From: Methanolobus sp. WCC4
GTDB lineage: Archaea > Halobacteriota > Methanosarcinia > Methanosarcinales > Methanosarcinaceae
Assembly: GCF_038022665.1 (NCBI RefSeq)
Contig: NZ_CP150629.1
Coordinates: forward strand, 850,480-914,479
Direction of reading: 5' to 3'
DNA length: 64,000 nucleotides
Shown piece after piece: positions 1 to 64,000 of the stretch. A model generated the notes under the pieces. It had not been told where the DNA came from, did no database searches, and was given only the letters and a program-made list of their open reading frames with translations. Position numbers and translations under genes: made by a program. Positions within the stretch are counted from its first letter, which is position 1; each line of letters starts with the position of its first letter.

Positions 1-401
1 TCCGTCACAGCTCCAAAATAACTCGCCATCCCTGCCCTTGTCGGATGGTTGATGCCGCAGGAATCGAACATGAGGATATCCGGTATATTCTCAAGTTCAG
101 AAAGAACAGAAGCAATGGCTTTCCCTTCCCTGAAATTCAGGTATGTAGGGATATACGGGAAAGCCACCTTTTGTACTATGTACTTCTTTTCGATAACTTC
201 AAGTGAACTGTAGTCCAGAACGACCATGGCGCAGACGATGTTTTCGTCAAAATAGGCGCAGTCCACACCAGCTATACGGTGGATATTGCCGAAGCCGTCC
301 TCAAGACTGAGCTTTTCAACAGCCTTGTTCTGGAGGACTCTCAGTTCCTCCAGTGTGCGTGAAGCCGGGTCGAACCAGTGGTCCAGTTCGTCCTTATTCA
401 A
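1..401 (-). CDS. nfi: Endonuclease V (deoxyinosine 3' endonuclease), C-terminus cut off by the window
   Basis: Endonuclease V cuts DNA next to deaminated adenine (inosine) to start repair. Reading the minus strand from 401, the protein shows GVDCAYF (first metal-binding Asp of the family), then PYIPTYLNFREG and DSCGINHP, which match the conserved EndoV blocks around residues 45, 85 and 120. About 133 codons are present; the rest lies beyond base 1. The start is TTG at 401-399: an in-frame TGA lies four codons upstream, so no earlier start is possible and no ATG fits before the conserved core. The start overlaps the end of sepS by 8 bases, so the two are probably translated from one message. 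Family assignment is firm; the start codon is inferred. Confidence 0.88.
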   Translation of the reverse strand, partial: MNKDELDHWFDPASRTLEELRVLQNKAVEKLSLEDGFGNIHRIAGVDCAYFDENIVCAMVVLDYSSLEVIEKKYIVQKVAFPYIPTYLNFREGKAIASVLSELENIPDILMFDSCGINHPTRAGMASYFGAVT

Positions 402-2013
402 TAGTTGCCCTCACAGTCGTGAACACAGGTCCACGGATATCTATCTTCTTCTTGTTGCTGGTGATGAAGCGCTGTGCGAGTGGTTCGAGGCGGATATTGA
501 TCTCAGAAGGTACCTTCACTATCCTCACCCTTGTCTCAACCTCGCTCTCACCGTTGGTAACGGCATCTTCAATATCCTTTGCCGCCTGGCATGCGAATGC
601 ATCAAGGAACCTGAGACCTGTCCTTGCGGAATGGTTCTCAAGTACCTTCTTCCATTTCTTGTTGTCAGGTACTCCGAGGATATCATTCTCATATGCAACG
701 ACCTCATTGAAAACAGCAGGTCCACAGAGCTTTGTCTCCTCCTCCGGTTCGATGACAGAGACCTTCACGGTCTTGCCCTCGATGGTTCCTTCCCATGCAG
801 GGAACTCGCATGGACTTGGGGTTGCGGAATGTTCCTCGCAGACTGCTGTGATGGCCTTGACGATTTCCATGCCTTCTGCTGTCACCGGAACGTTTGATAC
901 ACGGACATTCTTTGCAAGCTCATTATCGGTCATCTTCCATTCGGAGTACTGTGCGATCTGCGGATAGGTGAGTGAACGGATATCTGTTGCATCGTGGAGG
1001 ATCATTGCAAGCCTCTCGACGCCAAGTCCCAGGTTCATCACGGGATATGGTATATCGTACTGTGAGAGTGCTGTGGGTGAGTAGATACCGAAGGTAGCTA
1101 TCTCTATCCAGCCGTCGGAGTATTTTGTATTGGAGCCTACGAGGTTAGGATGGTAGGCAAATACCTCTATCTGGGTATCAGGTACGTAGTACTTGCTGCG
1201 CTTGTCATCAGCCCTGAACATGAACTTCTCGAAACCGAACTGTGATAACAATCCCTGTGCAACAGCCTTTCCATGGTCGATGGTGACATTCTCATCCATT
1301 ATCACACAGGATGCGGAATAGTATGTCATAAGACGGGCTGCATCCTCGTCCTGTTCTCTTCTGAAACAGCGGTCGATGGAGAAGAAGTTGAAAGGTGGTT
1401 CAGCACGCTCGATGACCGATGCAAGACTGATGAACCAGCCTGATGTCATGTGGCTTCTCAGGGTCTTCTTGATCGCCTGCGGGATGAGTTCCTTGAACTC
1501 GGGGAATACCTGGTCGATCATCTCTACGATAAGTGAATCCGACACACCGATACCTGCAGCGATCTCAGGGACCAGGTCATCTCCTTCCACATCTCCCTTC
1601 TTGTATGCGTGAAGGATCTTCCTGATGGTCTCTATGGCCTCATCGTCGATATCACCGAGTATTTCCCTGATGGTGGCAATACGTTCGTCAGAGATGCCTA
1701 CATTTGGACGTGGGAGGCCTGCAAGATAGAAGCACCTGTCAAGGACTGCCAGTGCCTCGTGGCCGAACTGCTTGTGAACCTCTCTTTCATCGACTATGAG
1801 CGGGTTCATCATTTCCTCGAATCCCATTCTCATGTATGCGTCACGGAGCTTTGAGATGGTGTCATACACAGGGTGTGGCTTACCATACTTGATGGTCATG
1901 TGTGGGTACTGGTCATTCAGCTTTGTCTCACTGATGTAGTCCTTCCCTTTGTTCCATTCAGCATCAAAATCCTCGTTTGCTGCCTTTTTAATGTCATCAG
2001 GATTGAATTTCAT
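394..2013 (-). CDS. sepS: O-phosphoseryl-tRNA(Cys) synthetase
   Basis: SepRS attaches phosphoserine to tRNA-Cys; SepCysS then converts it to Cys-tRNA. This is the route used by methanogens that lack or supplement CysRS. The 539-residue length is typical. Class II synthetase features are visible: MTSGWFISL and FFSIDRCFRREQ (motif 2, about residues 190-220) and MNLGLGVERLAM (motif 3, about residue 330), followed by a C-terminal domain for tRNA binding. A GAGGAAA ribosome site precedes the ATG. It is followed by nfi with an 8-base overlap and preceded by a translin-like gene 45 bases away on the same strand. SepCysS is not in this window. Identification is confident from the overall sequence. 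Confidence 0.95.
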   Translation of the reverse strand: MKFNPDDIKKAANEDFDAEWNKGKDYISETKLNDQYPHMTIKYGKPHPVYDTISKLRDAYMRMGFEEMMNPLIVDEREVHKQFGHEALAVLDRCFYLAGLPRPNVGISDERIATIREILGDIDDEAIETIRKILHAYKKGDVEGDDLVPEIAAGIGVSDSLIVEMIDQVFPEFKELIPQAIKKTLRSHMTSGWFISLASVIERAEPPFNFFSIDRCFRREQDEDAARLMTYYSASCVIMDENVTIDHGKAVAQGLLSQFGFEKFMFRADDKRSKYYVPDTQIEVFAYHPNLVGSNTKYSDGWIEIATFGIYSPTALSQYDIPYPVMNLGLGVERLAMILHDATDIRSLTYPQIAQYSEWKMTDNELAKNVRVSNVPVTAEGMEIVKAITAVCEEHSATPSPCEFPAWEGTIEGKTVKVSVIEPEEETKLCGPAVFNEVVAYENDILGVPDNKKWKKVLENHSARTGLRFLDAFACQAAKDIEDAVTNGESEVETRVRIVKVPSEINIRLEPLAQRFITSNKKKIDIRGPVFTTVRATIE

Positions 2014-2058
2014 GTATTTTCCTCGTAATATTGTGATAAGTGAATCGTAATATGTGGG

Positions 2059-2694
2059 TTAACCGATCCGGTCTTCAAATTCCCTCATTGCCTTTTCCAG
2101 TTTCTGCTGGCGTATGGCATTGGTCAGGTCTCCACGGGTCTTCTCTATGATCGACCTTGTGACATCGGTCTTGTGCCTGAGTCCGTGTGTCATTGCATCA
2201 GGATAGTCGAACATCATAAGACAACTGTGGATCTCTTCCATGAGCTGGAGGTATCTCTCCCCTTCTTCGGGGCTGTCCTTTCTGATAAGGTCCAGTATAT
2301 GTCTCCTGAGTTCTCCGCTGACATCACCAAGTCCGTTGAGATATGCGACATCGCTGACATTCAACTCCTCCGGTCCGGCCAGCTTCGTCTCTTCCTCGTC
2401 CTCATTGAGTATATGGTAAACGACTATGCATTCGACGTATTCCTGCTGGGCATGTTCCAGAAAACCTGAGAAGTAGACTTCCGGATAGTCCTTAAGCAGA
2501 TCATCTATTCTCTGAAGCATTTCTCCTGCCTCTTCTATCAGGACGAGGGCACCTTTTTTGTCCTTGTTGTGTATCCTGTACATCGCTGTCCTGCAATTAC
2601 GCACAACGTCCCTTGAGATCGACAGGGCTGCTTCTCTTCCCTTATCTTTTTTCTCAAAGTTGTTCTTGATGTTACTGGATATATCGTAGATCAT
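2059..2694 (-). CDS. Translin family protein
   Basis: The 211-residue, mostly helical, acidic protein resembles archaeal translin-like proteins, which are often mislabelled as haloacid dehalogenases. Translin proteins of eukaryotes form ring-shaped assemblies that bind or cut single-stranded RNA and DNA. Visible here are a helical N-terminal half with SRDVVRNCRTAMYRIH, a central QEYVECIVVYHIL segment typical of translin's core helices, and LNGLGDVSGELRRHILD (about residues 135-152), a strongly translin-like block. It lies 45 bases before sepS on the same strand, so the two may be co-transcribed. The archaeal function is unknown; nucleic acid binding is an inference from the family. Confidence 0.82.
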   Translation of the reverse strand: MIYDISSNIKNNFEKKDKGREAALSISRDVVRNCRTAMYRIHNKDKKGALVLIEEAGEMLQRIDDLLKDYPEVYFSGFLEHAQQEYVECIVVYHILNEDEEETKLAGPEELNVSDVAYLNGLGDVSGELRRHILDLIRKDSPEEGERYLQLMEEIHSCLMMFDYPDAMTHGLRHKTDVTRSIIEKTRGDLTNAIRQQKLEKAMREFEDRIG

Positions 2695-2846
2695 TGCAAT
2701 CCTTTAGTTCATTTGCCGCTTTGTATAAACAGTTTTTCAAAAGCAAAGCTGAAATGCGCAGGTATGCAGGAAGCCGGATATATAGCTTAATGTAGGTGGT
2801 ATGTAAAAAAAAGGGTTAAAGAACGAACAAACGTGTCGTTCTTAAT

Positions 2847-3113
2847 TCACTCGTCGACCGGAATGGTCTCGAGCTGGCTTGCAACATCCCATATGAGAGT
2901 TCTTGTGTGTACAGGGATGTTTGGGTCGTTGCTGATATCCTCAAGAATGGATATGCTTGATGATGTTCTCAGGAATAGTGGTTCATCATCTTTTCTTAAT
3001 GTTTCCAGAATATCATTTGCAGAACGCCTGATGTTTCTTGGTACTGAATTATCGTTTGCGATATATTCCAATTTTTGTTTGCATTCTTCAATGACTTGTT
3101 CAAAATTTGACAT
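2847..3113 (-). CDS. UPF0147 family protein
   Basis: This 88-residue protein belongs to UPF0147, a small all-helical family found across archaea and without a known function. The family signature is visible as [16 protein letters not shown] (about residues 24-39) and [19 protein letters not shown] near the C-terminus. It is transcribed away from the p27-like gene at 3230, sharing a 116-base promoter region. The gene stands alone: the next minus-strand gene starts 152 bases downstream, leaving room for a separate promoter. Family membership is confident; no role can be stated. Confidence 0.88.
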
Positions 3114-3229
3114 GTAGGATCACCTTGATAAACTTGAAATTAAAATAGGGTTGCTCAGTTATCCCTAAATAATTATATTCTATAAAAAGACTTTCATTGG
3201 TATATAGGTTTTGAGAAAAAGGAGATAAT

Positions 3230-3697
3230 ATGTCAAACACTGATGATGTGAAAATACAGAAGATATCTAAAATGCTTGAGATCGGAGGCACTATGCTGGC
3301 ACAACACTGCAACAATTGTGGTGCTCCTCTCTTCCGCTATCAGGGTCGTGTACTATGCCCTGTATGTGATGATGTTCGTGATCCACGCGGGGCTATGGGA
3401 CAGGCCAATGATACAGCTCCCATATCATCTGCAGGAAATGAGGTATCTCCAGTGGATACAATGGAAGAGCCAGTTGCGGCACGTCCTGAATCAATTCCAT
3501 CACCTGTAGCGGAGCCTGTCAGGACAGAACCATCTAAACCTTTAGTCCAGGGCTCAGTTTCGGAACTGGAGTCACTAATCATCAGTAAGATGACCGGTAT
3601 GGCACGCGAGATGCAGGATGAGAAGGATCCAAGAAGGATCGATGAGTATCTGGACCTTATCGACCGTTGCATGGACATACTCGCAAAGATGCAATAA
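3230..3697 (+). CDS. Autoantigen p27 (SSSCA1)-like zinc-binding protein
   Basis: The 155-residue protein begins with the archaeal p27/Sjogren-autoantigen domain: KISKMLEIGGTMLAQHC, followed by a zinc ribbon with Cys-X2-Cys (HCNNCGAP) and Cys-X2-Cys (LCPVCD) in residues 27-47. A Pro/Glu-rich linker (about 60-110) leads to a short helical tail. The ribosome site GGAGAT sits 5-6 bases before the ATG. It is divergent from UPF0147 and convergent with hef, whose last codon lies 48 bases downstream. Archaeal function is unknown; the ribbon suggests a protein or nucleic-acid interaction role. Confidence 0.85.
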   Translation: MSNTDDVKIQKISKMLEIGGTMLAQHCNNCGAPLFRYQGRVLCPVCDDVRDPRGAMGQANDTAPISSAGNEVSPVDTMEEPVAARPESIPSPVAEPVRTEPSKPLVQGSVSELESLIISKMTGMAREMQDEKDPRRIDEYLDLIDRCMDILAKMQ

Positions 3698-3745
3698 TGG
3701 ATCTGGTTTGGATGGTAACATCCATTCCTTTATTGCTGTAAAGTT

Positions 3746-6016
3746 CTATTTTCTGTATTCACTGCCAACTATCTCTCTTATCTTTGCCGCGGTCTTGGGG
3801 CCTATATTGCTGACCTCGAGCAGTTCCTCATAGCTTGCTTTCATGACATTCTCTACAGAGCCAAAATGCTGTAACAGGTTACGTGCGGCTTTTGGTCCGA
3901 TGTCGGATATCGAAGAGACAACATATTCCTGCTGCTCCGGTAACATCGCTGCAGCCTTCCTGCCGTGCATATTTACCTCTCTCTTCTCATCGACCTGTTC
4001 CCTTTTTGCTATCTGCATCAGAAGCGATGCCGTATCTTCCGCATCACGGGTGTAGAATATCGACACTCCAAAATCAAGGGATATAGAGGATATTGCACCG
4101 TGTATGGCATTGGGGTTCATACCTCTGCAATTGAACAGGCTGTCGCCTTCAATGATGAGCACGGGCTTTTCATACGCTCTTGAAAGGTTTGCTATCTGCT
4201 CGAAGAGTTTCTGTTCGATGAGTGAACTCACGAAGTCCTGTGTTTCTTTCCTTTCAACAGCTATGCGGTCACTGAGAATGTAATCGCCTACCTCGAGGGT
4301 CTTCACTATGATCTCCATTCCATTCCTGTCAAGTGTCCTCGCAACAGAACTACGTATCTCCCTCTGGTCAACGACTATCTTTATCTTGCTATCATTGTCA
4401 CCATACTCGAACAATGTCCTTTGTTCCTCTCCGGGGATATCGGATGCAAACTCCTCTGTAATGGAGCTGTTCTTCACAGCAGGCATGGCTGCCTGAAGCT
4501 CTTTCATGTTACTCTGCATCTTCCTTTCCCTTGAAAGGCTGCTCCAGTAGTATGCCTCGTCACGGGTGCCTTTTGTAACAAGCACGACAACACGTCCCTC
4601 GTGTTTCCTCCCGGTTCTGCCCTTTCTCTGGATACTCCTTATCTCAGAGGGAATGGGTTCGTAGAAAAGAACGAGGTCGGTTGATGGTATATCGAGTCCT
4701 TCCTCTGCAACGGAGGTTGCCACAAGTACATTGTAATCTCCCGCCTTGAACTGCTCGATGATCTCCACCTGTTGTTTCTGTGTCAGGCCCTTATCCTTGT
4801 ATTTGGATGCCTGGCCAACAAAACGCACCGGCCTTATGCCCTCTACTTCTGAGAGCTCTTTGGTTATCATCTCCGCAGTGTCACGATAGTTCGCAAACAC
4901 AATGACCCTTGAATGCGGCTTACCTTCCAGTTCCTCAAGAACTATTCTCTTGACATACTCCAGTTTCGGATGCTCGATATCGCAGTCCTTCAGGCGTCTG
5001 CTTGCCTGCCGTATGTAGATATCTTCCGCAAGACGTTTCGATGCTTTACTGCCGCTTTTGGAGTAGGCCTCATTGTCCAGTCTTTCCATGTACATTCGAA
5101 GTGACTCAAGTCCCTGTGTCTCTGTGATCTCCACTGCATGGTTCACTTTCATTATCTCTGCAAGCAGTGAGATCGCGCTATAAACGGAAGGGTCGGGAAT
5201 GCCACCTCTCAGCTGCCCCTGAAGCTTCGCCTGAAGTCCGAGCAGGTCCTTCTTTGATACATATCTCTGGTTATAGATGGGGTAACCAAGTTCTGTGAGT
5301 TTTTTGTACCTGTCCTCAAGGACCTTGTTGAGCAGGTTCTTTATCTCTCTCATCTCATCCGGAAGGTTGATGCGCTTCCACTCGATCTCTTTCTTGTGGA
5401 TATAAGGAAGAACATCTTTGTCGGATTCGGTCTTCACGGCAACCGACTCGATGTGAAGTGACTGGCAGACCTCTGCTATCTTCTCATCGGAACTTCCGGG
5501 ACTTGCAGTGATTCCCAGGCACAGAGGGTTCTTTGCGGTCTCAAAATACTTCTCGGCTATGTAGGTGTAAGCGTAATTTCCAACTGCCCGGTGTGCCTCA
5601 TCGAAGGTAATGTGTGTGACATCCTCAAGACTGATCCTTTTCGTCAGGATGTCGTTCTCAATTACCTGTGGTGTGGAAACGATGACCTTTCCCTGTTCCC
5701 ACAGTTCTGCTCTTTTATCCGGGCTGATGCTTCCGGTAAAGGTGAGGACCTCTTCTTCGGGTAGGTTGAACACATTCCTGAAAAAAGAAGCGTGCTGCTC
5801 TACAAGTGGCTTAGTTGGCGAGAGCACCATCACCTTGCCGTCATATTTCTCAAGGCGTGATGCCATTACGAGAAGTGATATGATCGTTTTACCGAGGCCC
5901 GTGGGGAGTACTACAAGGGTGGATGTGTCAAGTGCCTTTCCTGCCAGATCAAGTTGATATAGCCTCTGCTCGACGGCATCTGCTTTTATCAACGGGTGTC
6001 TGATGAATTCCGGCAT
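3746..6016 (-). CDS. hef: Hef helicase/nuclease (XPF/FANCM family)
   Basis: Hef processes stalled replication forks: an SF2 helicase joined to an XPF-type nuclease, the archaeal counterpart of FANCM/XPF. In order: Walker A VLPTGLGKT (about residue 40), DEAH box TFDEAH (about 140), helicase C-terminal motifs including ATSVAEEGLDIPS and QRKGRTGRK (about 430-470), nuclease motif with GDYILSD and VERK (about 575-590), then two helix-hairpin-helix motifs SDIGPKAARNLL and SNIGPKTAAKI at the end. The 756-residue length is full and all catalytic motifs are present. It is followed downstream by the convergent p27 gene; glyS lies upstream across an 87-base gap holding the glyS terminator. Confidence 0.95.
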   Translation of the reverse strand: MPEFIRHPLIKADAVEQRLYQLDLAGKALDTSTLVVLPTGLGKTIISLLVMASRLEKYDGKVMVLSPTKPLVEQHASFFRNVFNLPEEEVLTFTGSISPDKRAELWEQGKVIVSTPQVIENDILTKRISLEDVTHITFDEAHRAVGNYAYTYIAEKYFETAKNPLCLGITASPGSSDEKIAEVCQSLHIESVAVKTESDKDVLPYIHKKEIEWKRINLPDEMREIKNLLNKVLEDRYKKLTELGYPIYNQRYVSKKDLLGLQAKLQGQLRGGIPDPSVYSAISLLAEIMKVNHAVEITETQGLESLRMYMERLDNEAYSKSGSKASKRLAEDIYIRQASRRLKDCDIEHPKLEYVKRIVLEELEGKPHSRVIVFANYRDTAEMITKELSEVEGIRPVRFVGQASKYKDKGLTQKQQVEIIEQFKAGDYNVLVATSVAEEGLDIPSTDLVLFYEPIPSEIRSIQRKGRTGRKHEGRVVVLVTKGTRDEAYYWSSLSRERKMQSNMKELQAAMPAVKNSSITEEFASDIPGEEQRTLFEYGDNDSKIKIVVDQREIRSSVARTLDRNGMEIIVKTLEVGDYILSDRIAVERKETQDFVSSLIEQKLFEQIANLSRAYEKPVLIIEGDSLFNCRGMNPNAIHGAISSISLDFGVSIFYTRDAEDTASLLMQIAKREQVDEKREVNMHGRKAAAMLPEQQEYVVSSISDIGPKAARNLLQHFGSVENVMKASYEELLEVSNIGPKTAAKIREIVGSEYRK

Positions 6017-6091
6017 GTTATGGCTCTTGGTTTGCCATATATACTCTCTTCATGTTTTTAAATATAATTAGAGCGGGGTGAAAGTAATGTA

Positions 6092-6125
6092 TAAAAAAAG
6101 AACTCAGAGTGCCTTACCGGCACTC
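6092..6125 (-). terminator. Terminator of glyS, overlapping its stop codon
   Basis: An inverted repeat GAGTGCC (6107-6113) / GGCACTC (6119-6125) with a 5-base loop lies in the last codons of glyS, and the stop codon follows it directly. On the transcribed strand a run of seven T (6093-6099) comes eight bases further on. This is a hairpin plus T-run in the right order for glyS. Archaeal termination depends mainly on the T-run, so the hairpin may instead protect the 3' end. Confidence 0.5.
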
Positions 6126-7852
6126 TCGAAATCCCTGCCCATGTAGATCAGCTCATGGATCAGGTCTGCGATACCGTCCACTGGAGCACGGACTTGTTTC
6201 ATGCTGTCCCTGTCCCTGATGGTCACGGTGTTATCCTCTATGGTCTCATAGTCGATGGTGATGGAATATGGTGTTCCTATCTCATCATTCCTTCTGTACC
6301 GTCTTCCGATGGTACCGGAATCATCATAGGATACAAGCAGTCCCTTCTGCTTCAACCCGGTTTCAATTGTCCTTGCAGGACCGATGAGCTCTTCCCTTGT
6401 GAGGAGCGGAAGGATAGCTACCTGTACAGGTGCTACTTCCTTTTTGAGCCTCATGACGATCCTTGCCTCTTCCTCTTCCGTTTCTTCCTTTCCGGCGACC
6501 ATTTCCTCTTCAAAGGCATGTTCCATTGTGGAATAGAATATCCTGTCTATGCCGTATGAAGGTTCGATCACATGAGGTATGATGTTCTCACCGCTGATCT
6601 TCACAGTCTCTTCTGCGAACTCCACAATGTCTCCGGGTACAGTGACCTCCTCGCCATCGACGGTGACGGTGATGTTCTCCTGTTCGAGTTCTGCCTGGCT
6701 CAGGGCTTTCAGTGCATCTGCAACAGCCTTTGCCTTGCCCTTGAAGAGAGGTCCGAGCTTGCCCATATTAGGCTTGACCACGAATTGCGTGACCATCTTA
6801 GGTTCGCTGTATTCCCTGTATATCGAGAGTTCGGTCTTGCTGACATTTGCATGTGCCTTCAGGTCATAGTCCGTCCTGTCTGCGATACCGACGACCTCTA
6901 CCCAGCCGAACCTGTCGGTCTCGATCTCAGCATCCCAGCAGTCGATGGCATAGTGTGCCATCTCATCCTTCATATGCTGCCTGAATCTCAGTTTGTCCGC
7001 TGCGATTCCCACGCGCTGGAGGAAGTGGTTGGTGAGTCCTATCTGGTATGCAAGGAACTCATGTGCAATGGTTCCTTTCTCAACTGCTTCACCAAGGCTC
7101 ATCTGCTCTATCTCTTCCCTGTCCTGTGCCTCATCCGAGTAGAGGTTGATCACAGTATCTGCGAACCTGCCAAAATCAGGGTGCTTCTTATCGTTCGGGT
7201 CGATGAATATCTCGGCTTCTGCCTGAGTGAATTCTCTCAGTCTTATGACACCCTGTCTTGGTGATATCTCATTACGATATGACTTCCCGATCTGGGTAGC
7301 ACCGAATGGGAGTTTCTCACGATAGAAACGTGCCAGTCTCAGGAAGTCCACGAACATTCCCTGCGCGGTCTCAGGACGCATATATCCCTGTCTGCCTGTT
7401 CCCGGACCGATATTGGTCTTGAACATGAGATTGAACTCGTATGTCTCACCAAGTTCACCTTCACACTCGGGGCATTTCACACTGTTCTCTGTGATCACCC
7501 TGTCGAGTTCCTGGTCACTGAGGGTATCCGGTATGGCTACGTATTTCTCTACCAAGTGGTCTGCCCTGAATGCCTCACCACAGTTCTTACACTCGCAGAG
7601 AGGGTCTGAGAAACCACCTACATGACCGGAAGCTACGAAAACATCTTCGATACCAATGGTAGGTGCCTCTATCTCCATGTAGCCTTCCTGGACGACATAG
7701 GTCTCACGCCAGATCTGCTCAATTCTGCGTTTCAATGTACTTCCCAGAGGTCCGTAATCGTAGAATCCGGCGGTACCTCCGTAAAGTTCGAAAGAGTTCC
7801 ATAAGAATCCCCGGCGCTTGGCCAGTTCTATTACCTGTTCATATTTATCCAT
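6104..7852 (-). CDS. glyS: Glycyl-tRNA synthetase (alpha2 type)
   Basis: Charges tRNA-Gly. The 582-residue protein is the single-chain class II enzyme of archaea and eukaryotes, not the bacterial two-subunit form. Seen: N-terminal KRRGFLWNSFELYGG; a zinc-type insertion with Cys-X2-Cys pairs (CECKNCGE and KCPECEGE, about 95-140); motif 2 FREFTQAEAEIF preceded by QIGKSYRNEISPR; motif 3 region EPSYGIDRIFYS; and a C-terminal anticodon-binding domain from about 470 with IGRRYRRNDEIGTP. An AGAGGA ribosome site lies about six bases before the ATG. A terminator hairpin overlaps its stop. It appears monocistronic. Confidence 0.95.
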   Translation of the reverse strand: MDKYEQVIELAKRRGFLWNSFELYGGTAGFYDYGPLGSTLKRRIEQIWRETYVVQEGYMEIEAPTIGIEDVFVASGHVGGFSDPLCECKNCGEAFRADHLVEKYVAIPDTLSDQELDRVITENSVKCPECEGELGETYEFNLMFKTNIGPGTGRQGYMRPETAQGMFVDFLRLARFYREKLPFGATQIGKSYRNEISPRQGVIRLREFTQAEAEIFIDPNDKKHPDFGRFADTVINLYSDEAQDREEIEQMSLGEAVEKGTIAHEFLAYQIGLTNHFLQRVGIAADKLRFRQHMKDEMAHYAIDCWDAEIETDRFGWVEVVGIADRTDYDLKAHANVSKTELSIYREYSEPKMVTQFVVKPNMGKLGPLFKGKAKAVADALKALSQAELEQENITVTVDGEEVTVPGDIVEFAEETVKISGENIIPHVIEPSYGIDRIFYSTMEHAFEEEMVAGKEETEEEEARIVMRLKKEVAPVQVAILPLLTREELIGPARTIETGLKQKGLLVSYDDSGTIGRRYRRNDEIGTPYSITIDYETIEDNTVTIRDRDSMKQVRAPVDGIADLIHELIYMGRDFESAGKAL

Positions 7853-8292
7853 GGATGATCCTCTGATTATATGAATGAATTATGAATTCATCGATATGCC
7901 CATTGCATTTAATAGTAACGAAAGCACTTTGAAATACGTATGGTCATATTGTGAGTAATCGTGTATGTGTTTTGGAAAAAAACTCTCATTACTCTTATAT
8001 GTATGTTCATACTTTCTATGTGTTGAGCAAGGTCTAATCTCAATCAAATCATATCATATCGTACCACCATCTTATATGATTCAATTGGTCATTTCAACAC
8101 TGGCCTTGCTCTTCCTATCGAAAATCTTTTTCTTTGATCATATTGACATCTAATCTATCTGCTGTTCTTCCATTGCTATGGCTCTTCGATGGTTTTGATG
8201 TTGTCGCCATAATATGTTAAAAAAGAACTGTGTGGGGTTTGGACAAAACCCCTTTGTTTCCACTGGAACGAACAAATATAATAATAATAAGG
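7853..8292. other. 440-base gap between glyS and the aldolase-family gene
   Basis: No convincing gene is seen. The part next to 7853 must hold the glyS promoter (both flanking genes run on the minus strand), and a terminator hairpin lies at 8234-8252. A 62-codon open frame at 7965-8153 on the plus strand has no ribosome site and reads like chance hydrophobic codons from AT-rich DNA. The middle part (about 7900-8200) is AT-rich and has no structure I could identify. Confidence 0.5.
8221..8252 (-). terminator. Terminator of the 8293-9087 gene
   Basis: A perfect 7-base inverted repeat, GGGGTTT (8234-8240) and AAACCCC (8246-8252), is followed on the minus strand by a run of T (the plus strand has six A just before 8225). 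It lies about 40 bases after the stop of the upstream minus-strand gene and is well placed to end its transcript. Confidence 0.55.
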
Positions 8293-9087
8293 TCACTCTG
8301 AATTGAGTGCTTCTTCTGCTGTCATTCCCTGGTGGACTATCTTTGAGATGTGTGACACAAGCTTTGTAGGGTCTTCTGACTGGAAGACATTCCTTCCAAT
8401 TGCCACTCCTTTTCCACCGGCTTCAAGGGAATCATGGATCATCTCAAGAAGCTGTTTCTCAGTATCCATCCTTGGGCCACCTGCGATAACTATTGGTACA
8501 GGGCATCCTGCAACGACCTCTTTGAAGGTATCGATGTCACCGGTGTAACTCGTCTTCACAATGTCAGCACCAAGTTCTGCACCAATCCTTGCTGCATGCT
8601 TTACATAGTCTACATCGTGTTCTGAACCCACCTTTGGTCCTCTTGGGTACATCATGGCGAGAAGTGGCATACCCCACTCATCACATTTGCGTGCGATATA
8701 TCCCATATCCTGAAGCATTTCCGCTTCATCATCCGCGCCAACATTGACATGAATGGACACTGCATCTGCACCTATCTTTATTGCTTCTTCGACATCTGTG
8801 ACGATAACCTTGTGGTTTGGATCAGGTCCAAGTGAGGTTGAAGCTGAGAGGTGAATGATAAGTCCTATATCCCTGCCATATCCGCGGTGTCCGTGCTTTG
8901 GAAGTCCCATGTGCCCGAGTACCGCATTTGCTCCACCATCTGCTACTTTATTTACCATTGCCGGGAGGTCAATGATCCCTTTTATCGGTCCTGCTCCAAC
9001 CCCGTGGTCCATGGGTATGATTATCGCATTCCCTGTATTGCGTTCGAAGATCCTTTCCATCCTGACAGATTTGCCAATTTCACTCAT
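8293..9087 (-). CDS. ADH synthase / class I fructose-bisphosphate aldolase family protein (paralogue)
   Basis: A 264-residue TIM-barrel protein closely similar to 2-amino-3,7-dideoxy-threo-hept-6-ulosonate (ADH) synthase at 25305-26102. Key blocks: [15 protein letters not shown] (substrate loop), [20 protein letters not shown] with the Schiff-base Lys, and [19 protein letters not shown] for phosphate binding. I start it at ATG 9087 ([13 protein letters not shown]), because this matches the paralogue's N-terminus; the longer open frame to 9240 would add 51 unrelated residues running into the dUTPase gene. Unlike its paralogue it stands outside the aro operon, so it may be the fructose-bisphosphate or 6-deoxy-5-ketofructose-phosphate enzyme; this cannot be settled from the sequence. 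Confidence 0.85.
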
Positions 9088-9151
9088 GTTCGCATCATTG
9101 CCTCTATTATAGATAATACTAACGTAAAATTGCGTAAAACGGGTTACTGTG

Positions 9152-9664
9152 TCACAGATTCTCATGCTGGTATTTGCCACAGTATCCTTCTTCAAGTTCA
9201 CTGTGAAGGTCAAAGAACAGCAATTGCATGACACGTGCATTCTTTTTCAACCTGAACCCATTGGGGTTGTGAACTACAAGCATTGACTCGCTTCTTCCTC
9301 TATATCCTGAATCCCAGACCGCTGTCCCTATATTCGCTCCGCATCTGAGCAGAGTGGACCTTGGTCTTGCAATGGCAGCAAGGTCAAGAGGAATGTTCAC
9401 TATCTCATTGAATGTGATCTTGTATACTCCCTGATCAAGATGTGCCCAGCCATTCTCATCGAAATCCACAGGTTCAGTTGAAGGTGTCTCTCTTTCACTG
9501 TTGTCAAAATCAACTGCACCTGCACTGTTGTACATCTCTATACCTTTGAGTGTCAGTTCGACGCTATTAGGCTGGAGCTGGGTCTCTGTATCTATCGTGT
9601 TCTCAACAAGTGGTGTCTCGCAGTTGATCAGTGCTCTGAGCTCATTTCTTGATAGAAGGGTCAT
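9152..9664 (-). CDS. dut: Deoxyuridine triphosphatase (dUTPase, DCD/DUT family)
   Basis: Removes dUTP to keep uracil out of DNA and supplies dUMP. The 170-residue length and blocks fit the archaeal DCD/DUT family: [11 protein letters not shown] (residues 30-40), [11 protein letters not shown] (about 98-108, the arginine/serine phosphate-binding motif), [14 protein letters not shown] (about 114-127, with the catalytic Asp), and [18 protein letters not shown]. The family includes both dCTP deaminase and dUTPase; the WDSGYRGR form favours dUTPase, but a bifunctional enzyme cannot be excluded. It lies 64 bases upstream of the aldolase-family gene on the same strand. Confidence 0.85.
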
Positions 9665-9898
9665 GGTTGTAGGTCTTTTTGATCGGATATATTTGTTTGG
9701 TATATGTTGTGTCGCAGGGTATTATGTTAGTGTAAACACAAATTATTGTAAACCAATCAGTTTATATGTATTATTGTACATGAGTATTATGGTGAGTTTG
9801 GAACGTTTTTCGATCACTCACTTTGATATTGTGTCAAAGAACGAGTTAGGGAATTCGTGAAGAATGATATAAAAAGATAATTTGAAGGAGTGAATGAT

Positions 9899-10111
9899 GT
9901 GAGTAGCACGGATATTGTAAAGTACGGAAACAGGCCTGAAATGTTGTTCAAAGTCACTTTAAGCCCCGATGGGACCACTTACCAGAAAGAGATCTCTCTT
10001 GTCTTTCCAAAATTCGTAAGTGCCGATATGCCCCATTATAAAGAGGAATATATGGGCCAGGACAGCACTGCTTCCGACAATTGTCAGTGGCATTTCGACG
10101 TAGAGGAATGA
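9899..10111 (+). CDS. Small hypothetical protein (70 residues)
   Basis: A 70-residue acidic protein I do not recognise, with no signal peptide or membrane segment. Two in-frame GTG codons could start it. The one at 9890 overlaps the GGAG ribosome site at 9887-9890, whereas the one at 9899 sits eight bases behind it, so 9899 is chosen. Residues 12-40 read like a beta-rich domain (MLFKVTLSPDGTTYQKEISL), and the protein ends with WHFDVEE. The ribosome site and the clean stop followed by T-rich DNA (10125-10145) support it being real. Confidence 0.6.
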   Translation: MSSTDIVKYGNRPEMLFKVTLSPDGTTYQKEISLVFPKFVSADMPHYKEEYMGQDSTASDNCQWHFDVEE

Positions 10112-10359
10112 TATCAGTTCCTCTTTTGTTCTTTTTTAGTATTTGTTCTGTATCTGGTATTATTCCTGTTCTGAATTCCCATTTTTTTTATTCCCTGCTT
10201 AAAACAACACACCTTATATACTAATTACATTATTTCTAATAAGGGTCAGTTTCCTTCAGGGCAAGTGGGTTGGTCTACTCTCTCTGAATATGTAGTTGTG
10301 TTTCATGCTATCGGGATCGGTTCGTATATCCTCTTCATGGGAGCTCAGGGGTTCGTTCA

Positions 10360-11874
10360 ATGGGAAAAGAAATATCGGATAAGGGACAGGCAGACTATTT
10401 CTTATTTGATACAGGAAATCCCTATATGTCCCTTTTCAAACACAATAAAGCTGTTATGCTTGTCATCGACCCTGCTACTTTCGACATAGTAGATGCTAAC
10501 ATTTCAGCATGCGATTATTATGGGTGGCCCCTGGAAGAGCTCACAAGTATGAGGATCGATGAGATCAACACTCTTTCCTCAGAGGACATAAGAGCTGAAA
10601 TGCAAAATGCTGTGAATGAGAAAAGGAACTATTTTCTTTTCAAGCACAAGCTTGCAAGTGGAGATATACGTGATGTGGAGGTGTACAGCAGCCCTGTTGT
10701 AGTGAATTCACGTGCTCTTCTTTATTCTATCATACATGATATCACTGAGCGGAAAAAGGCAGAGGATGAACTGAAGGCCCGGGAGATGCAGCTTCGCACC
10801 GCGCAGAAGATCGGGCGTATCGGTAGCTGGGCAATTGACATGGATTCCGGGGAAGTGAGCTCATCTGAAGAGGCAAGAAGGATATACGGCTTCGAAGGGG
10901 ACAGGTTAACGATCGAGGCGATCCAGATGATCCCTCTGCCGGAGTATCGCCCGATGATGGATGAGGCCTTGAAAAGTCTTATTAAAGAGGGAACAACCTA
11001 TGACATCCAGTTCAGGATAAAAAGACAAAACGACAGTGTCATCCGTGACATCCATTCAGTTGCAGAATATTATGCTGAAAAGAATATGGTCATAGGTACT
11101 ATTGAGGATATCACTGAACGCAAAAAGGCCAATGATGCACTATTGCATGCAAAGATAATGGCAGAGGCTGCAAACAAGAGCAAGGATGAGTTCCTGGCAG
11201 CAATGAGCCATGAGCTACGTACTCCGCTTACCTCTGTTATCGGTTTTTCAGATGTGCTTCTGGACGGTACCTCTGGTGAGCTTGATGAGCGACAGGCCCG
11301 CTATGTGAGTCATATCTCTGATGCAGGAAAGCACCTGCTGAAGCTTATAAATGATGTGCTAGATCTCTCAAAGGTGGAAGCCGGTAAAATGGAACTTCTG
11401 TATGAGGATTTTTCAGTAGGGCTTGCGATCGATGAGGTTCGAACATTGCTTTTTCCTCTCGCAAAGAGCAAACGTATAGGTATTGGTGTTGAGCTTGATC
11501 AGCAGGTCGATACTGTCTATGCAGACCGGACCAAGTTCAAACAGATCCTGTACAATCTGGGAAGCAACGCTATAAAGTTCACTTCAGAAAGGGGTTCTTT
11601 GAACATTCATGCGAAATGCCCGGATGGTGTTCTAATTGTCAGTGTACAGGATACTGGTATTGGCATATCTGATCAGGATATCGATAAGCTCTTCAATCCC
11701 TTCATTCAACTGGATTCCTATCTCACCAATGATCATAAAGGAACAGGTCTTGGGCTTTCTCTTGTAAAGAAGTTCGTGGAACTCCATGAAGGTAGGATCT
11801 GGGTTGAAAGTGAGGTTGGTAAAGGAAGCAAGTTCACTTTCTCGATACCGGTTGGGGATGGTAAGGATAATTAG
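10360..11874 (+). CDS. PAS-PAS sensor histidine kinase (soluble)
   Basis: A 504-residue cytoplasmic kinase with no membrane segment. Two PAS sensor domains (about 20-130 and 145-255), each ending with the PAC-type DITERKKA motif, precede a HisKA dimerisation domain with the phosphorylated His284 in MSHELRTPL. The ATPase domain follows (about 385-500) with NAIKFT (N box), DTGIGIS (G1) and GTGLGLS (G2), so the kinase looks complete. No receiver protein gene is next to it. Methanosarcinaceae carry many such kinases with unknown signals. A weak AGGGG site precedes the ATG. A 248-base upstream gap has room for its own promoter. Confidence 0.92.
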   Translation: MGKEISDKGQADYFLFDTGNPYMSLFKHNKAVMLVIDPATFDIVDANISACDYYGWPLEELTSMRIDEINTLSSEDIRAEMQNAVNEKRNYFLFKHKLASGDIRDVEVYSSPVVVNSRALLYSIIHDITERKKAEDELKAREMQLRTAQKIGRIGSWAIDMDSGEVSSSEEARRIYGFEGDRLTIEAIQMIPLPEYRPMMDEALKSLIKEGTTYDIQFRIKRQNDSVIRDIHSVAEYYAEKNMVIGTIEDITERKKANDALLHAKIMAEAANKSKDEFLAAMSHELRTPLTSVIGFSDVLLDGTSGELDERQARYVSHISDAGKHLLKLINDVLDLSKVEAGKMELLYEDFSVGLAIDEVRTLLFPLAKSKRIGIGVELDQQVDTVYADRTKFKQILYNLGSNAIKFTSERGSLNIHAKCPDGVLIVSVQDTGIGISDQDIDKLFNPFIQLDSYLTNDHKGTGLGLSLVKKFVELHEGRIWVESEVGKGSKFTFSIPVGDGKDN

Positions 11875-12049
11875 AAGGTGCAATGTAAGTGTGCAACATT
11901 AAAAATTCAGGCTCACCCGGATGAATGTGGGATTCACTATGTATCTGTCATAGTATTGTTGAAAACAACGTCATAAGAGGTAAAATGCATCCTCTTTTTA
12001 TGCAGGTCAGGCATCTGGTCTGTAAGCCTGCAGTTGCTTTCTCTAAGTG

Positions 12050-12259
12050 TTATTGGCCGTACTTCTTTTTTAGCACTATGTAGGTTATCAATGCTACGAT
12101 GATGGTTCCTGCGAATATACTGATAAGTGCCGTTGTAGGCGGCAGGTATGTATATGCAACGATTGCCAGCAGAGTTCCCAAGATAACTGCGGCAGGTATG
12201 AGCAAAGAGTTTTTCTTCAGTGTCTTTTCATCGACGATGTCCAGTTGTGCCATTTTCAT
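12050..12259 (-). CDS. Small two-span membrane protein
   Basis: A 69-residue hypothetical protein with a short polar N-terminus (about 16 residues), two hydrophobic helices (about 18-38 and 42-62) and a positive C-terminal tail (VLKKKYGQ). The Lys-rich segments suggest both ends face the cytoplasm. ATG codons at 12259 and 12253 are equally possible. It lies between two kinase genes with the VTT-type membrane protein upstream on the same strand, but a gap of about 130 bases argues against a tight operon. Function unknown. Confidence 0.65.
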   Translation of the reverse strand: MKMAQLDIVDEKTLKKNSLLIPAAVILGTLLAIVAYTYLPPTTALISIFAGTIIVALITYIVLKKKYGQ

Positions 12260-12391
12260 CCCATTAAAAAGGTTTTACTATCTTTGGTAATATATATTTA
12301 TTTATATGCTCGGCTTGGGTATATATAGTTTTTCCCTTCTTGCTTAATTGTTGAATAATTGTGATATCAACAAAGGAACCCGGCAACAGCA

Positions 12392-12856
12392 CTAGAATAA
12401 TGCCAGAGTACTGGTTGTAATATATGCCAGTGTAACATATCTGGCGAACTTTCCCAGAAATACATATATGGAGAAAGTTCTGAAGTCAAGTTTAAGAACA
12501 CCGCCCGTTGCTGCTATAGCATCTCCTATCAAGGGCATCCATGTGAAGAGCAGTAAAAAGGTGCCGTATTTTGAGAACATGCTATCTGTTCTTTTGAGCT
12601 GTTCTTCGGATATCGAGAAGAATCTTTCGATAATATCGGTCCTTCCCCGCAGTCCTACATAATATGTCGTGCAGGATCCCAGATAGTTTCCTACGGAAGC
12701 TACCATTATGATCGGGAGTGTGTCAAAACCCTTACTTATAAGTAGAACTACAAAAGCCTCTGATCCAAGGGGCAGTATTGTAGAAGCGAGGAAGCTTGCT
12801 ATGAAAAGGCCAACATAGGCATGTTCATCTATCAGGCTGGAAAGAATTTCTATCAT
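12392..12856 (-). CDS. YqaA/DedA-like (VTT domain) membrane protein
   Basis: A 154-residue protein of the SNARE-associated/VTT superfamily, whose members (DedA, YqaA) act in lipid scrambling or membrane homeostasis. Seen: hydrophobic segments at about 12-32, 45-68, 97-118 and 130-152; FLASTILPLGSEAFVV with the conserved Pro and acidic residue; and GNYLGSCTTYYVGLRGR. It is short compared with DedA but normal for the YqaA group. It is divergent from the large hybrid kinase at 13058. Its substrate is unknown. Confidence 0.8.
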   Translation of the reverse strand: MIEILSSLIDEHAYVGLFIASFLASTILPLGSEAFVVLLISKGFDTLPIIMVASVGNYLGSCTTYYVGLRGRTDIIERFFSISEEQLKRTDSMFSKYGTFLLLFTWMPLIGDAIAATGGVLKLDFRTFSIYVFLGKFARYVTLAYITTSTLALF

Positions 12857-13057
12857 TTTCAGTAATAATTATTATGTTGTTGTTCATAGTTGCTTTTGAA
12901 TCCTATCATTGATGGATTATCCTTTGATGAAATATTTATATTAATACGGTCTATATTTGGTAAAAGTACTTATTCACAGATATTTGGTATCAGAACAGAT
13001 AAAGTCACTCATATATTATGTGTAACCAGATCCACTATATACAAGGTAAATAGGAGC

Positions 13058-15349
13058 ATGCAAAAAAAACCTATGCATTCTGTACTGATCGTTGATGACG
13101 ATCCTCCAAGTGCCAAACTTCTGGAAACCTTCCTTTCCAGGGATTATATCACTTATGTAGCTGGTACTGGCGAGGAAGCTCTTGACATAATAGGCTCTGA
13201 GAAGATCGACCTGGTGCTGCTTGACATAATGATGCCTGGCATGGATGGATATGAGGTGTGCCGCCATATCAAATCTTCCAGGTCGACGCAGTTCATTCAG
13301 GTTATAATGATCACTGCCCTTTCGACCAGGGATGATCGTTTGATCGGGCTTGAAGCAGGTGCTGATGAATTCCTGGTAAAACCCGTTGACAGGCTCGAGG
13401 TCCTCATACGTGTGCGTGCTTTGTTAAAGAGCAAAGAGCTATATGACCAGCTGGTCTCTGAAAAAGAGACGGCACAGTCATATTTTGATGTTTCGGGCTG
13501 TATGATGGTAGCCCTCAATAATGATGGTACAGTGAAGCTTGTGAACAGGAAGTGTTGCGAGGTTCTGGGCTATGAGGAAACCGAGCTCACAGGCAAGAAC
13601 TGGTTCGATATGATAATCCTTCCTGAGGATAGAGAAGTTGTATCCTCTGTTTTCAGTAATATGATCAATGGAAATGTTGAAGAAGTAGGGGAGTTCGAGA
13701 ACATTGTCCTCACAAAGAATGGTGAGAAGCGCATCATTCGCTGGAATAATTCTTATCTGGAGGATGTGGACGGGAATATCACGGGAACACTCAGTTCAGG
13801 TTCCGATGTGACCGAAGAACGTCTAACGACAATGAAACTGCAAGCTTCGGAAGAGAAGTTCAGGTCATTGTTCGAGAATGCTGCAGATGCCATCCTTATC
13901 TTTGATCTTGATTGCAACATCATTGATGCGAATTCAGTTGCAAGTGAAATGCTTGGTTATGATATGGATGAATTGTTGACCATGTCCAGACATGACCTTA
14001 TAGCCCCTGAGGCTAGTGGTAGCTGCGCTGCCAGACTTACTGATGTAATGGATGGGGAAAGCAGCAGATTCGAGATGGTATACCTGAGAAAGGATGGTAT
14101 CCGGATCCCGGTTGAGATGGGTGTCAGGATCATCGGGTATAATGGTATGACCTCACTTCTGTGCAATGTGAGGGATATCAGTGAACGTAAACATTCGGAG
14201 AGGGTTCTGCAGGAAAGTGAACAAAGATTCCGCCTTCTTGCTGAGAATGCGAATGATGTGATATGGACCCTTGATAAGAGTGGCAGATTCAACTATTGCA
14301 GCCCCTCTGTTCTCAAATTACGTGGTTACACGCCTGAAGAAGTGTCTCAGCAGACATTTGATGAGATCTTCCCGGAGGAACATAAGAACACGATAAATGA
14401 AGCCATCCAGAGATTCTATGTAAAGCTGGAGGCCGGAGAAGGGCACTATTCTGAGATATTCGAGATTGAGCAATACCACAAAGATGGTCATAAGGTATGG
14501 ACAGAAACAATTGCGAATCCCGTTTATGATGATGAGGGTAACTTCAAGTTCTTCCTTGGTGTTTCAAGGGATATAACTGAGAGGAAGAATGCAGAAGAGG
14601 AGATATCTCAATATGCAAATGAACTGGCAAGGAAGAACGAGGAACTTAAAACCCTTGAAAGGATGAAGGATGAGTTCATTTCCAACCTGAGCCATGAGAT
14701 AAAGACGCCCCTTATATCCATAAAGGGTTACAGTGAACTGTTATACGATGAAGCTCTGGGTCCGGTTAACATCAGGCAGAAAAAAGCCCTTAAGACTGTA
14801 CTGGATAAATATGATCACCTGAGCTTCCTTATGGATTCACTGATCTATATGAGCATCGTGAAATCAGGGAAAGTACACTATAGACTTGATCCTACCCGAA
14901 TAGTGGATAGTCTGAACAAGGTAATGGATTATTTTAAGGTCCGCTCTCAGGATAAGGCTCTCATGCTTCTGCTGGACGTTGAAGATGGTCTTCCTCTGGT
15001 CCAGGCTGATGTGGAATATCTGCCATATCTGTTCAGGGCGATAATCGATAATGCCATCAAGTTCAGTGAAGATGGTTCAAAGATAATTATACGCGCATTC
15101 AAGGACGAAGACAATGTCCATATCACTGTAACGGACTTTGGAATAGGTATTCCTGAAAAGGAGATCCCGCATATCTTCGGGCGTTTCTATCAGATAGATG
15201 GTTCCATCTCAAGAAGATATGGTGGCAGCGGTCTTGGACTGTATGTCAGTAAGACCATAGCTGAGATCCATAACGGGGATATCTGGGTCGAGAGCGATGA
15301 AGGTAAGGGAACCACGGTTCATGTCAGGTTCCCTGTATACAGGTCATAA
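13058..15349 (+). CDS. Hybrid REC-PAS-PAS-PAS histidine kinase
   Basis: A 763-residue cytoplasmic signalling protein. Domains in order: receiver (about 5-125) with phosphorylated Asp56 in LLDIMMPG and Lys in LVKPVDR; three PAS domains (about 145-265, 270-390, 395-520), each followed by a DVTEERL or DI[ST]ERK-type end; HisKA with His546 in NLSHEIKTPL; and an ATPase domain with NAIKFS, DFGIGIP and GSGLGLY. An in-frame extension back to 12890 exists but is AT-rich and unlike the family. ATG 13058 gives the usual start just before SVLIVDDD, with an AAGG about ten bases upstream. A receiver at the N-terminus suggests input from another kinase. Confidence 0.92.
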   Translation: MQKKPMHSVLIVDDDPPSAKLLETFLSRDYITYVAGTGEEALDIIGSEKIDLVLLDIMMPGMDGYEVCRHIKSSRSTQFIQVIMITALSTRDDRLIGLEAGADEFLVKPVDRLEVLIRVRALLKSKELYDQLVSEKETAQSYFDVSGCMMVALNNDGTVKLVNRKCCEVLGYEETELTGKNWFDMIILPEDREVVSSVFSNMINGNVEEVGEFENIVLTKNGEKRIIRWNNSYLEDVDGNITGTLSSGSDVTEERLTTMKLQASEEKFRSLFENAADAILIFDLDCNIIDANSVASEMLGYDMDELLTMSRHDLIAPEASGSCAARLTDVMDGESSRFEMVYLRKDGIRIPVEMGVRIIGYNGMTSLLCNVRDISERKHSERVLQESEQRFRLLAENANDVIWTLDKSGRFNYCSPSVLKLRGYTPEEVSQQTFDEIFPEEHKNTINEAIQRFYVKLEAGEGHYSEIFEIEQYHKDGHKVWTETIANPVYDDEGNFKFFLGVSRDITERKNAEEEISQYANELARKNEELKTLERMKDEFISNLSHEIKTPLISIKGYSELLYDEALGPVNIRQKKALKTVLDKYDHLSFLMDSLIYMSIVKSGKVHYRLDPTRIVDSLNKVMDYFKVRSQDKALMLLLDVEDGLPLVQADVEYLPYLFRAIIDNAIKFSEDGSKIIIRAFKDEDNVHITVTDFGIGIPEKEIPHIFGRFYQIDGSISRRYGGSGLGLYVSKTIAEIHNGDIWVESDEGKGTTVHVRFPVYRS

Positions 15350-15355
15350 CCCGCT

Positions 15356-16822
15356 TCAATATTCTGTTTCCACAGAATATGTTATCTTTTTCTCACCGTC
15401 TGCCGGTACTTCAACTTTAAATTCAACAGTTGATGAGTCGATTTCGGTGAAGCTATCTGATGAACTTAATATCTCCCATTCTCCGCGGAATGTTTCTATC
15501 ACATTGATCTCTACATCCTCTTCCTTGTGGTTCTTCAGTTCAATAACAAAAGTTCGTTTCTCCGAGGTATCTCCTGTTCTTTTGTAATAGCTCTGTCTCC
15601 TGTCTCCGGTGATATCAAATGCATTTCCCACCAGTATCTCCACTTCTTCATCTTTTGGTGTGTGGTCTATCTCATCTTCTCCCAGGAATTGAAGCTGGCC
15701 CTGAGAATCTGATTTGTACACCCTGACAACTCCTTTTGGAAGGGGTGTACCAAGATCATTCTTTTCTGAATTGTTGATCTCAAGCATAACTTTGATCTTA
15801 TCATCGTTTTCAAACACATACTTCTTTTTCACCAGAATTTCATCAGATGACAGCAGGGATATTTGTTTGATCTCATTGTTATTCAGTGTCGTGGTTCTTT
15901 CCAGTGTGTACAGGTGATAGTCAAAAAGTGACTCCTCAGCTACTGAGATGTCTGTAAAGAAACCTGCAAAAGTTGCAACTTCCATGGATTCATATCCATC
16001 ATATATATTGTAGGATGGCTGACTGACCTGATTTACATCTCCTGCAACCAGTTTCAATTTCGCGTTCTCAAAAGTCGTTCCTGCCTTATTGTCAATAGTG
16101 ACCCATCCATCCAGATCTGCCTCTGTATCATCTTCATTTATTCTGACAATGTAGTTTGCTTTCCAGTTGATGCCATCTGTAAGATAGGTGGTGAGTACAT
16201 CCCTCTTCCCGCTAACAGGGGAGTATACCTGCCATACGAGGGTCGGTTTTGTGAGTAGTCCGGCAGCATTCGGATATTCGATCTTTGAAACCTCAGAGAG
16301 TGTGACAATTCCATCACCGGTCTTAAGGACAATGCTTTCCGAATGGCTGAGCAGTTTTCCGGTATATGTGATCCCTTCCATATCGGTGACTATTATTTCT
16401 TCATCCAGGTATTTGTCCAGAAGCTTGCTGCTACTGACCAGATCATACTGGTAGTTCTGTTCAATGACAAAAGTCTCCGGGTTCTCGGTATCTTCGAAAG
16501 TCACGGATGTGGCATCTATGCCTGAAGCGACATCCACGAACTCGACCAGGTTAATTCCTTCTCTAAGGTCTATGTTCCTCTTATCTTTTACAAGGGCAAT
16601 ATTCTGGTTGTATACGGTAAGTTCCGTATCCTCACTCATTTCGCCTGCAGACGCTATTTCAAAGAACGATGCTACTGAGTTTGCCTTTGTTGCGACCGTT
16701 GAATGTGATATGTAGTTGATATCATCATCGTATGAAGTCTCTGTTCCGGTTTGCAGGAACGTACCTGCTGCGGTGACAAGTAATATAAGCGCAGCTATGT
16801 AAATTAGTTTCTTTAAAACCAT
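15356..16822 (-). CDS. Exported or membrane-anchored DUF4139 protein
   Basis: A 488-residue protein with an N-terminal hydrophobic segment (about 5-24, KKLIYIAALILLVTAAGTFL) that could be a signal peptide or an anchor, followed by a beta-rich extracellular region. The DUF4139 signature is visible: WQVYSPVSGKRDVLTTYLTDGINWKANYI-type segment around 205-235, the NKAGTTFENAKLKLVAGDVN block about 250, and a C-terminal domain ending in VPADGEKKITYSVE. DUF4139 proteins occur in bacteria and archaea as surface beta-sandwich proteins of unknown role. Its stop lies only six bases from that of the hybrid kinase, so the two genes converge. Confidence 0.8.
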   Translation of the reverse strand: MVLKKLIYIAALILLVTAAGTFLQTGTETSYDDDINYISHSTVATKANSVASFFEIASAGEMSEDTELTVYNQNIALVKDKRNIDLREGINLVEFVDVASGIDATSVTFEDTENPETFVIEQNYQYDLVSSSKLLDKYLDEEIIVTDMEGITYTGKLLSHSESIVLKTGDGIVTLSEVSKIEYPNAAGLLTKPTLVWQVYSPVSGKRDVLTTYLTDGINWKANYIVRINEDDTEADLDGWVTIDNKAGTTFENAKLKLVAGDVNQVSQPSYNIYDGYESMEVATFAGFFTDISVAEESLFDYHLYTLERTTTLNNNEIKQISLLSSDEILVKKKYVFENDDKIKVMLEINNSEKNDLGTPLPKGVVRVYKSDSQGQLQFLGEDEIDHTPKDEEVEILVGNAFDITGDRRQSYYKRTGDTSEKRTFVIELKNHKEEDVEINVIETFRGEWEILSSSDSFTEIDSSTVEFKVEVPADGEKKITYSVETEY

Positions 16823-16930
16823 AATTTAGAAAAGAAGTACTTCTTATTAATAAATTTTGATTCAATTAAAATAAGTATAGGGATTTAACTTCTGAAAAGG
16901 ACTTTATATCTCGAGTCCAATCCTTCCTTC

Positions 16931-17542
16931 ATGTATGCCGAAGATGTAGTCTCCCGTCTCCGGGAACTGTACCCCCGGGGTTATTTCCACATCAATAAGG
17001 ACCCTTTCTATCTTTTGATATCGACTGTTCTGTCCCAGCGCACCCGTGATGAGGTGACGATACCAACGACACAGAAGCTTTTCAGTGTTTTCGGCACGGT
17101 TCAGGAGATGGCAGAGGCAGACGTGGATGAGATACAGGAACTGATAAGGGAGGTTGGTTTCTACAGGGTGAAGGCTCAGCGTATCATCGATATTTCCCGT
17201 ATTATCCTTCAGGATTACGATGGTGTCGTTCCGGATAGTATGGATGAACTTCTGAAGCTTCCGGGAGTTGGCAGAAAGACCGCAAACTGTGTACTGGGGT
17301 ATGGCTTTGAGCAGGATGTGATCGCGGTGGATACTCATGTACACAGGATATCAAATCGTATGGGCCTTGTTGAGACATCAGAGCCGGACGAGACCGAGAA
17401 GGAGCTTGAGAAAGTGCTCTCAAAAGAGGACTGGAAGGACATTAACGGTCTTATGGTCCTGTTCGGTCAGAATGTCTGCAGGCCGGTTGGTCCTAAGTGT
17501 GATGAGTGTATCATGGATGATATCTGTCCTAAGATCATCTGA
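16931..17542 (+). CDS. nth: Endonuclease III (base-excision repair DNA glycosylase/AP lyase)
   Basis: Removes oxidised pyrimidines and nicks the resulting site. The 203-residue length is standard. Seen: helix-hairpin-helix LPGVGRKTA with the catalytic Lys in the LSQRTRDE-to-GRKTA region, the catalytic Asp in AVDTHVHR, and the C-terminal iron-sulphur loop with Cys-X6-Cys-X2-Cys-X5-Cys (residues about 183-199). All four cluster cysteines are intact. It faces away from the DUF4139 gene across 108 bases and lies about 230 bases before fae-hps, so it is probably transcribed alone. Confidence 0.95.
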   Translation: MYAEDVVSRLRELYPRGYFHINKDPFYLLISTVLSQRTRDEVTIPTTQKLFSVFGTVQEMAEADVDEIQELIREVGFYRVKAQRIIDISRIILQDYDGVVPDSMDELLKLPGVGRKTANCVLGYGFEQDVIAVDTHVHRISNRMGLVETSEPDETEKELEKVLSKEDWKDINGLMVLFGQNVCRPVGPKCDECIMDDICPKII

Positions 17543-17633
17543 CTATCATCAAACTAAAAATGAGAGTTTCAACAAACTATTTATTGATATATTCTATATA
17601 AAGCAGAAATCTCGTGAACCATGCCATAACTCT

Positions 17634-17688
17634 AATATATAAAGCGCTGGTTTTGCACGAGAGTCGATAAATTTCATAGTTATAAATA
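17634..17688 (+). promoter_or_regulatory. Candidate TATA boxes of fae-hps
   Basis: Two strong TATA-like stretches, AATATATAAA (17634-17643) and TATAAATA (17681-17688), lie 83-137 bases before the fae-hps start. Either would leave an untranslated leader of several dozen bases. An inverted pair TAATTGC (17692-17698) / GCAATTA (17717-17723) between the boxes and the gene could be an operator. These are pattern matches only. Confidence 0.4.
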
Positions 17689-17770
17689 GTATAATTGCTT
17701 AATTTAAACACTATAGGCAATTACGAACTACAGAATTTATTTATCCAGTATATATATACGAGTGAGAATC

Positions 17771-18949
17771 ATGTTATTGATCGGAGAAGCATTAATTGGC
17801 GAGGCACCAGAACTCGCACACGTTGACCTTATGATCGGAAACAAGGACGGTCCTGTAGGTCAGGCATTCGCAAATGGTTTAACACAGCTTTCAGCAGGTC
17901 ACACACCTCTGCTGTCAGTCATCCGTCCAAACCTTCCTGCAAAACCTGCAACACTTATCGTGCCAAAGGTAACAGTGAAGAACATGGACCAGGCATCACA
18001 GATATTCGGTCCTGCACAGGCTGCTGTTGCAAAGGCTGTTGCAGATGCTCTTGAAGAAGGCGCATTCGGTGACCTCGATGTTGATGATATCGTTGTTGTT
18101 GCAAGTGTCTTCATCCACCCTGAGGCAACAGACTACAACAGAATCTACAGATACAACTACGGAGCTACAAAATTGGCAGTTAAGCGCGCAGTAGACGGCT
18201 TCCCTGATATTGACACAGTACTTAAGGAGAAGGACAGAATGGGTCACGCTATCATGGGATTCAAGGTATCCAGACTCTGGAACCCACCATACCTTCAGGT
18301 TGCACTTGACAATCCAAACCTTCCTGTCATCCAGAACATCGTCAGCCAGATCCCTAAGAGCGACCACGTTATCCTTGAAGCTGGTACACCACTTATCAAG
18401 CGTTATGGTGTCGACGTTGTCACCAAGCTCAGGGAGATCCGCCCTGATGCATTCATAGTTGCTGACCTTAAGACCCTTGACACAGGAAACCTCGAGGCAC
18501 GTATGGTAGCAGATGCAACCGCAGACGCAATCGTCGTCTCCGCACTTGCACCTATCGCAACCCTTGACAAGGCTATCGAGGAAGCACACAAGACAGGTAT
18601 CTATGCTATCATGGACACACTCAACTGTGACGACCCTGTAGCAGTTCTCAAGCAGCTCAAGGTACTTCCAGATGTAGTTGAACTCCACCGTGGAATCGAC
18701 ATCGAGGAAACAGAGCACGCATGGGGCAACATCGACGACATCAAGGCACTCTCACCAAAGCTTCTGGTGGCAGTCGCTGGTGGTGTACGTATCGACACTA
18801 TGCCAGCTGCACTTAAGGCAGGCGCAGATGTCCTTGTAGTTGGAAGAGCTATCACCAACGCAAAGGATGTAAGGCAGGTCGCAGAGAAATTCATTGAAGG
18901 TCTTAACAACCCTGAGATCGACCAGTTCAGAGTTATGACCGACTTCTAA
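17771..18949 (+). CDS. fae-hps: Bifunctional formaldehyde-activating enzyme / 3-hexulose-6-phosphate synthase
   Basis: Fae joins formaldehyde to tetrahydromethanopterin; Hps links formaldehyde with ribulose 5-phosphate, or runs backwards to make ribulose 5-phosphate. The 392-residue fusion has the Fae domain first (about 1-160: [18 protein letters not shown] with the catalytic His, then [18 protein letters not shown]) and the Hps barrel next (about 165-392: [31 protein letters not shown]). ATG 17771 is preferred over the in-frame GTG nine bases earlier, because Fae proteins begin directly with M-L/I-L-I-G-E-A. Codon use is strongly biased and uniform, as expected for an abundant protein. A hairpin terminator follows directly. 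Confidence 0.96.
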
Positions 18950-18951
18950 GC

Positions 18952-18996
18952 GTGTGGAATTTCCACACTCTTATCTTCTTTTTTCTTAAATTCTAA
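18952..18996 (+). terminator. Terminator of fae-hps
   Basis: The inverted repeat GTGTGGAA / TTCCACAC (18952-18968) begins two bases after the stop codon and is followed by T-rich DNA including a run of six T. Hairpin and T-rich tail are in the right order for the plus strand. Confidence 0.6.
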
Positions 18997-19127
18997 TTTA
19001 GTTTTTGACTTTTCTTGTTCTTCTTTCTGCTTTCCTTATGCTTTTATATTTATAGTTGGAGTTACATCTCTATTGCTGCGTACAAGATGCGCATACTGAT
19101 ATTCATATGATCATTGGAGAGATTTAA

Positions 19128-19796
19128 TTGAGTTCTACACTAATTGTCCTTAACCTCAAAACATACCTTGAGGGCACAGGCGAAGGCGCCGTAAAGGTTG
19201 CACAGGCATGTAAAGAAGTTGCAGATGACAGCGGAATTGAAATTGGTGTTGCACCACAGTTCTGTGATATATACCGCGTTGCATCACAGGTTGACCTGCC
19301 TGTATACTCACAGAGTCTTGACCCGGTAGGGGCAGGCAGTTTTACAGGACATGCATTCGTCCAGTCCATCAAAGACGCAGGCGCAGTTGGAACCCTTATC
19401 AACCACTCCGAATGCCGTCTCACACTCGCGAATATCGATGCATCCATCACAACTGCAAAGGACGCAGCTCTCAAAACAATAGTCTGCACCAACAACGTTG
19501 CAACTTCAGCAGCAGCAGCAGCACTAGGCCCTGATTACGTTGCAGTTGAACCACCAGAGCTTATTGGCTCCGGCATCCCAGTCTCAAAAGCAGACCCTGG
19601 GGTAGTCACAGGTTCAGTTGATGCAGTAAAAAGGATTAACCCTGCAGTACAGGTTCTCTGTGGAGCAGGAATCTCAAAAGGTGAGGACCTTGCAGCAGCT
19701 CTTGAACTTGGTTCAGTTGGCGTTCTGCTGGCATCAGGTATCGTGAAGGCTGCTGATCCAAAGGCTGCACTTGAAGACCTTGTGAGCAAGGTGTGA
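19128..19796 (+). CDS. tpiA: Triosephosphate isomerase (archaeal short form)
   Basis: Interconverts dihydroxyacetone phosphate and glyceraldehyde 3-phosphate. At 222 residues it is the shorter archaeal tetrameric type. Catalytic residues are visible: Lys in LNLKTYLEG (residue about 11), His in LINHSECR (about 90), Glu in VAVEPPELIGSG (about 140), and the phosphate loop GAGISKGED with LLASGIVKA. The start is TTG at 19128, with GGAGAG about eight bases upstream. The 178-base gap after fae-hps suggests a separate promoter. A hairpin overlaps the stop codon. Confidence 0.95.
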   Translation: MSSTLIVLNLKTYLEGTGEGAVKVAQACKEVADDSGIEIGVAPQFCDIYRVASQVDLPVYSQSLDPVGAGSFTGHAFVQSIKDAGAVGTLINHSECRLTLANIDASITTAKDAALKTIVCTNNVATSAAAAALGPDYVAVEPPELIGSGIPVSKADPGVVTGSVDAVKRINPAVQVLCGAGISKGEDLAAALELGSVGVLLASGIVKAADPKAALEDLVSKV

Positions 19797-19815
19797 CTTT
19801 AACGTCACGCATTTT
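19793..19815 (+). terminator. Terminator of tpiA, overlapping its stop codon
   Basis: GTGAC (19793-19797) pairs with GTCAC (19804-19808) across a 6-base loop; the TGA stop lies inside the 5' arm, and GCATTTTTCTC follows. A short hairpin plus T-run in the correct orientation. Confidence 0.45.
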
Positions 19816-19998
19816 TCTCTGATTTCACTCTTTTTTATTATTTTGTATTATCAAAAGATAATATCTAAATAAAAACTTTTTTTTATATTGTCTGCATATA
19901 CTGTTTGGATGTTGTTCGCAGACTAACCGGTATTGCGGGCAAATTTCGTGAAACACTAAATGTATATTTTCATTGATGGGTAACCAAAGGTGGGTTAA

Positions 19999-20445
19999 GT
20001 GGCATTAGAAGATGAATTGATTAAGATAAAAGAAAGCACAGTTGAAGAATTAAATGATGTTCTCTTACAAAAAATAGATGACTCTCTTATCGATGAGTAT
20101 CCCGCAACAGGGATGCATCAATTCTATGCTGAATCATTTGAATACAAAGATTATGGGTACAATATTGCAATTAACATGTTTTTTAATATGGAAAAGTTTG
20201 GTGAAGTGTGTTGTTGTAAAGATTCATTGTTTTTGGGTGTAACTCCATGTCAGGATTCAGTAGTCCTTTGTGATGAAGCAAGGAAGTGGTCTAAGAATTA
20301 TAGTTTCCTTTGTTTTTCGCAGCATATTGGAAAAAATAATGTCAATGATGTGATTTTGGATGTACAGTCGAAGGTTAGGGATCAAGTTAATTCTCTGTTA
20401 AAAATGCAGAAATCTACTGCCCTTGAAATGCATAGAGTACGGTGA
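19999..20445 (+). CDS. Hypothetical protein of an AT-rich two-gene island
   Basis: A 148-residue acidic protein I do not recognise. It starts at GTG 19999 with an AGGTGG-like ribosome site about ten bases before. It has a helical N-terminus (residues 1-35), a Cys-rich centre (VCCCKDSLFLG at about 70-80, TPCQDSVVLCDEARKW at about 82-97) and a helical C-terminus. No membrane segment or signal peptide. Base composition is clearly more AT-rich than the flanking tpiA and tyrA genes, as is that of the next gene, 20 bases downstream. The pair looks like a recent acquisition. No function is assigned; the cysteines could bind metal. Confidence 0.65.
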   Translation: MALEDELIKIKESTVEELNDVLLQKIDDSLIDEYPATGMHQFYAESFEYKDYGYNIAINMFFNMEKFGEVCCCKDSLFLGVTPCQDSVVLCDEARKWSKNYSFLCFSQHIGKNNVNDVILDVQSKVRDQVNSLLKMQKSTALEMHRVR

Positions 20446-20465
20446 CACTTTTTACGTGATATATT

Positions 20466-21236
20466 ATGCCAACTATAAAACAGTTAACAGATAAAGGCGA
20501 TATCATAAGCATTGTACGCATACTTCGTAGTTCAAATAATCCTAAAACTCAATTAGAATCTCTAAAAGCAATATCAGTATTAGCTAAAAAAGGAATTGTT
20601 GACAACACTGTTATTGATAGGATAAATGAAATTTTATCTAATGCTAATAAAAATATATGTATTCAGGCTGCATTTGCAATTGGAGATATGGCGGAAAAAG
20701 GTGCTTACAAAGAAGAATCTCTACAACCTTTAATTGATTTATCATTTGGACACGATTCAAATATTCGTTGGAGTACAACATTTGCATTAAAGACACTTAT
20801 TAAATGTGGTATTTTTGCAGAAGATGCGACTAACTTCTTTTCAGAAAAATTACATGATAGATTTGATAAAGTATCATATAATGCTGCTTTTGCTATTGGT
20901 CACCTTGCAGAATGGGGAATGGTTGATAAATCAACTATTTCGCAACTTATTGCTTTATTGTCCGATAAAAATGTTGTTTGCCGTAAAGCTGCTGCTTTTT
21001 CATTAAGAAATCTTGCAATAAAAGATATTTATGATTCAACTTCTGATTCCGTTGAATTAAAGTCTTTGAAAAAAGTCTTGGATGATTCAGATCGGAGTAC
21101 AAGAATCTATGCTTCTGAAACAATTGAATTGTTGAAAAAGAAGGGTGTATGTGATTCTGTTAATGGCAAAGATAGCAACAGGGATGTAAACGTAAAAGTT
21201 GTTGCTTCTGATGGAAACACCATTAACATCCGATAA
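20466..21236 (+). CDS. HEAT-repeat protein of the AT-rich island
   Basis: A 256-residue protein made of about six HEAT/armadillo-like helical repeats across residues 15-225 (recurring units such as AAFAIGDMAEKG, AAFAIGHLAEWG and AAAFSLRNLAIKD). A short unrelated tail (about 235-256) ends in a small beta-like segment. HEAT solenoids are protein-binding scaffolds. The gene is very AT-rich compared with its neighbours and lies 20 bases after the unknown gene at 19999, so the two are probably one operon. The likely role is to bind the partner protein or a host target; this is inference. Confidence 0.8.
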   Translation: MPTIKQLTDKGDIISIVRILRSSNNPKTQLESLKAISVLAKKGIVDNTVIDRINEILSNANKNICIQAAFAIGDMAEKGAYKEESLQPLIDLSFGHDSNIRWSTTFALKTLIKCGIFAEDATNFFSEKLHDRFDKVSYNAAFAIGHLAEWGMVDKSTISQLIALLSDKNVVCRKAAAFSLRNLAIKDIYDSTSDSVELKSLKKVLDDSDRSTRIYASETIELLKKKGVCDSVNGKDSNRDVNVKVVASDGNTINIR

Positions 21237-21275
21237 TTGATGTTCTAACATTGCGCAAAACGTTTGTCTTATTCA

Positions 21276-22598
21276 TTATCCACGAATACTACACCCAATA
21301 CCCTTCAGTTGCCTCTCCACTTCCTGATGCACTTTCTCAGCCTCAACATCACCCATGATCATTACACGGAATGTAACACTCAGTCTTTCAGTTCCTTCAA
21401 CACCCTCATACCTGTCAATGATCTCAATTGAAACGATATCATCATTACAGGAAACAAGCTCCATGATTACATCTGCATTAGCTCCTTCAGGTATCAGCAC
21501 CGATATATCCCTCAGGTGATGCTCAAAGTTCTCGAGCTTCCACTCATGCAGTTCCTCTTCATCTAAAAGATAGATGTTCTCGATCTTGAGAGGTATCATC
21601 CTGCTTCCACCATCCAGAACGACATCTCTTGGGCTTACCTTCTCGACAATTCCTGTGTGCACTACACCTGAGTAGATATGTTTGACACCGATCTCCTGAC
21701 CTATGGAAGCCAGCAATTTTTCAAACTCAGCGATCTTTGAGTTTATGAGCTTGTCAGAGCGGCGAAGTGCTGATGAAGTATCTCCAAAATGTACTGCTGC
21801 CTCTCTCATTTTGTTGGTGAAGGCTTCTACGTCCTTTTTTCTGACGATGGAAGACATCTCACTGCATTGCTGCATGAAAGCATCGTGAACTTTGAGCACT
21901 TCCAGATTCTCCATCTGGATGTAGGCGTAGAGGTATGGGTTCTGTCCGATTATCCTGCCGACAAAATCAAGCATGATATCGTAGACCGGGCTCATGAACC
22001 TTCTTGATTCGTTCACGCTGAAATCAAGGGCATCAAAGGTGGTTCCTATGGTGATGTATGCGAAGTGTGTCAGTCCCTGAACAACGGAAACGAACCTGTC
22101 ATGCTCTGCGGGGGTAATCACTTCGATGTGTGCACCGTTGTCCTCAAAAAGTGAGCGCATGACCGGGAACCACTTATCGCAGCGTCCATTGATGGGTGTT
22201 AGAATGAATATCTGTCCATGCAGACTTGGTATGGATGGTCCGAACATAGGGTGAGTACCGAGTATCTCCACATCTTTGGGAGCGTACTTCTTCATGGCCT
22301 CGGTGGGTCCGACCTTAAGTGACGTGAAATCCATAAGAAGGCTTCCACTCTTCATCTTAGGTGCTGTCTCACTGATGACCCTCTCGGTTATATTGATGGG
22401 TACTGTTACGATAACAATGTCGCTGGTGCTAATTGCAGCATCAAGGTCACTGGCGAACTCAACTCCCATTCGCTCAGCAACTTCAACTTTCCCGCTGCTG
22501 CCCCAGACAACGACCTCGTAATCGTGGTTCTTAAAAAAAGGAGTGAACCACTGTCCCATTTCGCCGGTACCGCCTATGATGAGGACCTTCAAACTCAA
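21276..22598 (-). CDS. tyrA: Prephenate dehydrogenase with a C-terminal extension
   Basis: Oxidises prephenate to 4-hydroxyphenylpyruvate for tyrosine. The N-terminal Rossmann domain has the nucleotide motif IIGGTGEMG (residues 7-15), with LLMDFTSLK and GTHPMFGPS as TyrA-specific blocks (about 105-130); the helical dimer domain runs to about 290. Residues about 300-440 form an extra domain containing DISVLIPEGANADVIMELV and SIEIIDRYEGVEG, resembling a regulatory ACT-like fold, though I cannot confirm that. The gene is last in the aro operon, and its ATG overlaps the aroE stop by four bases (ATGA). Confidence 0.9.
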   Translation of the reverse strand: MSLKVLIIGGTGEMGQWFTPFFKNHDYEVVVWGSSGKVEVAERMGVEFASDLDAAISTSDIVIVTVPINITERVISETAPKMKSGSLLMDFTSLKVGPTEAMKKYAPKDVEILGTHPMFGPSIPSLHGQIFILTPINGRCDKWFPVMRSLFEDNGAHIEVITPAEHDRFVSVVQGLTHFAYITIGTTFDALDFSVNESRRFMSPVYDIMLDFVGRIIGQNPYLYAYIQMENLEVLKVHDAFMQQCSEMSSIVRKKDVEAFTNKMREAAVHFGDTSSALRRSDKLINSKIAEFEKLLASIGQEIGVKHIYSGVVHTGIVEKVSPRDVVLDGGSRMIPLKIENIYLLDEEELHEWKLENFEHHLRDISVLIPEGANADVIMELVSCNDDIVSIEIIDRYEGVEGTERLSVTFRVMIMGDVEAEKVHQEVERQLKGIGCSIRG

Positions 22599-23410
22599 AA
22601 GCCCTCCAGTACAGCTTGTTTCATAACTTCAATAGGTGGTTCGACACCTGTCCATATCTTAAATGCCTCTGCACCCTGATAGACAAGCATCATCTCACCG
22701 GTGACCGCTTTAGCACCGGCTTTCTTTGCTTCTTTTAAGAGGGTGGTTTCCAGAGGGTTGTACACTATATCGAATACAGTAAGGTCAGAGTGCATGTCCT
22801 CTGCTGTTGCTATCGTTCCCTCGGTCTTCGGATGCATTCCGAGGGTTGTGCAGTTGATGAGTATGTCACTGTCAGCTATCAGTTCCTTCATGTTGTCAAG
22901 TCCGCAACCTCTGGCACTGCCAACTGCCGACACACCGGCTGCAAGCTCGATAGCTTTCTCTTCGGTCCTGTTGGCTATGGTGATGTCCGCTCCATCCTTT
23001 GCAAACTGGAATGCGATAGCTCTTGAAGCTCCACCTGCACCTACTATCAGTACATTGGAGTCCTTTATCTTCACTCCTTTTTCCTCAAGGCTGCGTTTAG
23101 CACCAAGTCCATCGGTATTGTAACCGACCATTCCATCCTTGAAGTCCACAGTATTCACTGCACCGATACCTTCTGCAAGCGGGTCAGCATTCACTATCTT
23201 CAGTGCTTCCTGTTTCAGCGGGACTGTGAGGTTCACACCGCCAAAACCCATTGCTTTTGCTCCAAGGAGTGCATCCTTCAGGTTCTCAGGGCTGACCCTG
23301 AATGCATGGTATGTGCATTCCATATCAAGTTCCCTGAAAGCTGCATTATGCATGTCAGGGGACTTTGAATGTGCTATAGGGTCGCCGAATACGCCGAAAA
23401 CTGTTCTCAA
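22595..23410 (-). CDS. aroE: Shikimate dehydrogenase
   Basis: Reduces 3-dehydroshikimate to shikimate with NADPH. The 271-residue protein shows FGDPIAHSKSPDMHNAAF (shikimate site, residues 6-24), NLTVPLKQEAL with the catalytic Lys (about 60-70), GAGGASRAIAFQF (nucleotide loop, about 125-137), INCTTLGMHP, DIVYNPLETTLL and MLVYQGAEAF. All key residues are present. ATGA overlaps join it to aroD upstream and tyrA downstream. Confidence 0.96.
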   Translation of the reverse strand: MRTVFGVFGDPIAHSKSPDMHNAAFRELDMECTYHAFRVSPENLKDALLGAKAMGFGGVNLTVPLKQEALKIVNADPLAEGIGAVNTVDFKDGMVGYNTDGLGAKRSLEEKGVKIKDSNVLIVGAGGASRAIAFQFAKDGADITIANRTEEKAIELAAGVSAVGSARGCGLDNMKELIADSDILINCTTLGMHPKTEGTIATAEDMHSDLTVFDIVYNPLETTLLKEAKKAGAKAVTGEMMLVYQGAEAFKIWTGVEPPIEVMKQAVLEGF

Positions 23411-24111
23411 AAGAGTATCTCCAGAGCTGATTTCAATTCATGTATCTTGATCTGCCCGGGTGCAACAGCCTGTGCTATTGCTCCGTATGTGAGGCGTGAA
23501 CCGTAACATGGTGCAACAATTCTGCTGTGCTTGCCGACCTCGCCCATTGCAATGGTGCATACTGGTTTTTCCATGTCAGCGGTTGCCTGTAACACATCCA
23601 GTACGTCCTGTTTTGAGCTTGCCATAACTGCAAGTTTCGCAATATCGCCACCAGCTTCGTGTGCATTGTTGAGAATCGTCTTCATTTCATCAACAGAAGG
23701 CGTTTCGTTGAAGTCATGAGCAGACACAATGACAGTCACTCCTGCCGCCTTTGCAGCTTCGATGACCTTGTTTCGCTGCTCTGCATCTGCACTGAGCTCT
23801 ATATCCACGGCTTCCACAAAGGGCATGAGATCGATCAGAAGTTTGATCCTATCCTCTTCAGAACCTTCCCACCTACCACCATCAGATTGTAATCTATTGG
23901 TTGCAATACATGGGAGGTTGGTGTTCGCTTTGATCCTGTCAATGGTCTTCTTAGCTTCTTCAAGGTCTGAAAAATTGAGAAGATCAAGTCTCAGTTCAAG
24001 GACGTTTGCACCCAGCCAGTTTGCAGCTTTGGCATTCTCGGCGGGGTCATCGTCTATCACTGAAACGATCGCAGGTCGCACGTCAAGGTCGAAGTTACCT
24101 ATCTTAACCAT
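23407..24111 (-). CDS. aroD: 3-dehydroquinate dehydratase, type I
   Basis: Dehydrates 3-dehydroquinate through a Schiff base. The 234-residue barrel shows ELRLDLLNF, the catalytic His in IVSAHDFNETP (about residue 125), the Schiff-base Lys in IAKLAVMASSKQD (about 155), and CYGSRLTYGAIAQAVAPGQI near the end (type I family signature). It lies 14 bases behind the dehydroquinate synthase and overlaps aroE by ATGA. Confidence 0.95.
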   Translation of the reverse strand: MVKIGNFDLDVRPAIVSVIDDDPAENAKAANWLGANVLELRLDLLNFSDLEEAKKTIDRIKANTNLPCIATNRLQSDGGRWEGSEEDRIKLLIDLMPFVEAVDIELSADAEQRNKVIEAAKAAGVTVIVSAHDFNETPSVDEMKTILNNAHEAGGDIAKLAVMASSKQDVLDVLQATADMEKPVCTIAMGEVGKHSRIVAPCYGSRLTYGAIAQAVAPGQIKIHELKSALEILF

Positions 24112-24125
24112 AAGCAGCTCTCCGC

Positions 24126-25268
24126 TTACTTCTCGATAATGGTCTCTTCGATCTTCATTCCGAAGTGACGACCGATGTCCTCTGAGTAGACAAGTATCTC
24201 GTCGCCGACCTTTACATCGGTCACTGCTATTGGTTCCTTGTCCTTTGTGACGAGCTTGATGGTCTCTGCGTTCTGCAGTATGTTCTTGATGATCTTGCCG
24301 TCAAGTTCAGCTTCCACAAGGATGAGAGGTCTTCTTTCGATCTTTACCCGACCGACAACACCAGTTCTCTGCTTACCGTCACCGTCAACTATTGTGACCT
24401 GGTCACCGGCTTTGAGCTCGGAAAGGTAGCGTGTCTTCTCTCCTACCTTGATGTAAGCGTGTACTGCACCTGCGTTAACTCTGAACGGACGGGATGCGAC
24501 GTATGGACTTTCCTCTGATTCTGAGTGCACAAGGAACATTCCGTTAGCCTGCGAACCTACAAGCATTCCTTCGCCTTTTACCATAAGGTTGCATGTGTCC
24601 ACACAGACCCTGTCGCCCATGCCGATGGATTCGACATTTGTAACTACGGCTGTCTTTATGTCAAGACTGCCGACGCCTGCACTTTCTGCGACCTCTGCGG
24701 TCTTCTTGATCTGGCTCAGATCCTTTGTGTCAAGCATTACACCATCTGTGCCGTGTTCCATTGTCTCGAATGCAAGCTTTGCCTGCTCTGATGTCTGGAC
24801 ACCGGAAAAGAGCTTTACATCCTTCTTCTGAAGTCCTGCGATCAGGTTCTCCAGAGGAATGACCTGCCAGTCTGTTCCTATGGTAATAAGGTAATCACAG
24901 ATGCTTCCCATCTCTGCTGCGAAGTTCTCGTAGTCCTTGTTACGGATGATCACATAGGCTGCGACCTTGAGGCCCTGCTCCTTCAGGCGAAGTGCTGTCA
25001 TCACATCAAGGGAACCGCTGTAATCTGGTGGTAATGGTTTTGTACCGTCGCCTTCTCCGCCTTTTCCGACAACTATGATGTCCGCTCCTTCCACATCGGC
25101 AGATGCAAAGGCAGCTACTTTGACATTTCCAAGCTCTTTCACCTTATCGACATCGGCTCCATCCACCAGTATGGCATCGACTCCAGATTCCATTCCGGTT
25201 GTAATTACAGCCTTACGTTCATCCCAGTTGCCTTCATCGGCCTTTATCCATATCATCTTATTATTCAT
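24126..25268 (-). CDS. aroB': 3-dehydroquinate synthase II
   Basis: In the archaeal route, oxidises and cyclises the ADH-synthase product to 3-dehydroquinate with NAD. The 380-residue protein has MIWIKADEGNWDERKAV at the start and VDTCNLMVKGEGMLVGSQ, FLVHSESEES and FRVNAGAVHAYI in the second half, all family hallmarks. I use ATG 25268; another ATG at 25256 and an in-frame one at 25298 are possible, but the 25298 version adds Cys-rich residues not expected in the family. It is the second gene of the aro operon, and the first lies 36 bases upstream. Confidence 0.93.
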   Translation of the reverse strand: MNNKMIWIKADEGNWDERKAVITTGMESGVDAILVDGADVDKVKELGNVKVAAFASADVEGADIIVVGKGGEGDGTKPLPPDYSGSLDVMTALRLKEQGLKVAAYVIIRNKDYENFAAEMGSICDYLITIGTDWQVIPLENLIAGLQKKDVKLFSGVQTSEQAKLAFETMEHGTDGVMLDTKDLSQIKKTAEVAESAGVGSLDIKTAVVTNVESIGMGDRVCVDTCNLMVKGEGMLVGSQANGMFLVHSESEESPYVASRPFRVNAGAVHAYIKVGEKTRYLSELKAGDQVTIVDGDGKQRTGVVGRVKIERRPLILVEAELDGKIIKNILQNAETIKLVTKDKEPIAVTDVKVGDEILVYSEDIGRHFGMKIEETIIEK

Positions 25269-25304
25269 ATGAGCACGTCCGCAAGCACAGAGGACCATCT
25301 GATA

Positions 25305-26102
25305 TCATTTCAGGATTTCCAGTGCTTCTTCTACTGACTTTTTGTAGTGCACTATCTCTGTTATGGCTTTTGTAATTTTTGTAGGATCGTCATGCTGGAA
25401 CACATTCCTTCCGATGGCTACACCCCTTGCTCCGCCTTCGATCGCACCTTCGATCATTCTCAGGAATTCTTCGTCGGTGTTGGTCTTTGGTCCGCCTGCG
25501 ATCACAATTGGTACAGGGCATCCTTCTACGACATCTTTGAATGTATCTACATCGCCGGTGTAAAGTGTTTTTACGACATCCGCGCCGAGTTCTGCACCGA
25601 CCCTGGCAACATGGCCTATAAGTTCAGGGTCATGCGGGCTGGTTATGTTCTTGCCACGTGGGTACATCATCGCAAGGAGTGGCATTCCCCAGTAGTTGCA
25701 GTCTTCGGCCACGTTTCCGAGTTTCTGGAGCTGGTCTGCTTCTGTCTCAGAGCCAACGTTCACATGGATCGAGACTGCATCAGCGCCCATTTTCATTACC
25801 TCTTCAACAGAACATACCTGGACCTTGTTGTTTGGGTCAGGACCCATGATCGTGGATGCACTCATGTGGACTATGAGTCCCACATCATGTCCGTAGCCCC
25901 TGTGTCCATGGTTGACTATTCCTTTCTGCATGAGGACAGCATCAGCTCCACCGTTTGCGACCTTGTTGATGGTATCTGCCACATTGGTCAGGCCTTTTAT
26001 CGGTCCGTCTGATAAACCGTGGTCCATAGGGATTATTACCATGTTCCTGCTGTCTCTGTGCATTATCCTTTCGATGCGTATCTTCTTTCCGATCTCTGTC
26101 AT
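25305..26102 (-). CDS. aroA': 2-amino-3,7-dideoxy-D-threo-hept-6-ulosonate (ADH) synthase
   Basis: Condenses 6-deoxy-5-ketofructose 1-phosphate with aspartate semialdehyde, the archaeal substitute for DAHP synthase. The 265-residue barrel carries [35 protein letters not shown] with the Schiff-base Lys, and [17 protein letters not shown] 26102 is preferred to 26108: the AAGGAA ribosome site ends only one base from 26108 but seven from 26102, and [13 protein letters not shown] matches the paralogue's N-terminus. Being first in the operon with dehydroquinate synthase makes this the shikimate-pathway copy, whereas the one at 8293 is the off-operon paralogue. Confidence 0.93.
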
Positions 26103-26141
26103 TTTCATTTCCTTCTGTAAGTTTATAATTGTGTATTAATG

Positions 26142-26196
26142 TACTATAATATACACTGATGTATTTATAGTATCTGTGTTACTATGTGACATAGTA
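26142..26196 (-). promoter_or_regulatory. Promoter with two palindromes before the shikimate operon
   Basis: A perfect 17-base palindrome, TACTATGT-G-ACATAGTA, occupies 26180-26196. A second, imperfect inverted repeat, TACTATAATATACA / TGTATTTATAGTA (26142-26172), begins with the same TACTAT half-site and covers a TATAAATA box (minus strand, about 26163-26170). The box would place transcription start near 26138, about 35 bases before the gene. The layout (one site over the TATA box, one just upstream) suits a dimeric regulator. The regulator is unknown. Confidence 0.55.
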
Positions 26197-26269
26197 GCAC
26201 GGTTTTCTATTTAAATGTTTTTGTAAGGATCTGTGTGGATAGATAAAAAAGAGAAAATATCAGTGAGTA

Positions 26270-27637
26270 TCAGATATCCTTCAGGAATTCTCCTATCTGT
26301 ATTCCTTCTGAAGTGATATCATATGCTACAAGGTGTTTCTCGTGGTCACTACCATGCATTTTCAGTATGGACATGGTCTTTTTGATCTCCTTGCCGATCT
26401 CCACATGTTTGAGAAGGACCAATGCATCGGCTAGCGATGACATTGGAATCTCGGCTACAAGTATATTGTTGCCTGCCGCCCTGTTCCCGCTGATGAGCAT
26501 CGATGTCAGTCCCATGTTCTTGAAAACACGCAGGAGGTTGGCAATATGTTCCCTTTTCTCAACAACATCTCCGAAAACGTAATCGAATCCTGATATGTCA
26601 TCAAGGAGTATCCTTTTAGCCCCGATCTCCTCTGCGATCTTTCTTACCTCCACCGTGTGGCGGCAGGCATTGATCTCAGAAGGTGGCGTGTATATTATCC
26701 TGATGAGTCCCTTCTGTTCAAGCTCCTCGAGTTCAAGCCCGAGACTCGAAGCATAACGTCTCAGTTCGGCAGGATTCTCCTCAAAGGAACTTATCACTCC
26801 CGGTTCTCCGTTCCTTGCTCCCTGCACTATGAAATGAAGCCCGAACAACGTTTTTCCGGTGCCGGTGTTCCCTGCTATCAGGGTCGATGAGCGCTCGAAC
26901 AATCCTCCCCTGCTCAGTTCATTGAACTTCGCAATGCCGGCATCGATCCTTGCAGGCTCTCCTGTATCTTCTACGTCCTGAAGACTTATTCTTGGATAGA
27001 CGCTGATGCCTGTGTTCGATATGTCGAAAGTGTGTTCCCCCTCTATGTAGCTGGGGTTGTCCATCTTCATTATCTTTAGCGAACGCCTGCTTCCTCTTCT
27101 CTGTATGTCCTGTGACATATAGACTATGCCATCTACCACGTCACTGATGACAGAGCGCCAGACATCGTCCTCTGACATTGTTCCTGTCAGGTATACAATG
27201 GCATTCCACTCTGAGATCGCAGAACTGAGGGAATAGATGAATCTCCTTCTTTCCGCCTCAGGGAAGCCGAATCCTATGGGTGTTACAGGGTCGATGAGTA
27301 TCCTGTCCGGTTTCTGTGAGGTCACTATGTTGCCAAGCTCGACCAGCATTGTCAGGGGATCCCTCTCAACGGAACTGATGCTGAATGCATGGATGTTCAG
27401 TGCCTCTTCGTAGAACTCATAGCTCTCCAGTCTTTCTCTGATGGCACTCTCTGATCTGGTGGTGATGCAGATGTAAAGCACCTTCTCTCCGTTTCGGGCT
27501 GCATCGCACAAGCTCTGGATCCCAAGGATGGTCCTTCCGCTGCCTGGGTTGCCTGCAATAAGTATCGTGGATGGGGACGCAAGCCCTCCTCCTGATATCT
27601 CATTAAAACCGGGTATTCCTGTTGATTTGCTTTCCAA
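26270..27637 (-). CDS. Double-domain KaiC-like RecA-family ATPase
   Basis: A 455-residue protein with two KaiC/RadA-like domains (about 1-225 and 226-455). Domain 1 has GNPGSGRT (residues 29-36), in which the usual Walker A Lys is Arg35, and a Walker B-like RILIDPV. Domain 2 has an intact GNTGTGKT (Lys262) and RILLDDIS. Archaeal KaiC-like proteins are linked to signalling and motility rather than a clock; the partner here is unknown. The gene is alone, with 236 bases before it and 161 after it. Confidence 0.88.
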   Translation of the reverse strand: MESKSTGIPGFNEISGGGLASPSTILIAGNPGSGRTILGIQSLCDAARNGEKVLYICITTRSESAIRERLESYEFYEEALNIHAFSISSVERDPLTMLVELGNIVTSQKPDRILIDPVTPIGFGFPEAERRRFIYSLSSAISEWNAIVYLTGTMSEDDVWRSVISDVVDGIVYMSQDIQRRGSRRSLKIMKMDNPSYIEGEHTFDISNTGISVYPRISLQDVEDTGEPARIDAGIAKFNELSRGGLFERSSTLIAGNTGTGKTLFGLHFIVQGARNGEPGVISSFEENPAELRRYASSLGLELEELEQKGLIRIIYTPPSEINACRHTVEVRKIAEEIGAKRILLDDISGFDYVFGDVVEKREHIANLLRVFKNMGLTSMLISGNRAAGNNILVAEIPMSSLADALVLLKHVEIGKEIKKTMSILKMHGSDHEKHLVAYDITSEGIQIGEFLKDI

Positions 27638-27814
27638 TTTTGTACCTCGCCGAAAAGAAGACGATTAATAATATGTGATCTCTAAAAGTTTCTTTTCCTT
27701 ACATAGTTTTGCACATGATTTTACTTAATGTTGTTTGTCAGATACGATTTTAAGGTTCCGCCAGATGATGTCGTTTATCTGGCTCAATGCTGTAATTGGA
27801 TTCATTTTATAAAA

Positions 27815-27826
27815 GAATATATATAA
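27815..27826 (+). promoter_or_regulatory. Candidate TATA box of the surface-protein gene
   Basis: GAATATATATAATC-type sequence about 50 bases before the ATG at 27874 gives a likely start near 27850 and a short leader. Pattern match only. Confidence 0.45.
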
Positions 27827-27873
27827 TCACTACGCATATCGTCCATATAATTGAGTTTTAAAGAGGCCTACAC

Positions 27874-29274
27874 ATGGTGAAAAAATATATTTCAACAACG
27901 ATCTTCTTTTGTATGGTGCTTTTTATGTGCACTTTTCTCCCTTTGACAAGTTCTGCAGGGACGTCTGACACATTTGACCCCTATGCAGTCGCAGTTTATG
28001 ACGTGGTATTGGATGGGAGTGCTGCGGATATAGATGTGTTCCATACTGCAATGAGTTCCGATGGTAACATGATATATTTCACTGGACAAGAAAAGAGTAC
28101 GGGTAATATGGTACTGGGTTATGTCTATTCCGATGGTTCTGATGTGGTAACCTATGATGCCTCCGATTATAATGCTTTTGATCTGGTCGTCAATGGTGAT
28201 GGTTCCAGGGCATATTTTATCAGTGGAACTACTATCTGTAAAGTCGAAGACGATGTCATCTCAAAAGTGATCGATATAGGTATCTATTATCCGTATGCTC
28301 TTGACACTACTGATTCCGGTGATCACGTGTACTGTACTTTAAATGGGAGGAAAGGGGTCTTGAAATTCAATGCTGAAGGCATGGGTCAGGATGTTGTAGT
28401 GCAGGGGAACGATATTGAAATAGATGACAATGTCTCTTCTTCCATACATGACTTCGCCGTTTCCTCCGATGGTCAGACAATAGCATTCCTGGTAGATGGC
28501 TATGTGTTCGAGGAAACAGTATACGATAAACCTGAGGTTTTTTCATTTATCAATGGGAAATATGAACAGTTGACCTCTACCGCAGTTACTAATGATGGTA
28601 GTTTAAAAATGGTCCACGATATCAGTGCAGATGGGAATAAGGTTCTCTATCTCCATGATGATATTTATCATATTATTTCTTCAACAGGTTCTGATGACAG
28701 GGAACTGGGTAGTTTTGATGGATGGGGTAAACTTGATGGCAGTGGAAAGGTAATGTTTATTTCAGATTCCGGTAACGGTGTTCTCGTTGATACTGCCAGC
28801 AGTCAGGAACTAATACTTTTCCCGCGTGAAGGGATGGATATTGCCGGTGATATTGGCAATACTTTCATAAGCAGCGATGGTAAGACAATTTCTTTTACGG
28901 TAACGGATGAGCAATATAAAACTTCTATTTATGTTGGTCATTTTTACTCAGCGGGCGACAATATGGATTTGAGTGGATTATCTTTCAACATGTCCGACAG
29001 CGTTGAATATTCAGCTGATGCATCTGAGGGGGATACCTATGAAGATGGATCAGAGGATGAAAGTAGCGGTGTTTCTAAAACACCAGAAGTAACTTCAACC
29101 GGTGATGATGGGTCTAATGGGATCTCTGATGATGCAGAGTATACAAGTTCTATGAGCAATGAAAAGAAAGGTGAAACGGAGTCAGTTGAAAAGTCAGCAG
29201 GATATAGTTTAACGACACCGTTCCTTCTATCTGTCTTTGGACTATGTTCTGTGATCCTCAGTAGGAAAGGCTGA
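27874..29274 (+). CDS. Exported surface protein with beta-propeller-like repeats and C-terminal anchor
   Basis: A 466-residue protein with a clear signal peptide (positive start, hydrophobic core at about 7-24, SSAG cleavage-like region at 25-28). The body (about 35-365) has repeated S-S-D-G-x-x-I units (SSDGNMIYFTG, SSDGQTIAFLV, SSDGKTISFTV), typical of TolB/WD40-type propeller blades. An acidic Ser/Glu-rich linker (about 370-440) leads to a hydrophobic segment ending in LSRKG. This tail layout resembles archaeosortase-processed proteins (PGF/PEF-CTERM group), but the usual Pro-Gly-Phe or Pro-Glu-Phe signature is not present, so the sorting type is uncertain. Its ligand is unknown. Confidence 0.8.
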   Translation: MVKKYISTTIFFCMVLFMCTFLPLTSSAGTSDTFDPYAVAVYDVVLDGSAADIDVFHTAMSSDGNMIYFTGQEKSTGNMVLGYVYSDGSDVVTYDASDYNAFDLVVNGDGSRAYFISGTTICKVEDDVISKVIDIGIYYPYALDTTDSGDHVYCTLNGRKGVLKFNAEGMGQDVVVQGNDIEIDDNVSSSIHDFAVSSDGQTIAFLVDGYVFEETVYDKPEVFSFINGKYEQLTSTAVTNDGSLKMVHDISADGNKVLYLHDDIYHIISSTGSDDRELGSFDGWGKLDGSGKVMFISDSGNGVLVDTASSQELILFPREGMDIAGDIGNTFISSDGKTISFTVTDEQYKTSIYVGHFYSAGDNMDLSGLSFNMSDSVEYSADASEGDTYEDGSEDESSGVSKTPEVTSTGDDGSNGISDDAEYTSSMSNEKKGETESVEKSAGYSLTTPFLLSVFGLCSVILSRKG

Positions 29275-29448
29275 AGGTGATCCGGGATACGAACTATCCT
29301 GTCTTCAACCTTCTTTTATCTTTTTTTAGTTCACATTTGTTCCTGTTACGGATGGACTCTCACGCAGAATACTAATAAGGATGTAATTCTCTATAGGGTA
29401 ATTACAATATTGCACAAATATTCGAACGAATCTATAAAAGGAAGATCT

Positions 29449-30018
29449 ATGAGAGAATTAAAGATCCTTGTTATCAATAACTATGGGCAGTTCTGTCATC
29501 TTATCCATCGTTCAGTAAGGGACCTGGACATGGATACGAAGATAGTTGCCAACACAACCCCTGTTGAAGATATACTTGATGAAGAGCCGGACGGGCTAAT
29601 ACTCAGTGGCGGACCTTCGATGGACCGGGTAGGTATAGGTGCTGAATATGTGGAAAGTATCGATATTCCTATCCTTGGTATATGCCTTGGTCACCAGCTC
29701 ATTGCAAAGACCTTTGGTGGTGAAGTGACATCAGGTGCAGCAGGTGGCTATGCAGATATCGAAGTCGAGATAGTCGATGAGGATGAGATCCTAAAAGGTA
29801 TCGGACCAAAGACGTCTGTCTGGGCATCCCATGCTGATGAGGTCGTAAAACTCCCTGAGGATTTCATACAGCTCGCAAGGTCGGATATCTGTGAGTACGA
29901 GGCCATGAGGCATATAGAAAGGCCAATATTCGGTGTGCAGTGGCACCCTGAGGTTGCACACACCGAAAAAGGAGAACAGCTTCTGACGAATTTCTTTGAG
30001 GTATGTGAGAAGTACTAG
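29449..30018 (+). CDS. guaAA: GMP synthase, glutamine amidotransferase subunit (A)
   Basis: Releases ammonia from glutamine for GMP synthesis. The archaeal enzyme is split: this 189-residue subunit and the ATP pyrophosphatase subunit at 49964-50878. The class I triad is visible: Cys in LGICLGHQL (about residue 76), His and Glu in QWHPEVAHT (about 165). ATG 29449 is used, with AGGAAG five bases before; the open frame back to 29410 starts with TTG and adds residues not found in the family. It converges on srp54. No subunit B is adjacent. Confidence 0.94.
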
Positions 30019-30094
30019 TTCTCTCATTCCTCTATGCGAGAACGACTGTTTCTTGCATTCTATTATATGGGACTTATTAAGTCTGATATTTTTT

Positions 30095-30119
30095 ATGTGA
30101 GAAATATTGATTCTCACAT
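30095..30119 (+). repeat. Nine-base inverted repeat between guaAA and srp54
   Basis: ATGTGAGAA (30095-30103) and TTCTCACAT (30111-30119) with a 7-base loop lie between the convergent genes, overlapping the last bases of srp54. It could form the 3' end of the guaAA message (a weak T-rich stretch follows); the T-run expected for srp54 is on the wrong side. A role as terminator is uncertain. Confidence 0.4.
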
Positions 30120-31433
30120 TCCCATTTTCTTCATCATTTTCTGCATATTGAACTTGCCACCGCGGAATCCTTTCATTGCGGTCTGCATCATCTTGTGGTA
30201 TTTTAAGAGTTCCCTGACATCTTCCGGTGCGCATCCTGAGCCTCTGGCGATCCTCTTGATGCGGGCACTTCCGATAACTCTGGGGTTGAGCATCTCTTCT
30301 TCTGTCATGGAATCCATGAGGACCCTGTAACGTCCGAGCTTGTCTCCGGTTACCTGATAGGCATCCTCAGGTATCTTGGCACCCATGCCGCCAAGTGGCA
30401 GCATCTGCATGATCTGTTTCATGGGTCCCATCTTGTTGAGGCTTTCAAGCTGCTTGTACATGTCCTTGAGGGTGAACCTGCCACGGAGCATTGCTTCCAT
30501 GTCAAAGTCCTCTTCTCCAAGGGCTTCCTCTGCCTTCTCGATGAGACTCTTGATGTCTCCCATTCCGAGAAGTCTTGATATGAACCTGTCAGGTTCGAAC
30601 CTTTCAAGGTCGTCAGGTGTCTCTCCGACACCAATGAAAGCTATAGATGAATTAGTCTCGGATACTGCAGAAAGTGCACCACCACCTTTTGCGGTACCAT
30701 CGAGTTTTGAGATGACCACGCCTGATATCCCTACAGATTCATTGAAGGCACGTGCCTGCTCACTTGCCTGTTGTCCGATAGCACCGTCCAGGACGAGCAG
30801 TTTGTAATCAGGTTTTGCCACGGCATGGATATCTTCCATTTCCTTGATCAGGTCACCTTCAAGTGAGTGGCGACCGGCTGTGTCAACGATAAGTATGTCG
30901 TTCTTCTCAAGCTCTTTCAGGCCTCTTTCCACAATTCCGACAGCATCAGGGTTGCCTTCCTCTCCATAGAATGCGACATTGAGCCTTGTACAGAGGGTCT
31001 TTAGCTGCTGGTATGCACCCGGTCTGAACGTATCGGCACAGACTACGGCTGGTTTGAGTCCTTTCCTCTGGAAATAACGTGCAAGTTTTGATGTTGTAGT
31101 GGTCTTACCGCTTCCCTGAAGACCTATCATCATGATGGTCTGTGGCTTGAGTGGGATATCGGTACTCTTGCCTATGATATTGATGAGTTCCTGGTAGACT
31201 ATCCTTATTACATGTTCCCTGGGGCTCATACCGGAGGGCACTTCTTCTTTCAGTGCACGCTCCTTGATCTGTTTTGACATTTGCATGACCAGCTTGACAT
31301 TCACGTCGGACTGGAGCAAAGCCCTCTGGATATCTTTGACGACCTCATTCACGGTACGTTCGTCGATACGGCCTGATTTGACTATCTTTTTAAGGGCATC
31401 CTGCAGGGAATTGCCGAGTTTATCCATTACCAT
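30114..31433 (-). CDS. ffh: Signal recognition particle protein SRP54
   Basis: GTPase of the signal recognition particle that targets secretory and membrane proteins to the translocon. The 439-residue protein has an N-terminal helical bundle (about 1-90), G domain with [15 protein letters not shown] (about 105), DTAGRH (about 188), [11 protein letters not shown] (about 245), and a Met-rich M domain ending in [10 protein letters not shown] that binds signal sequences and 7S RNA. ATG 31433 and 31427 are both possible. The 7S RNA gene is not seen here. Confidence 0.96.
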
Positions 31434-31555
31434 TTAAGGATCATCCTGTTCAGTTCTCTCTTTTTGTTGTATTAAATGGGGAGTTCATATTTAATTCTGT
31501 TGTGAATGCAGTAATAATAGTAATGATAAGACATAACTACCAAATGATATGGTCT

Positions 31556-32392
31556 TCATGCAATCAGTACCACTGCCACCATGACTGCGAATACTCCTGT
31601 CCACTGTCTTCTGCTTAGCCTCTCTTTCAAAAGTATCCATGCCAGCAGCACGGTTATGGCAGGGTACATCGATGTCAGGATGGCTGCAACATCCAGTCTA
31701 CCGGACCTTGCAGCAAGCACGTAGAATACGTTCCCTCCAGTGTCGAGGAAACCTGCAAGAAGTATGAATGGCAGGAGCTCTATCCCGGATGTCCTCAGTT
31801 TTCTGCCTGTGTAGAGTATCATACAGAATGTGAGTATCGCTGCTGCTGACCTTGATCCCACCAGTGGCCAGAAGACCTCGGTGCCCTGTACCTGGTCGAT
31901 AAGTATCATGAAAAGACCGAAACCTGTGCCTGCTATCACCGGGAATCTAAGTCTTTTCAGTTCCATGCTCTGTTCGCTCTCGCCTCTTGTGATAAGCCAG
32001 ACTCCTGCAAACGCAAAGGCGAATCCTGTGATCTGGCTGACGGATGGTAATCCTTCGGTCAACGACCCGAATATCATCGGGACCATGGCACTCCCGACCG
32101 CTGTGATAGGTCCCACGATTCCCATTTTCTCAGTTGCAAGCGCATGGTACAGGGCTACAAGTCCTGCACCGCCTGCCAGTCCTGCCAGAACACTCCACAT
32201 GATGTCATTTCCGGAAGGTATGTTCTCTCCTGAAATTGTTGCATACGAAGCAAGAAGAATGATTCCGGTGATCTGGGAGATGACTACGACTATCATTGCT
32301 CCGTTACGTTTACTTGCAACTCCTCCACTAAAATCAGCAGATCCCCAGCAAAGTGCGGCTGCAAGCCCGAATAGAATAACAGATAGTTCCAT
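31556..32392 (-). CDS. EamA/DMT-superfamily transporter
   Basis: A 278-residue integral membrane protein with about ten hydrophobic helices, arranged as two five-helix repeats, typical of drug/metabolite transporters. Typical features: LCWGSADFSGGVASKR near the N-terminus and, in the second repeat, ILTSMYPAITVLLAWILL with KERLSRRQWTGVF. The substrate cannot be told. It lies about 120 bases from srp54, on the same strand and upstream of it, so co-transcription is possible but not shown. Confidence 0.88.
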   Translation of the reverse strand: MELSVILFGLAAALCWGSADFSGGVASKRNGAMIVVVISQITGIILLASYATISGENIPSGNDIMWSVLAGLAGGAGLVALYHALATEKMGIVGPITAVGSAMVPMIFGSLTEGLPSVSQITGFAFAFAGVWLITRGESEQSMELKRLRFPVIAGTGFGLFMILIDQVQGTEVFWPLVGSRSAAAILTFCMILYTGRKLRTSGIELLPFILLAGFLDTGGNVFYVLAARSGRLDVAAILTSMYPAITVLLAWILLKERLSRRQWTGVFAVMVAVVLIA

Positions 32393-32547
32393 CTAATCAC
32401 TCATCGATCGTTTTAATGATCTATCAGGTGAAAGTATTAAATAACGTTGCTATTTGTGTCGACGGTCAGCAACAAAGCTCAAGGCTGGATATAAGATTGG
32501 AATAGAATGCCAGATGTTCGATCGATATCAGACCTTAATTAGAAAAG

Positions 32548-32622
32548 TAGCGGGGGATAGATTCGAACTATCGGTCTACGGGTTATGAGCCCGTCGGGAT
32601 CTCCTGGCTACCCCACCCCGCT
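32548..32622 (-). tRNA. Initiator tRNA-Met (CAU), copy 1
   Basis: On the minus strand: acceptor AGCGGGG pairs with CCCCGCT, so the first pair is A-U as in archaeal initiators; anticodon arm ACGGG-CTCATAA-CCCGT has the three G-C pairs typical of initiators; T-arm GATAG-TTCGAAT-CTATC. The discriminator is A, CCA is not encoded, and there is no intron. A TATA-like CATATATAG lies about 50 bases before the 5' end (about 32672-32683). Confidence 0.93.
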
Positions 32623-32752
32623 TCGGATGTTTATGTTAGTTGAGAGTGCAATCTTTCTATGTCTGCAATACTATATATGCATATTTCCAAAATACGCCTC
32701 TAACAAACTAATCAATAAGTAGATTAAAATCGTGATGTTAAAGTTAGCAAAG

Positions 32753-32827
32753 TAGCGGGGGATAGATTCGAACTATCGGTCTACGGGTTATGAGCCCGTC
32801 GGGATCTCCTGGCTACCCCACCCCGCT
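32753..32827 (-). tRNA. Initiator tRNA-Met (CAU), copy 2
   Basis: Identical to copy 1 over all 75 bases, and short flanks are shared as well (AAGT on one side, TCGGA on the other). The spacer between the copies is about 130 bases. The 5' flank is short: an insertion sequence end lies 96 bases upstream, and no strong TATA box is seen, only a weak TTTATCTA near 32885. Confidence 0.92.
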
Positions 32828-32971
32828 TCGGAGATTGCTGTTGATTTTGGAAGGGTACTCCCCCTCAAACGATTCCATTGTAGATAAATGTTGCGTACAT
32901 GCGTGTGTTTTCGCTATGAGATTATCAAATTAGCTCATCTTTTTCTCCATTCTAATTTGACAAGCTTTTTC

Positions 32972-34093
32972 TCACACATAATTTGCAAATGAATTTGGAT
33001 TTTTGACCTTGTTTTGCAAATTTGCAATCAGCATCAATTGATAAACAACAAAGTTCATGGTAACATAGAGTTCTCTGCTTCCTTTTCTGATTGATCTAAC
33101 ATCAAATTTGAGAATATGCTTCACATGCTTGTGAAACCTTTCACAATCTTGTCTTGTCCCTTTTTTCTTCTGGAATTCTGCATCCTCCATGTTCTGATTT
33201 CTTAGATACATTCCAACTTGCTTTGACCTTCCATGTTTGTAGAGGAACTTCAATTTTCTGTTAAGTGGAAAGTGGGGGTCTCCCCCACTTTTCCACATCT
33301 TGTTCATCCAATGATTGATTCTCTCTATTCTTCCTTCCTCACTGACAACAGCATCAGAAGGAAGGGATATTGTAGGATTCACATTAAGATCATTCCAGAT
33401 ATCTGCGTAGTTAGTGAATGAATCATATGCACCATCCAAAGCATATGAATCAACTTCAGGATTCAATCTTTTCAAGAACTCAATATGCTGTTCCAGTTGT
33501 GGAGAATCATGTGCCAGTCCCTTTGTATACGTCATGTACAATGGACAAGTTCCGATTAATGTGATATGCGCTTTATCCATTTTACAGTTATAATGCGGAT
33601 TATAATCACTATGCTTGTCGTACCTAGAAGCTTCAATAGGTGTTGAATCTGTTTTTAGGTCCTTTGAAGATGTTAGATCTAGTATTCTCGAAGCTACTTT
33701 TTGCATTATTTCCCGGAATCCATTTTCTCCTAACCTGTATTTCACAAAGTGGTGAAGTGTTGCTCCAGTTGGCATTGAAATATCATCGTTCGTATTAACA
33801 AAACGAAGAAGCAGAGCTTCTTCATCTGTTAGCGATGAGATAGTTTTGTCAAATGAGAGTTTTCTGAAACACATGACAATGGTGAGTTTTATCATAGAAG
33901 AAACACGATACTTGAAATGCCAGTCTTTATTGGAATAGTAGTTGTTTTCAACATGCTGTGCGATATCATCGATATTAAGAGAATGTAGCAACCGGCAAAT
34001 TGACACATTATCTTTACCAACGTAGTTTCGAATGGAGTCCTCAAAGAGGACTCCTTTATACACAGTACAAATATCCTCCATGAGACTGGCCAA
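32972..34093 (-). CDS. DDE transposase (IS4/IS5-superfamily type)
   Basis: A 373-residue transposase. The N-terminal part (about 55-130) resembles the DUF772-like helix-rich domain seen in IS5/IS1182-type transposases (SFDKTISSLTDEEALLLRFV). The RNase H-fold core has the acidic triad Asp149 (KTDSTPIEA), Asp220 (YALDGAYDS) and Glu318 (RQDCERFHKH). Nothing is missing or frameshifted, so the element may be active. Base use is AT-rich relative to its neighbours. The exact IS family is not assigned. Confidence 0.88.
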   Translation of the reverse strand: MASLMEDICTVYKGVLFEDSIRNYVGKDNVSICRLLHSLNIDDIAQHVENNYYSNKDWHFKYRVSSMIKLTIVMCFRKLSFDKTISSLTDEEALLLRFVNTNDDISMPTGATLHHFVKYRLGENGFREIMQKVASRILDLTSSKDLKTDSTPIEASRYDKHSDYNPHYNCKMDKAHITLIGTCPLYMTYTKGLAHDSPQLEQHIEFLKRLNPEVDSYALDGAYDSFTNYADIWNDLNVNPTISLPSDAVVSEEGRIERINHWMNKMWKSGGDPHFPLNRKLKFLYKHGRSKQVGMYLRNQNMEDAEFQKKKGTRQDCERFHKHVKHILKFDVRSIRKGSRELYVTMNFVVYQLMLIANLQNKVKNPNSFANYV

Positions 34094-34128
34094 ATTTATA
34101 CTATATGAATCTATTGACCTAGCTACTG

Positions 34129-34146
34129 TTTTTTTTTTGGGGGGGG
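34129..34146. repeat. Homopolymer tract T10G8 upstream of the transposase
   Basis: Ten T followed by eight G at 34129-34146, about 35 bases from the transposase ATG at 34093 on the minus strand (where it reads C8A10). Such long dual homopolymers are unusual in this window and could vary in length, changing promoter spacing. It could also be a sequencing artefact. Confidence 0.7.
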
Positions 34147-34317
34147 CGAGGTCTTAAAGAAAAAAGAGGTAAGCTTTTAAGTCAAAATTCTAATTTGATG
34201 GACTCCGCTATACACAAAATTAATTATAGCAAAAATATATCTCTTATCTGTCTAAATATGAAGTGACTCGATTGACTCATCTGTTTACTGATCATATATG
34301 CATTGGAGAGACAAAGA

Positions 34318-35016
34318 ATGGCCTTACCTGATAAATTCAAATGTGTTGTTACGAACTGGGACTACATCTACGACCTGTGCAGGGAAGTTGCAAATGAAGT
34401 GAAAGCTTCAGGGTATGAACCTGATATGATAGTCGCCCTTGCAAGAGGTGGATGGTTCGCAGGACGTGTGCTCTGTGATTTCCTGGGTCTTGATGATCTT
34501 ACAAGCCTGAAGATCGAGCACTACCTCGGAACCGCACTCGCAGGTGATGAACCACTGATCAGGTATCCTCTTGCTGATAACGCTGTTGCAGGAAAGAAGA
34601 TCCTTATCGTTGACGATATCGCTGACACAGGAAAGAGCCTGATGCATTCCATCGAATATGTGAACGAGCAGGAACCTGCAGAAGTGAGAACAGCAGCTCT
34701 TCAGTATCTGGATTCTTCTGAATATGACCCGGATTTTGTCGGTGAGCGTCTTGAAGAGTGGGCATGGGTGGTCTTCCCATGGAACTTCATCGAGGACATG
34801 ATCGATCTGATCTCAACACTCATGACAAAAGAGGATAAGGAACTCTGGGATGTCGCTGCTATCAGACACGGTCTTTACATGTATCATTCACTTGACTCGT
34901 TCTCATTCGAGATCGCCCAGCCTGGCAGGCTTCCTGAGATAATGGAAGAGATGCACCGCAGGGGAGTCGTGTGCTCTGTGAACGAGGATGGAAAACAGTA
35001 CTGGAAACTCGCTTAG
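34318..35016 (+). CDS. Phosphoribosyltransferase (purine salvage type)
   Basis: A 232-residue type I phosphoribosyltransferase with PRPP motif ILIVDDIADTGKS (about residues 97-109), preceded by DMIVALARGGWFAGRVL. A helical C-terminal extension (about 140-232) is longer than in short hypoxanthine transferases. ATG 34318 has GGAG nine bases upstream; the open frame from 34303 begins at a TTG and overlaps that ribosome site. It is 15 bases before the nucleoside phosphorylase gene, so the pair probably recycles purine bases: the phosphorylase releases a base and this enzyme re-attaches it to PRPP. The preferred base is unknown. Confidence 0.87.
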   Translation: MALPDKFKCVVTNWDYIYDLCREVANEVKASGYEPDMIVALARGGWFAGRVLCDFLGLDDLTSLKIEHYLGTALAGDEPLIRYPLADNAVAGKKILIVDDIADTGKSLMHSIEYVNEQEPAEVRTAALQYLDSSEYDPDFVGERLEEWAWVVFPWNFIEDMIDLISTLMTKEDKELWDVAAIRHGLYMYHSLDSFSFEIAQPGRLPEIMEEMHRRGVVCSVNEDGKQYWKLA

Positions 35017-35031
35017 ACGAATGGTGGAACA

Positions 35032-35907
35032 ATGCAGGAAAACATCAAAGCTAAAGCTGACATCGCAATAATAGGTGGGAGTGGTATCTATGATACCAAT
35101 ATGCTGGATAATGTCCGTGAAGTGGATATCGATACCCCTTTCGGAAAGCCATCCGATTCGATCACAATCGGAGAACATGGTAATGTTACAGTATGTTTCC
35201 TTCCAAGACATGGTGCAGGCCACAGGATATCTCCATCCGAACTGAACTCAAGGGCTAACATCTTCGCTCTCAAGAAGCTCGGTGTCAAGCGCATAATCGC
35301 AGCATCTGCGGTTGGAAGTCTCAAGGAGGAGTTCAAGCCTCTGGACATCGTCATCCCGGACCAGATCTATGACCGTACGAAGTCCAGGCCATCAACATTC
35401 TTCGAGGATGGGATCGTGGTCCACATGGGATTCGCTGACCCGTTCTGTCCGGAGACATCAAAGACCATAGTGGACGTTGCAAGTTCAAAGGGTTACAGTG
35501 TCAAGGAAGGCGGTACCTATGTCTGTATGGAGGGTCCTCAGTTCTCCACACGTGCTGAGTCCCGGGTATATCAGGCATTGGGTTTTGACATAATCGGAAT
35601 GACCGCTATCCCGGAGGCAAAGCTTGCCCGTGAGGCCGAGATATGCTACTCCATGATCGCCACGGTCACAGATTACGATGTATGGTATGAGGAAGATGTC
35701 ACCATAGAGGCTATCATTGAGAATGCAATGAAGAACGAGGCTGCTGTGAAGGATATCATCGTGTCAACACTGGACAAGCTCAGTCTTGAACAGAACTGTA
35801 TGTGCAAGGATGCCCTCATGGGTGCTATCACGACAGACCAGTCAATGATACCATATGAGACAAAAAGACGTCTTGATCCTTTGATAGGAAGGTATCTTGA
35901 GGACTGA
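35032..35907 (+). CDS. Methylthioadenosine/methylthioinosine phosphorylase family
   Basis: Splits 5'-methylthioadenosine (or, in methanogens using the deaminase route, methylthioinosine) into the purine base and methylthioribose 1-phosphate. The 291-residue protein shows the family loop IIGGSGIYD (residues 13-21), FLPRHGAGHRISPSELNSRA (about 60-79), IAASAVGSLKEE (about 92-103), YVCMEGPQFSTRAES (about 165-179) and EAKLAREAEICYSMIA (about 200-215). Whether the substrate is MTA or MTI depends on residues I cannot judge by eye. It forms an operon with the phosphoribosyltransferase. Confidence 0.87.
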   Translation: MQENIKAKADIAIIGGSGIYDTNMLDNVREVDIDTPFGKPSDSITIGEHGNVTVCFLPRHGAGHRISPSELNSRANIFALKKLGVKRIIAASAVGSLKEEFKPLDIVIPDQIYDRTKSRPSTFFEDGIVVHMGFADPFCPETSKTIVDVASSKGYSVKEGGTYVCMEGPQFSTRAESRVYQALGFDIIGMTAIPEAKLAREAEICYSMIATVTDYDVWYEEDVTIEAIIENAMKNEAAVKDIIVSTLDKLSLEQNCMCKDALMGAITTDQSMIPYETKRRLDPLIGRYLED

Positions 35908-35981
35908 TGAGCCTGCTATCAGTTACAGGCTTATCGCAAGTGTTTTAATATATCATGATGCTTATTTAATTCGGTGGACCA

Positions 35982-36443
35982 ATGCCTCATAAGTGTACAC
36001 GATGCGAATCTATCTTTGTAGACGGTGCTTCAGTAATACTTAGCGGATGCCCTAATTGTGGCTGGAACAAGTTCCTCTATGTAAAGGATGAGGAAGTTGA
36101 GAAACCTGCTCCTGAAGATGCTGTGGGCACTGAAGGAGAAGAGCACATCATCGATGAGACCTCGCATGAGAAAGCAGATGATGAGTCATCCGAAGCCATC
36201 ATCCGTGAGATCGATGACATTATCGGTGTCGAGGACAAGGAACCCAGTGTAACTGAGGAGGAAGGCGAAAGGGTCGAATCCGTGCGTATACTTGGTCCTG
36301 GTTCGTATGAACTGAACCTCGATTCCCTGCTTGACCGCAAGGAGATCGTCATGGCCATCAAAGAGGATGGTGCCTATGCTCTCCATCTTGGTTCTGTTTT
36401 CAAGGAGAACAGGGAGAAGAAGGACAAGAAAAAGAAGAAATAG
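35982..36443 (+). CDS. OapC-like zinc-ribbon protein
   Basis: A 153-residue archaeal zinc-ribbon protein with Cys-X2-Cys (KCTRCESIF) and Cys-X2-Cys (GCPNCGWNKF) in residues 4-29. A long acidic linker (about 35-100) leads to a basic C-terminal end (about 105-153, finishing in a Lys-rich tail). The N-terminal ribbon resembles the archaeal family that includes OapC, an origin-associated protein in Pyrococcus; no replication role is shown here. A short gap (36 bases) leads to the next membrane gene. Confidence 0.78.
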   Translation: MPHKCTRCESIFVDGASVILSGCPNCGWNKFLYVKDEEVEKPAPEDAVGTEGEEHIIDETSHEKADDESSEAIIREIDDIIGVEDKEPSVTEEEGERVESVRILGPGSYELNLDSLLDRKEIVMAIKEDGAYALHLGSVFKENREKKDKKKKK

Positions 36444-36479
36444 AAGAATTAATACTCTTCATCTTTTCCGGGGCATGCA

Positions 36480-37226
36480 ATGGATACGATTCCCAGAGAA
36501 CGATTCTTTGAAGTTGATGCCTTCCGCGGTATTGCTATCCTTCTGATGGTGACCTACCATTTCTTTTTCGATCTTGATTTTCTGGGTATCCATGAATTCA
36601 ATATGCATTCCGGCATTCTTCTGGTGACAGGCAGAAGTGCTGCGATCCTTTTTATTTTCCTTGTCGGTGTTTCCCTTACGCTGAGCTATTCAAAGGCATC
36701 CCTGTCAGGTAAGGATAAAAAAGCGATCTTGATTCATAATCTCAAAAGAGGTGCAGGTATATTCGGCTGGGGTCTTGTCATCACAGTTGTAACAGCCACT
36801 TTCCTTGAACGAGGTACTATCTATTTCGGGATACTGCATCTGATAGGTGTCTCTATCATCCTTGCATATCCATTCCTGAGATACAGGAAATTGAACCTTG
36901 TTCTGGGTCTGTTTTTCCTGTCTGCACATATCTTTATGGATAGTGCCTATGCAGATATCCCCTGGCTTCTCTGGCTCGGCATCAAACCGCATGGATTCTA
37001 TACCCTCGATTACTTCCCTCTGGTTCCATGGTTCGGTCTTGTCCTTCTGGGTATCTTTGCAGGGAACAGCCTTTATCCAGACTATAGGCGTAGTTTCAGG
37101 ATGTGTAATTGCGGGGAGAATGCTGTTGTGAGGGTGCTTGGCTATCTGGGGAAGAGGTCATTGCTAATCTATCTGGTGCATCAGCCTGTGATCGTTGGGA
37201 TATTGTTTTTGTTTATTTCGATCTGA
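36480..37226 (+). CDS. Membrane protein of the heparan-glucosaminide acetyltransferase-like family (DUF1624)
   Basis: A 248-residue membrane protein with about seven to eight hydrophobic helices. The N-terminus FFEVDAFRGIAILLMVTYHF carries the family Arg-Gly-hydrophobic block and a conserved His in the first helix (residue about 27). Pairs of basic residues between helices point inward. Family members acylate sugars across membranes; the archaeal substrate is unknown. It lies 36 bases after the OapC-like gene and may share its transcript. Confidence 0.8.
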   Translation: MDTIPRERFFEVDAFRGIAILLMVTYHFFFDLDFLGIHEFNMHSGILLVTGRSAAILFIFLVGVSLTLSYSKASLSGKDKKAILIHNLKRGAGIFGWGLVITVVTATFLERGTIYFGILHLIGVSIILAYPFLRYRKLNLVLGLFFLSAHIFMDSAYADIPWLLWLGIKPHGFYTLDYFPLVPWFGLVLLGIFAGNSLYPDYRRSFRMCNCGENAVVRVLGYLGKRSLLIYLVHQPVIVGILFLFISI

Positions 37227-37389
37227 ATGGACGTATTCTGTGTCTGTAGGGGCTATTAGTGTTTAAAGAATTCTAAGAACAGGTTCAGAGGCAACGGATT
37301 CTAACAAAGGTTTCTGTTAAGGGATGATCTTATTTTGACTGTAAACCACTATATACCTGTAAGCCAGATGATTATTGGGGTTATAAACA

Positions 37390-37674
37390 ATGGTATATGT
37401 ACTTATCAGGCATGTAGTCGAAGATTTTTCCAAATGGAAACCAGGATTTGACGAGCACGGTTCCACACGAAAGACGAGTGGTTCCAAAGGTGGAATGCTT
37501 TTCCGCACTTCAGATGATCCAAATTCTCTGGCAATCCTTTTAGAGTGGGATACTATTGAGAATGCACGTAAGTTCACTGGATCTGCAGAGTTAAAGCAGA
37601 AAATGGAAGAAGTGGGTGTGATCAGCAAACCAGAGATTATCTTCCTGGACAAAATAGAAGACGTAATGGTCTGA
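37390..37674 (+). CDS. ABM-domain (antibiotic biosynthesis monooxygenase-like) protein
   Basis: A 94-residue protein with the small alpha-beta barrel of the ABM/dimeric superfamily: VLIRHVVEDFSKWKPGFD at the start, then FRTSDDPNSLAILLEWDTIENA (split in the middle by a loop) and EIIFLDKIE at the end. Such domains form dimers and either bind or oxidise small aromatic or haem-like molecules; no catalytic role can be assigned here. It stands alone with its own upstream gap of 160 bases. Confidence 0.75.
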   Translation: MVYVLIRHVVEDFSKWKPGFDEHGSTRKTSGSKGGMLFRTSDDPNSLAILLEWDTIENARKFTGSAELKQKMEEVGVISKPEIIFLDKIEDVMV

Positions 37675-37757
37675 TCGGGATCAATGATAATGGCTGAGAT
37701 CGACTCCCTGGTTATCTGTTTGTAATTCTTGATGTTGATCAGCAAAGGTGATCCCGG

Positions 37758-38261
37758 ATGCGTCGAATAGCTGTAACTGGAAAACCAGGCGTAGGCAAAT
37801 CGACTGTAGTAGCAAGGGCTGTGGAAAAACTTGATCTAAAAGCCTGTGGTATCAGGACTGCAGAGATACTTGTTCATGGCAAACGACAGGGCTTTTCGAT
37901 AGAAGATATCTCTTCTGGCAGGAAAGGCATCCTGAGTCATGTCAGATGTACCGGTCCGAAACATGGGAAGTACCATGTGAACCTTACGGACCTTGATGGT
38001 ATAGGTACTAAAGCAATCAGGAATGCCCTTGATTGTGATATTGTGGTCATAGACGAGGTAGGGCCTATGGAACTCAGGTCTGAGGACTTCATTCGGGCCG
38101 TTGAGGATGTGCTGGATTCTGACAGGCCTGTACTTGCTGTGCTTCACAGGTCAAGCACACATCCGCTGGCACAGAGAATAAGGGAGGAGTTCGAGGTTAT
38201 TGTTGTTGATGAAAATAACAGGGACGATCTGCCAGAGGGGATAGTCGAGATGTTTGAATAG
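37758..38261 (+). CDS. THEP1-type nucleoside-triphosphatase
   Basis: A 167-residue P-loop NTPase of the KaiC/THEP1 group (archaeal and human NTPCR). Walker A GKPGVGKST (residues 8-16), Walker B IVVIDEVGPMEL (about 94-105) and HRSSTHPLAQRI (about 133-144) fit the family. It hydrolyses nucleoside triphosphates slowly; the physiological role is not known. It begins 83 bases after the ABM gene. Confidence 0.88.
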   Translation: MRRIAVTGKPGVGKSTVVARAVEKLDLKACGIRTAEILVHGKRQGFSIEDISSGRKGILSHVRCTGPKHGKYHVNLTDLDGIGTKAIRNALDCDIVVIDEVGPMELRSEDFIRAVEDVLDSDRPVLAVLHRSSTHPLAQRIREEFEVIVVDENNRDDLPEGIVEMFE

Positions 38262-38295
38262 GGCAGAATAAAAAGGAAGAATATGTCTCATCCTC

Positions 38296-39204
38296 TCATT
38301 TCACAAAAGTCCCGTTCCTGTAATCCTCAAAAGCCTGTTGCAATTCTTCCTGCGTGTTCATGACAACAGGTCCGTACCAGGCAACTGGTTCGCCTATCGG
38401 CTTTCCGGTCATCAGCAGGAAACGGACGCCATCTTTGCCGGCTCTGACAACTATGCTGTCACCGTCGTCGAACATGATGAGATTCTCTTTTCCGATATCC
38501 GGTCCAGAACCGCTCTCGAGGTCGAAGTACTTTGCTCCGTCAATTTCGTATGAATACTGGTCGTTTCCGGGGTCGAAGCATCCTTCTCCTTCTATCACAT
38601 AGGCCAGTACGGTGTAACCGGGCTTTGTAGGGTATTCAAAAGAGGTATCTGCAGGTACTTCTATGTCGAAGTATTCCGGGTCTGTGACTATGTCCGTGAC
38701 AGGTCCCTGAACTCCATCTATGCTGCCGCAGATTATCTTGATACGTATTCCGTTGTCTCTGGTAATCTCGGGTATCTGGTCGCTCTTCACTTCCTGGTAG
38801 CGAGGGTCCATCATCTTATGGGATGCAGGCAGGTTTGCCCATAACTGGAATCCCCAGAGGTTCTTATCAGCATCGCCTTTTGGCATCTCCTGATGGATTA
38901 TGCCACTGCCTGCGGTCATCCATTGCACATCTCCGGGACCTGTGGCTCCTTTATTGCCCATGCTGTCTCCGTGTTCCACATTCCCCTGAAGCACGTATGT
39001 TATGGTCTCGATCCCTTTGTGAGGGTGCCAGGGGAAACCCATGATGTATTTCTTCGGGTCGTTCGAGTGGAAGTCGTCCAGTAACAGGAACGGGTCAAGT
39101 TCCGGTACGTGATTGAATCCGAATGCTCTCTTCAGGTGTACTCCCGCTCCTTCCACAGTAGGCATACTCTTCAGTATCTTGCGTATCTTTCTGATATTCC
39201 CCAT
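38296..39204 (-). CDS. Pirin family protein
   Basis: A 302-residue bicupin of the pirin family. Metal-binding His/Glu motifs are visible: FPWHPHKGIETITYVLQG (about residues 58-75) with HGD, and the partner block SGIIHQEMPK (about 98-107). Some pirins act as quercetinases or redox sensors; the archaeal role is unknown. ATG 39204 is preferred over 39216 because GGGGAG ends four bases before it. It is convergent with the NTPase, separated by 34 bases. Confidence 0.88.
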   Translation of the reverse strand: MGNIRKIRKILKSMPTVEGAGVHLKRAFGFNHVPELDPFLLLDDFHSNDPKKYIMGFPWHPHKGIETITYVLQGNVEHGDSMGNKGATGPGDVQWMTAGSGIIHQEMPKGDADKNLWGFQLWANLPASHKMMDPRYQEVKSDQIPEITRDNGIRIKIICGSIDGVQGPVTDIVTDPEYFDIEVPADTSFEYPTKPGYTVLAYVIEGEGCFDPGNDQYSYEIDGAKYFDLESGSGPDIGKENLIMFDDGDSIVVRAGKDGVRFLLMTGKPIGEPVAWYGPVVMNTQEELQQAFEDYRNGTFVK

Positions 39205-39623
39205 AATTCTCCCCATAGAATATTGTCATCAGGAAGTATTAAGCATTTTTAGTGGAGGTGTAGTTCTGTAATTATAGCTGCAAGATCGGCTCTGTAGGAA
39301 TCCTAATTTGAATACAGAGATAAATTTAAGTCAATCAACAAGTCAATCAATTATTTTTCATCTTTTCGGATTGTGCCGGCTTCGCCGGACCCTTCGGGAT
39401 GGTTGCAGTTATTCATGGCTTCCGGTTAGCAAAACTATTGTCCATCGTATCTTTGTGTTTATGATAGTTCTGCAAAAGATTATTTGGGAACAATGAACAG
39501 TACAACCACCCGCCGCAGGCGGCACGTTCCATTTCCACTAATTGAAACCAATTGGTTTTATTCGGAATTGATAGGTGTTGAATTCAAAGCTGGAATTGAC
39601 AAGATCTCTACGGAGCTGTACGG
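39205..39623. other. 419-base gap between dinB and pirin with several hairpins
   Basis: No gene is convincing. Two GC-rich inverted repeats stand out in AT-rich DNA: CCGGC-TTC-GCCGG (39376-39388, followed by CCC-TTC-GGG) and CCGCC-GCA-GGCGG (39510-39522). A 14-base perfect palindrome, AAACCAATTGGTTT, lies at 39545-39558. The plus-strand open frame from 39484 runs on antisense to dinB and is a shadow. This could be a remnant of a mobile element or a small structured RNA. Confidence 0.5.
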
Positions 39624-40712
39624 TCAAACAAAATCACTCAAAAAGGTCTGTCTCTCGTCTATCTTCTCAAGTTTCGTCACTCCCACTCCAAGCAACCTGA
39701 ACCTGCCCTTTCCAATGAACTCCTCCATCAGGATAAGTGCAGTTCTTCGGATGGTGTCCTTGTCAGTGGTGGCTGCGGTGAGGGTCTTTGCCCTTGTGTA
39801 TGTCCTGAAATCCTCAAAACGGACCTTGATCGTCACTGTCCTGAAACGGAAACGTTTCTTCATCATCGAGGCATGGACCTTCTCCGTGAGTTCGGCAAAG
39901 GCTTTTCCAATGGTCTCGGGGTCGGAGATGTCCTCATCGAAGGTATCCTCCGTGCTCACGGACTTGACCTCCTCCCGCTCCTTTACCTCTCTCATATCGA
40001 TTCCATTGGCAAGCTGGTGCATTACAACGCCGAACTTGCCGAACTTTGCGATAAGGAGCTGGACATCACATGTCGCGAGCTGTCCAACGTTCTCGATTCC
40101 CATGTCCTTTAGGATTGGTTGTGTTTTCTTGCCGATCCCGGGAATCTTCGATATGTGCAGTGGGAAGAGAAAATCCTGCACATCTTCCGGCCTGACAACA
40201 GTAAGGCCATCCGGTTTGTCGAAGTCCGAGGCTATCTTTGCGATGACCTTGTTGGGGGCAACGCCAATAGAGCATGTGAGCCCGTGAAGACGTTTGACCT
40301 CGCTCTTTATCTTCTTTGCAAGCAATGTGGCAGACTCGTAATCGTCTATCGAGTCACCGATGTCGAGATATGCCTCATCCACACTGACCTGCTGGAATTT
40401 GTCAGCGAATATCCGTATGGTATTCATGATCTCCGAGGATACCTGCTTGTAGAGCTTCATGTTCACTTTGAGGTATGCAGCATCAGGGCAGAGTCTGTAT
40501 GCCTTCGATATTGGCATGCCGGAATGTAACCCGAATTCCCTTGCCTGGTATGAGCAGGTGCTGACGACTCCTCTGCCACTTCCTCCTTTTGGGTCGGAGC
40601 CAACTACCACGGGCATGCCTTCCAGTTCCGTTTTGTCCCTAACTTCCACCGAAGAGTAGAAACTATCCATGTCAAGATGCAGTGTGATCCTTTCCCTGAC
40701 AGAGTTTTTCAT
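39624..40712 (-). CDS. dinB: DNA polymerase IV (Y-family translesion polymerase)
   Basis: Copies past damaged bases. The 362-residue enzyme has the palm motif HLDMDSFYSSVE (residues 12-23), SVDEAYLDIGD (about 108-118, metal-binding Asp and Glu), an Arg-rich thumb with helix-hairpin-helix KIPGIGKKTQPIL (about 185) and a little-finger domain. It ends in QTFLSDFV, which is unlike the usual clamp-binding QxxLxxFF but similar enough to suggest a PCNA-interacting peptide. Its 3' end is followed by the 419-base structured gap. Confidence 0.94.
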   Translation of the reverse strand: MKNSVRERITLHLDMDSFYSSVEVRDKTELEGMPVVVGSDPKGGSGRGVVSTCSYQAREFGLHSGMPISKAYRLCPDAAYLKVNMKLYKQVSSEIMNTIRIFADKFQQVSVDEAYLDIGDSIDDYESATLLAKKIKSEVKRLHGLTCSIGVAPNKVIAKIASDFDKPDGLTVVRPEDVQDFLFPLHISKIPGIGKKTQPILKDMGIENVGQLATCDVQLLIAKFGKFGVVMHQLANGIDMREVKEREEVKSVSTEDTFDEDISDPETIGKAFAELTEKVHASMMKKRFRFRTVTIKVRFEDFRTYTRAKTLTAATTDKDTIRRTALILMEEFIGKGRFRLLGVGVTKLEKIDERQTFLSDFV

Positions 40713-40825
40713 TTGATGCTTATGTATATTCGGGGATTTATCTAATTATGCCTGCTGTCCATCTGCGGAACCCTGATATAAGATACTGACCTTGAACGAC
40801 TATTGATAAAGGAGTAGATGCAGGT

Positions 40826-41113
40826 ATGTACGAGTATATTGCCATGCTGGCGTATGTTGTTGTTCTTTTCCTGACCTTGAGGGATATACGTATCTATAAA
40901 AGAACAAGGTTCCAGTCCTATCGTAAGGGAGCTATCAAAGGTATCCTTGCGTCAACGATCGTCCTTATTGGTATTGTCCTGACATACATGAATCCGAACT
41001 TCGGACTTCTGATGGTACTCATTGCCCTGTTCGTAAATCAAAAAGGAAGCAGGGAGCCTGTTTTCAAAGATGCGAAGATGATGGACCGTCTGCTGGGAAA
41101 GACTGATATATAA
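40826..41113 (+). CDS. Small membrane protein (95 residues)
   Basis: A hypothetical protein with an N-terminal helix (about 3-20), a positive loop (RDIRIYKRTRFQSYRKG), two more helices (about 37-55 and 59-73) and a charged C-terminal tail. It is not recognised. It lies 122 bases before the S17e gene, on the same strand but with a separate TATA-like box between them. A membrane role is likely; nothing more can be said. Confidence 0.6.
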   Translation: MYEYIAMLAYVVVLFLTLRDIRIYKRTRFQSYRKGAIKGILASTIVLIGIVLTYMNPNFGLLMVLIALFVNQKGSREPVFKDAKMMDRLLGKTDI

Positions 41114-41148
41114 TAATGACTTCTGATGCAGTTCCAGTAGTCCAAAAG

Positions 41149-41157
41149 GTATAAATG
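41149..41157 (+). promoter_or_regulatory. Candidate TATA box of the S17e-dapA-dapB operon
   Basis: CCAAAAGGTATAAATG has the shape of a purine-rich BRE followed by a TATA box, about 80 bases before the S17e start. Pattern match only. Confidence 0.45.
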
Positions 41158-41234
41158 TAAGGGTCTTTATTATACCCGAACAGCTACTATTATAGAGTTT
41201 CATCTTATAATGAATATCATAATGGAGAATTATC

Positions 41235-41429
41235 ATGGGAAATATTAGACAATCAAACATCAAGAGAATCGCAATTCGCTTAGCAGAAAACCACGGTGAT
41301 GTATTCACAACAGACTTCGACACCAACAAGCACCTTGTAACAAAGTACACAACCATCGAGAGTAAGGTTATCAGGAACCGTGTAGCAGGTTACGTTACAA
41401 GAAAGATGACACACAGGCCAATAGAGTAA
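41235..41429 (+). CDS. rps17e: 30S ribosomal protein S17e
   Basis: A 64-residue archaeal/eukaryotic ribosomal protein of the small subunit. The family blocks are plain: [16 protein letters not shown] at the start and a basic centre ending in [17 protein letters not shown]. It is preceded by GGAG before the ATG and leads an operon with dapA and dapB, which start 25 bases downstream. S17e with lysine-biosynthesis genes suggests shared growth-dependent expression. Confidence 0.95.
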
Positions 41430-41454
41430 GTTTTTCTGGAGAGGGGATGTTCCC

Positions 41455-42330
41455 ATGTTCGAAGGAGTTTTACCTGCTCTTGTAACGCCATTCTCAAACG
41501 ATGGTTCGATCGACAAGGAAAGTTTCAGAGGTGTTGTCGACCATGTTGAGGAAGGTGGCGTTTCCGGAGTTGTTGTCTGTGGTACGACCGGTGAATCTGC
41601 TACCCTGTCAACCGGGGAGCACAAAGAACTGATCAACCTTTGTATAGATCATGCGAAGGTTCCTGTTGTTGCCGGTACAGGTTCTAACAACACTGATGAA
41701 GCAGTAGAACTCACTAAACACGCTGCGGACGCGGGAGCTGATGGCGCTCTCATAATCACCCCCTATTATATCAAGCCCAACAATGCCGGGCTTATTGCTC
41801 ATTTTAAAAAGATAGCGGAGTCTGCGGACATACCTATCATACTATACAATGTCCCTTCCCGTACGGGACAGAATATGCCTCTGGAAGTGATCATGGAGCT
41901 TTCAAAGGTAGATAACATCGTTGCTATAAAGGAAGCAAGCGGCGACCTTGGAAAAGTATCACAGATACTTGAACAGACCATGGATGAGGACTTCGAGGTT
42001 CTCTCAGGCGAGGACGGTCTCACGTTCCCGATACTGGCCATGGGTGGTTCCGGTGTTATATCTGTGGTTGCCAACATCGTTCCTGAAATGATGGTGGAGA
42101 TGTACAATGCTGTGAATGCCGGAGACCTTGCAACGGCAAGAAAGCTCCATTTCAAGATGGCTCCACTCATACGTGCATTGTTCACAGAGACCAACCCGAT
42201 CCCTGTAAAGCGTGCAGTAGAGCTTATGGGTCTTTCAGCCGGTACAATGAGGCTTCCACTCGCACCTCTTAGTGAAGAGAACAGTGTCACACTGGAGAAT
42301 GCTCTTCGCAAGCTGGGGTGCATAGCATGA
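41455..42330 (+). CDS. dapA: 4-hydroxy-tetrahydrodipicolinate synthase
   Basis: First enzyme of the lysine branch, condensing pyruvate with aspartate semialdehyde. The 291-residue barrel shows GTTGESATLS (substrate loop, about residues 43-52), the catalytic Tyr in LYNVPSRTGQ (about 135), the Schiff-base Lys in VAIKEASGDL (about 164) and SGEDGLTFPILAMGGSGVIS. The last four bases form an ATGA overlap with dapB. Confidence 0.96.
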   Translation: MFEGVLPALVTPFSNDGSIDKESFRGVVDHVEEGGVSGVVVCGTTGESATLSTGEHKELINLCIDHAKVPVVAGTGSNNTDEAVELTKHAADAGADGALIITPYYIKPNNAGLIAHFKKIAESADIPIILYNVPSRTGQNMPLEVIMELSKVDNIVAIKEASGDLGKVSQILEQTMDEDFEVLSGEDGLTFPILAMGGSGVISVVANIVPEMMVEMYNAVNAGDLATARKLHFKMAPLIRALFTETNPIPVKRAVELMGLSAGTMRLPLAPLSEENSVTLENALRKLGCIA

Positions 42331-43118
42331 TAAACGTCGGTGTTACAGGTGCATCAGGAAGGATGGGTAGGCTCCTCATAGATAATATTCTCAGGTCAGA
42401 GGATACCTGTCTGACATCAGCATTTGATATTGCGAACATAGGCAAGGATATTGGCGAGGTAGCTCAGGTCGGTACTTTGAATGTACCGATATCCTCAGTG
42501 GATGATATGGAATCAGTCCTGAAGGATAGCGGCACTCAATTACTTATTGATTTTACGATCGCTAACGCAACTGCAGAGAATGCTCCGAGGGCAGCAGCAG
42601 CAGGTGTCGACCTTGTGATCGGTACAACAGGTCTTTCACCTGAACAGAAAAAGACCATAGAGGATGCGATCCTTGAGAATGGAGTATCAGGTATAATCTC
42701 ACCCAACTATTCCGTTGGTGTGAACGTGTTCTTCAAGATACTCGGGGAAGCTGCAAAGTATCTCGGTGAGATGGACATAGAGATAATCGAAGCCCACCAT
42801 AATCAGAAGAAAGATGCTCCAAGCGGTACTGCAAAAGGAGCGGCCGAGGTTATCAGTGAGGCTCTTGGTGGCAAGGAATACGTCTACGGACGTGAAGGCA
42901 TGGCACCACGTGGAAAGGAGATAGGCATACACGCTGTCCGTGGCGGTGACATTGTCGGTGATCATACAGTTCTCTTTGCCGGAGATGGTGAGAGGATAGA
43001 GATAAAACACCAGGCACATTCAAGACAGGCATTCGCAGGCGGTGCGGTGAAGGCAGCTGCATGGATCGGTAATGCAGAACCTGGCCTTTATACTATGCAG
43101 GATATTCTCGGGCTTTAA
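42327..43118 (+). CDS. dapB: 4-hydroxy-tetrahydrodipicolinate reductase
   Basis: Reduces the DapA product with NAD(P)H. The 263-residue protein has the nucleotide loop GVTGASGRMGRL (residues 5-16), a central GTTGLSPEQK, NYSVGVNVFFK and catalytic EAHHNQKKDAPSGTA (about 155-169). ATG 42327 is preferred over the in-frame ATG at 42318 because it gives the ATGA overlap with dapA. A run of T follows about ten bases after the stop. Confidence 0.96.
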   Translation: MINVGVTGASGRMGRLLIDNILRSEDTCLTSAFDIANIGKDIGEVAQVGTLNVPISSVDDMESVLKDSGTQLLIDFTIANATAENAPRAAAAGVDLVIGTTGLSPEQKKTIEDAILENGVSGIISPNYSVGVNVFFKILGEAAKYLGEMDIEIIEAHHNQKKDAPSGTAKGAAEVISEALGGKEYVYGREGMAPRGKEIGIHAVRGGDIVGDHTVLFAGDGERIEIKHQAHSRQAFAGGAVKAAAWIGNAEPGLYTMQDILGL

Positions 43119-43129
43119 AGTCCAAACCC

Positions 43130-43138
43130 TTTTTTTTT
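43130..43138 (+). terminator. Oligo-T terminator after dapB
   Basis: Nine T in a row, about 12 bases after the dapB stop and preceded by no strong hairpin. This is the usual form of an archaeal intrinsic terminator and would end the S17e-dapA-dapB transcript. Confidence 0.5.
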
Positions 43139-43345
43139 GAACAACATGTGTTCATTTGTGTCGTACTATTAGTTACGTGTGCGCATAATCTCTGTTAATT
43201 TAAGAATATCGGTGGTCATGAATTATATATATTTGTCAGAATATATTATGGATTGTAGTATGTGAGTTGTCAATACCATTGCTACGCCTCCAACACTACC
43301 TCCAAAAACCTCCAGACATTTCTTCCTTTTTATTTTTTGACGATC

Positions 43346-43822
43346 CTATAGCAAATGCTCTGCAATATTCTCGGAGATCACCCGGCCGCAATAGGAACAT
43401 CTCAGTTTAATGTCAGTGTCTTCGGTGCTTACTTTGAACTTTGATGTGATAGGTTCGTTACTGTTGGATATACAATTAGGGTTTATGCACCCGACAACAC
43501 CCTCGACAAAGGATGGTATGTGTACCTTCTTCTTCTGGATGACTTTGAAGTCACGTATGATGTTGATCGTTGCGTTTGGTGCGATAAGTGCGATCCTGTC
43601 CACTTCCTCTACCTTAAGCTCACGGTTCTCTATCTTGACGACATCCTTCTTCCCGTACTTCCCATGGGAATTTATCAGCACGCTCACAACACCTTCAGAG
43701 GAATCTGGAAGTCCCAGTATCTTCAGGACATTCAGTGCCCTGCCTGCGGTTATATGGTCAATGACGGTTCCGTTCTTGATCCTGCGGACCCTCAGTTCAG
43801 TCTCCTTTACCATATCGCTCAT
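43346..43822 (-). CDS. pyrI: Aspartate carbamoyltransferase, regulatory subunit
   Basis: Binds nucleotide effectors and shapes the allosteric response of PyrB. The 158-residue protein begins with ETELRVRRIKNGTVIDHI (nucleotide-binding domain) and ends with a zinc domain of Cys-X4-Cys (CINPNC) and Cys-X2-Cys (CSYC). The start is ATG 43822, which overlaps the pyrB stop in ATGA form; the longer open frame upstream to 43897 is only a shadow of pyrB. Confidence 0.95.
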   Translation of the reverse strand: MSDMVKETELRVRRIKNGTVIDHITAGRALNVLKILGLPDSSEGVVSVLINSHGKYGKKDVVKIENRELKVEEVDRIALIAPNATINIIRDFKVIQKKKVHIPSFVEGVVGCINPNCISNSNEPITSKFKVSTEDTDIKLRCSYCGRVISENIAEHLL

Positions 43823-44745
43823 TCTATCGCCCCCAGTACTAGTCCCAGGAGTGCCATTCGCACCGGTACTCCGTAGAATGCCTGTTTGAAATAGCATGCA
43901 TGGGGTGTATCATCTATCTCTGTATCTATCTCGTTCACTCTGGGTAGCGGATGCATGATCTTCAGTTCCGGTCTTGCATTCTTCAGCGTTTCCATTGTTA
44001 TCTTCAGTTTATTGGCAACCTTACGATATTCAGCAGGATCCGGGAACCTTTCTTTCTGTATGCGGGTCATGTAGAGCACATCGACATCAGCAATGGCTTC
44101 CTCGATCGAGTCGCTTTCTGTGATCACCGCACCCCTTGCAGCAATGTCATTGACTATCTCTTCCGGCATACGCAGTTCCTTTGGTGAGATGAGTGTGATC
44201 TGTGCTCCGTAGAGTGACAGTGCATAACATAGTGAGTGAACGGTCCTTCCGTATTTCAGGTCACCTGCAAGAGCTATCTTCAGGCCGTCAAGTTGGCTCT
44301 CACGCCTTATCGTATAAAGGTCAAGGAGTGTCTGTGTAGGATGGTGGCCGGCCCCGTCTCCTGCATTAAGTACGGGTACTCCGGAGAACTCCGATGCAAG
44401 CAGTGCAGCCCCTTCTTTAGGGTGGCGTAACACGATGGCATCGACATATCCATCGACAACCCGGACCGTATCTGCCAGTGTCTCTCCCTTTGCTATGGAA
44501 CTCGCATCTATCGATCCCAGATTAAGTACATCCCCGCCAAGTCTTAACATCGCTGTCTCAAAGGACATCCTTGTCCTTGTGCTTGGTTCAAAGAAAAGTA
44601 TAGCAAGGATCTTGCCGGAAAGCAGGTCCGACCTCTGTTCCCCACGTGCGATCGGTTCCATCCTTTCAGCGGTATCGAGGATGTGGTCGATCATTTCCCT
44701 GGAGAGGTCCCTTGTCGAAATGATATGGTTGTCCTTGAAATTCAT
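43819..44745 (-). CDS. pyrB: Aspartate carbamoyltransferase, catalytic subunit
   Basis: Joins carbamoyl phosphate and aspartate, the first committed step of pyrimidine synthesis. The 308-residue protein has the carbamoyl-phosphate motif FEPSTRTRMSFE (about residues 51-62), GDGAGHHPTQTLLD (about 128-141), LAGDLKYGRTVHSL (about 158-171) and MHPLPRVNEID (aspartate site, about 266). All key residues are present. Followed by pyrI with an ATGA overlap. Confidence 0.97.
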   Translation of the reverse strand: MNFKDNHIISTRDLSREMIDHILDTAERMEPIARGEQRSDLLSGKILAILFFEPSTRTRMSFETAMLRLGGDVLNLGSIDASSIAKGETLADTVRVVDGYVDAIVLRHPKEGAALLASEFSGVPVLNAGDGAGHHPTQTLLDLYTIRRESQLDGLKIALAGDLKYGRTVHSLCYALSLYGAQITLISPKELRMPEEIVNDIAARGAVITESDSIEEAIADVDVLYMTRIQKERFPDPAEYRKVANKLKITMETLKNARPELKIMHPLPRVNEIDTEIDDTPHACYFKQAFYGVPVRMALLGLVLGAIE

Positions 44746-44799
44746 CGACTACAAAAGGAATTGCATGGAATATAATATTTGCCTGACATCAGTCTCTGA

Positions 44800-45252
44800 T
44801 CAGAACTGACAGCCTCTTTTCTTTATTTTATCTGCAAGCTCGTCCCACTTCTCTGTGTCTACATCTTCGCATATGTGCCTGTTCTTGAAAATAGCCTTTC
44901 TCTTAGAGGGGGTCGTCAGTTCTTTGAGGTCCATCATGGCTCTCCTGACACCGGCTGCCTTGTCAAATAGGGCCTTTGCCTGCTCACAGCTCAAAGGCTC
45001 GGTTTCAAGACGCTCTTCGTATTCTCTTTCCTTCTCACAGAGCATTTCCAAAAACTGGTCAATATTATCCAGTTCATCCTTGTTCAGTTTTGGTCTGTTG
45101 ACTATCTCCCAGACTATCTCATGAAGGTCTACATCCTTTCCTTCGATCCTCACTTTCCGGGGTATGGCCTCTCCTACCCAGAACAGGCTCTTATGGAGTC
45201 TGTTAAGCAACTTCTGTCTTTCCTGCTCGGATATCTCTTCTATATCTTCCAT
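44800..45252 (-). CDS. DUF5788 family protein
   Basis: A 150-residue acidic, mostly helical protein matching an archaeal family of unknown function known from methanogens. ATG 45252 is used; the 37-residue extension to 45363 has no family match, is basic and hydrophobic, and would run into the promoter of the next gene. The block AIPRKVRIEGKDVDLHEIVW (about residues 29-48) and the C-terminal DKIKKRGCQF are the most distinct. It diverges from the hps-type gene across 97 bases, so the two share a promoter region. Confidence 0.75.
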   Translation of the reverse strand: MEDIEEISEQERQKLLNRLHKSLFWVGEAIPRKVRIEGKDVDLHEIVWEIVNRPKLNKDELDNIDQFLEMLCEKEREYEERLETEPLSCEQAKALFDKAAGVRRAMMDLKELTTPSKRKAIFKNRHICEDVDTEKWDELADKIKKRGCQF

Positions 45253-45337
45253 TTTCCCAGCCTTTTTGTCTATAGTTACATTTTTCCCGTGATTAAATTT
45301 ATAGGTTTTCAAGTATTTTAGTAGTGTAAGTATATCC

Positions 45338-45352
45338 AAAGGTGATCTTATA
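45338..45352 (+). promoter_or_regulatory. Ribosome binding site with AUA start codon
   Basis: AAAGGTGA at 45338-45345 is a near-perfect archaeal ribosome site. Four bases later comes ATA (45350-45352), exactly where the family's initiator Met falls. No ATG, GTG or TTG occurs in frame between the upstream stop (45302) and ATG 45479, which lies inside the conserved first strand. Confidence 0.55.
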
Positions 45353-46630
45353 AGACCAATCATTCAGGTAGCTCTGGACCTTCTGGAAACGGACAGGGCA
45401 ATACAGATAGCAAAGGAATCAGTAGAAGGGGGAGTTGACTGGCTTGAGGCCGGAACCCCTCTTATCAAAAGTGAGGGCATGGATGCCGTAAGGAAGCTCA
45501 GTGAGGCTTTTCCTGAAAGGACCATAGTCGCGGACATGAAGATCGCTGACACCGGTGCCATGGAAGTGGAAATGGGAGCAAAGGCCGGTGCCGATATCGT
45601 GGTCATACTCGCCAGTGCGGACGATTCCACCATACAGGAATCAGTACGTGCTGCAAAGAAATATGGAGTAAGGATAATGGCTGACCTCATATCTGCCGCA
45701 GATCCTGTCTCCCGTAGTGTGGAGCTGGAGCAGCTTGGTGTGGATTACATCAATGTTCACGCAGGGATCGACCAGCAGATGACAGGTCAGGATTCACTTT
45801 CACTTATGAAGCAGATCGTCAGCAGGGTGACCATCCCTGTTGCTGTAGCAGGCGGTCTTGATGCCGCATCCTGCTCAGAGGCCGTATCTGCAGGCGCTGA
45901 CATAGTGATAGTTGGTGGGAACATCGTCCGCTCGGCCGATGTGACTGCCTCAGCAAAGGCGATCAGGGAAAGTGTGGATTCTCCCTCAAGCGCACCAGTG
46001 GTTAAGCGGTCCGTGGATGAGGATATCCGCAGGATCCTTGAAGGGATATCGACATCGAACATTTCCGATGCCATGCACCGTAAAGGTGCCATGCAGGAGA
46101 TCTACTCGATGCTTCCCGGAAAGAGGATGGTTGGTACGGCGGTCACGGTCCAGACCTTCAAGGGTGACTGGGCCAAGGCTGTGGAAGCTATCGATGAGGC
46201 GAAGGAAGGAGATGTCATTGTCATCTATAACGGCAGCAGGCATGTGGCTCCATGGGGCGGCCTTGCAACATTGAGTGCGTTGAACAAAGGCGTTGCCGGC
46301 GTTGTCATAGACGGTGCGGTCAGGGATATCGATGATATCCGTAACATGGACCTGCCTGTCTTTGCCACATGTAATGTTCCCAATGCAGGCGAACCAAAAG
46401 GTTTTGGTGAGATCAACTCTGAGATCGTCTGCGGGAATCAGACTGTAAGGCCGGGGGACTATATAGTAGGCGATGACAACGGTGTTGTGGTAATACCGAA
46501 AGAACGTGCCTATGAGATCGCAAGGCGTGCGAAGGAGGTTGAAAAGACCGAGCTGCGCCTTTTCGAGGAGATCCGCAGGGGTTCTACCCTGTCAGAGGTC
46601 ATGAAACTTAAGAAATGGGAGAAACACTGA
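45350..46630 (+). CDS. hps: Hexulose-6-phosphate synthase / RraA-like fusion with probable AUA start
   Basis: A 426-residue bifunctional protein: an Hps barrel (about 1-215: [26 protein letters not shown]) fused to an RraA-like domain (about 225-426: [24 protein letters not shown]). Archaeal members are labelled hexulose-phosphate synthase/ribonuclease regulator. The first ATG (45479) would cut away the first barrel strand and substrate loop. AUA at 45350 sits four bases after a strong ribosome site and gives the expected N-terminus; ATC 45359 and ATT 45362 are possible alternatives. The prepilin peptidase gene starts two bases after its stop. Confidence 0.85.
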
Positions 46631-46631
46631 T

Positions 46632-47390
46632 ATGATCGAAATATTAAAAGTGCTGGCATGTATGCCATTCCTGCTCTATGCATGTTATGCTGATATCAAG
46701 ACACGCCGCGTTGCCAATGAAGTATGGGTGGTGATGTTCGGTGTCGGCTTTATCTTCATAATGTACGACCTTATGGCATACGGTCTTCCGTATCTCATAC
46801 GCAATGTCCTTTCTTTCCTGTTCATATTCGCATTCGTGTACGTACTCTTCCAGCTTGGTGCATTCGGTGGTGCCGATGCCAAGGTACTGATGACCATTTC
46901 ACTGATCATCCCCACGTTCCCGAGGATAATGCTTGGTTCAACATCACTCCCGCTTAACGGAGTACCTTTCATCGATCTCTTTGCGTTCAGCGTTTTCGGG
47001 AATTCCGTGATACTCACTGTGATCGTACCTGCAGGGCTTTTCCTGTACAACCTGTTAAAGAACCCGTCCGAATCTTTGAAACGACCCCTGTACATGTTCA
47101 TCGGTTACATAACTCCGATATCGAAACTGGAAAAAGGGCACTTCCGTATGATCGATTCGTATGAAGATACAGGGGAAGATGTGAAGTTCAGTTTCTCAAG
47201 GTCGGGAACAGAACTTACATCCGGTGTTATTTCGGAACTGAAAGGTTTCCAGAATGAAGGAAAAGTTAAGGATGGTGTATGGATAACTCCGGGCCTTCCG
47301 TTCATGATACCCATAACTGCCGTTTTCCTCACAGCAGTGATCTTCGGAGACCTGATATTCTACATTACACTGCAATTCATGATGATGTGA
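46632..47390 (+). CDS. Archaeal prepilin/preflagellin peptidase (A24 family)
   Basis: An aspartic membrane protease that cuts class III signal peptides of archaeal pilins and archaellins. The 252-residue protein has several hydrophobic helices and the two catalytic aspartates: Asp21 in YADIKTRRV and Asp82 in GGADAKV. The C-terminal third (about 160-230) is soluble, with a final helix (about 230-250). ATG follows the hps stop by one base, so it is in the same transcript. No pilin gene is seen nearby. Confidence 0.9.
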   Translation: MIEILKVLACMPFLLYACYADIKTRRVANEVWVVMFGVGFIFIMYDLMAYGLPYLIRNVLSFLFIFAFVYVLFQLGAFGGADAKVLMTISLIIPTFPRIMLGSTSLPLNGVPFIDLFAFSVFGNSVILTVIVPAGLFLYNLLKNPSESLKRPLYMFIGYITPISKLEKGHFRMIDSYEDTGEDVKFSFSRSGTELTSGVISELKGFQNEGKVKDGVWITPGLPFMIPITAVFLTAVIFGDLIFYITLQFMMM

Positions 47391-47476
47391 ATTGCTTTGA
47401 TCTTTTTTTTTTTCTGTCCTTTTTTGCATCAGGTTTTAATATTCCTTAGTTCCAATTATTTATTGGAGATAGGTTT

Positions 47477-47605
47477 ATGGCAGAAAAGACACCTGAAGAT
47501 AAGAAACAGAAAAAAGACGATGGTAAGGAAGCAAAGGTAAATCCTGTTCACCCGGGGGATGAGAGGGTTCGCCCGAAAAGACACCTGCTGGACACCTGTG
47601 AATAA
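47477..47605 (+). CDS. Small Lys-rich protein (42 residues)
   Basis: A short gene with GGAG eight bases before its ATG. The protein is strongly charged (AEKTPEDKKQKKDDGKEAK in the first half) and ends in VRPKRHLLDTCE. It has no membrane segment. It is plausible because of the ribosome site and its position in a gap between the prepilin peptidase and the convergent recQ; a similar conserved short protein in related genomes would confirm it. Function unknown. Confidence 0.55.
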   Translation: MAEKTPEDKKQKKDDGKEAKVNPVHPGDERVRPKRHLLDTCE

Positions 47606-47628
47606 TTGTCTTTGATCCCGGTTGTTAA

Positions 47629-49728
47629 TCATTTCTTTTTGATAAGTGACCGGTACACTTCTTTTATTTCCTCATCGGAATAATTGCCGCCCAGTTTATC
47701 CTTTATACTTCTTATGAGGTCATCTTCCAGTTCATCCAGTGCCCTGAGGACTATTTCTTTTTTAAGTGCAGGTTTTGGGATAGCTGACCCTGATGACTTT
47801 TTTTGACTTCTCTTTTTCGCGGGAGCTTTAGGTACAGCTCTCTCACTGTTGGCAGTTTCCGGTTCCAGTGTCTCCAGATGTTCTGAAATCTCCTTGATGA
47901 ACCTGTCACCGTATTTCTTCAGTTTATACTCACCGACACCTGTTATCTTCAATAGTTCTTCTTTGCTTTGTGGTTTTCTGGCAGCCATCTGGCGGAGACT
48001 GGTGTCTGCGAATACGATGTATGGTGGCACATCCTGCATCTGGGCGAGGTTTGCGCGCAGTTCCTTCAGTTTGTCGAAGAGGTCCCTGTCAGGGTCATCA
48101 TTGACCCTTCTGTGTATGACAGAAGCCGGCTCGAAGCGCACATCTTCCACAGTGGCTGAGGTCACAGGTTCATAGTCTTCCTGACACTCGTTATCTACCA
48201 CCCTTGTGAAGGTCACCATCCTTTTACCGGAAAGCACTTCCTGGCTCTTCCTGTTCAGCTTGAGCAACGGGTAGCGTGCACCTTCTACCTTGATGACATC
48301 CTGGCGGACCATTTCCCTTGCCATTTCCAGCCAGGAATCTTTAGTGTGCATATCCCCCTGGCCGTAGTATTTGAGAAGGTGGTGTTTCTTATCGGTCACT
48401 TTCTTCGCCCGGCTGCCGGCAAGCACGTCGATGACGTGGTTCATGCCAAATCGCTGGTCCAGTTCGGTTATGCAATTGATAAGCAGTTTTGCTTCTGTTG
48501 TGCCATCCACTTCCATGCGTGGCTGCAGGCAGACATCGCACTTGCCACAATTATCCTCGGTAACTTCCTCTCCAAAGTATCCAAGCAGCACCTTGCGGCG
48601 ACAGGTGTTGCTCTCACAGTAATCCACCATGTCGTTCAGTTGTTTGAGGGCGATATCCCTCTCTTCCTTCTTGCCTTTCTGCTTGATGAAATACTCGATC
48701 TTGTACTTGTCACCACGACTGAAGAAGAGCACACATTCGCATTCAAGTCCGTCCCTTCCACCACGTCCCGTCTCCTGATAATATCCCTCAAGGTTCTTGG
48801 GCAGGTCATAGTGGACAACGAAACGGACGTTCGGTTTATCGATCCCCATGCCAAAGGCTATCGTCGCCACAATGATGTCTGTCCTGTCCTTGATGAACAT
48901 CTCCTGGTTCCTGGCTCTTTGCTGGTCGGTAAGTCCGGCATGGTAGGGCAGAGCATTGAATCCGTCCTTTTTGAGCTTGGTGGCAAGGCTGTTGACCGTT
49001 CTGCGGCTCTGGCAATAGATTATGCCGCTTTCGCCCTTTTTCTTTCTCAGGTAGCGGAGAAGGTTTGGATATGTGTCCTTCTTTGCCCTGATCCGGTAGA
49101 AGAGGTTCTTACGGTTAAAGCTTGCAACGTACGTCCCGCAATCTTTGATGCCGAGCTGCTGGATAGTATCCTCCCTGACCTTTGGCGTGGCGGTTGCCGT
49201 AAGTGCGATAATGGGTACTTGCGGGAACTTCTTCTTCAGCATGTTGAGCTTGCGGTACTCCGGTCTGAAATCATGTCCCCATTCGGATATGCAATGGCTC
49301 TCATCGATGGCAAAAAGGGATACATTAAGACCTTTCAGGAGACTCATGGTGCTTGACATGACAAGCCTTTCAGGTGCCACATACAGGATCTTTATCTCGC
49401 CTCTTTTCAGTTCCTCGTATATCCGTTTAGATTCGGCAGGTTTCAGGGTACTGTTAAGGTATGCCGCATCGACACCATTCTCTCTCAGGCTGTCCACCTG
49501 GTCCTTCATGAGTGAGATAAGGGGTGAGACGACCACTGTGATGCCATCCTTGAGAAGGGCAGGAAGCTGGTAACAGAGGGATTTCCCGCCGCCTGTGGGC
49601 ATCAGCACGAAAGTGTCCCGGTCGTTTAGCACGTCATTTATTATGTCCTCCTGAAGAGGGCGAAAATCAGAATATCCAAAGTACTTCCTGAGAGTTTCGT
49701 GCATCTTTAGACCATACTTGTTTTTCAT
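47629..49728 (-). CDS. recQ: RecQ-family DNA helicase
   Basis: A 3'-5' helicase for recombination and fork repair. The 699-residue protein has Walker A MPTGGGKSL (about residue 45), DESH box AIDESHCISEWG (about 142), helicase C motifs IIVATIAFGMGIDKP and QETGRGGRDG, a zinc-binding cysteine set (CRRK and CGKCDVC, about 375-400), a winged-helix region and an HRDC domain (about 545-620). It is complete. Archaeal RecQ proteins occur mainly in Methanosarcinaceae and haloarchaea, and were possibly gained from bacteria. Confidence 0.94.
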   Translation of the reverse strand: MKNKYGLKMHETLRKYFGYSDFRPLQEDIINDVLNDRDTFVLMPTGGGKSLCYQLPALLKDGITVVVSPLISLMKDQVDSLRENGVDAAYLNSTLKPAESKRIYEELKRGEIKILYVAPERLVMSSTMSLLKGLNVSLFAIDESHCISEWGHDFRPEYRKLNMLKKKFPQVPIIALTATATPKVREDTIQQLGIKDCGTYVASFNRKNLFYRIRAKKDTYPNLLRYLRKKKGESGIIYCQSRRTVNSLATKLKKDGFNALPYHAGLTDQQRARNQEMFIKDRTDIIVATIAFGMGIDKPNVRFVVHYDLPKNLEGYYQETGRGGRDGLECECVLFFSRGDKYKIEYFIKQKGKKEERDIALKQLNDMVDYCESNTCRRKVLLGYFGEEVTEDNCGKCDVCLQPRMEVDGTTEAKLLINCITELDQRFGMNHVIDVLAGSRAKKVTDKKHHLLKYYGQGDMHTKDSWLEMAREMVRQDVIKVEGARYPLLKLNRKSQEVLSGKRMVTFTRVVDNECQEDYEPVTSATVEDVRFEPASVIHRRVNDDPDRDLFDKLKELRANLAQMQDVPPYIVFADTSLRQMAARKPQSKEELLKITGVGEYKLKKYGDRFIKEISEHLETLEPETANSERAVPKAPAKKRSQKKSSGSAIPKPALKKEIVLRALDELEDDLIRSIKDKLGGNYSDEEIKEVYRSLIKKK

Positions 49729-49963
49729 GCATATATCTTATTGGAGTATATAGTTGTCATGTATGCGGGGTGAAAGTATTCAATGCAGTGGATGCTATTG
49801 TTCTTTCCTTTCAGTCCCGGAATGTTCAAGGATGTATGTCTCTCAGTTATCTCCGGCAAGGCTCTTATGTCCGGGCGAGCATTAATATGTACGAAGTACT
49901 ATTTCAGGGTAAAAACCCGAATGATCTTAAAATTTCCTATTACTATATTTGGAGTTCTTATTC

Positions 49964-50878
49964 ATGGTAAAAGTAGACAAATTCATTCCTAAAGCAATAG
50001 ACAGGATAAAACAGGAGATCGATGGTCCTGCCATCATCGCACTTTCCGGTGGTGTGGACAGTTCAGTATGTGCAGTTCTCGCGCACCGTGCCATTGGCGA
50101 CAAACTCACACCTATATACATCGACACAGGTCTCATGCGTAAAGGTGAGACCGAGAGGATCAAGGAGATCTTCTCCGATATGAACCTTGAAGTAGTGGAT
50201 GCAAAGGACAGGTTCCTTTCAGCACTTGCAGGTCTCGATGATCCGGAGGAGAAGCGTAAGGCAGTTGGTGAGACCTTTATCCGCGTATTTGAGGAAGAGG
50301 CAAAGTTACTCAAGGCAGAGTATCTCATACAGGGAACCATCTACCCTGACAGGATCGAGTCCGAAGGCGGTATAAAATCACACCACAACGTAGGTGGTCT
50401 TCCTTCTGTTGTGGACTTCAAGGCTATCGTGGAGCCTATCGATGACCTTTACAAGGATGAGGTCCGTGAGGTTGCCCGTGCTCTCGATCTCCCACACGAG
50501 ATATCAGAGAGAATGCCTTTCCCCGGCCCCGGTCTTTCAGTGAGGATCGTCGGCGAGGTAACTCCTGAGCTTGTGGATGCCGTAAGAGAGGCAAACGCAA
50601 TTGTAGAGGAAGAGCTTGTAGAGCAGTTCCACCCATGGCAGACCTTCGCCGCGATCGTCGGTAAAGGCACAGGTGTCAAGGGCGATGTGAGGGTCCACGG
50701 CTGGATAGTAGCTGTAAGGGCTGTAGGCTCAAGGGACGGCATGACAGCAGAGGCAATGGAGCTTCCATGGGAGGTTCTCAGGAAGATCGAGTCAAGGATC
50801 ACAGCAGAGATCCCACAAGTTGCAAGGGTACTGTATGATCTCACTCCAAAGCCACCTGCAACAATTGAATTCGAGTGA
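49964..50878 (+). CDS. guaAB: GMP synthase, ATP pyrophosphatase subunit (B)
   Basis: Amidates XMP using ammonia from the GuaA A subunit (gene at 29449). The 304-residue protein has the PP-loop [11 protein letters not shown] (residues about 28-38) and the GMP synthase C-terminal domain ending in [18 protein letters not shown] 49964 has GGAG nine bases upstream. The two subunits sit 20 kb apart, so they are not co-transcribed. Confidence 0.95.
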
Positions 50879-50911
50879 TCCTTCATTGAATTTGAAAACA
50901 GAGTAAGACAA

Positions 50912-51952
50912 ATGTCACTCAACAAAGCAGTTCTTGATATACGAAACCGGCAGAGGGTAAAACCCTCTCCTTCCAATGTGCCTGCGGCAGCATGGACCGG
51001 AAAGGACCTTCTGGATACTGAAGAGATAGATACGATAACCATCATCTTCAAGACCTCCGGATGCTGGTGGGGTAAGGCAGGCGGCTGCACCATGTGCGGT
51101 TACGTCTATGATAGCGCGCAGACCGAACCATCCGATGATGACCTGATGGAACAGCTTGAAAAGGCGATGAAGAAGGCATCAGGATTCGAGAGGTTCATGG
51201 TCAAGATATTCACCTCAGGCAGTTTCCTTGATACGAAGGAGATTCCTCTTGAAGTGAGGCACAGGATACTTTCAAAGCTCGATGCAGATGAAAGGGTTGT
51301 CAAGGTACTGGCAGAGACCCGGCCTGAGTTCGTCACGGAAGAGAATGTCAGGGATTGTGTAAGTGTCCTGAAGAACACCGCTTTTGAGGTCGCAATGGGT
51401 CTTGAGACGAGTTCGGACGAGATCCGTAAGCGTTCTATTAACAAGGGGTTCACATTCAAGCACTTCACCGATGCCGCAACAGCCGCAAAGAACAATGGGG
51501 CAACAGTGAAATCCTATTTGATGCTGAAACCGCCATTCCTTTCTGAGAAGGAGGCACTTGAGGATATCGTACAGACCGTGCGGGATGCAGCAGAATATTC
51601 TGATACATTCTCCATCAACCTGTGCAATGTCCAGCGTGGCACATATGTCGAGTATCTGTGGGACAGGAAACAATACCGCCCACCGTGGCTCTGGAGCATT
51701 GTGGACATCCTTCAGAGGACAAAGAAAGAGTTCCCTGATATGATAATCACTTCCGACCCGGTAGGTGCCGGTTCAAAAAGAGGTCCGCGCAACTGCAGGG
51801 AATGCAGCCATGATGTCGCTGATGCGATCCGTCTGTTCTCGCTCACCCAGGACCTTTCATGCCTGGAGCATCTCTCATGTGACTGCAAAGACCTGTGGGA
51901 GCAGGTCATCGAACTCGATGATCACACCTTTGGCAGTCCGATACTGGACTGA
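50912..51952 (+). CDS. raSEA: Archaeosine-synthesis radical SAM protein (RaSEA)
   Basis: In archaea this radical SAM enzyme works with ArcS to turn preQ0-modified guanine 15 of tRNA into archaeosine. The 346-residue protein has the unusual iron-sulphur motif Cys-X7-Cys-X2-Cys in CWWGKAGGCTMCGY (about residues 50-63), the domain LETSSDEIRKRSINKG and the C-terminal Cys-rich part (about 285-330: CRECSHD, LSCLEHLSCDCKDLW). It starts 33 bases after guaAB, on the same strand. Family identity is confident; the tRNA substrate is from knowledge of the family. Confidence 0.9.
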   Translation: MSLNKAVLDIRNRQRVKPSPSNVPAAAWTGKDLLDTEEIDTITIIFKTSGCWWGKAGGCTMCGYVYDSAQTEPSDDDLMEQLEKAMKKASGFERFMVKIFTSGSFLDTKEIPLEVRHRILSKLDADERVVKVLAETRPEFVTEENVRDCVSVLKNTAFEVAMGLETSSDEIRKRSINKGFTFKHFTDAATAAKNNGATVKSYLMLKPPFLSEKEALEDIVQTVRDAAEYSDTFSINLCNVQRGTYVEYLWDRKQYRPPWLWSIVDILQRTKKEFPDMIITSDPVGAGSKRGPRNCRECSHDVADAIRLFSLTQDLSCLEHLSCDCKDLWEQVIELDDHTFGSPILD

Positions 51953-51995
51953 TCGTAAGGTTGGAACAAAGTTAAAATAAACTAAAGATGAGTTC

Positions 51996-52892
51996 TCACT
52001 CATCTTCTTCTTTCTTATAGACCATTGTGCCTATTCCGGTATCAGTGAAGAGTTCAAGTAATACGGAGTGGGATACGCTTCCGTCTATGATATGGATTTT
52101 CTCGACACCGCTTGTGACCGATATGGCAGCACTTCTCATCTTGGGGATCATTCCTCCCGAGATCAGGCCGCTGTCCACCATGCCTTCTATCTCATCGATC
52201 GCTACTCTTGAGATGCGTGAGCTCCTGTCGTTTATATCTCTCAGGAGTCCGGGGACGTCGGTCATAAGGATCAGTTTCTTTGCTTTCAAAGCTGCTGCAA
52301 GGTCACCTGCAACGGTATCTGCGTTGATGTTGAGTCCCTTGCCGTTAGCATCCATGGCGATGGGGGATACCACTGGTATATAGTCCTCTCTGATCAGTAT
52401 ATTGATGAGGTCTGTGTTTATTATCTCTGTCTCGCCTACCCAGCCGAGGTCCACTTCATGTTCAACATCCTCGATAATGACCTTCTGGGATGGCTTTTTC
52501 TTTGCAATGATCATCTTTCCGTCCTTTCCGGAAAGGCCGATTCCTTTTGCACCGTGTTTTCCTATCAGGGCAACTATCTCTGTATTGATATTGCCCACCA
52601 GGACCATGCGCGCGATCTCCAGTGTCTCATCGTCTGTTACTCGCAGACCACCCACGAACTGGGATTCCTTCCCCATGCGCTTCATCTTCTCGGATATCTC
52701 GGGGCCGCCACCGTGGACTATTATAGGGTGTATCCCTACGAATCTCAGGAGGACGACATCCTGTATGATGTCACTCATTACTTGGGGATTGACCATTGCA
52801 TGGCCTCCTACCTTGATAACCATTATTGAGTCATGAAACTCCCTTATATACGGTAAAGCCTCTATAAGCACATTCTCGCGATTAAGTGTCAT
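51996..52892 (-). CDS. argB: N-acetylglutamate kinase
   Basis: Phosphorylates N-acetylglutamate in arginine synthesis. The 298-residue protein shows KVGGHAM (about residues 28-34), IIVHGGGPEISEKMKR (about 58-73), NADTVAGDLAAALKAKKLI (about 206-224), SGGMIPKM (about 253) and IIDGSVSHSVLLELF. All conserved active-site residues are present. It is convergent with raSEA (43 bases). Confidence 0.95.
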   Translation of the reverse strand: MTLNRENVLIEALPYIREFHDSIMVIKVGGHAMVNPQVMSDIIQDVVLLRFVGIHPIIVHGGGPEISEKMKRMGKESQFVGGLRVTDDETLEIARMVLVGNINTEIVALIGKHGAKGIGLSGKDGKMIIAKKKPSQKVIIEDVEHEVDLGWVGETEIINTDLINILIREDYIPVVSPIAMDANGKGLNINADTVAGDLAAALKAKKLILMTDVPGLLRDINDRSSRISRVAIDEIEGMVDSGLISGGMIPKMRSAAISVTSGVEKIHIIDGSVSHSVLLELFTDTGIGTMVYKKEEDE

Positions 52893-53030
52893 TGTGTATA
52901 CCTGCGGTGGATCTGTTGTACGGCATCTGTTCTTTCAGATGACCGGAGCTAATGCTTATATGTTCAACTGATTTAAAAGTTATTTCGGACGCAGCATATA
53001 TCGCTGTAAATAGCCCTGCAAAAAAAGATG

Positions 53031-53057
53031 TAAAACAAAAAGACCCATTGACGGGTC
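53031..53057 (-). terminator. Terminator of the MC1 gene
   Basis: GACCC (53042-53046) pairs with GGGTC (53053-53057); on the minus strand this hairpin is followed by five T (53037-53041) in the right order for the MC1 gene, whose stop lies 12 bases upstream. Confidence 0.55.
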
Positions 53058-53068
53058 CTTTATGAAGT

Positions 53069-53359
53069 TCAGACTTTCTCCAGCTTTTCGATTCCTACCT
53101 TCTTTACGAAAGGCTTGTTGATCTTGTCAGGCATCCAGTCTGGCTTGTTCTTTGGTGCTGCGACCTTTTCTCTCCAGCCTTTGAACACGTGTACCTTCTT
53201 GGTTCCGCGCTCACGGAGCCTTATGTCATCTGGCTTTGATTTTGTTCCTTTTCCTCTGTTTGCCACTTTGAGAGCAGCCTGCCTTGGCTGTTTCCCTGTG
53301 AATACCCCATGTTCATTTCCTTTCTTGTCTCTTAACACAAAATTTCTTGTTTCAGACAT
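53069..53359 (-). CDS. Chromosomal protein MC1
   Basis: A small abundant DNA-bending protein of Methanosarcina relatives. The 96-residue basic protein begins MSETRNFVLRDKKGNEHGVF and has the conserved IRLRERGTKKVHVFKGWRE block (about residues 46-64) and KPDWMP. It has its own promoter: a strong TATA-like ATATATATACC lies about 60-70 bases upstream (53415-53431), and a hairpin terminator is downstream. Confidence 0.96.
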   Translation of the reverse strand: MSETRNFVLRDKKGNEHGVFTGKQPRQAALKVANRGKGTKSKPDDIRLRERGTKKVHVFKGWREKVAAPKNKPDWMPDKINKPFVKKVGIEKLEKV

Positions 53360-53798
53360 GATGTCACCTCGTAATCATTATGCGATTACCACTGGTATCC
53401 GTATTTAGTATATAAGGTATATATATTTTTCTTTTAATGTGGTCTTTTGTTGTTGTTTTGTCGGATATTGCATGATTTAGAGCGGCATTTCGCCCTGAAT
53501 ATGGGCAAAATAATATGAAATTATATAATATTTGGCTGTTGTTTCCGTTTGCCAAAGAGCAGCATGCGGTAACATATCAAGTCAACTTGTCTTGATGTAA
53601 ATGGGCTCAATGCAGGCATAAGTGCTGCTTGATGGCGTATTTATGCCTCATGTGTCTATATGTTACTAATTTGCTTTCTTTTGGCTCCTAATGAACTTAA
53701 CACAACATTTACATGTAATGAATCCCTTTGAGCATGATATATTTATTAGCCGCCATTATTGAATGGCTATTATCTTTTGAATTCCAGAGGTTATTATA
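53360..53798. other. 439-base gap between MC1 and mptA
   Basis: Holds the divergent promoters: the MC1 TATA stretch (53415-53431, minus) and an mptA TATA candidate ATATATTTATT (about 53738-53748). Between them lie an 8-base inverted repeat AGGCATAA (53614-53621) / TTATGCCT (53641-53648), a short palindrome CAAGTCAACTTG (53578-53589) and a GC-rich stretch (53478-53508). No coding frame is convincing. The stem-loop is upstream of the mptA TATA box and so could belong to a separate small RNA. Confidence 0.5.
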
Positions 53799-54755
53799 AT
53801 GGAAGTCCCTGTTGTTAAACTACCCGATATACAGGCAAACAAGCCGCAGATACCCATTAACCTGACACGTGTCGGAGTTACCAATGTTAAAAAGCTGGTC
53901 CAGATCACAAGGCCCGACAAGCGCCCTGTCATTCTTATCTGTACCTTTGATATCTTTGTAGACCTTCCTTCTCACCTGAAAGGTGCCAACCTGTCACGTA
54001 ATTTCGAGGCAGTCGACGAGGTCCTTGAGAAGGCGGTCAACATGCCGGTCTATGAGATCGAGCAGTTGTGCAGCGATGTTGCCCAGAGTCTCCTCAGGCG
54101 TCACGAATATGCGACCCGTGCTGAAGTGATCCTGAAAAGCGAATATGTCCTTAAGAGGGAGTCCCCTTCCACGAAGATGGAATGCCAGGAGGTTGTTGAG
54201 ATCTTCGCAGAAGCAATTGCCATGCGTGAGGATGTTGAAGAGATGCAGGTCAAGAAGCTCATCGGTGCAGAGGTCGTAGGAATGACCGCATGTCCATGTG
54301 CCCAGGAGATCATGAGGGATAATGCAAGACAGGAACTGGAGAACATCGGTGTTGACAACAAACAGATCGCTGAGTTCCTTCACAGGGTCCCAATGGCAAC
54401 ACACAACCAGCGCGGACGTGGTATCATTTCCATTGAAGTGGTCGGTAATGTGAACGTCTCACTTGAAAAGATAATCGAGATAATCGAGAGGTCCATGAGT
54501 TCCAGTGTATTCGAGCTTCTCAAGCGTGCTGACGAGGCAATGGTGGTCCAGACCGCCCACAACAACCCTAAGTTCGTGGAGGACTGTGTAAGGACAATGG
54601 CAAAGAACGTTGTCAGGGATTTCGAGCATCTCCCCGACAGTGCAGTTGTCACCATCAAGCAGATCAACGAAGAAAGCATACACAGGCACAATGCCTTTGC
54701 TGAAAGGGTCGCAACCATTGGTGACCTGCGTGAAGAGATCGCACAGGAAATCTAA
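53799..54755 (+). CDS. mptA: GTP cyclohydrolase MptA (type IV)
   Basis: Fe(II)-dependent enzyme that opens GTP to a cyclic phosphate of dihydroneopterin, the first step of methanopterin synthesis. The 318-residue protein contains [12 protein letters not shown] (metal Cys, about residues 165-176), [13 protein letters not shown] (catalytic His/Arg, about 195-207) and [20 protein letters not shown] near the end. A DUF2098 gene follows 63 bases later. Confidence 0.94.
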
Positions 54756-54818
54756 CTCATAGCTTAACTATTAATCTGTCTGTGATCATATCATAGATAG
54801 AATTACGGGAGTTATACT

Positions 54819-55136
54819 GTGGAAGATTCAGAAACTATCGAAGCTCTTACCATGGAAGGCGATCCCATTGTAACAGGGTCTGTGGTCAGGTACGTAAATA
54901 CAGGCACTGTAGGAAGGGTTGTCGATATCATGCAGGATGAAGAAGGGATCTGGGTACTGCTTGACAGTACCGGATTTCTCTACAAGCCTGAGGCACTTGT
55001 CATGGCAGATGAAAGTGAACTCAGGGAAGATATGAAGCCTCGTACATCTGTTGAGGATGCAGAGACCTATATACGTACATATGAGGCTGAAAATGATGCC
55101 AGTTTCGATGCAACTAATGTGACAGGCGGCGGCTGA
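54819..55136 (+). CDS. DUF2098 family protein
   Basis: A 105-residue acidic protein of a methanogen family of unknown function. It starts at GTG 54819 (with GGGAG seven to eight bases before). The block TGSVVRYVNTGTVGRVVDIM (residues about 19-38) and VLLDSTGFLYKPEALVMADE are the family's distinct parts and suggest a small beta-barrel. It follows mptA by 63 bases on the same strand; a link to methanopterin synthesis is possible but only from location. Confidence 0.8.
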   Translation: MEDSETIEALTMEGDPIVTGSVVRYVNTGTVGRVVDIMQDEEGIWVLLDSTGFLYKPEALVMADESELREDMKPRTSVEDAETYIRTYEAENDASFDATNVTGGG

Positions 55137-55178
55137 TCGCCTTCATATAATTTTAAAAATAAGTAAAGGATCCATCTT

Positions 55179-56120
55179 TCAGATAAACCCTTCTTTTTCA
55201 AGTAATGTAAGTGAACGGATCCATTCGCCTTTTGGTTCCCTGGAAGTTCCCACTACAAGTCTCTTTATGTCTCCCACCTGCTCTACAACACCCTGAGCTT
55301 CGATGGTCTCTCCCGGGAGTGCCTGTCCTGCGTAGGTATGGGTATAGGAAAGTACGTGGTCGATCTCATCGTGGTCAACCTTGTAGACAGAAGGACTGTC
55401 AAAGGCAAGGTCTGCATTGGTGACCTTTGCTTCTATCTTCATGGTGCCGATATCCTCTCCTCTTAAGGTTGGTTCCTTTATCTGCTCCCAGTCACGCACA
55501 AAGAGGAGGTCGAAGTATGTGCCATCTACCATTCCACGGTTGCCCTTTCTCTTCTCATGGAGAATGAACTCCTCGAATGAGATCTCAGGTATACGCTTGT
55601 TGTATATCTTCTCCCACATCTTCATGTCGATATCTTCTATTGGGCCTGGTTCTGCCTTTGCCTTTGCAATCGCATCCCTTGCAATGAACCAATGCTTGCC
55701 GTAGACCACAAAATCAATGTCCGAGCCTTCGTTCTGAAGTCCGGGCAGGAGTGAGCCTGTAACTCCCATCATCTCTCTTGGAATGCCTGCTTTTTCAAGC
55801 ACATCGACAACGACCTTTACCCTGTGGTCAGTTTCATACAACCTTTCAATAGCGCTGTTAGGTGGGAGTACCTTCTTGATCTGTTCCTCTGGTACGACAT
55901 GGACATCCTCCACCCATTCAGGACGATTCTCACGCATGAAGTCAAAGGCAACATCAAAATCATATTTCTTGTAGCGTTTGCCATCAAGCTCACGTTCTCC
56001 GTTCTCATCAGGTACGTATCTCATTGTAGACCTGATGCCATTCGGATGGAAATAATCGGAAACTGCGAATATCCAGTCGTCTTTTGTAACAAGGAAATCC
56101 CTGAGTCTTGTCTTAATCAT
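55179..56120 (-). CDS. Archaeal nucleotidyltransferase-domain protein
   Basis: A 313-residue protein with a polymerase-beta-type nucleotidyltransferase core: GVTGSLL followed by NEGSDIDFVVYG (about residues 119-140), which holds the Gly-Ser and the first two metal-binding Asp residues. Other Asp/Glu-rich segments (IEDIDMKMWEKIYNKRIPE) follow. A C-terminal beta-rich domain (about 235-313) resembles an RNA-binding fold. The substrate is unknown. Convergent with the DUF2098 gene. Confidence 0.78.
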   Translation of the reverse strand: MIKTRLRDFLVTKDDWIFAVSDYFHPNGIRSTMRYVPDENGERELDGKRYKKYDFDVAFDFMRENRPEWVEDVHVVPEEQIKKVLPPNSAIERLYETDHRVKVVVDVLEKAGIPREMMGVTGSLLPGLQNEGSDIDFVVYGKHWFIARDAIAKAKAEPGPIEDIDMKMWEKIYNKRIPEISFEEFILHEKRKGNRGMVDGTYFDLLFVRDWEQIKEPTLRGEDIGTMKIEAKVTNADLAFDSPSVYKVDHDEIDHVLSYTHTYAGQALPGETIEAQGVVEQVGDIKRLVVGTSREPKGEWIRSLTLLEKEGFI

Positions 56121-56276
56121 ATATAGCCTTCCTTAAGATCGTCCGGCAGCTCTCTAATGGTTTGCCGGTAGTTATTTGTACAGGTAAACTGCCTTTTTAC
56201 ATAAAAATAGTTCTGACATCTTCCGGTCATTGAAGGCCGGTTGTATTTCTTATATATGTCCTGAGATAGTTCATCA

Positions 56277-57488
56277 ATGGTTTACAAGGTGAAATGTTTG
56301 CTATTATTTGAGAAATGGGTGCGCGATATCCGCCGTGAGTTCCACAGGAACCCTGAACTGAGCTTTCATGAATATGGGACACAGGAACTGATAATGTCCA
56401 TTCTGGGAGAATTAGGTATCGAGTGCAGGAAGATCGCTGATACCGGCGTGATCGCGGAGGTCCGGGGAAGATGTCCGGGTCCCTGTATTGCCATTCGTTC
56501 TGACATAGATGCTCTTTCAGCGCACGAGTCCCTGACGGAGCTCAATGAGGATTACATCTCCCGTAATCCCGGTGTGATGCATGCCTGCGGGCACGATGGG
56601 CACATGGCCATTGTCCTGGGCGTTGCCAGGCTCATCAGGGAGAAACGAAATGATCTTTGTGGTACTGTAAGGTTCATCTTCCAGCCTGCTGAAGAAGTGC
56701 CCCCTGGTGGAGCCATCAGGGTAATTGAGGAAGGTGGTCTTGAGGATGTGGACGCCATCATTGGTCTGCACATCTTCGGTGATGTTGAATTAGGTGATAT
56801 AAACATACGTGCCGGACCTTTCATGGCAAACTCAAATCGGTTCACAGTGAAGATATTCGGGAAAGGTGGCCATCACTCGACACCTGATATGTGTATCGAC
56901 CCGATAATGATAGCTTCCGAGTTCATATCCTCTCTTAAAAAGAGTGTCTCTAAAAAGGTGTCTGCTTCGGACCATGTGCTTGGATTCGGTACCATCCATG
57001 CCGGGAAGCAGTTCAACAGGTCCCCTGACGAGATTGAGGTCGTTGGTAGTTTCAGGACCTTTGATGATGCCGATACTGAGATAATTGAGGGGACAATGCG
57101 TTCGATCCTTGATTCACTTATGGTGTCCTATTCCATGGAGGGTATCGTCGGTCTTCCATCATACGATCTTGATATTCTGCACGGTTATCCTGTCCTGTTC
57201 AATGACCCCGTTTTCACGGAAAAGGCGTCTAAATTGCTTAAAGCTAAGTTCACTACTGTCGACTCCCACGCAGAGGCTATATTCGGTGCTGAGGATTTTG
57301 CATATTACCTGCAGGAGGTTCCCGGGATGTATGCTGTCATCGGGACACGGAATGTGGAAAAAGGTATCGTTGAAGGAAATCATTCCTCGAGCTTCGATAT
57401 AGATGAGGACGTACTGGCTATGGGAGTTGAGCTGCTTTATTCCATAGCAGTGGATTTTCTCAGGGATCCGGGGGCATATCTCGAATGA
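56277..57488 (+). CDS. M20-family amidohydrolase
   Basis: A 403-residue zinc amidohydrolase of the aminoacylase/IAA-amino acid hydrolase group. Metal residues are present: HACGHDGHM (residues about 103-111), QPAEEVPPGG (about 139-148), DSHAEAIFGAEDFAYYL (about 325-341), and a typical dimerisation insert. It cleaves acyl groups from amino acids; the natural substrate is unknown. The gene overlaps the next GNAT gene by ATGA and so shares a transcript. Confidence 0.9.
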   Translation: MVYKVKCLLLFEKWVRDIRREFHRNPELSFHEYGTQELIMSILGELGIECRKIADTGVIAEVRGRCPGPCIAIRSDIDALSAHESLTELNEDYISRNPGVMHACGHDGHMAIVLGVARLIREKRNDLCGTVRFIFQPAEEVPPGGAIRVIEEGGLEDVDAIIGLHIFGDVELGDINIRAGPFMANSNRFTVKIFGKGGHHSTPDMCIDPIMIASEFISSLKKSVSKKVSASDHVLGFGTIHAGKQFNRSPDEIEVVGSFRTFDDADTEIIEGTMRSILDSLMVSYSMEGIVGLPSYDLDILHGYPVLFNDPVFTEKASKLLKAKFTTVDSHAEAIFGAEDFAYYLQEVPGMYAVIGTRNVEKGIVEGNHSSSFDIDEDVLAMGVELLYSIAVDFLRDPGAYLE

Positions 57489-57922
57489 GCACAGTTCCTT
57501 TCTCTCCGGAGTATTCTTCTGCGACAAAGTCCTTTGTACTTGGTGTACTCCTGGGTGAAGGTTTTGAATATGATCCAATGAAGGACTCTGACCTTGATGA
57601 TATCGAAGGTGTCTATCTGGAAAAAGGTGGAGGATTCTTTTTGTTCCTTGATGATGGTGAGATCATCGGGACGTCTGCTGTAAAGCCTCTGGGTTCCGGA
57701 ATATGTGAGATAAAACGGATCTATGTAAAAAAGGAATGTCGAGGGAAGGGTATTGGTTCTGATATGTTCGAAAGGGCCCTTGAATATGCAGGTGAGAACT
57801 TTTCTGTTGTCAGGCTTAAGACCGATCTCTCACTTGAAACGGCTATAGCGATGTATCTTAAAAAAGGATTCACCGTGACAAAAGAAGAGAAAGGGACCAT
57901 TTATTTTGAAAAGGTCCTGTGA
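57485..57922 (+). CDS. GNAT-family N-acetyltransferase (1)
   Basis: A 145-residue acetyltransferase. The acetyl-CoA loop is visible as KKECRGKGIGSDMFERAL (about residues 80-97), with IKRIYVKK before it. It overlaps the amidohydrolase gene (ATGA), so the pair may add and remove acyl groups on the same compound, which is inference. It converges on the second GNAT gene, whose stop is 24 bases away. Confidence 0.85.
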   Translation: MSTVPFSPEYSSATKSFVLGVLLGEGFEYDPMKDSDLDDIEGVYLEKGGGFFLFLDDGEIIGTSAVKPLGSGICEIKRIYVKKECRGKGIGSDMFERALEYAGENFSVVRLKTDLSLETAIAMYLKKGFTVTKEEKGTIYFEKVL

Positions 57923-57945
57923 CCTTTGTCTTAAGAAGTGCTTGT

Positions 57946-58398
57946 TCAGATGACCTTCATCATCGCGACCTCGTCGCAATTAGGGAATTTAGGACATTTT
58001 ATGCATCCGGTCCATACCTTGTGTGGAAGCATCTGTTTGTCTATTATCTCAAAACCCTGTTTCTCAAAGAATGGGACTGCATATGTCAGGGTGAACACAT
58101 TGTTGACGCCAAGTTCCTTTGCCTCTTCAAGGCAGGCATTCACCAGTTTCGTACCAATTCCTTTGTCCCTGTATTCTGCCTTGACCGCAAAGGACAGCAC
58201 CTCTGCCATGTCCTCCCAGCTTATCTGAAGGGCACAGCAGCCGATGATCTCACCGCCCTCCTCACAAACGTAGAAGCTGCGGGTGAACTCATAAAGCTCG
58301 CTCAGTGAACGCTGAAGCATCATCTCCTGCTTTGCATAGGTATCAATTATGCCTTTGATATCTGGTACATCTTTGACCGTAGCTTTCCTTATTATCAA
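57946..58398 (-). CDS. ArgA-like GNAT acetyltransferase
   Basis: A 150-residue GNAT enzyme of the type annotated as N-acetylglutamate synthase-like in methanogens. Seen: IRKATVKDVPDIKGIIDTYA, the acetyl-CoA loop KAEYRDKGIGTKLVNACLE (about residues 73-91) and an unusual C-terminal Cys motif CIKCPKFPNC (about 132-141), which is typical of this archaeal group. It could supply acetylglutamate for ArgB (51996); this is inference. A short gap (35 bases) separates its start from the tRNA-Arg. Confidence 0.82.
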   Translation of the reverse strand: MIIRKATVKDVPDIKGIIDTYAKQEMMLQRSLSELYEFTRSFYVCEEGGEIIGCCALQISWEDMAEVLSFAVKAEYRDKGIGTKLVNACLEEAKELGVNNVFTLTYAVPFFEKQGFEIIDKQMLPHKVWTGCIKCPKFPNCDEVAMMKVI

Positions 58399-58433
58399 TT
58401 ATGCATCACCGGGATTGTTAAAAAGAGAAATAG

Positions 58434-58508
58434 CGAGCGTGAAGGGATTTGAACCCCCGGCTTGCAGCTTAGGAGGCTGCCGCCATATCCTGACTAGGCC
58501 ACACGCTC
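58434..58508 (-). tRNA. tRNA-Arg (CCU)
   Basis: On the minus strand: acceptor GAGCGTG pairs with CACGCTC; anticodon arm GCAGC-CTCCTAA-GCTGC gives anticodon CCU (AGG codons); T-arm CGGGGGTTCAAATCCC-type; discriminator G. No intron and no encoded CCA. The upstream side (58509-58663) has AT-rich DNA where its promoter would be. Confidence 0.9.
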
Positions 58509-58663
58509 ATGTTGTGCTACTCACGTAATAACATTCAATATCTTAAAGTTATTGGTGAAAAAGCTTTCTTGTCGGTAATTTTCGGGAATATATCCTCAAA
58601 AATGTGGAGATCTGTCCATTATACTGAAAAGTGATACTAAAAAAATGGAAAGCACCTTAAGGT

Positions 58664-59554
58664 TCATACCTGAGAATCCAGAAGGTCCATCAATTTCCTG
58701 TTCTTTTCAATTCCTGTATCGATCCCCAGCATCTCTGCCGGGAAACCCAGGGCAAGTCCGAGCAGTTGTGTGTAATGAAGTACAGGTATGTTGAACTCCG
58801 CTCCATTCTTTTCTTTGATCTCGGTCTGTCCGGCGTCCAGTTGCATATGGCAGAACGGGCATGAGTTGACTATGCAATCCACTCCGGTTTCCTCTATCCG
58901 GGCAAGCTTGGCTTCCGTCATCCCAAGGGACCTGTCCTTCATGGCAGAGCGTACTCCGCCTCCAGCTCCGCAACATGCCATCTTATCGGGGTATTCCACA
59001 CTGCTTGCACCCAGTGCGGTGACAAGTTCATCAAAGAATGCGGGTCTTTCGAAGCTGCCCAGTCCTCTGTCCTTTGTGGGTTTTATAAGGTGGCATCCGT
59101 AATGGACGGCAACCCTTATGTTCAGTTGTCTTTCAACATAGGATGCTATCTTTTCAGGGCCGTATTCCTGGTACAGGTATTCTATTATATGCCTGACGTT
59201 GATGTCACCCCTGATCTCCCTGCCTATCTTTTCCAGGTGTCTGTTGACATCTTCCTTCGACTCTTCATCCTCTTTTATACTGCGATTTGCATCCTCAAGA
59301 GTACTGAAGCATCCGTTGCAGATGGTGAGCATATCCCTGTCCTTCTGCTCGGACAGTACTATATTACGGCTTGCCAGTGTGAGCCATGTTGTCCTGTCAA
59401 AAGAGCGGAAAACCCCTGGAGCGGGGCAGCATGAGGCACCTTCAAGGTCAACGCAATCGATATCGAGTTTCGCAAGACACAATTTCGTTGCCATCTCTAT
59501 TCCAGGGTATCGGTTAGGGACAAGGCATCCAAGGAATAATGATAATCCTTTCAT
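58664..59554 (-). CDS. hdrB: Heterodisulfide reductase subunit B
   Basis: Catalytic subunit of the soluble heterodisulfide reductase, holding the unusual iron-sulphur clusters that split CoM-S-S-CoB. The 296-residue protein has two CCG domains: the first with SCCPAPGVF and CNGCFS (about residues 40-85), the second with HYGCHLIKPT, MACCGAGGG and NSCPFCHMQL (about 150-240). All cysteines of both motifs are present. It overlaps hdrC by ATGA. No hdrA is adjacent, so HdrA must come from another locus. Confidence 0.95.
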   Translation of the reverse strand: MKGLSLFLGCLVPNRYPGIEMATKLCLAKLDIDCVDLEGASCCPAPGVFRSFDRTTWLTLASRNIVLSEQKDRDMLTICNGCFSTLEDANRSIKEDEESKEDVNRHLEKIGREIRGDINVRHIIEYLYQEYGPEKIASYVERQLNIRVAVHYGCHLIKPTKDRGLGSFERPAFFDELVTALGASSVEYPDKMACCGAGGGVRSAMKDRSLGMTEAKLARIEETGVDCIVNSCPFCHMQLDAGQTEIKEKNGAEFNIPVLHYTQLLGLALGFPAEMLGIDTGIEKNRKLMDLLDSQV

Positions 59555-60078
59555 GCACTGTCCTCCTTCCCGGATATGCCTGCCTGCATGACAAGTTCTT
59601 CAAAACCGCATGAAGAAAGCAGTACTTTTACTTCCTCCAGCTCATCCTTATACTTGTGAACGGTCTCAGGTAGCTCTTCCAGTCCTATCCCGGTTCTTTT
59701 CATTTTGTTTTCTTCATTTATGGGAACTGCATGCCCGTGCTCTATAAGCATCGCGCATACTTCTTTGTGTTCGGGCAGGATCCTTCCATTGTGTGCTGAT
59801 ATGGCCCTGATGTCAAGTAATATCTCTACTATGTCTATTCCTCTGGGGCATCTTTCCTGACAGTTGTAGCAGGTGGTGCACATCCATAGCTCCGCACTGT
59901 CCAGTATATCAGTGGTCTTGCCTGCCATCTTCACAAGTTTTCGTATGTTCAGGCTGGTGTGTCTTCCTGAGGGACAACTGCTGCTGCATATGCCGCACTG
60001 CATGCATTTCAGTGCATCAGTGGAAACTTCCGTGAGCTTATCAAGAGTATCTTTTCCAGTTGCGTTTTTATCATCCAT
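59551..60078 (-). CDS. hdrC: Heterodisulfide reductase subunit C
   Basis: The iron-sulphur electron-transfer subunit. The 175-residue protein carries two ferredoxin-type motifs, CMQCGICSSSCPSG (about residues 25-38) and CTTCYNCQERCPRG (about 68-81). ATG 60078 is used, as the 23-residue extension to 60147 has no match to the family; GAGGGCGAG precedes it. It overlaps hdrB by ATGA, the usual hdrC-hdrB order of methanogens with cytosolic Hdr. In Methanosarcina such pairs are separate from hdrA, as seen here. Confidence 0.94.
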   Translation of the reverse strand: MDDKNATGKDTLDKLTEVSTDALKCMQCGICSSSCPSGRHTSLNIRKLVKMAGKTTDILDSAELWMCTTCYNCQERCPRGIDIVEILLDIRAISAHNGRILPEHKEVCAMLIEHGHAVPINEENKMKRTGIGLEELPETVHKYKDELEEVKVLLSSCGFEELVMQAGISGKEDSA

Positions 60079-60286
60079 GCACTCGCCCTCTGCTTTAAAA
60101 CAGTATTTTTGCAAGAAAGATAAAGTTTCCGACAAGACAACTCTCATGCAGGGATGCTGCAGACCTGCCTTGACGTCTTCTTTCTACATGTCACATATGC
60201 GTTTTTCAATATAATTATACTTCCAGCTCAGGGCAGTGAATGAGCAAACGCAAAAAAATAGAAAAGGGAAAGTAAGCCTTGCTTAC

Positions 60287-61879
60287 TTATCCGTCCAGTA
60301 TCTCTTCTGCGATGTCTCTGTAGGCATCCATCACATAGGGGATTCCGGTTACTTTTGCTGCATCTTCTGTAAGTGCCATAAGGTCCTTACGTGAGAGTGT
60401 AGTTGTGTTGAACCTTCTTGAACCGGCCATAAGCTGCTGCAGACCTACTCTTGTCTTTTCAGAATAGGAGTAGATACCAATAGCACCCAATGGGATATTG
60501 TCTATTTCGCTGCCATAGCGCTCTTCCAGTTCTTCGTAGTGTACAAAGATCTCTTCTTTCCTGTGGCCGAACTCAGCCACTGTCTTTGGAAGATCTCCTT
60601 CATCGAGCCACTTGCCAATGTTCTTACCAACCATTCCCGGGATCATAAGGCCACGGCCCATGCAAACTGCCTTAAAGTATGGAGCACCCATTGCAAGAAC
60701 TTTGTAGATGCCATCTTCACTTGAGAAACCACCAGCCATTGCAAGGTCAGGTACTCTCTTCCCCTTGGCAGTGAGCTTATCTGCGAATTCCTGCACCAGT
60801 GATTGCAGGTATATTGTTGGTGTTCCCCATTCTTCCATCATTGGCCATGGGCTCATGCCGGTACCACCAGGAGCACCGTCGTATGTGAGAAGGTCTATCT
60901 TTGCATCAGAGCTGTATTTTATAGCCATTGCAGTTTCTGCCATGGAGTATGCACCGGTCTTCAATGTGATACGGTCGAATCCAAGTTCTCTGAGCCTGTC
61001 ACATTCTTCGTGGAATCCTTCCTCAGTTACAAAACCAAGCCTGGAGTGCCTTTCGAATTCTCTTATAGCTCCAACCTTGTATGCTTCCTGTACAGATGCA
61101 AGTTCAGGATCAGGTGTTACTATGTAACCTCTTTTCTTAAGCTCGATGGCGCGGTCAAGTTCCTTGACCTTGATCTCTCCTCCTATGCATTTTGCACCCT
61201 GTCCCCATTTGAGTTCAATGGTGTCCATTTCATGCTTGCTGGAAAGATATTCAGCAACACCAAGCTTTGTGTCCTCTACGTTCATCTGGACGAGCATCTC
61301 GCCGTAGCCGTCATGGTACTTCTTGTACAGCTCGATCCTGCGGTCCATCTCCGGAGATTCGGTTACAAGGCCGTTGTTATCTCTTTTAAGTTCAGGGTCC
61401 ACGCCACAAACATTCTCACCACAGACTATGGTGACACCTGAGATGGCTGCACCAATAGCGAAGTGTTCCCAGTTCTTCCTTGCAATATCGGTGGAACCTA
61501 ATGCTCCGGTAAATATTGGCACCTTCATCTTTACTTTCTTGTCCCATCCGTATTCTGTCTCAGTACTTACATTTGGGAATCTTGCAGTTTCAGGGCTAGG
61601 CACCATGTCATCTGGCATGCCAATAGCTCCAACGGCATATCCCTGAATGTTCAGGTGGGAGTAGTCTATTGGATAGTTCTTGTCTGCACCGGCTGTAACT
61701 TCGCCGAAAGGTCCGGGGTAAAGAACTTCACGTCCTCTGAAAGTAGATTTAAAGATTTCACAGTTTCCACGACATCCGTCCACACAACGTGTACAGAGTC
61801 CTGACATCGGTACTACACTCTTTGACCTGTTAAAGGTCCTAGTAGCGTCATTTGCATTTGGCTGTCTAAGATTTGCCAT
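60287..61879 (-). CDS. Glutamate synthase FMN-binding domain protein (GltB2 type)
   Basis: The 530-residue protein holds the FMN/iron-sulphur barrel of glutamate synthase, which makes glutamate from 2-oxoglutarate and ammonia. Seen: an N-terminal Cys motif Cys-X2-Cys-X3-Cys-X3-Cys (CTRCVDGCRGNC, about residues 28-39), KWGQGAKCIGGEI, LTYDGAPGGTGMSPWP (about 335-350) and AMAGGFSSEDGIYKVLAMGA. The glutaminase domain is a separate protein, possibly the gene starting at 63944. It diverges from glnA across 526 bases. Confidence 0.9.
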   Translation of the reverse strand: MANLRQPNANDATRTFNRSKSVVPMSGLCTRCVDGCRGNCEIFKSTFRGREVLYPGPFGEVTAGADKNYPIDYSHLNIQGYAVGAIGMPDDMVPSPETARFPNVSTETEYGWDKKVKMKVPIFTGALGSTDIARKNWEHFAIGAAISGVTIVCGENVCGVDPELKRDNNGLVTESPEMDRRIELYKKYHDGYGEMLVQMNVEDTKLGVAEYLSSKHEMDTIELKWGQGAKCIGGEIKVKELDRAIELKKRGYIVTPDPELASVQEAYKVGAIREFERHSRLGFVTEEGFHEECDRLRELGFDRITLKTGAYSMAETAMAIKYSSDAKIDLLTYDGAPGGTGMSPWPMMEEWGTPTIYLQSLVQEFADKLTAKGKRVPDLAMAGGFSSEDGIYKVLAMGAPYFKAVCMGRGLMIPGMVGKNIGKWLDEGDLPKTVAEFGHRKEEIFVHYEELEERYGSEIDNIPLGAIGIYSYSEKTRVGLQQLMAGSRRFNTTTLSRKDLMALTEDAAKVTGIPYVMDAYRDIAEEILDG

Positions 61880-62405
61880 TATTCTTCACTTCCTCTTTTT
61901 ATCTATTGCTACCGATGCAGCTAAACCGATAAATGGTCTAACTGTCCTAACCATGCGATAACAATAGTAGGCTAAAGGTTGGCGTGTGCTTTTATTAATA
62001 AATTTCTATTTTGTATTGTATTTGACTCGAAATCACCCGATTTGCATTTCTACATAAAGAAGACCACTCATTTTTTTCGCCGGAAATTATCCTTTTTGGG
62101 GTCACAGAACGATATCTATATATGGTATGGGTCCGCGCCGCCACATGGCTAAGTGATCTGTAATGTATGGGTCACCATATCAGTTTATCAGTTGCTCATA
62201 CTTACAAAAGCTCAGAATGGGTTTTTGAAGGGTCATTCGTGTGGAAGGTTTTATTGAAGGTGAGATGCCTAATTATAATGGGGGTTTTGAATATTGCTAA
62301 ATATCCTATTATTTTAAAGCAGAAAAAACTGGATAGTAATCTATTTATAGTATTGTATAGGTAATGGGTTACTTACACCCCTTAGTGAATAGAGGAGTAT
62401 TCAAT
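61880..62405. other. 526-base gap between the glutamate synthase gene and glnA
   Basis: Holds two divergent promoters. For glnA, a TATTTATA-type box is at about 62343-62350, about 56 bases before the ATG; another TATA-like CTATATATGG lies near 62117. For the glutamate synthase gene, TTTATTAATA is at about 61994-62003 (minus). I looked for the NrpR nitrogen operator (GGAA-N6-TTCC) and did not find an exact copy; only GGAAATTATCC (62081-62091) is close. No coding frame is convincing. Confidence 0.5.
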
Positions 62406-63746
62406 ATGGCAAACGTAAATCCAGCAACAAAGGAAGATGTATTAAAGGCTGTAGCCGAGAACGATGTTAAATTCATAAGGATCCAGTTCACCGATACCAT
62501 GGGTATGATCAAGAGCTGGGCAATCCCTGCAGAAGATCTCGAGGGTGCATTTGAGAATGGTGTAATGTTCGATGGTTCATCAATCGAGGGTTTCACAAGG
62601 ATCGAAGAGTCCGATATGATCCTTATGCCAGACCCAACCACCTTCAGGCTGCTCCCATGGAGACCAAAGGAAGGCGCTGTTGCACGTATCATTGGTGACG
62701 TATACAGACCTAACGGAAACCCATTCGAGGGTGACCCAAGATACGTCCTCAAGAAGGCTATCGCAAAGGCAGCTGAAAAAGGATACACAATGAACATCGG
62801 TCCTGAACTTGAGTTCTTCCTGTTCAAACTGGACGAGAATGGCCACCCAACCACAGAGCTTACTGACATGGGCGGTTACTTCGACTTTGCACCTCTTGAC
62901 AAGGCACAGGATGTCAGAAGGGCGATCGACTTCGCTCTTGAGGAAATGGGCTTTAAGATCGAAGCATCCCACCACGAGGTCGCACCATCACAGCACGAGA
63001 TCAACTTCAGATTCGGTGATGTACTTACCACATGTGACAACATTGTAACATTCAAATATGTTGTAAAGTCCATTGCAGCACACATGGGCTACTACGCAAC
63101 ATTCATGCCAAAACCACTCTTTGGTGTAAATGGTTCAGGTATGCACTCCAACCAGTCCCTCATGAAGGACGGAGAGAATGCATTCTACGACCCAAGCACA
63201 CCTGACCAGCTCTCTGTAACTGCAAAGCAGTACATTGCAGGTCTCCTCACACACATCCGTGAGTTCGCTGCTATCACAAACTCAATAGTCAACTCATACA
63301 AGAGGCTCGTACCTGGATATGAGGCACCAATCTACTGTACCTGGTCTGCATCAAACCGCAGTTCCCTTATCAGGATCCCTGCATCAAGAGGAAAGGGTAC
63401 AAGGGTAGAGCTCAGATGCCCAGACCCAGCATGTAACCCATACCTTGCATTCGCAGCAATGCTCAGTGCAGGTCTTGACGGTATTGAGAAGGGAATGGAA
63501 GCACCAGCATCAACTGATGTGAACATCTTCAAGCTCACAGAAGAAGACAGGATGGCAAGAGGAATCGAGTCCCTCCCAGGCAACCTTAAGGAAGCAATTG
63601 ACCTTATGGCAGCAAGTGAGTTTATCAAGGATGTAGTTGGAGACCACGTCTTTGAGAACTACATTGAGGCTAAGAAGGCTCAGTGGGATGACTACAAGGC
63701 TCAGGTCCACCAGTGGGAACTTGACACCTACCTTAGCGTACTGTAA
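62406..63746 (+). CDS. glnA: Glutamine synthetase, type I
   Basis: Joins ammonia and glutamate with ATP. The 446-residue protein has MFDGSSIEGF (about residues 53-62), GPELEFFLF (about 132), a catalytic core with VNGSGMHSNQSL (about 238-249), and SASNRSSLIRIPASRGKGTR (about 319-338). The length and the lack of a clear adenylylation Tyr loop suggest the alpha type; archaeal control is usually by PII/GlnK proteins, which are not seen here. ATG 62406 has GGAG before it; the open frame from 62364 adds residues not in the family. A hairpin terminator follows directly. Confidence 0.96.
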   Translation: MANVNPATKEDVLKAVAENDVKFIRIQFTDTMGMIKSWAIPAEDLEGAFENGVMFDGSSIEGFTRIEESDMILMPDPTTFRLLPWRPKEGAVARIIGDVYRPNGNPFEGDPRYVLKKAIAKAAEKGYTMNIGPELEFFLFKLDENGHPTTELTDMGGYFDFAPLDKAQDVRRAIDFALEEMGFKIEASHHEVAPSQHEINFRFGDVLTTCDNIVTFKYVVKSIAAHMGYYATFMPKPLFGVNGSGMHSNQSLMKDGENAFYDPSTPDQLSVTAKQYIAGLLTHIREFAAITNSIVNSYKRLVPGYEAPIYCTWSASNRSSLIRIPASRGKGTRVELRCPDPACNPYLAFAAMLSAGLDGIEKGMEAPASTDVNIFKLTEEDRMARGIESLPGNLKEAIDLMAASEFIKDVVGDHVFENYIEAKKAQWDDYKAQVHQWELDTYLSVL

Positions 63747-63771
63747 GTAAGGGATCATCCCTTACTTTATA
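63747..63771 (+). terminator. Terminator of glnA
   Basis: GTAAGGGA (63747-63754) pairs with TCCCTTAC (63758-63765) across a 3-base loop, starting one base after the stop codon and followed by TTTAT. A strong hairpin for this window. Confidence 0.6.
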
Positions 63772-63943
63772 TTTCAACAACTTTCAATTTATTTCAACAG
63801 GCGGTAATTTCAGGCCGCTAAAACGTGAATAGAAGTTGTTCACGAATATCCGGGCTTTTCCTGAATGGATCTTTGCATGGTTAAATTCATATCAGGTAAA
63901 TACTATCTCATAGCCCCAAGACTAAATACTTATAGTGATCAAC

Positions 63944-64000
63944 ATGTGCGGAATTATAGGCGTAATCGATCGGACCATGTCCAGAATGGACGGCTCCAGT
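63944..64000 (+). CDS. Class II glutamine amidotransferase, start only (glutamate synthase glutaminase domain likely)
   Basis: Nineteen codons before the window edge: MCGIIGVIDRTMSRMDG. Met-Cys with the nucleophile Cys2, followed by GIIGVID, is the signature of Ntn-type glutaminases. The split glutamate synthase at 60287 and glnA next door suggest this is the glutaminase part of glutamate synthase (GltB1), but other family members (for example GlmS or asparagine synthetase) start in a similar way and cannot be excluded. Confidence 0.8.
   Translation, partial: MCGIIGVIDRTMSRMDGSS

Follow-up and report, generated by a model that had tools for sequence, protein, structure and literature searches.

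A probable HEAT-repeat adaptor of an archaeal ESCRT-type system encoded at a gene-swap site of Methanolobus

Introduction

Methanogens possess an ESCRT type named Meth_adaptin, in which a Vps4 ATPase with a MIT domain and ESCRT-III are accompanied by an SPFH protein with a zinc ribbon, two adaptin-appendage proteins of the Ig plus TBP kind, and GOLD and ProX components (PMC10936438). The type has been defined through a Vps4 tree, and the text on it names neither a HEAT component nor a shared peptide (PMC10936438). HEAT and PEGA are among the abbreviations explained for Fig. 3 of that work, and its authors may have drawn a HEAT protein in this figure. In eukaryotic adaptins, a HEAT trunk is fused to an Ig/TBP appendage. 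Our literature searches returned no paper joining HEAT, ESCRT-III and Methanosarcina or Snf7/PspA with HEAT, and none on a hotspot in Methanolobus, on the peptide DSVVQRS or on amyloid signalling in Methanosarcina.

Here, we analyzed a pair of genes, A and H, in a stretch of 64,000 nucleotides (the window) from Methanolobus sp. WCC4, a genome of the Methanolobus group assembled as a single 2.85-Mb contig. The window's genome and four loci of H relatives contain parts of the Meth_adaptin set (PMC10936438), namely a Vps4-type AAA ATPase, an ESCRT-III-like protein, an SPFH protein and large proteins with zinc-ribbon-like ends, the latter read here as the appendage proteins of this type. The window's locus differs in that its H lies outside the ESCRT-type locus. 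We use the name Meth_adaptin by resemblance of parts and not by a Vps4 tree, through which the type is defined, and our ESCRT-III and MIT matches stay under the Pfam cut-offs. We propose that this known archaeal ESCRT type probably includes H as a new accessory component.

Results

A and H lie on one strand between two metabolic genes (Table 1). The prephenate dehydrogenase gene is convergent with A, H and tpiA, and beyond it follow the genes for shikimate dehydrogenase (aroE) and 3-dehydroquinate dehydratase (aroD), both above their NCBIfam cut-offs. In the leader of A, GGTGGGTTAA precedes the GTG codon, which was placed behind AAAGGTGGGTTAA. Judged by sequence, GGTGGGTTAA and the T-rich/TATA-like stretch would be the ribosome site and the archaeal promoter. 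The hairpin scan at the end of tpiA found one candidate where shuffles gave 0.7; M. vulcani, G059 and G060 have near copies of this hairpin where tpiA meets the gap.

Table 1. Features at the A and H locus, in positions of the window.
Feature	Position	Strand	Description
tpiA (triose-phosphate isomerase)	19128..19796	+	Left border; NCBIfam PRK04302 316 bits, cut-off 132
Terminator-like hairpin GTGTGACTTTAACGTCACGC	19791..19810	+	End of tpiA, T-rich after; consensus scan only
Leader of A	19797..19998	+	T-rich/TATA-like stretch at ~19877-19890, conserved in alignment of three leaders
Gene A	19999..20445	+	GTG start; orphan of 148 aa; invariant Cys C72, C73, C84, C105
Gene H	20466..21236	+	ATG start; 256 aa; HEAT/ARM solenoid, helices within residues 4-225, low-confidence tail 230-256
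Tail of H, NRDVNVKVVASDGNTINIR	21177..21233	+	Resembles lead-in of relatives' DSVVQRS-type peptide; stops before core
Prephenate dehydrogenase	21276..22598	-	Right border; NCBIfam PRK08655 761.8 bits, cut-off 464

The GC content is 0.338 for A and 0.316 for H (GC3 0.18), compared with 0.456 for the window, and in a sliding profile the pair forms the minimum at 0.32-0.33, followed by a second-lowest stretch at about 0.36. The four copies of A have 0.31-0.34. For H, we measured five copies, leaving out G104, G122 and G185; four of them have 0.32-0.35, including the copy of G020 in a locus of 0.456, and the fifth, from G109, has 0.395 (locus 0.402). Since the copies elsewhere are mostly AT-rich too, AT-richness travels with the genes. 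Among the three carriers within the genus, pairwise dN/dS ranged over 0.21-0.30 in A and 0.14-0.27 in H; A compared with the more distant G001 gave 0.12-0.17. We hence conclude that both are maintained proteins under purifying selection. The preliminary description of an AT-rich pair with 20-base spacing between conserved metabolic genes was confirmed in both open reading frames, in composition and at the borders. Its view of H as a HEAT-repeat protein is borne out by Pfam matches above cut-off and a 13-helix model, and that of A as cysteine-rich by six cysteines in 148 residues, four of them invariant in the four known copies.

H matched Pfam HEAT_2 with 48.1 bits (E 1.5e-12, cut-off 27.7) and HEAT with 43.4 bits (E 2e-11, cut-off 23.5). 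The AlphaFold2 model shows a HEAT/ARM solenoid of 13 helices at a mean pLDDT of 86.7; from residue 230 on, the tail is modelled at low confidence with two short strands. The structure matches shown (Z 21-26), such as designed ARM proteins, Vac8 and beta-catenin, indicate a solenoid and nothing more specific. The likeness to the ARM-repeat adaptors Vac8 and beta-catenin (VIA-align Z ~22 over 221-244 residues) goes along with only 15-17% identity; designed ARM proteins score equal or higher and many solenoids tie, and a shared function therefore does not follow.

In G109, G104 and G185, the HEAT solenoid gene adjoins or nears genes for large appendage-like proteins. Unlike in eukaryotic adaptins, however, HEAT and appendage-like parts are separate proteins here, and H has only 13 helices; compared with an adaptin large subunit, it has no fused appendage and consists of the solenoid and a 27-residue low-confidence tail only. 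Pfam Adaptin_N gave 25.2 for the window's H, under the cut-off of 37, and 49.2 for the G109 relative, where plain HEAT yet reaches 107. No entry titled adaptin or COPI was among the 50 entries shown of the structure search, with an adaptin trunk still possible. There is no evidence for descent of H from or with eukaryotic adaptins.

Relatives of H were found in 8 of 237 genomes of the class, five of them outside the genus. A strict search of the phylum (G185 H as query, E 1e-25) matched 5 of 392 sampled genomes, all among the known eight; a looser cut-off was avoided because HEAT proteins cross-match. No H relatives were found in viral contigs. Outside the genus, four of the five H genes stand in an ESCRT-type locus, i.e., four of eight overall. 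In G122 (L077), an ESCRT-III-like gene (10148-10705), a 53-aa open reading frame, H (8897-9706) and a MIT-AAA gene of the Vps4-like kind (7743-8885) lie together, with only 11 bp between H and the latter. G109 (L017) and G104 (L018) carry a row of an ESCRT-III-like gene, a Vps4-like AAA gene, a gene for a protein of 816 and 812 aa, respectively, and H. In G185 (L076), an SPFH gene, genes for two tagged proteins (see below), two small genes and H are found with a divergent ESCRT-III-like gene, and this 8-kb contig shows no Vps4. The H gene of G020 stands among unrelated genes, far from the ESCRT gene of that genome.

The window's genome has an ESCRT-type locus of its own (L130), in which genes for an SPFH protein, an ESCRT-III-like protein, a Vps4-like AAA ATPase and two tagged proteins lie side by side. 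H is not part of it: the gene lies at 870,945 of the contig and the ESCRT-III-like gene is found at 2,281,353, 1.41 Mb apart. The Vps4-like ATPase of L130 reached 151.9 bits for AAA and 46.1 bits for AAA_lid_3, both above cut-off, with no MIT match reported; the copy of G122 gave 25.7 bits for MIT, under the cut-off of 30, and MIT was not among the matches shown elsewhere. Snf7 matches were likewise under the cut-off of 27.3 for the ESCRT-III-like proteins of L130 (18.7 bits) and G109 (21.1), which are 83% identical, and the G122 homologue had no Pfam match. The SPFH protein of L130 matched Band_7 with 32.3 bits (cut-off 23.6), and a candidate zinc ribbon in it fell just under the cut-off (Zn_Ribbon_1, 24.3 bits; cut-off 25). 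Of the two appendage candidates in L130, one showed Ig-type matches below cut-off (NPCBM_assoc, CARDB) and the other none.

Of the 237 class genomes, 37 have an ESCRT-III-like gene, two of them as a partial match. All eight genomes that bear H are among these, and H occurs in only 8 of the 37. This co-occurrence has a hypergeometric probability of 1.8e-7, a value that ignores kinship; within the three genera that could be counted (15/27, 5/11 and 2/7 ESCRT-III-like-positive genomes), the product, calculated by hand, is 0.003. Whatever the statistics, the link between H and ESCRT is physical in four genomes.

In six of the eight H proteins, the solenoid is followed by a HYGDNIxTQIxDSVVQRSNIG-type peptide, which we refer to as the tag; in G109 and G104, its core is the variant DSFVYKSSI. 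In several H proteins, more sequence follows the peptide, e.g., a zinc ribbon. The same kind of peptide is found in the large proteins of the ESCRT-type loci and in satellite proteins encoded elsewhere, some with two or three copies about 20-25 residues apart. Fourteen tagged proteins were examined, picked because they have the peptide. HHalign linked three groups of them with probabilities of 95, 94 and 36. Helped by these links, we read the large tagged proteins as appendage-like from their sequence and setting. Neither for the 580-aa protein of L130 nor for the tagged satellites at L131-L133 did Pfam recognise an Ig/TBP domain.

In the window's genome, the tag pattern gave nine matches at six places, two in the ESCRT-type locus and four at L131-L134. 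The reversed control pattern gave none there and 27 over the same 111 family genomes. Thirty of 114 pattern matches were dropped because the strict motif was not coded. Of the family genomes, 29 have an ESCRT-III-like match, and 24 of them showed the strict tag, compared with 9 of the 82 genomes lacking such a match (Fisher 2e-12, uncorrected; n=111). As a strict ESCRT marker, the tag was rejected: 9 of the 33 strict-tag genomes had no ESCRT-III-like match, and 5 of the 29 positives had no strict tag. The genomes G006-G009 of genus g5 have the strict motif with the ESCRT-III-like match absent. The satellites at L131-L133 are three proteins whose N-terminal parts are related and which have one to three tags; that of L133 has a sulfatase-modifying-factor domain (158 bits). 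L134 encodes a PEGA-repeat protein (179 bits) with one tag.

Moreover, the C-terminal domain of the long G059 H recurs in two other proteins: one encoded in the ESCRT locus of G109 (pairwise E 9e-22 at 34% identity), the other a tagged protein of G020 (pairwise E 1e-12 at 29% identity). This common domain had no Pfam match above cut-off. It reads ..VTYGEI..LLTALVVSK..PGKRFF..ELERIWDYW and is encoded at L014:9760-10104, L017:12049-12450 and L140:2248-2709.

The tag pattern had no match in the window, whose own H is without the peptide core. Its last 19 residues, NRDVNVKVVASDGNTINIR, are identical in M. vulcani. A similar stretch in the H of G122, SDDNKNINIR, runs directly into DSIVQKSNL, and we infer that the window's H ends in a tag truncated ahead of the core. 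Being conserved in two species, the tail is not simply decaying. No tail of this kind was found in other proteins of the loci examined.

A is an orphan protein, found in four of the genomes searched. It matched 4 of 111 family genomes; among 237 class genomes there were five with a match, i.e., the same four and one at chance level, and among 392 phylum genomes again five, i.e., three known carriers and two at chance level. The weak matches in G158, G336 and G384 (E 0.007-0.008) are partial, one of them full of stops, and were rejected as chance. A of M. vulcani PL 12/M is 88% identical to the window's A. The 62% identical copy of G001 lies on a 6-kb contig without H; this genome is 76% complete, and its H could be missing for that reason. 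C72, C73, C84 and C105 make metal binding by A possible, as far as sequence tells. An AlphaFold2 model from the four sequences was unusable (pLDDT 38.9).

A was not assigned to a known family: no Pfam or NCBIfam match reached its cut-off, and PADLOC gave no match. Its best match to PDB sequences reached only E 0.38, and PHROGs gave two weak partial matches to families of unknown function (E 0.005 and 0.006). Phage and plasmid records gave no match, and neither did viral contigs in a search tuned to close relatives only. Compared with the region before the tag in the three groups of tagged proteins, A gave HHalign probabilities of 0.1-1.2; as a TBP-type domain, it thus has no profile support. 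Relatives of A in 21 stretches (the window, the G001 contig and the ESCRT and tag loci) were only those of the window and of G001 themselves.

All 27 genomes of the genus have tpiA, and in all of them prephenate dehydrogenase adjoins it, cut by the contig end in G047. Three (G000, G059 and G062) have A and H in between, with order, strand and a spacing of 20-25 bp alike in the three species. In the other 24, the gap is 26-73 bp in four, 180-264 bp in three, 418-426 bp in seven and 884-2997 bp in ten; the seven include G047, whose contig ends inside prephenate dehydrogenase. A 96-aa gene was seen in three gaps of the 420-bp class (L056, L060 and L063) and was assumed from the length in the other four.

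The cargo of the large gaps is diverse. G046 has a ThsB-like TIR gene (E 2e-71) followed by a PDC-M50A protein (E 2e-30; L050:6136-7102), G061 an OLD-like AAA/TOPRIM protein (E 9e-29; L049:729-2564) and G060 an AAA_35-type ATPase that matches PDC-S27 weakly (E 1e-6; L048:685-2918). G063 has two DUF1673 proteins and a small protein, G039 a DUF4367 protein with DNA-similar inserts in G045, G048 and G041, and G042 and G052 have a gene like the 96-aa one plus other pieces. Domain and PADLOC searches took in the proteins of five of these ten inserts; the DUF1673 proteins of G063 and the DUF4367 protein of G039 had no PADLOC match. The ThsB-like TIR, PDC-M50A and OLD-like cargo thus occupies the same gap as A and H, but none of these families matches A or H.

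Fragments resembling tpiA, with up to 93% protein identity, are found inside the gaps of G042, G045 and G041 (L051, L055 and L062), and pieces resembling prephenate dehydrogenase in those of G041 and G063. These partial duplicates of the flanks suggest that cargo enters within foreign flanks by recombination, and we think that it is probably exchanged in this way through the conserved flanking genes; the tpiA fragments would be traces of such exchange. We built a DNA tree from three genes of the right flank in the 12 genomes that make up the crown of a 26-genome protein tree. The three carriers do not form one clade on it (p-AU 9.6e-7), and the window's genome groups with G043, which has a gap of 61 bp. 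It would seem from this that A and H stayed or travelled together, but recombination of the flanks themselves could also give this pattern. We consider the gap a confirmed swap site and A and H a confirmed accessory pair.

Discussion

We read H as an accessory HEAT-repeat adaptor of an ESCRT-type system of Methanosarcinales that resembles Meth_adaptin, with a probability of roughly 0.55. This reading draws on the HEAT sequence and modelled fold of H, the gene order of its relatives, the co-occurrence with ESCRT-III-like genes, the common peptide and C-terminal domain, and the turnover of cargo at the swap site. The surface of the solenoid would bind a partner. In most members of the family, the C-terminal peptide (..IxDSVVQRSNIG type) would hold H to the large tagged proteins encoded in the ESCRT locus; in one H, the common C-terminal domain would also anchor it. 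The resulting assembly would contain H, tagged proteins, the SPFH protein, the ESCRT-III-like protein and the Vps4-like ATPase, and H would select or position cargo in it. H would have moved with A into the exchangeable cassette between tpiA and prephenate dehydrogenase. A is the obvious candidate for a partner or client and is probably co-transcribed with H. As the window's H is without the peptide core, it may be recruited in some other way. That it would still serve ESCRT is the weakest step of the argument. Several points speak against the adaptor reading. The window's H is distant from the ESCRT locus and without the peptide core, H is present in only 8 of the 37 ESCRT-III-like-positive genomes, the H of G020 also stands apart, and the peptide of H in G109 and G104 is a variant. 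Tag and ESCRT-III-like gene do not fully coincide, HEAT/ARM solenoids look alike whatever partner they bind, the ESCRT names rest on weak models, and defence-type genes are among the other cargo of the swap site.

The swap site also brings to mind an antiviral module, in which H would sense or scaffold and A would be the effector. Besides the TIR/PDC-M50A and OLD-like cargo of G046 and G061 and the weak PDC-S27 match of the G060 ATPase, the patchy spread and the carriers' scatter on the tree of flanking genes would fit such a role. However, with E-values up to 10 allowed, PADLOC 2.0.0 gave no family for the A and H of the window, and for the H of G059 only E 0.003 to HEAT-ARM_XIII; no effector domain was recognised in A, which was also without a match in phage and plasmid records and, for close relatives, in viral contigs. 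The cargo also includes genes that are not defence-like (DUF1673 in G063, DUF4367 in G039 and the three DNA-similar inserts), and H outside the genus stands mostly in ESCRT-type loci. We regard an antiviral function as unlikely. Of the undescribed defence-type pair suggested by the preliminary description, the location is supported, as the site also takes defence-type genes; the defence part is not, since PADLOC has no match for the two proteins and the strongest evidence on H points to ESCRT. Its picture of an accessory, foreign-looking two-gene module of patchy distribution, a HEAT scaffold with a small neighbour, is a fair one. The pair is not conserved in place throughout the relatives: it is at the site in the three carriers among 27, AT-rich there too. 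As an obligate pair it failed, with A once without H (G001) and H five times without A, and a second site with both genes was looked for and not found.

These same separations, and the occurrence together at one site only, would also suit two functionally unlinked accessory genes that share a permissive gap between convergent genes. We doubt this, given that order, strand and spacing of 20-25 bp are the same in three species despite the turnover of cargo, that both genes are under purifying selection and that the pair seems kept or moved together in carriers that are not one clade on the flanks. Very improbable, in our view, is a generic HEAT protein with another role, as in PBS-lyase-like HEAT proteins, and unrelated to ESCRT. 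H does match NCBIfam PRK09687 and phycobilin-lyase families, though only at scores far below cut-off, and its solenoid matches offer no specific relative, but such matches are usual for HEAT proteins, and the gene neighbourhood, the common peptide and the common C-terminal domain of the family stand against it.

If the adaptor reading is true, an archaeal ESCRT type that is known through gene neighbourhoods would gain a HEAT adaptor and a short peptide for recruitment, and HEAT and appendage-like parts, fused as adaptins in eukaryotes, would belong to one archaeal machine. The peptide would make membership of this machine searchable across genomes and bench-testable in a methanogen. A bolder scheme, to which we give a modest chance, is a split plug-in adaptin of Methanosarcinales. 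Here, separate HEAT solenoids of the H family and appendage-like chains would be gathered onto ESCRT-III, Vps4 and SPFH by a stackable beta peptide (VNIxDSVVQRSxI-type repeats), and scattered satellites (PEGA, sulfatase-modifying-factor-like, HEAT) would use this peptide as a recruitment code. Adaptors of the H type would escape to swap sites with partners like A, and some, as in the window, would drop the core and be re-aimed by the partner.

Finally, the analysis marks a compact gene-swap site of the genus that takes defence-type genes. The frame of the AAA_35-type ATPase of G060 in this gap runs on upstream across one stop codon and is possibly a broken gene.
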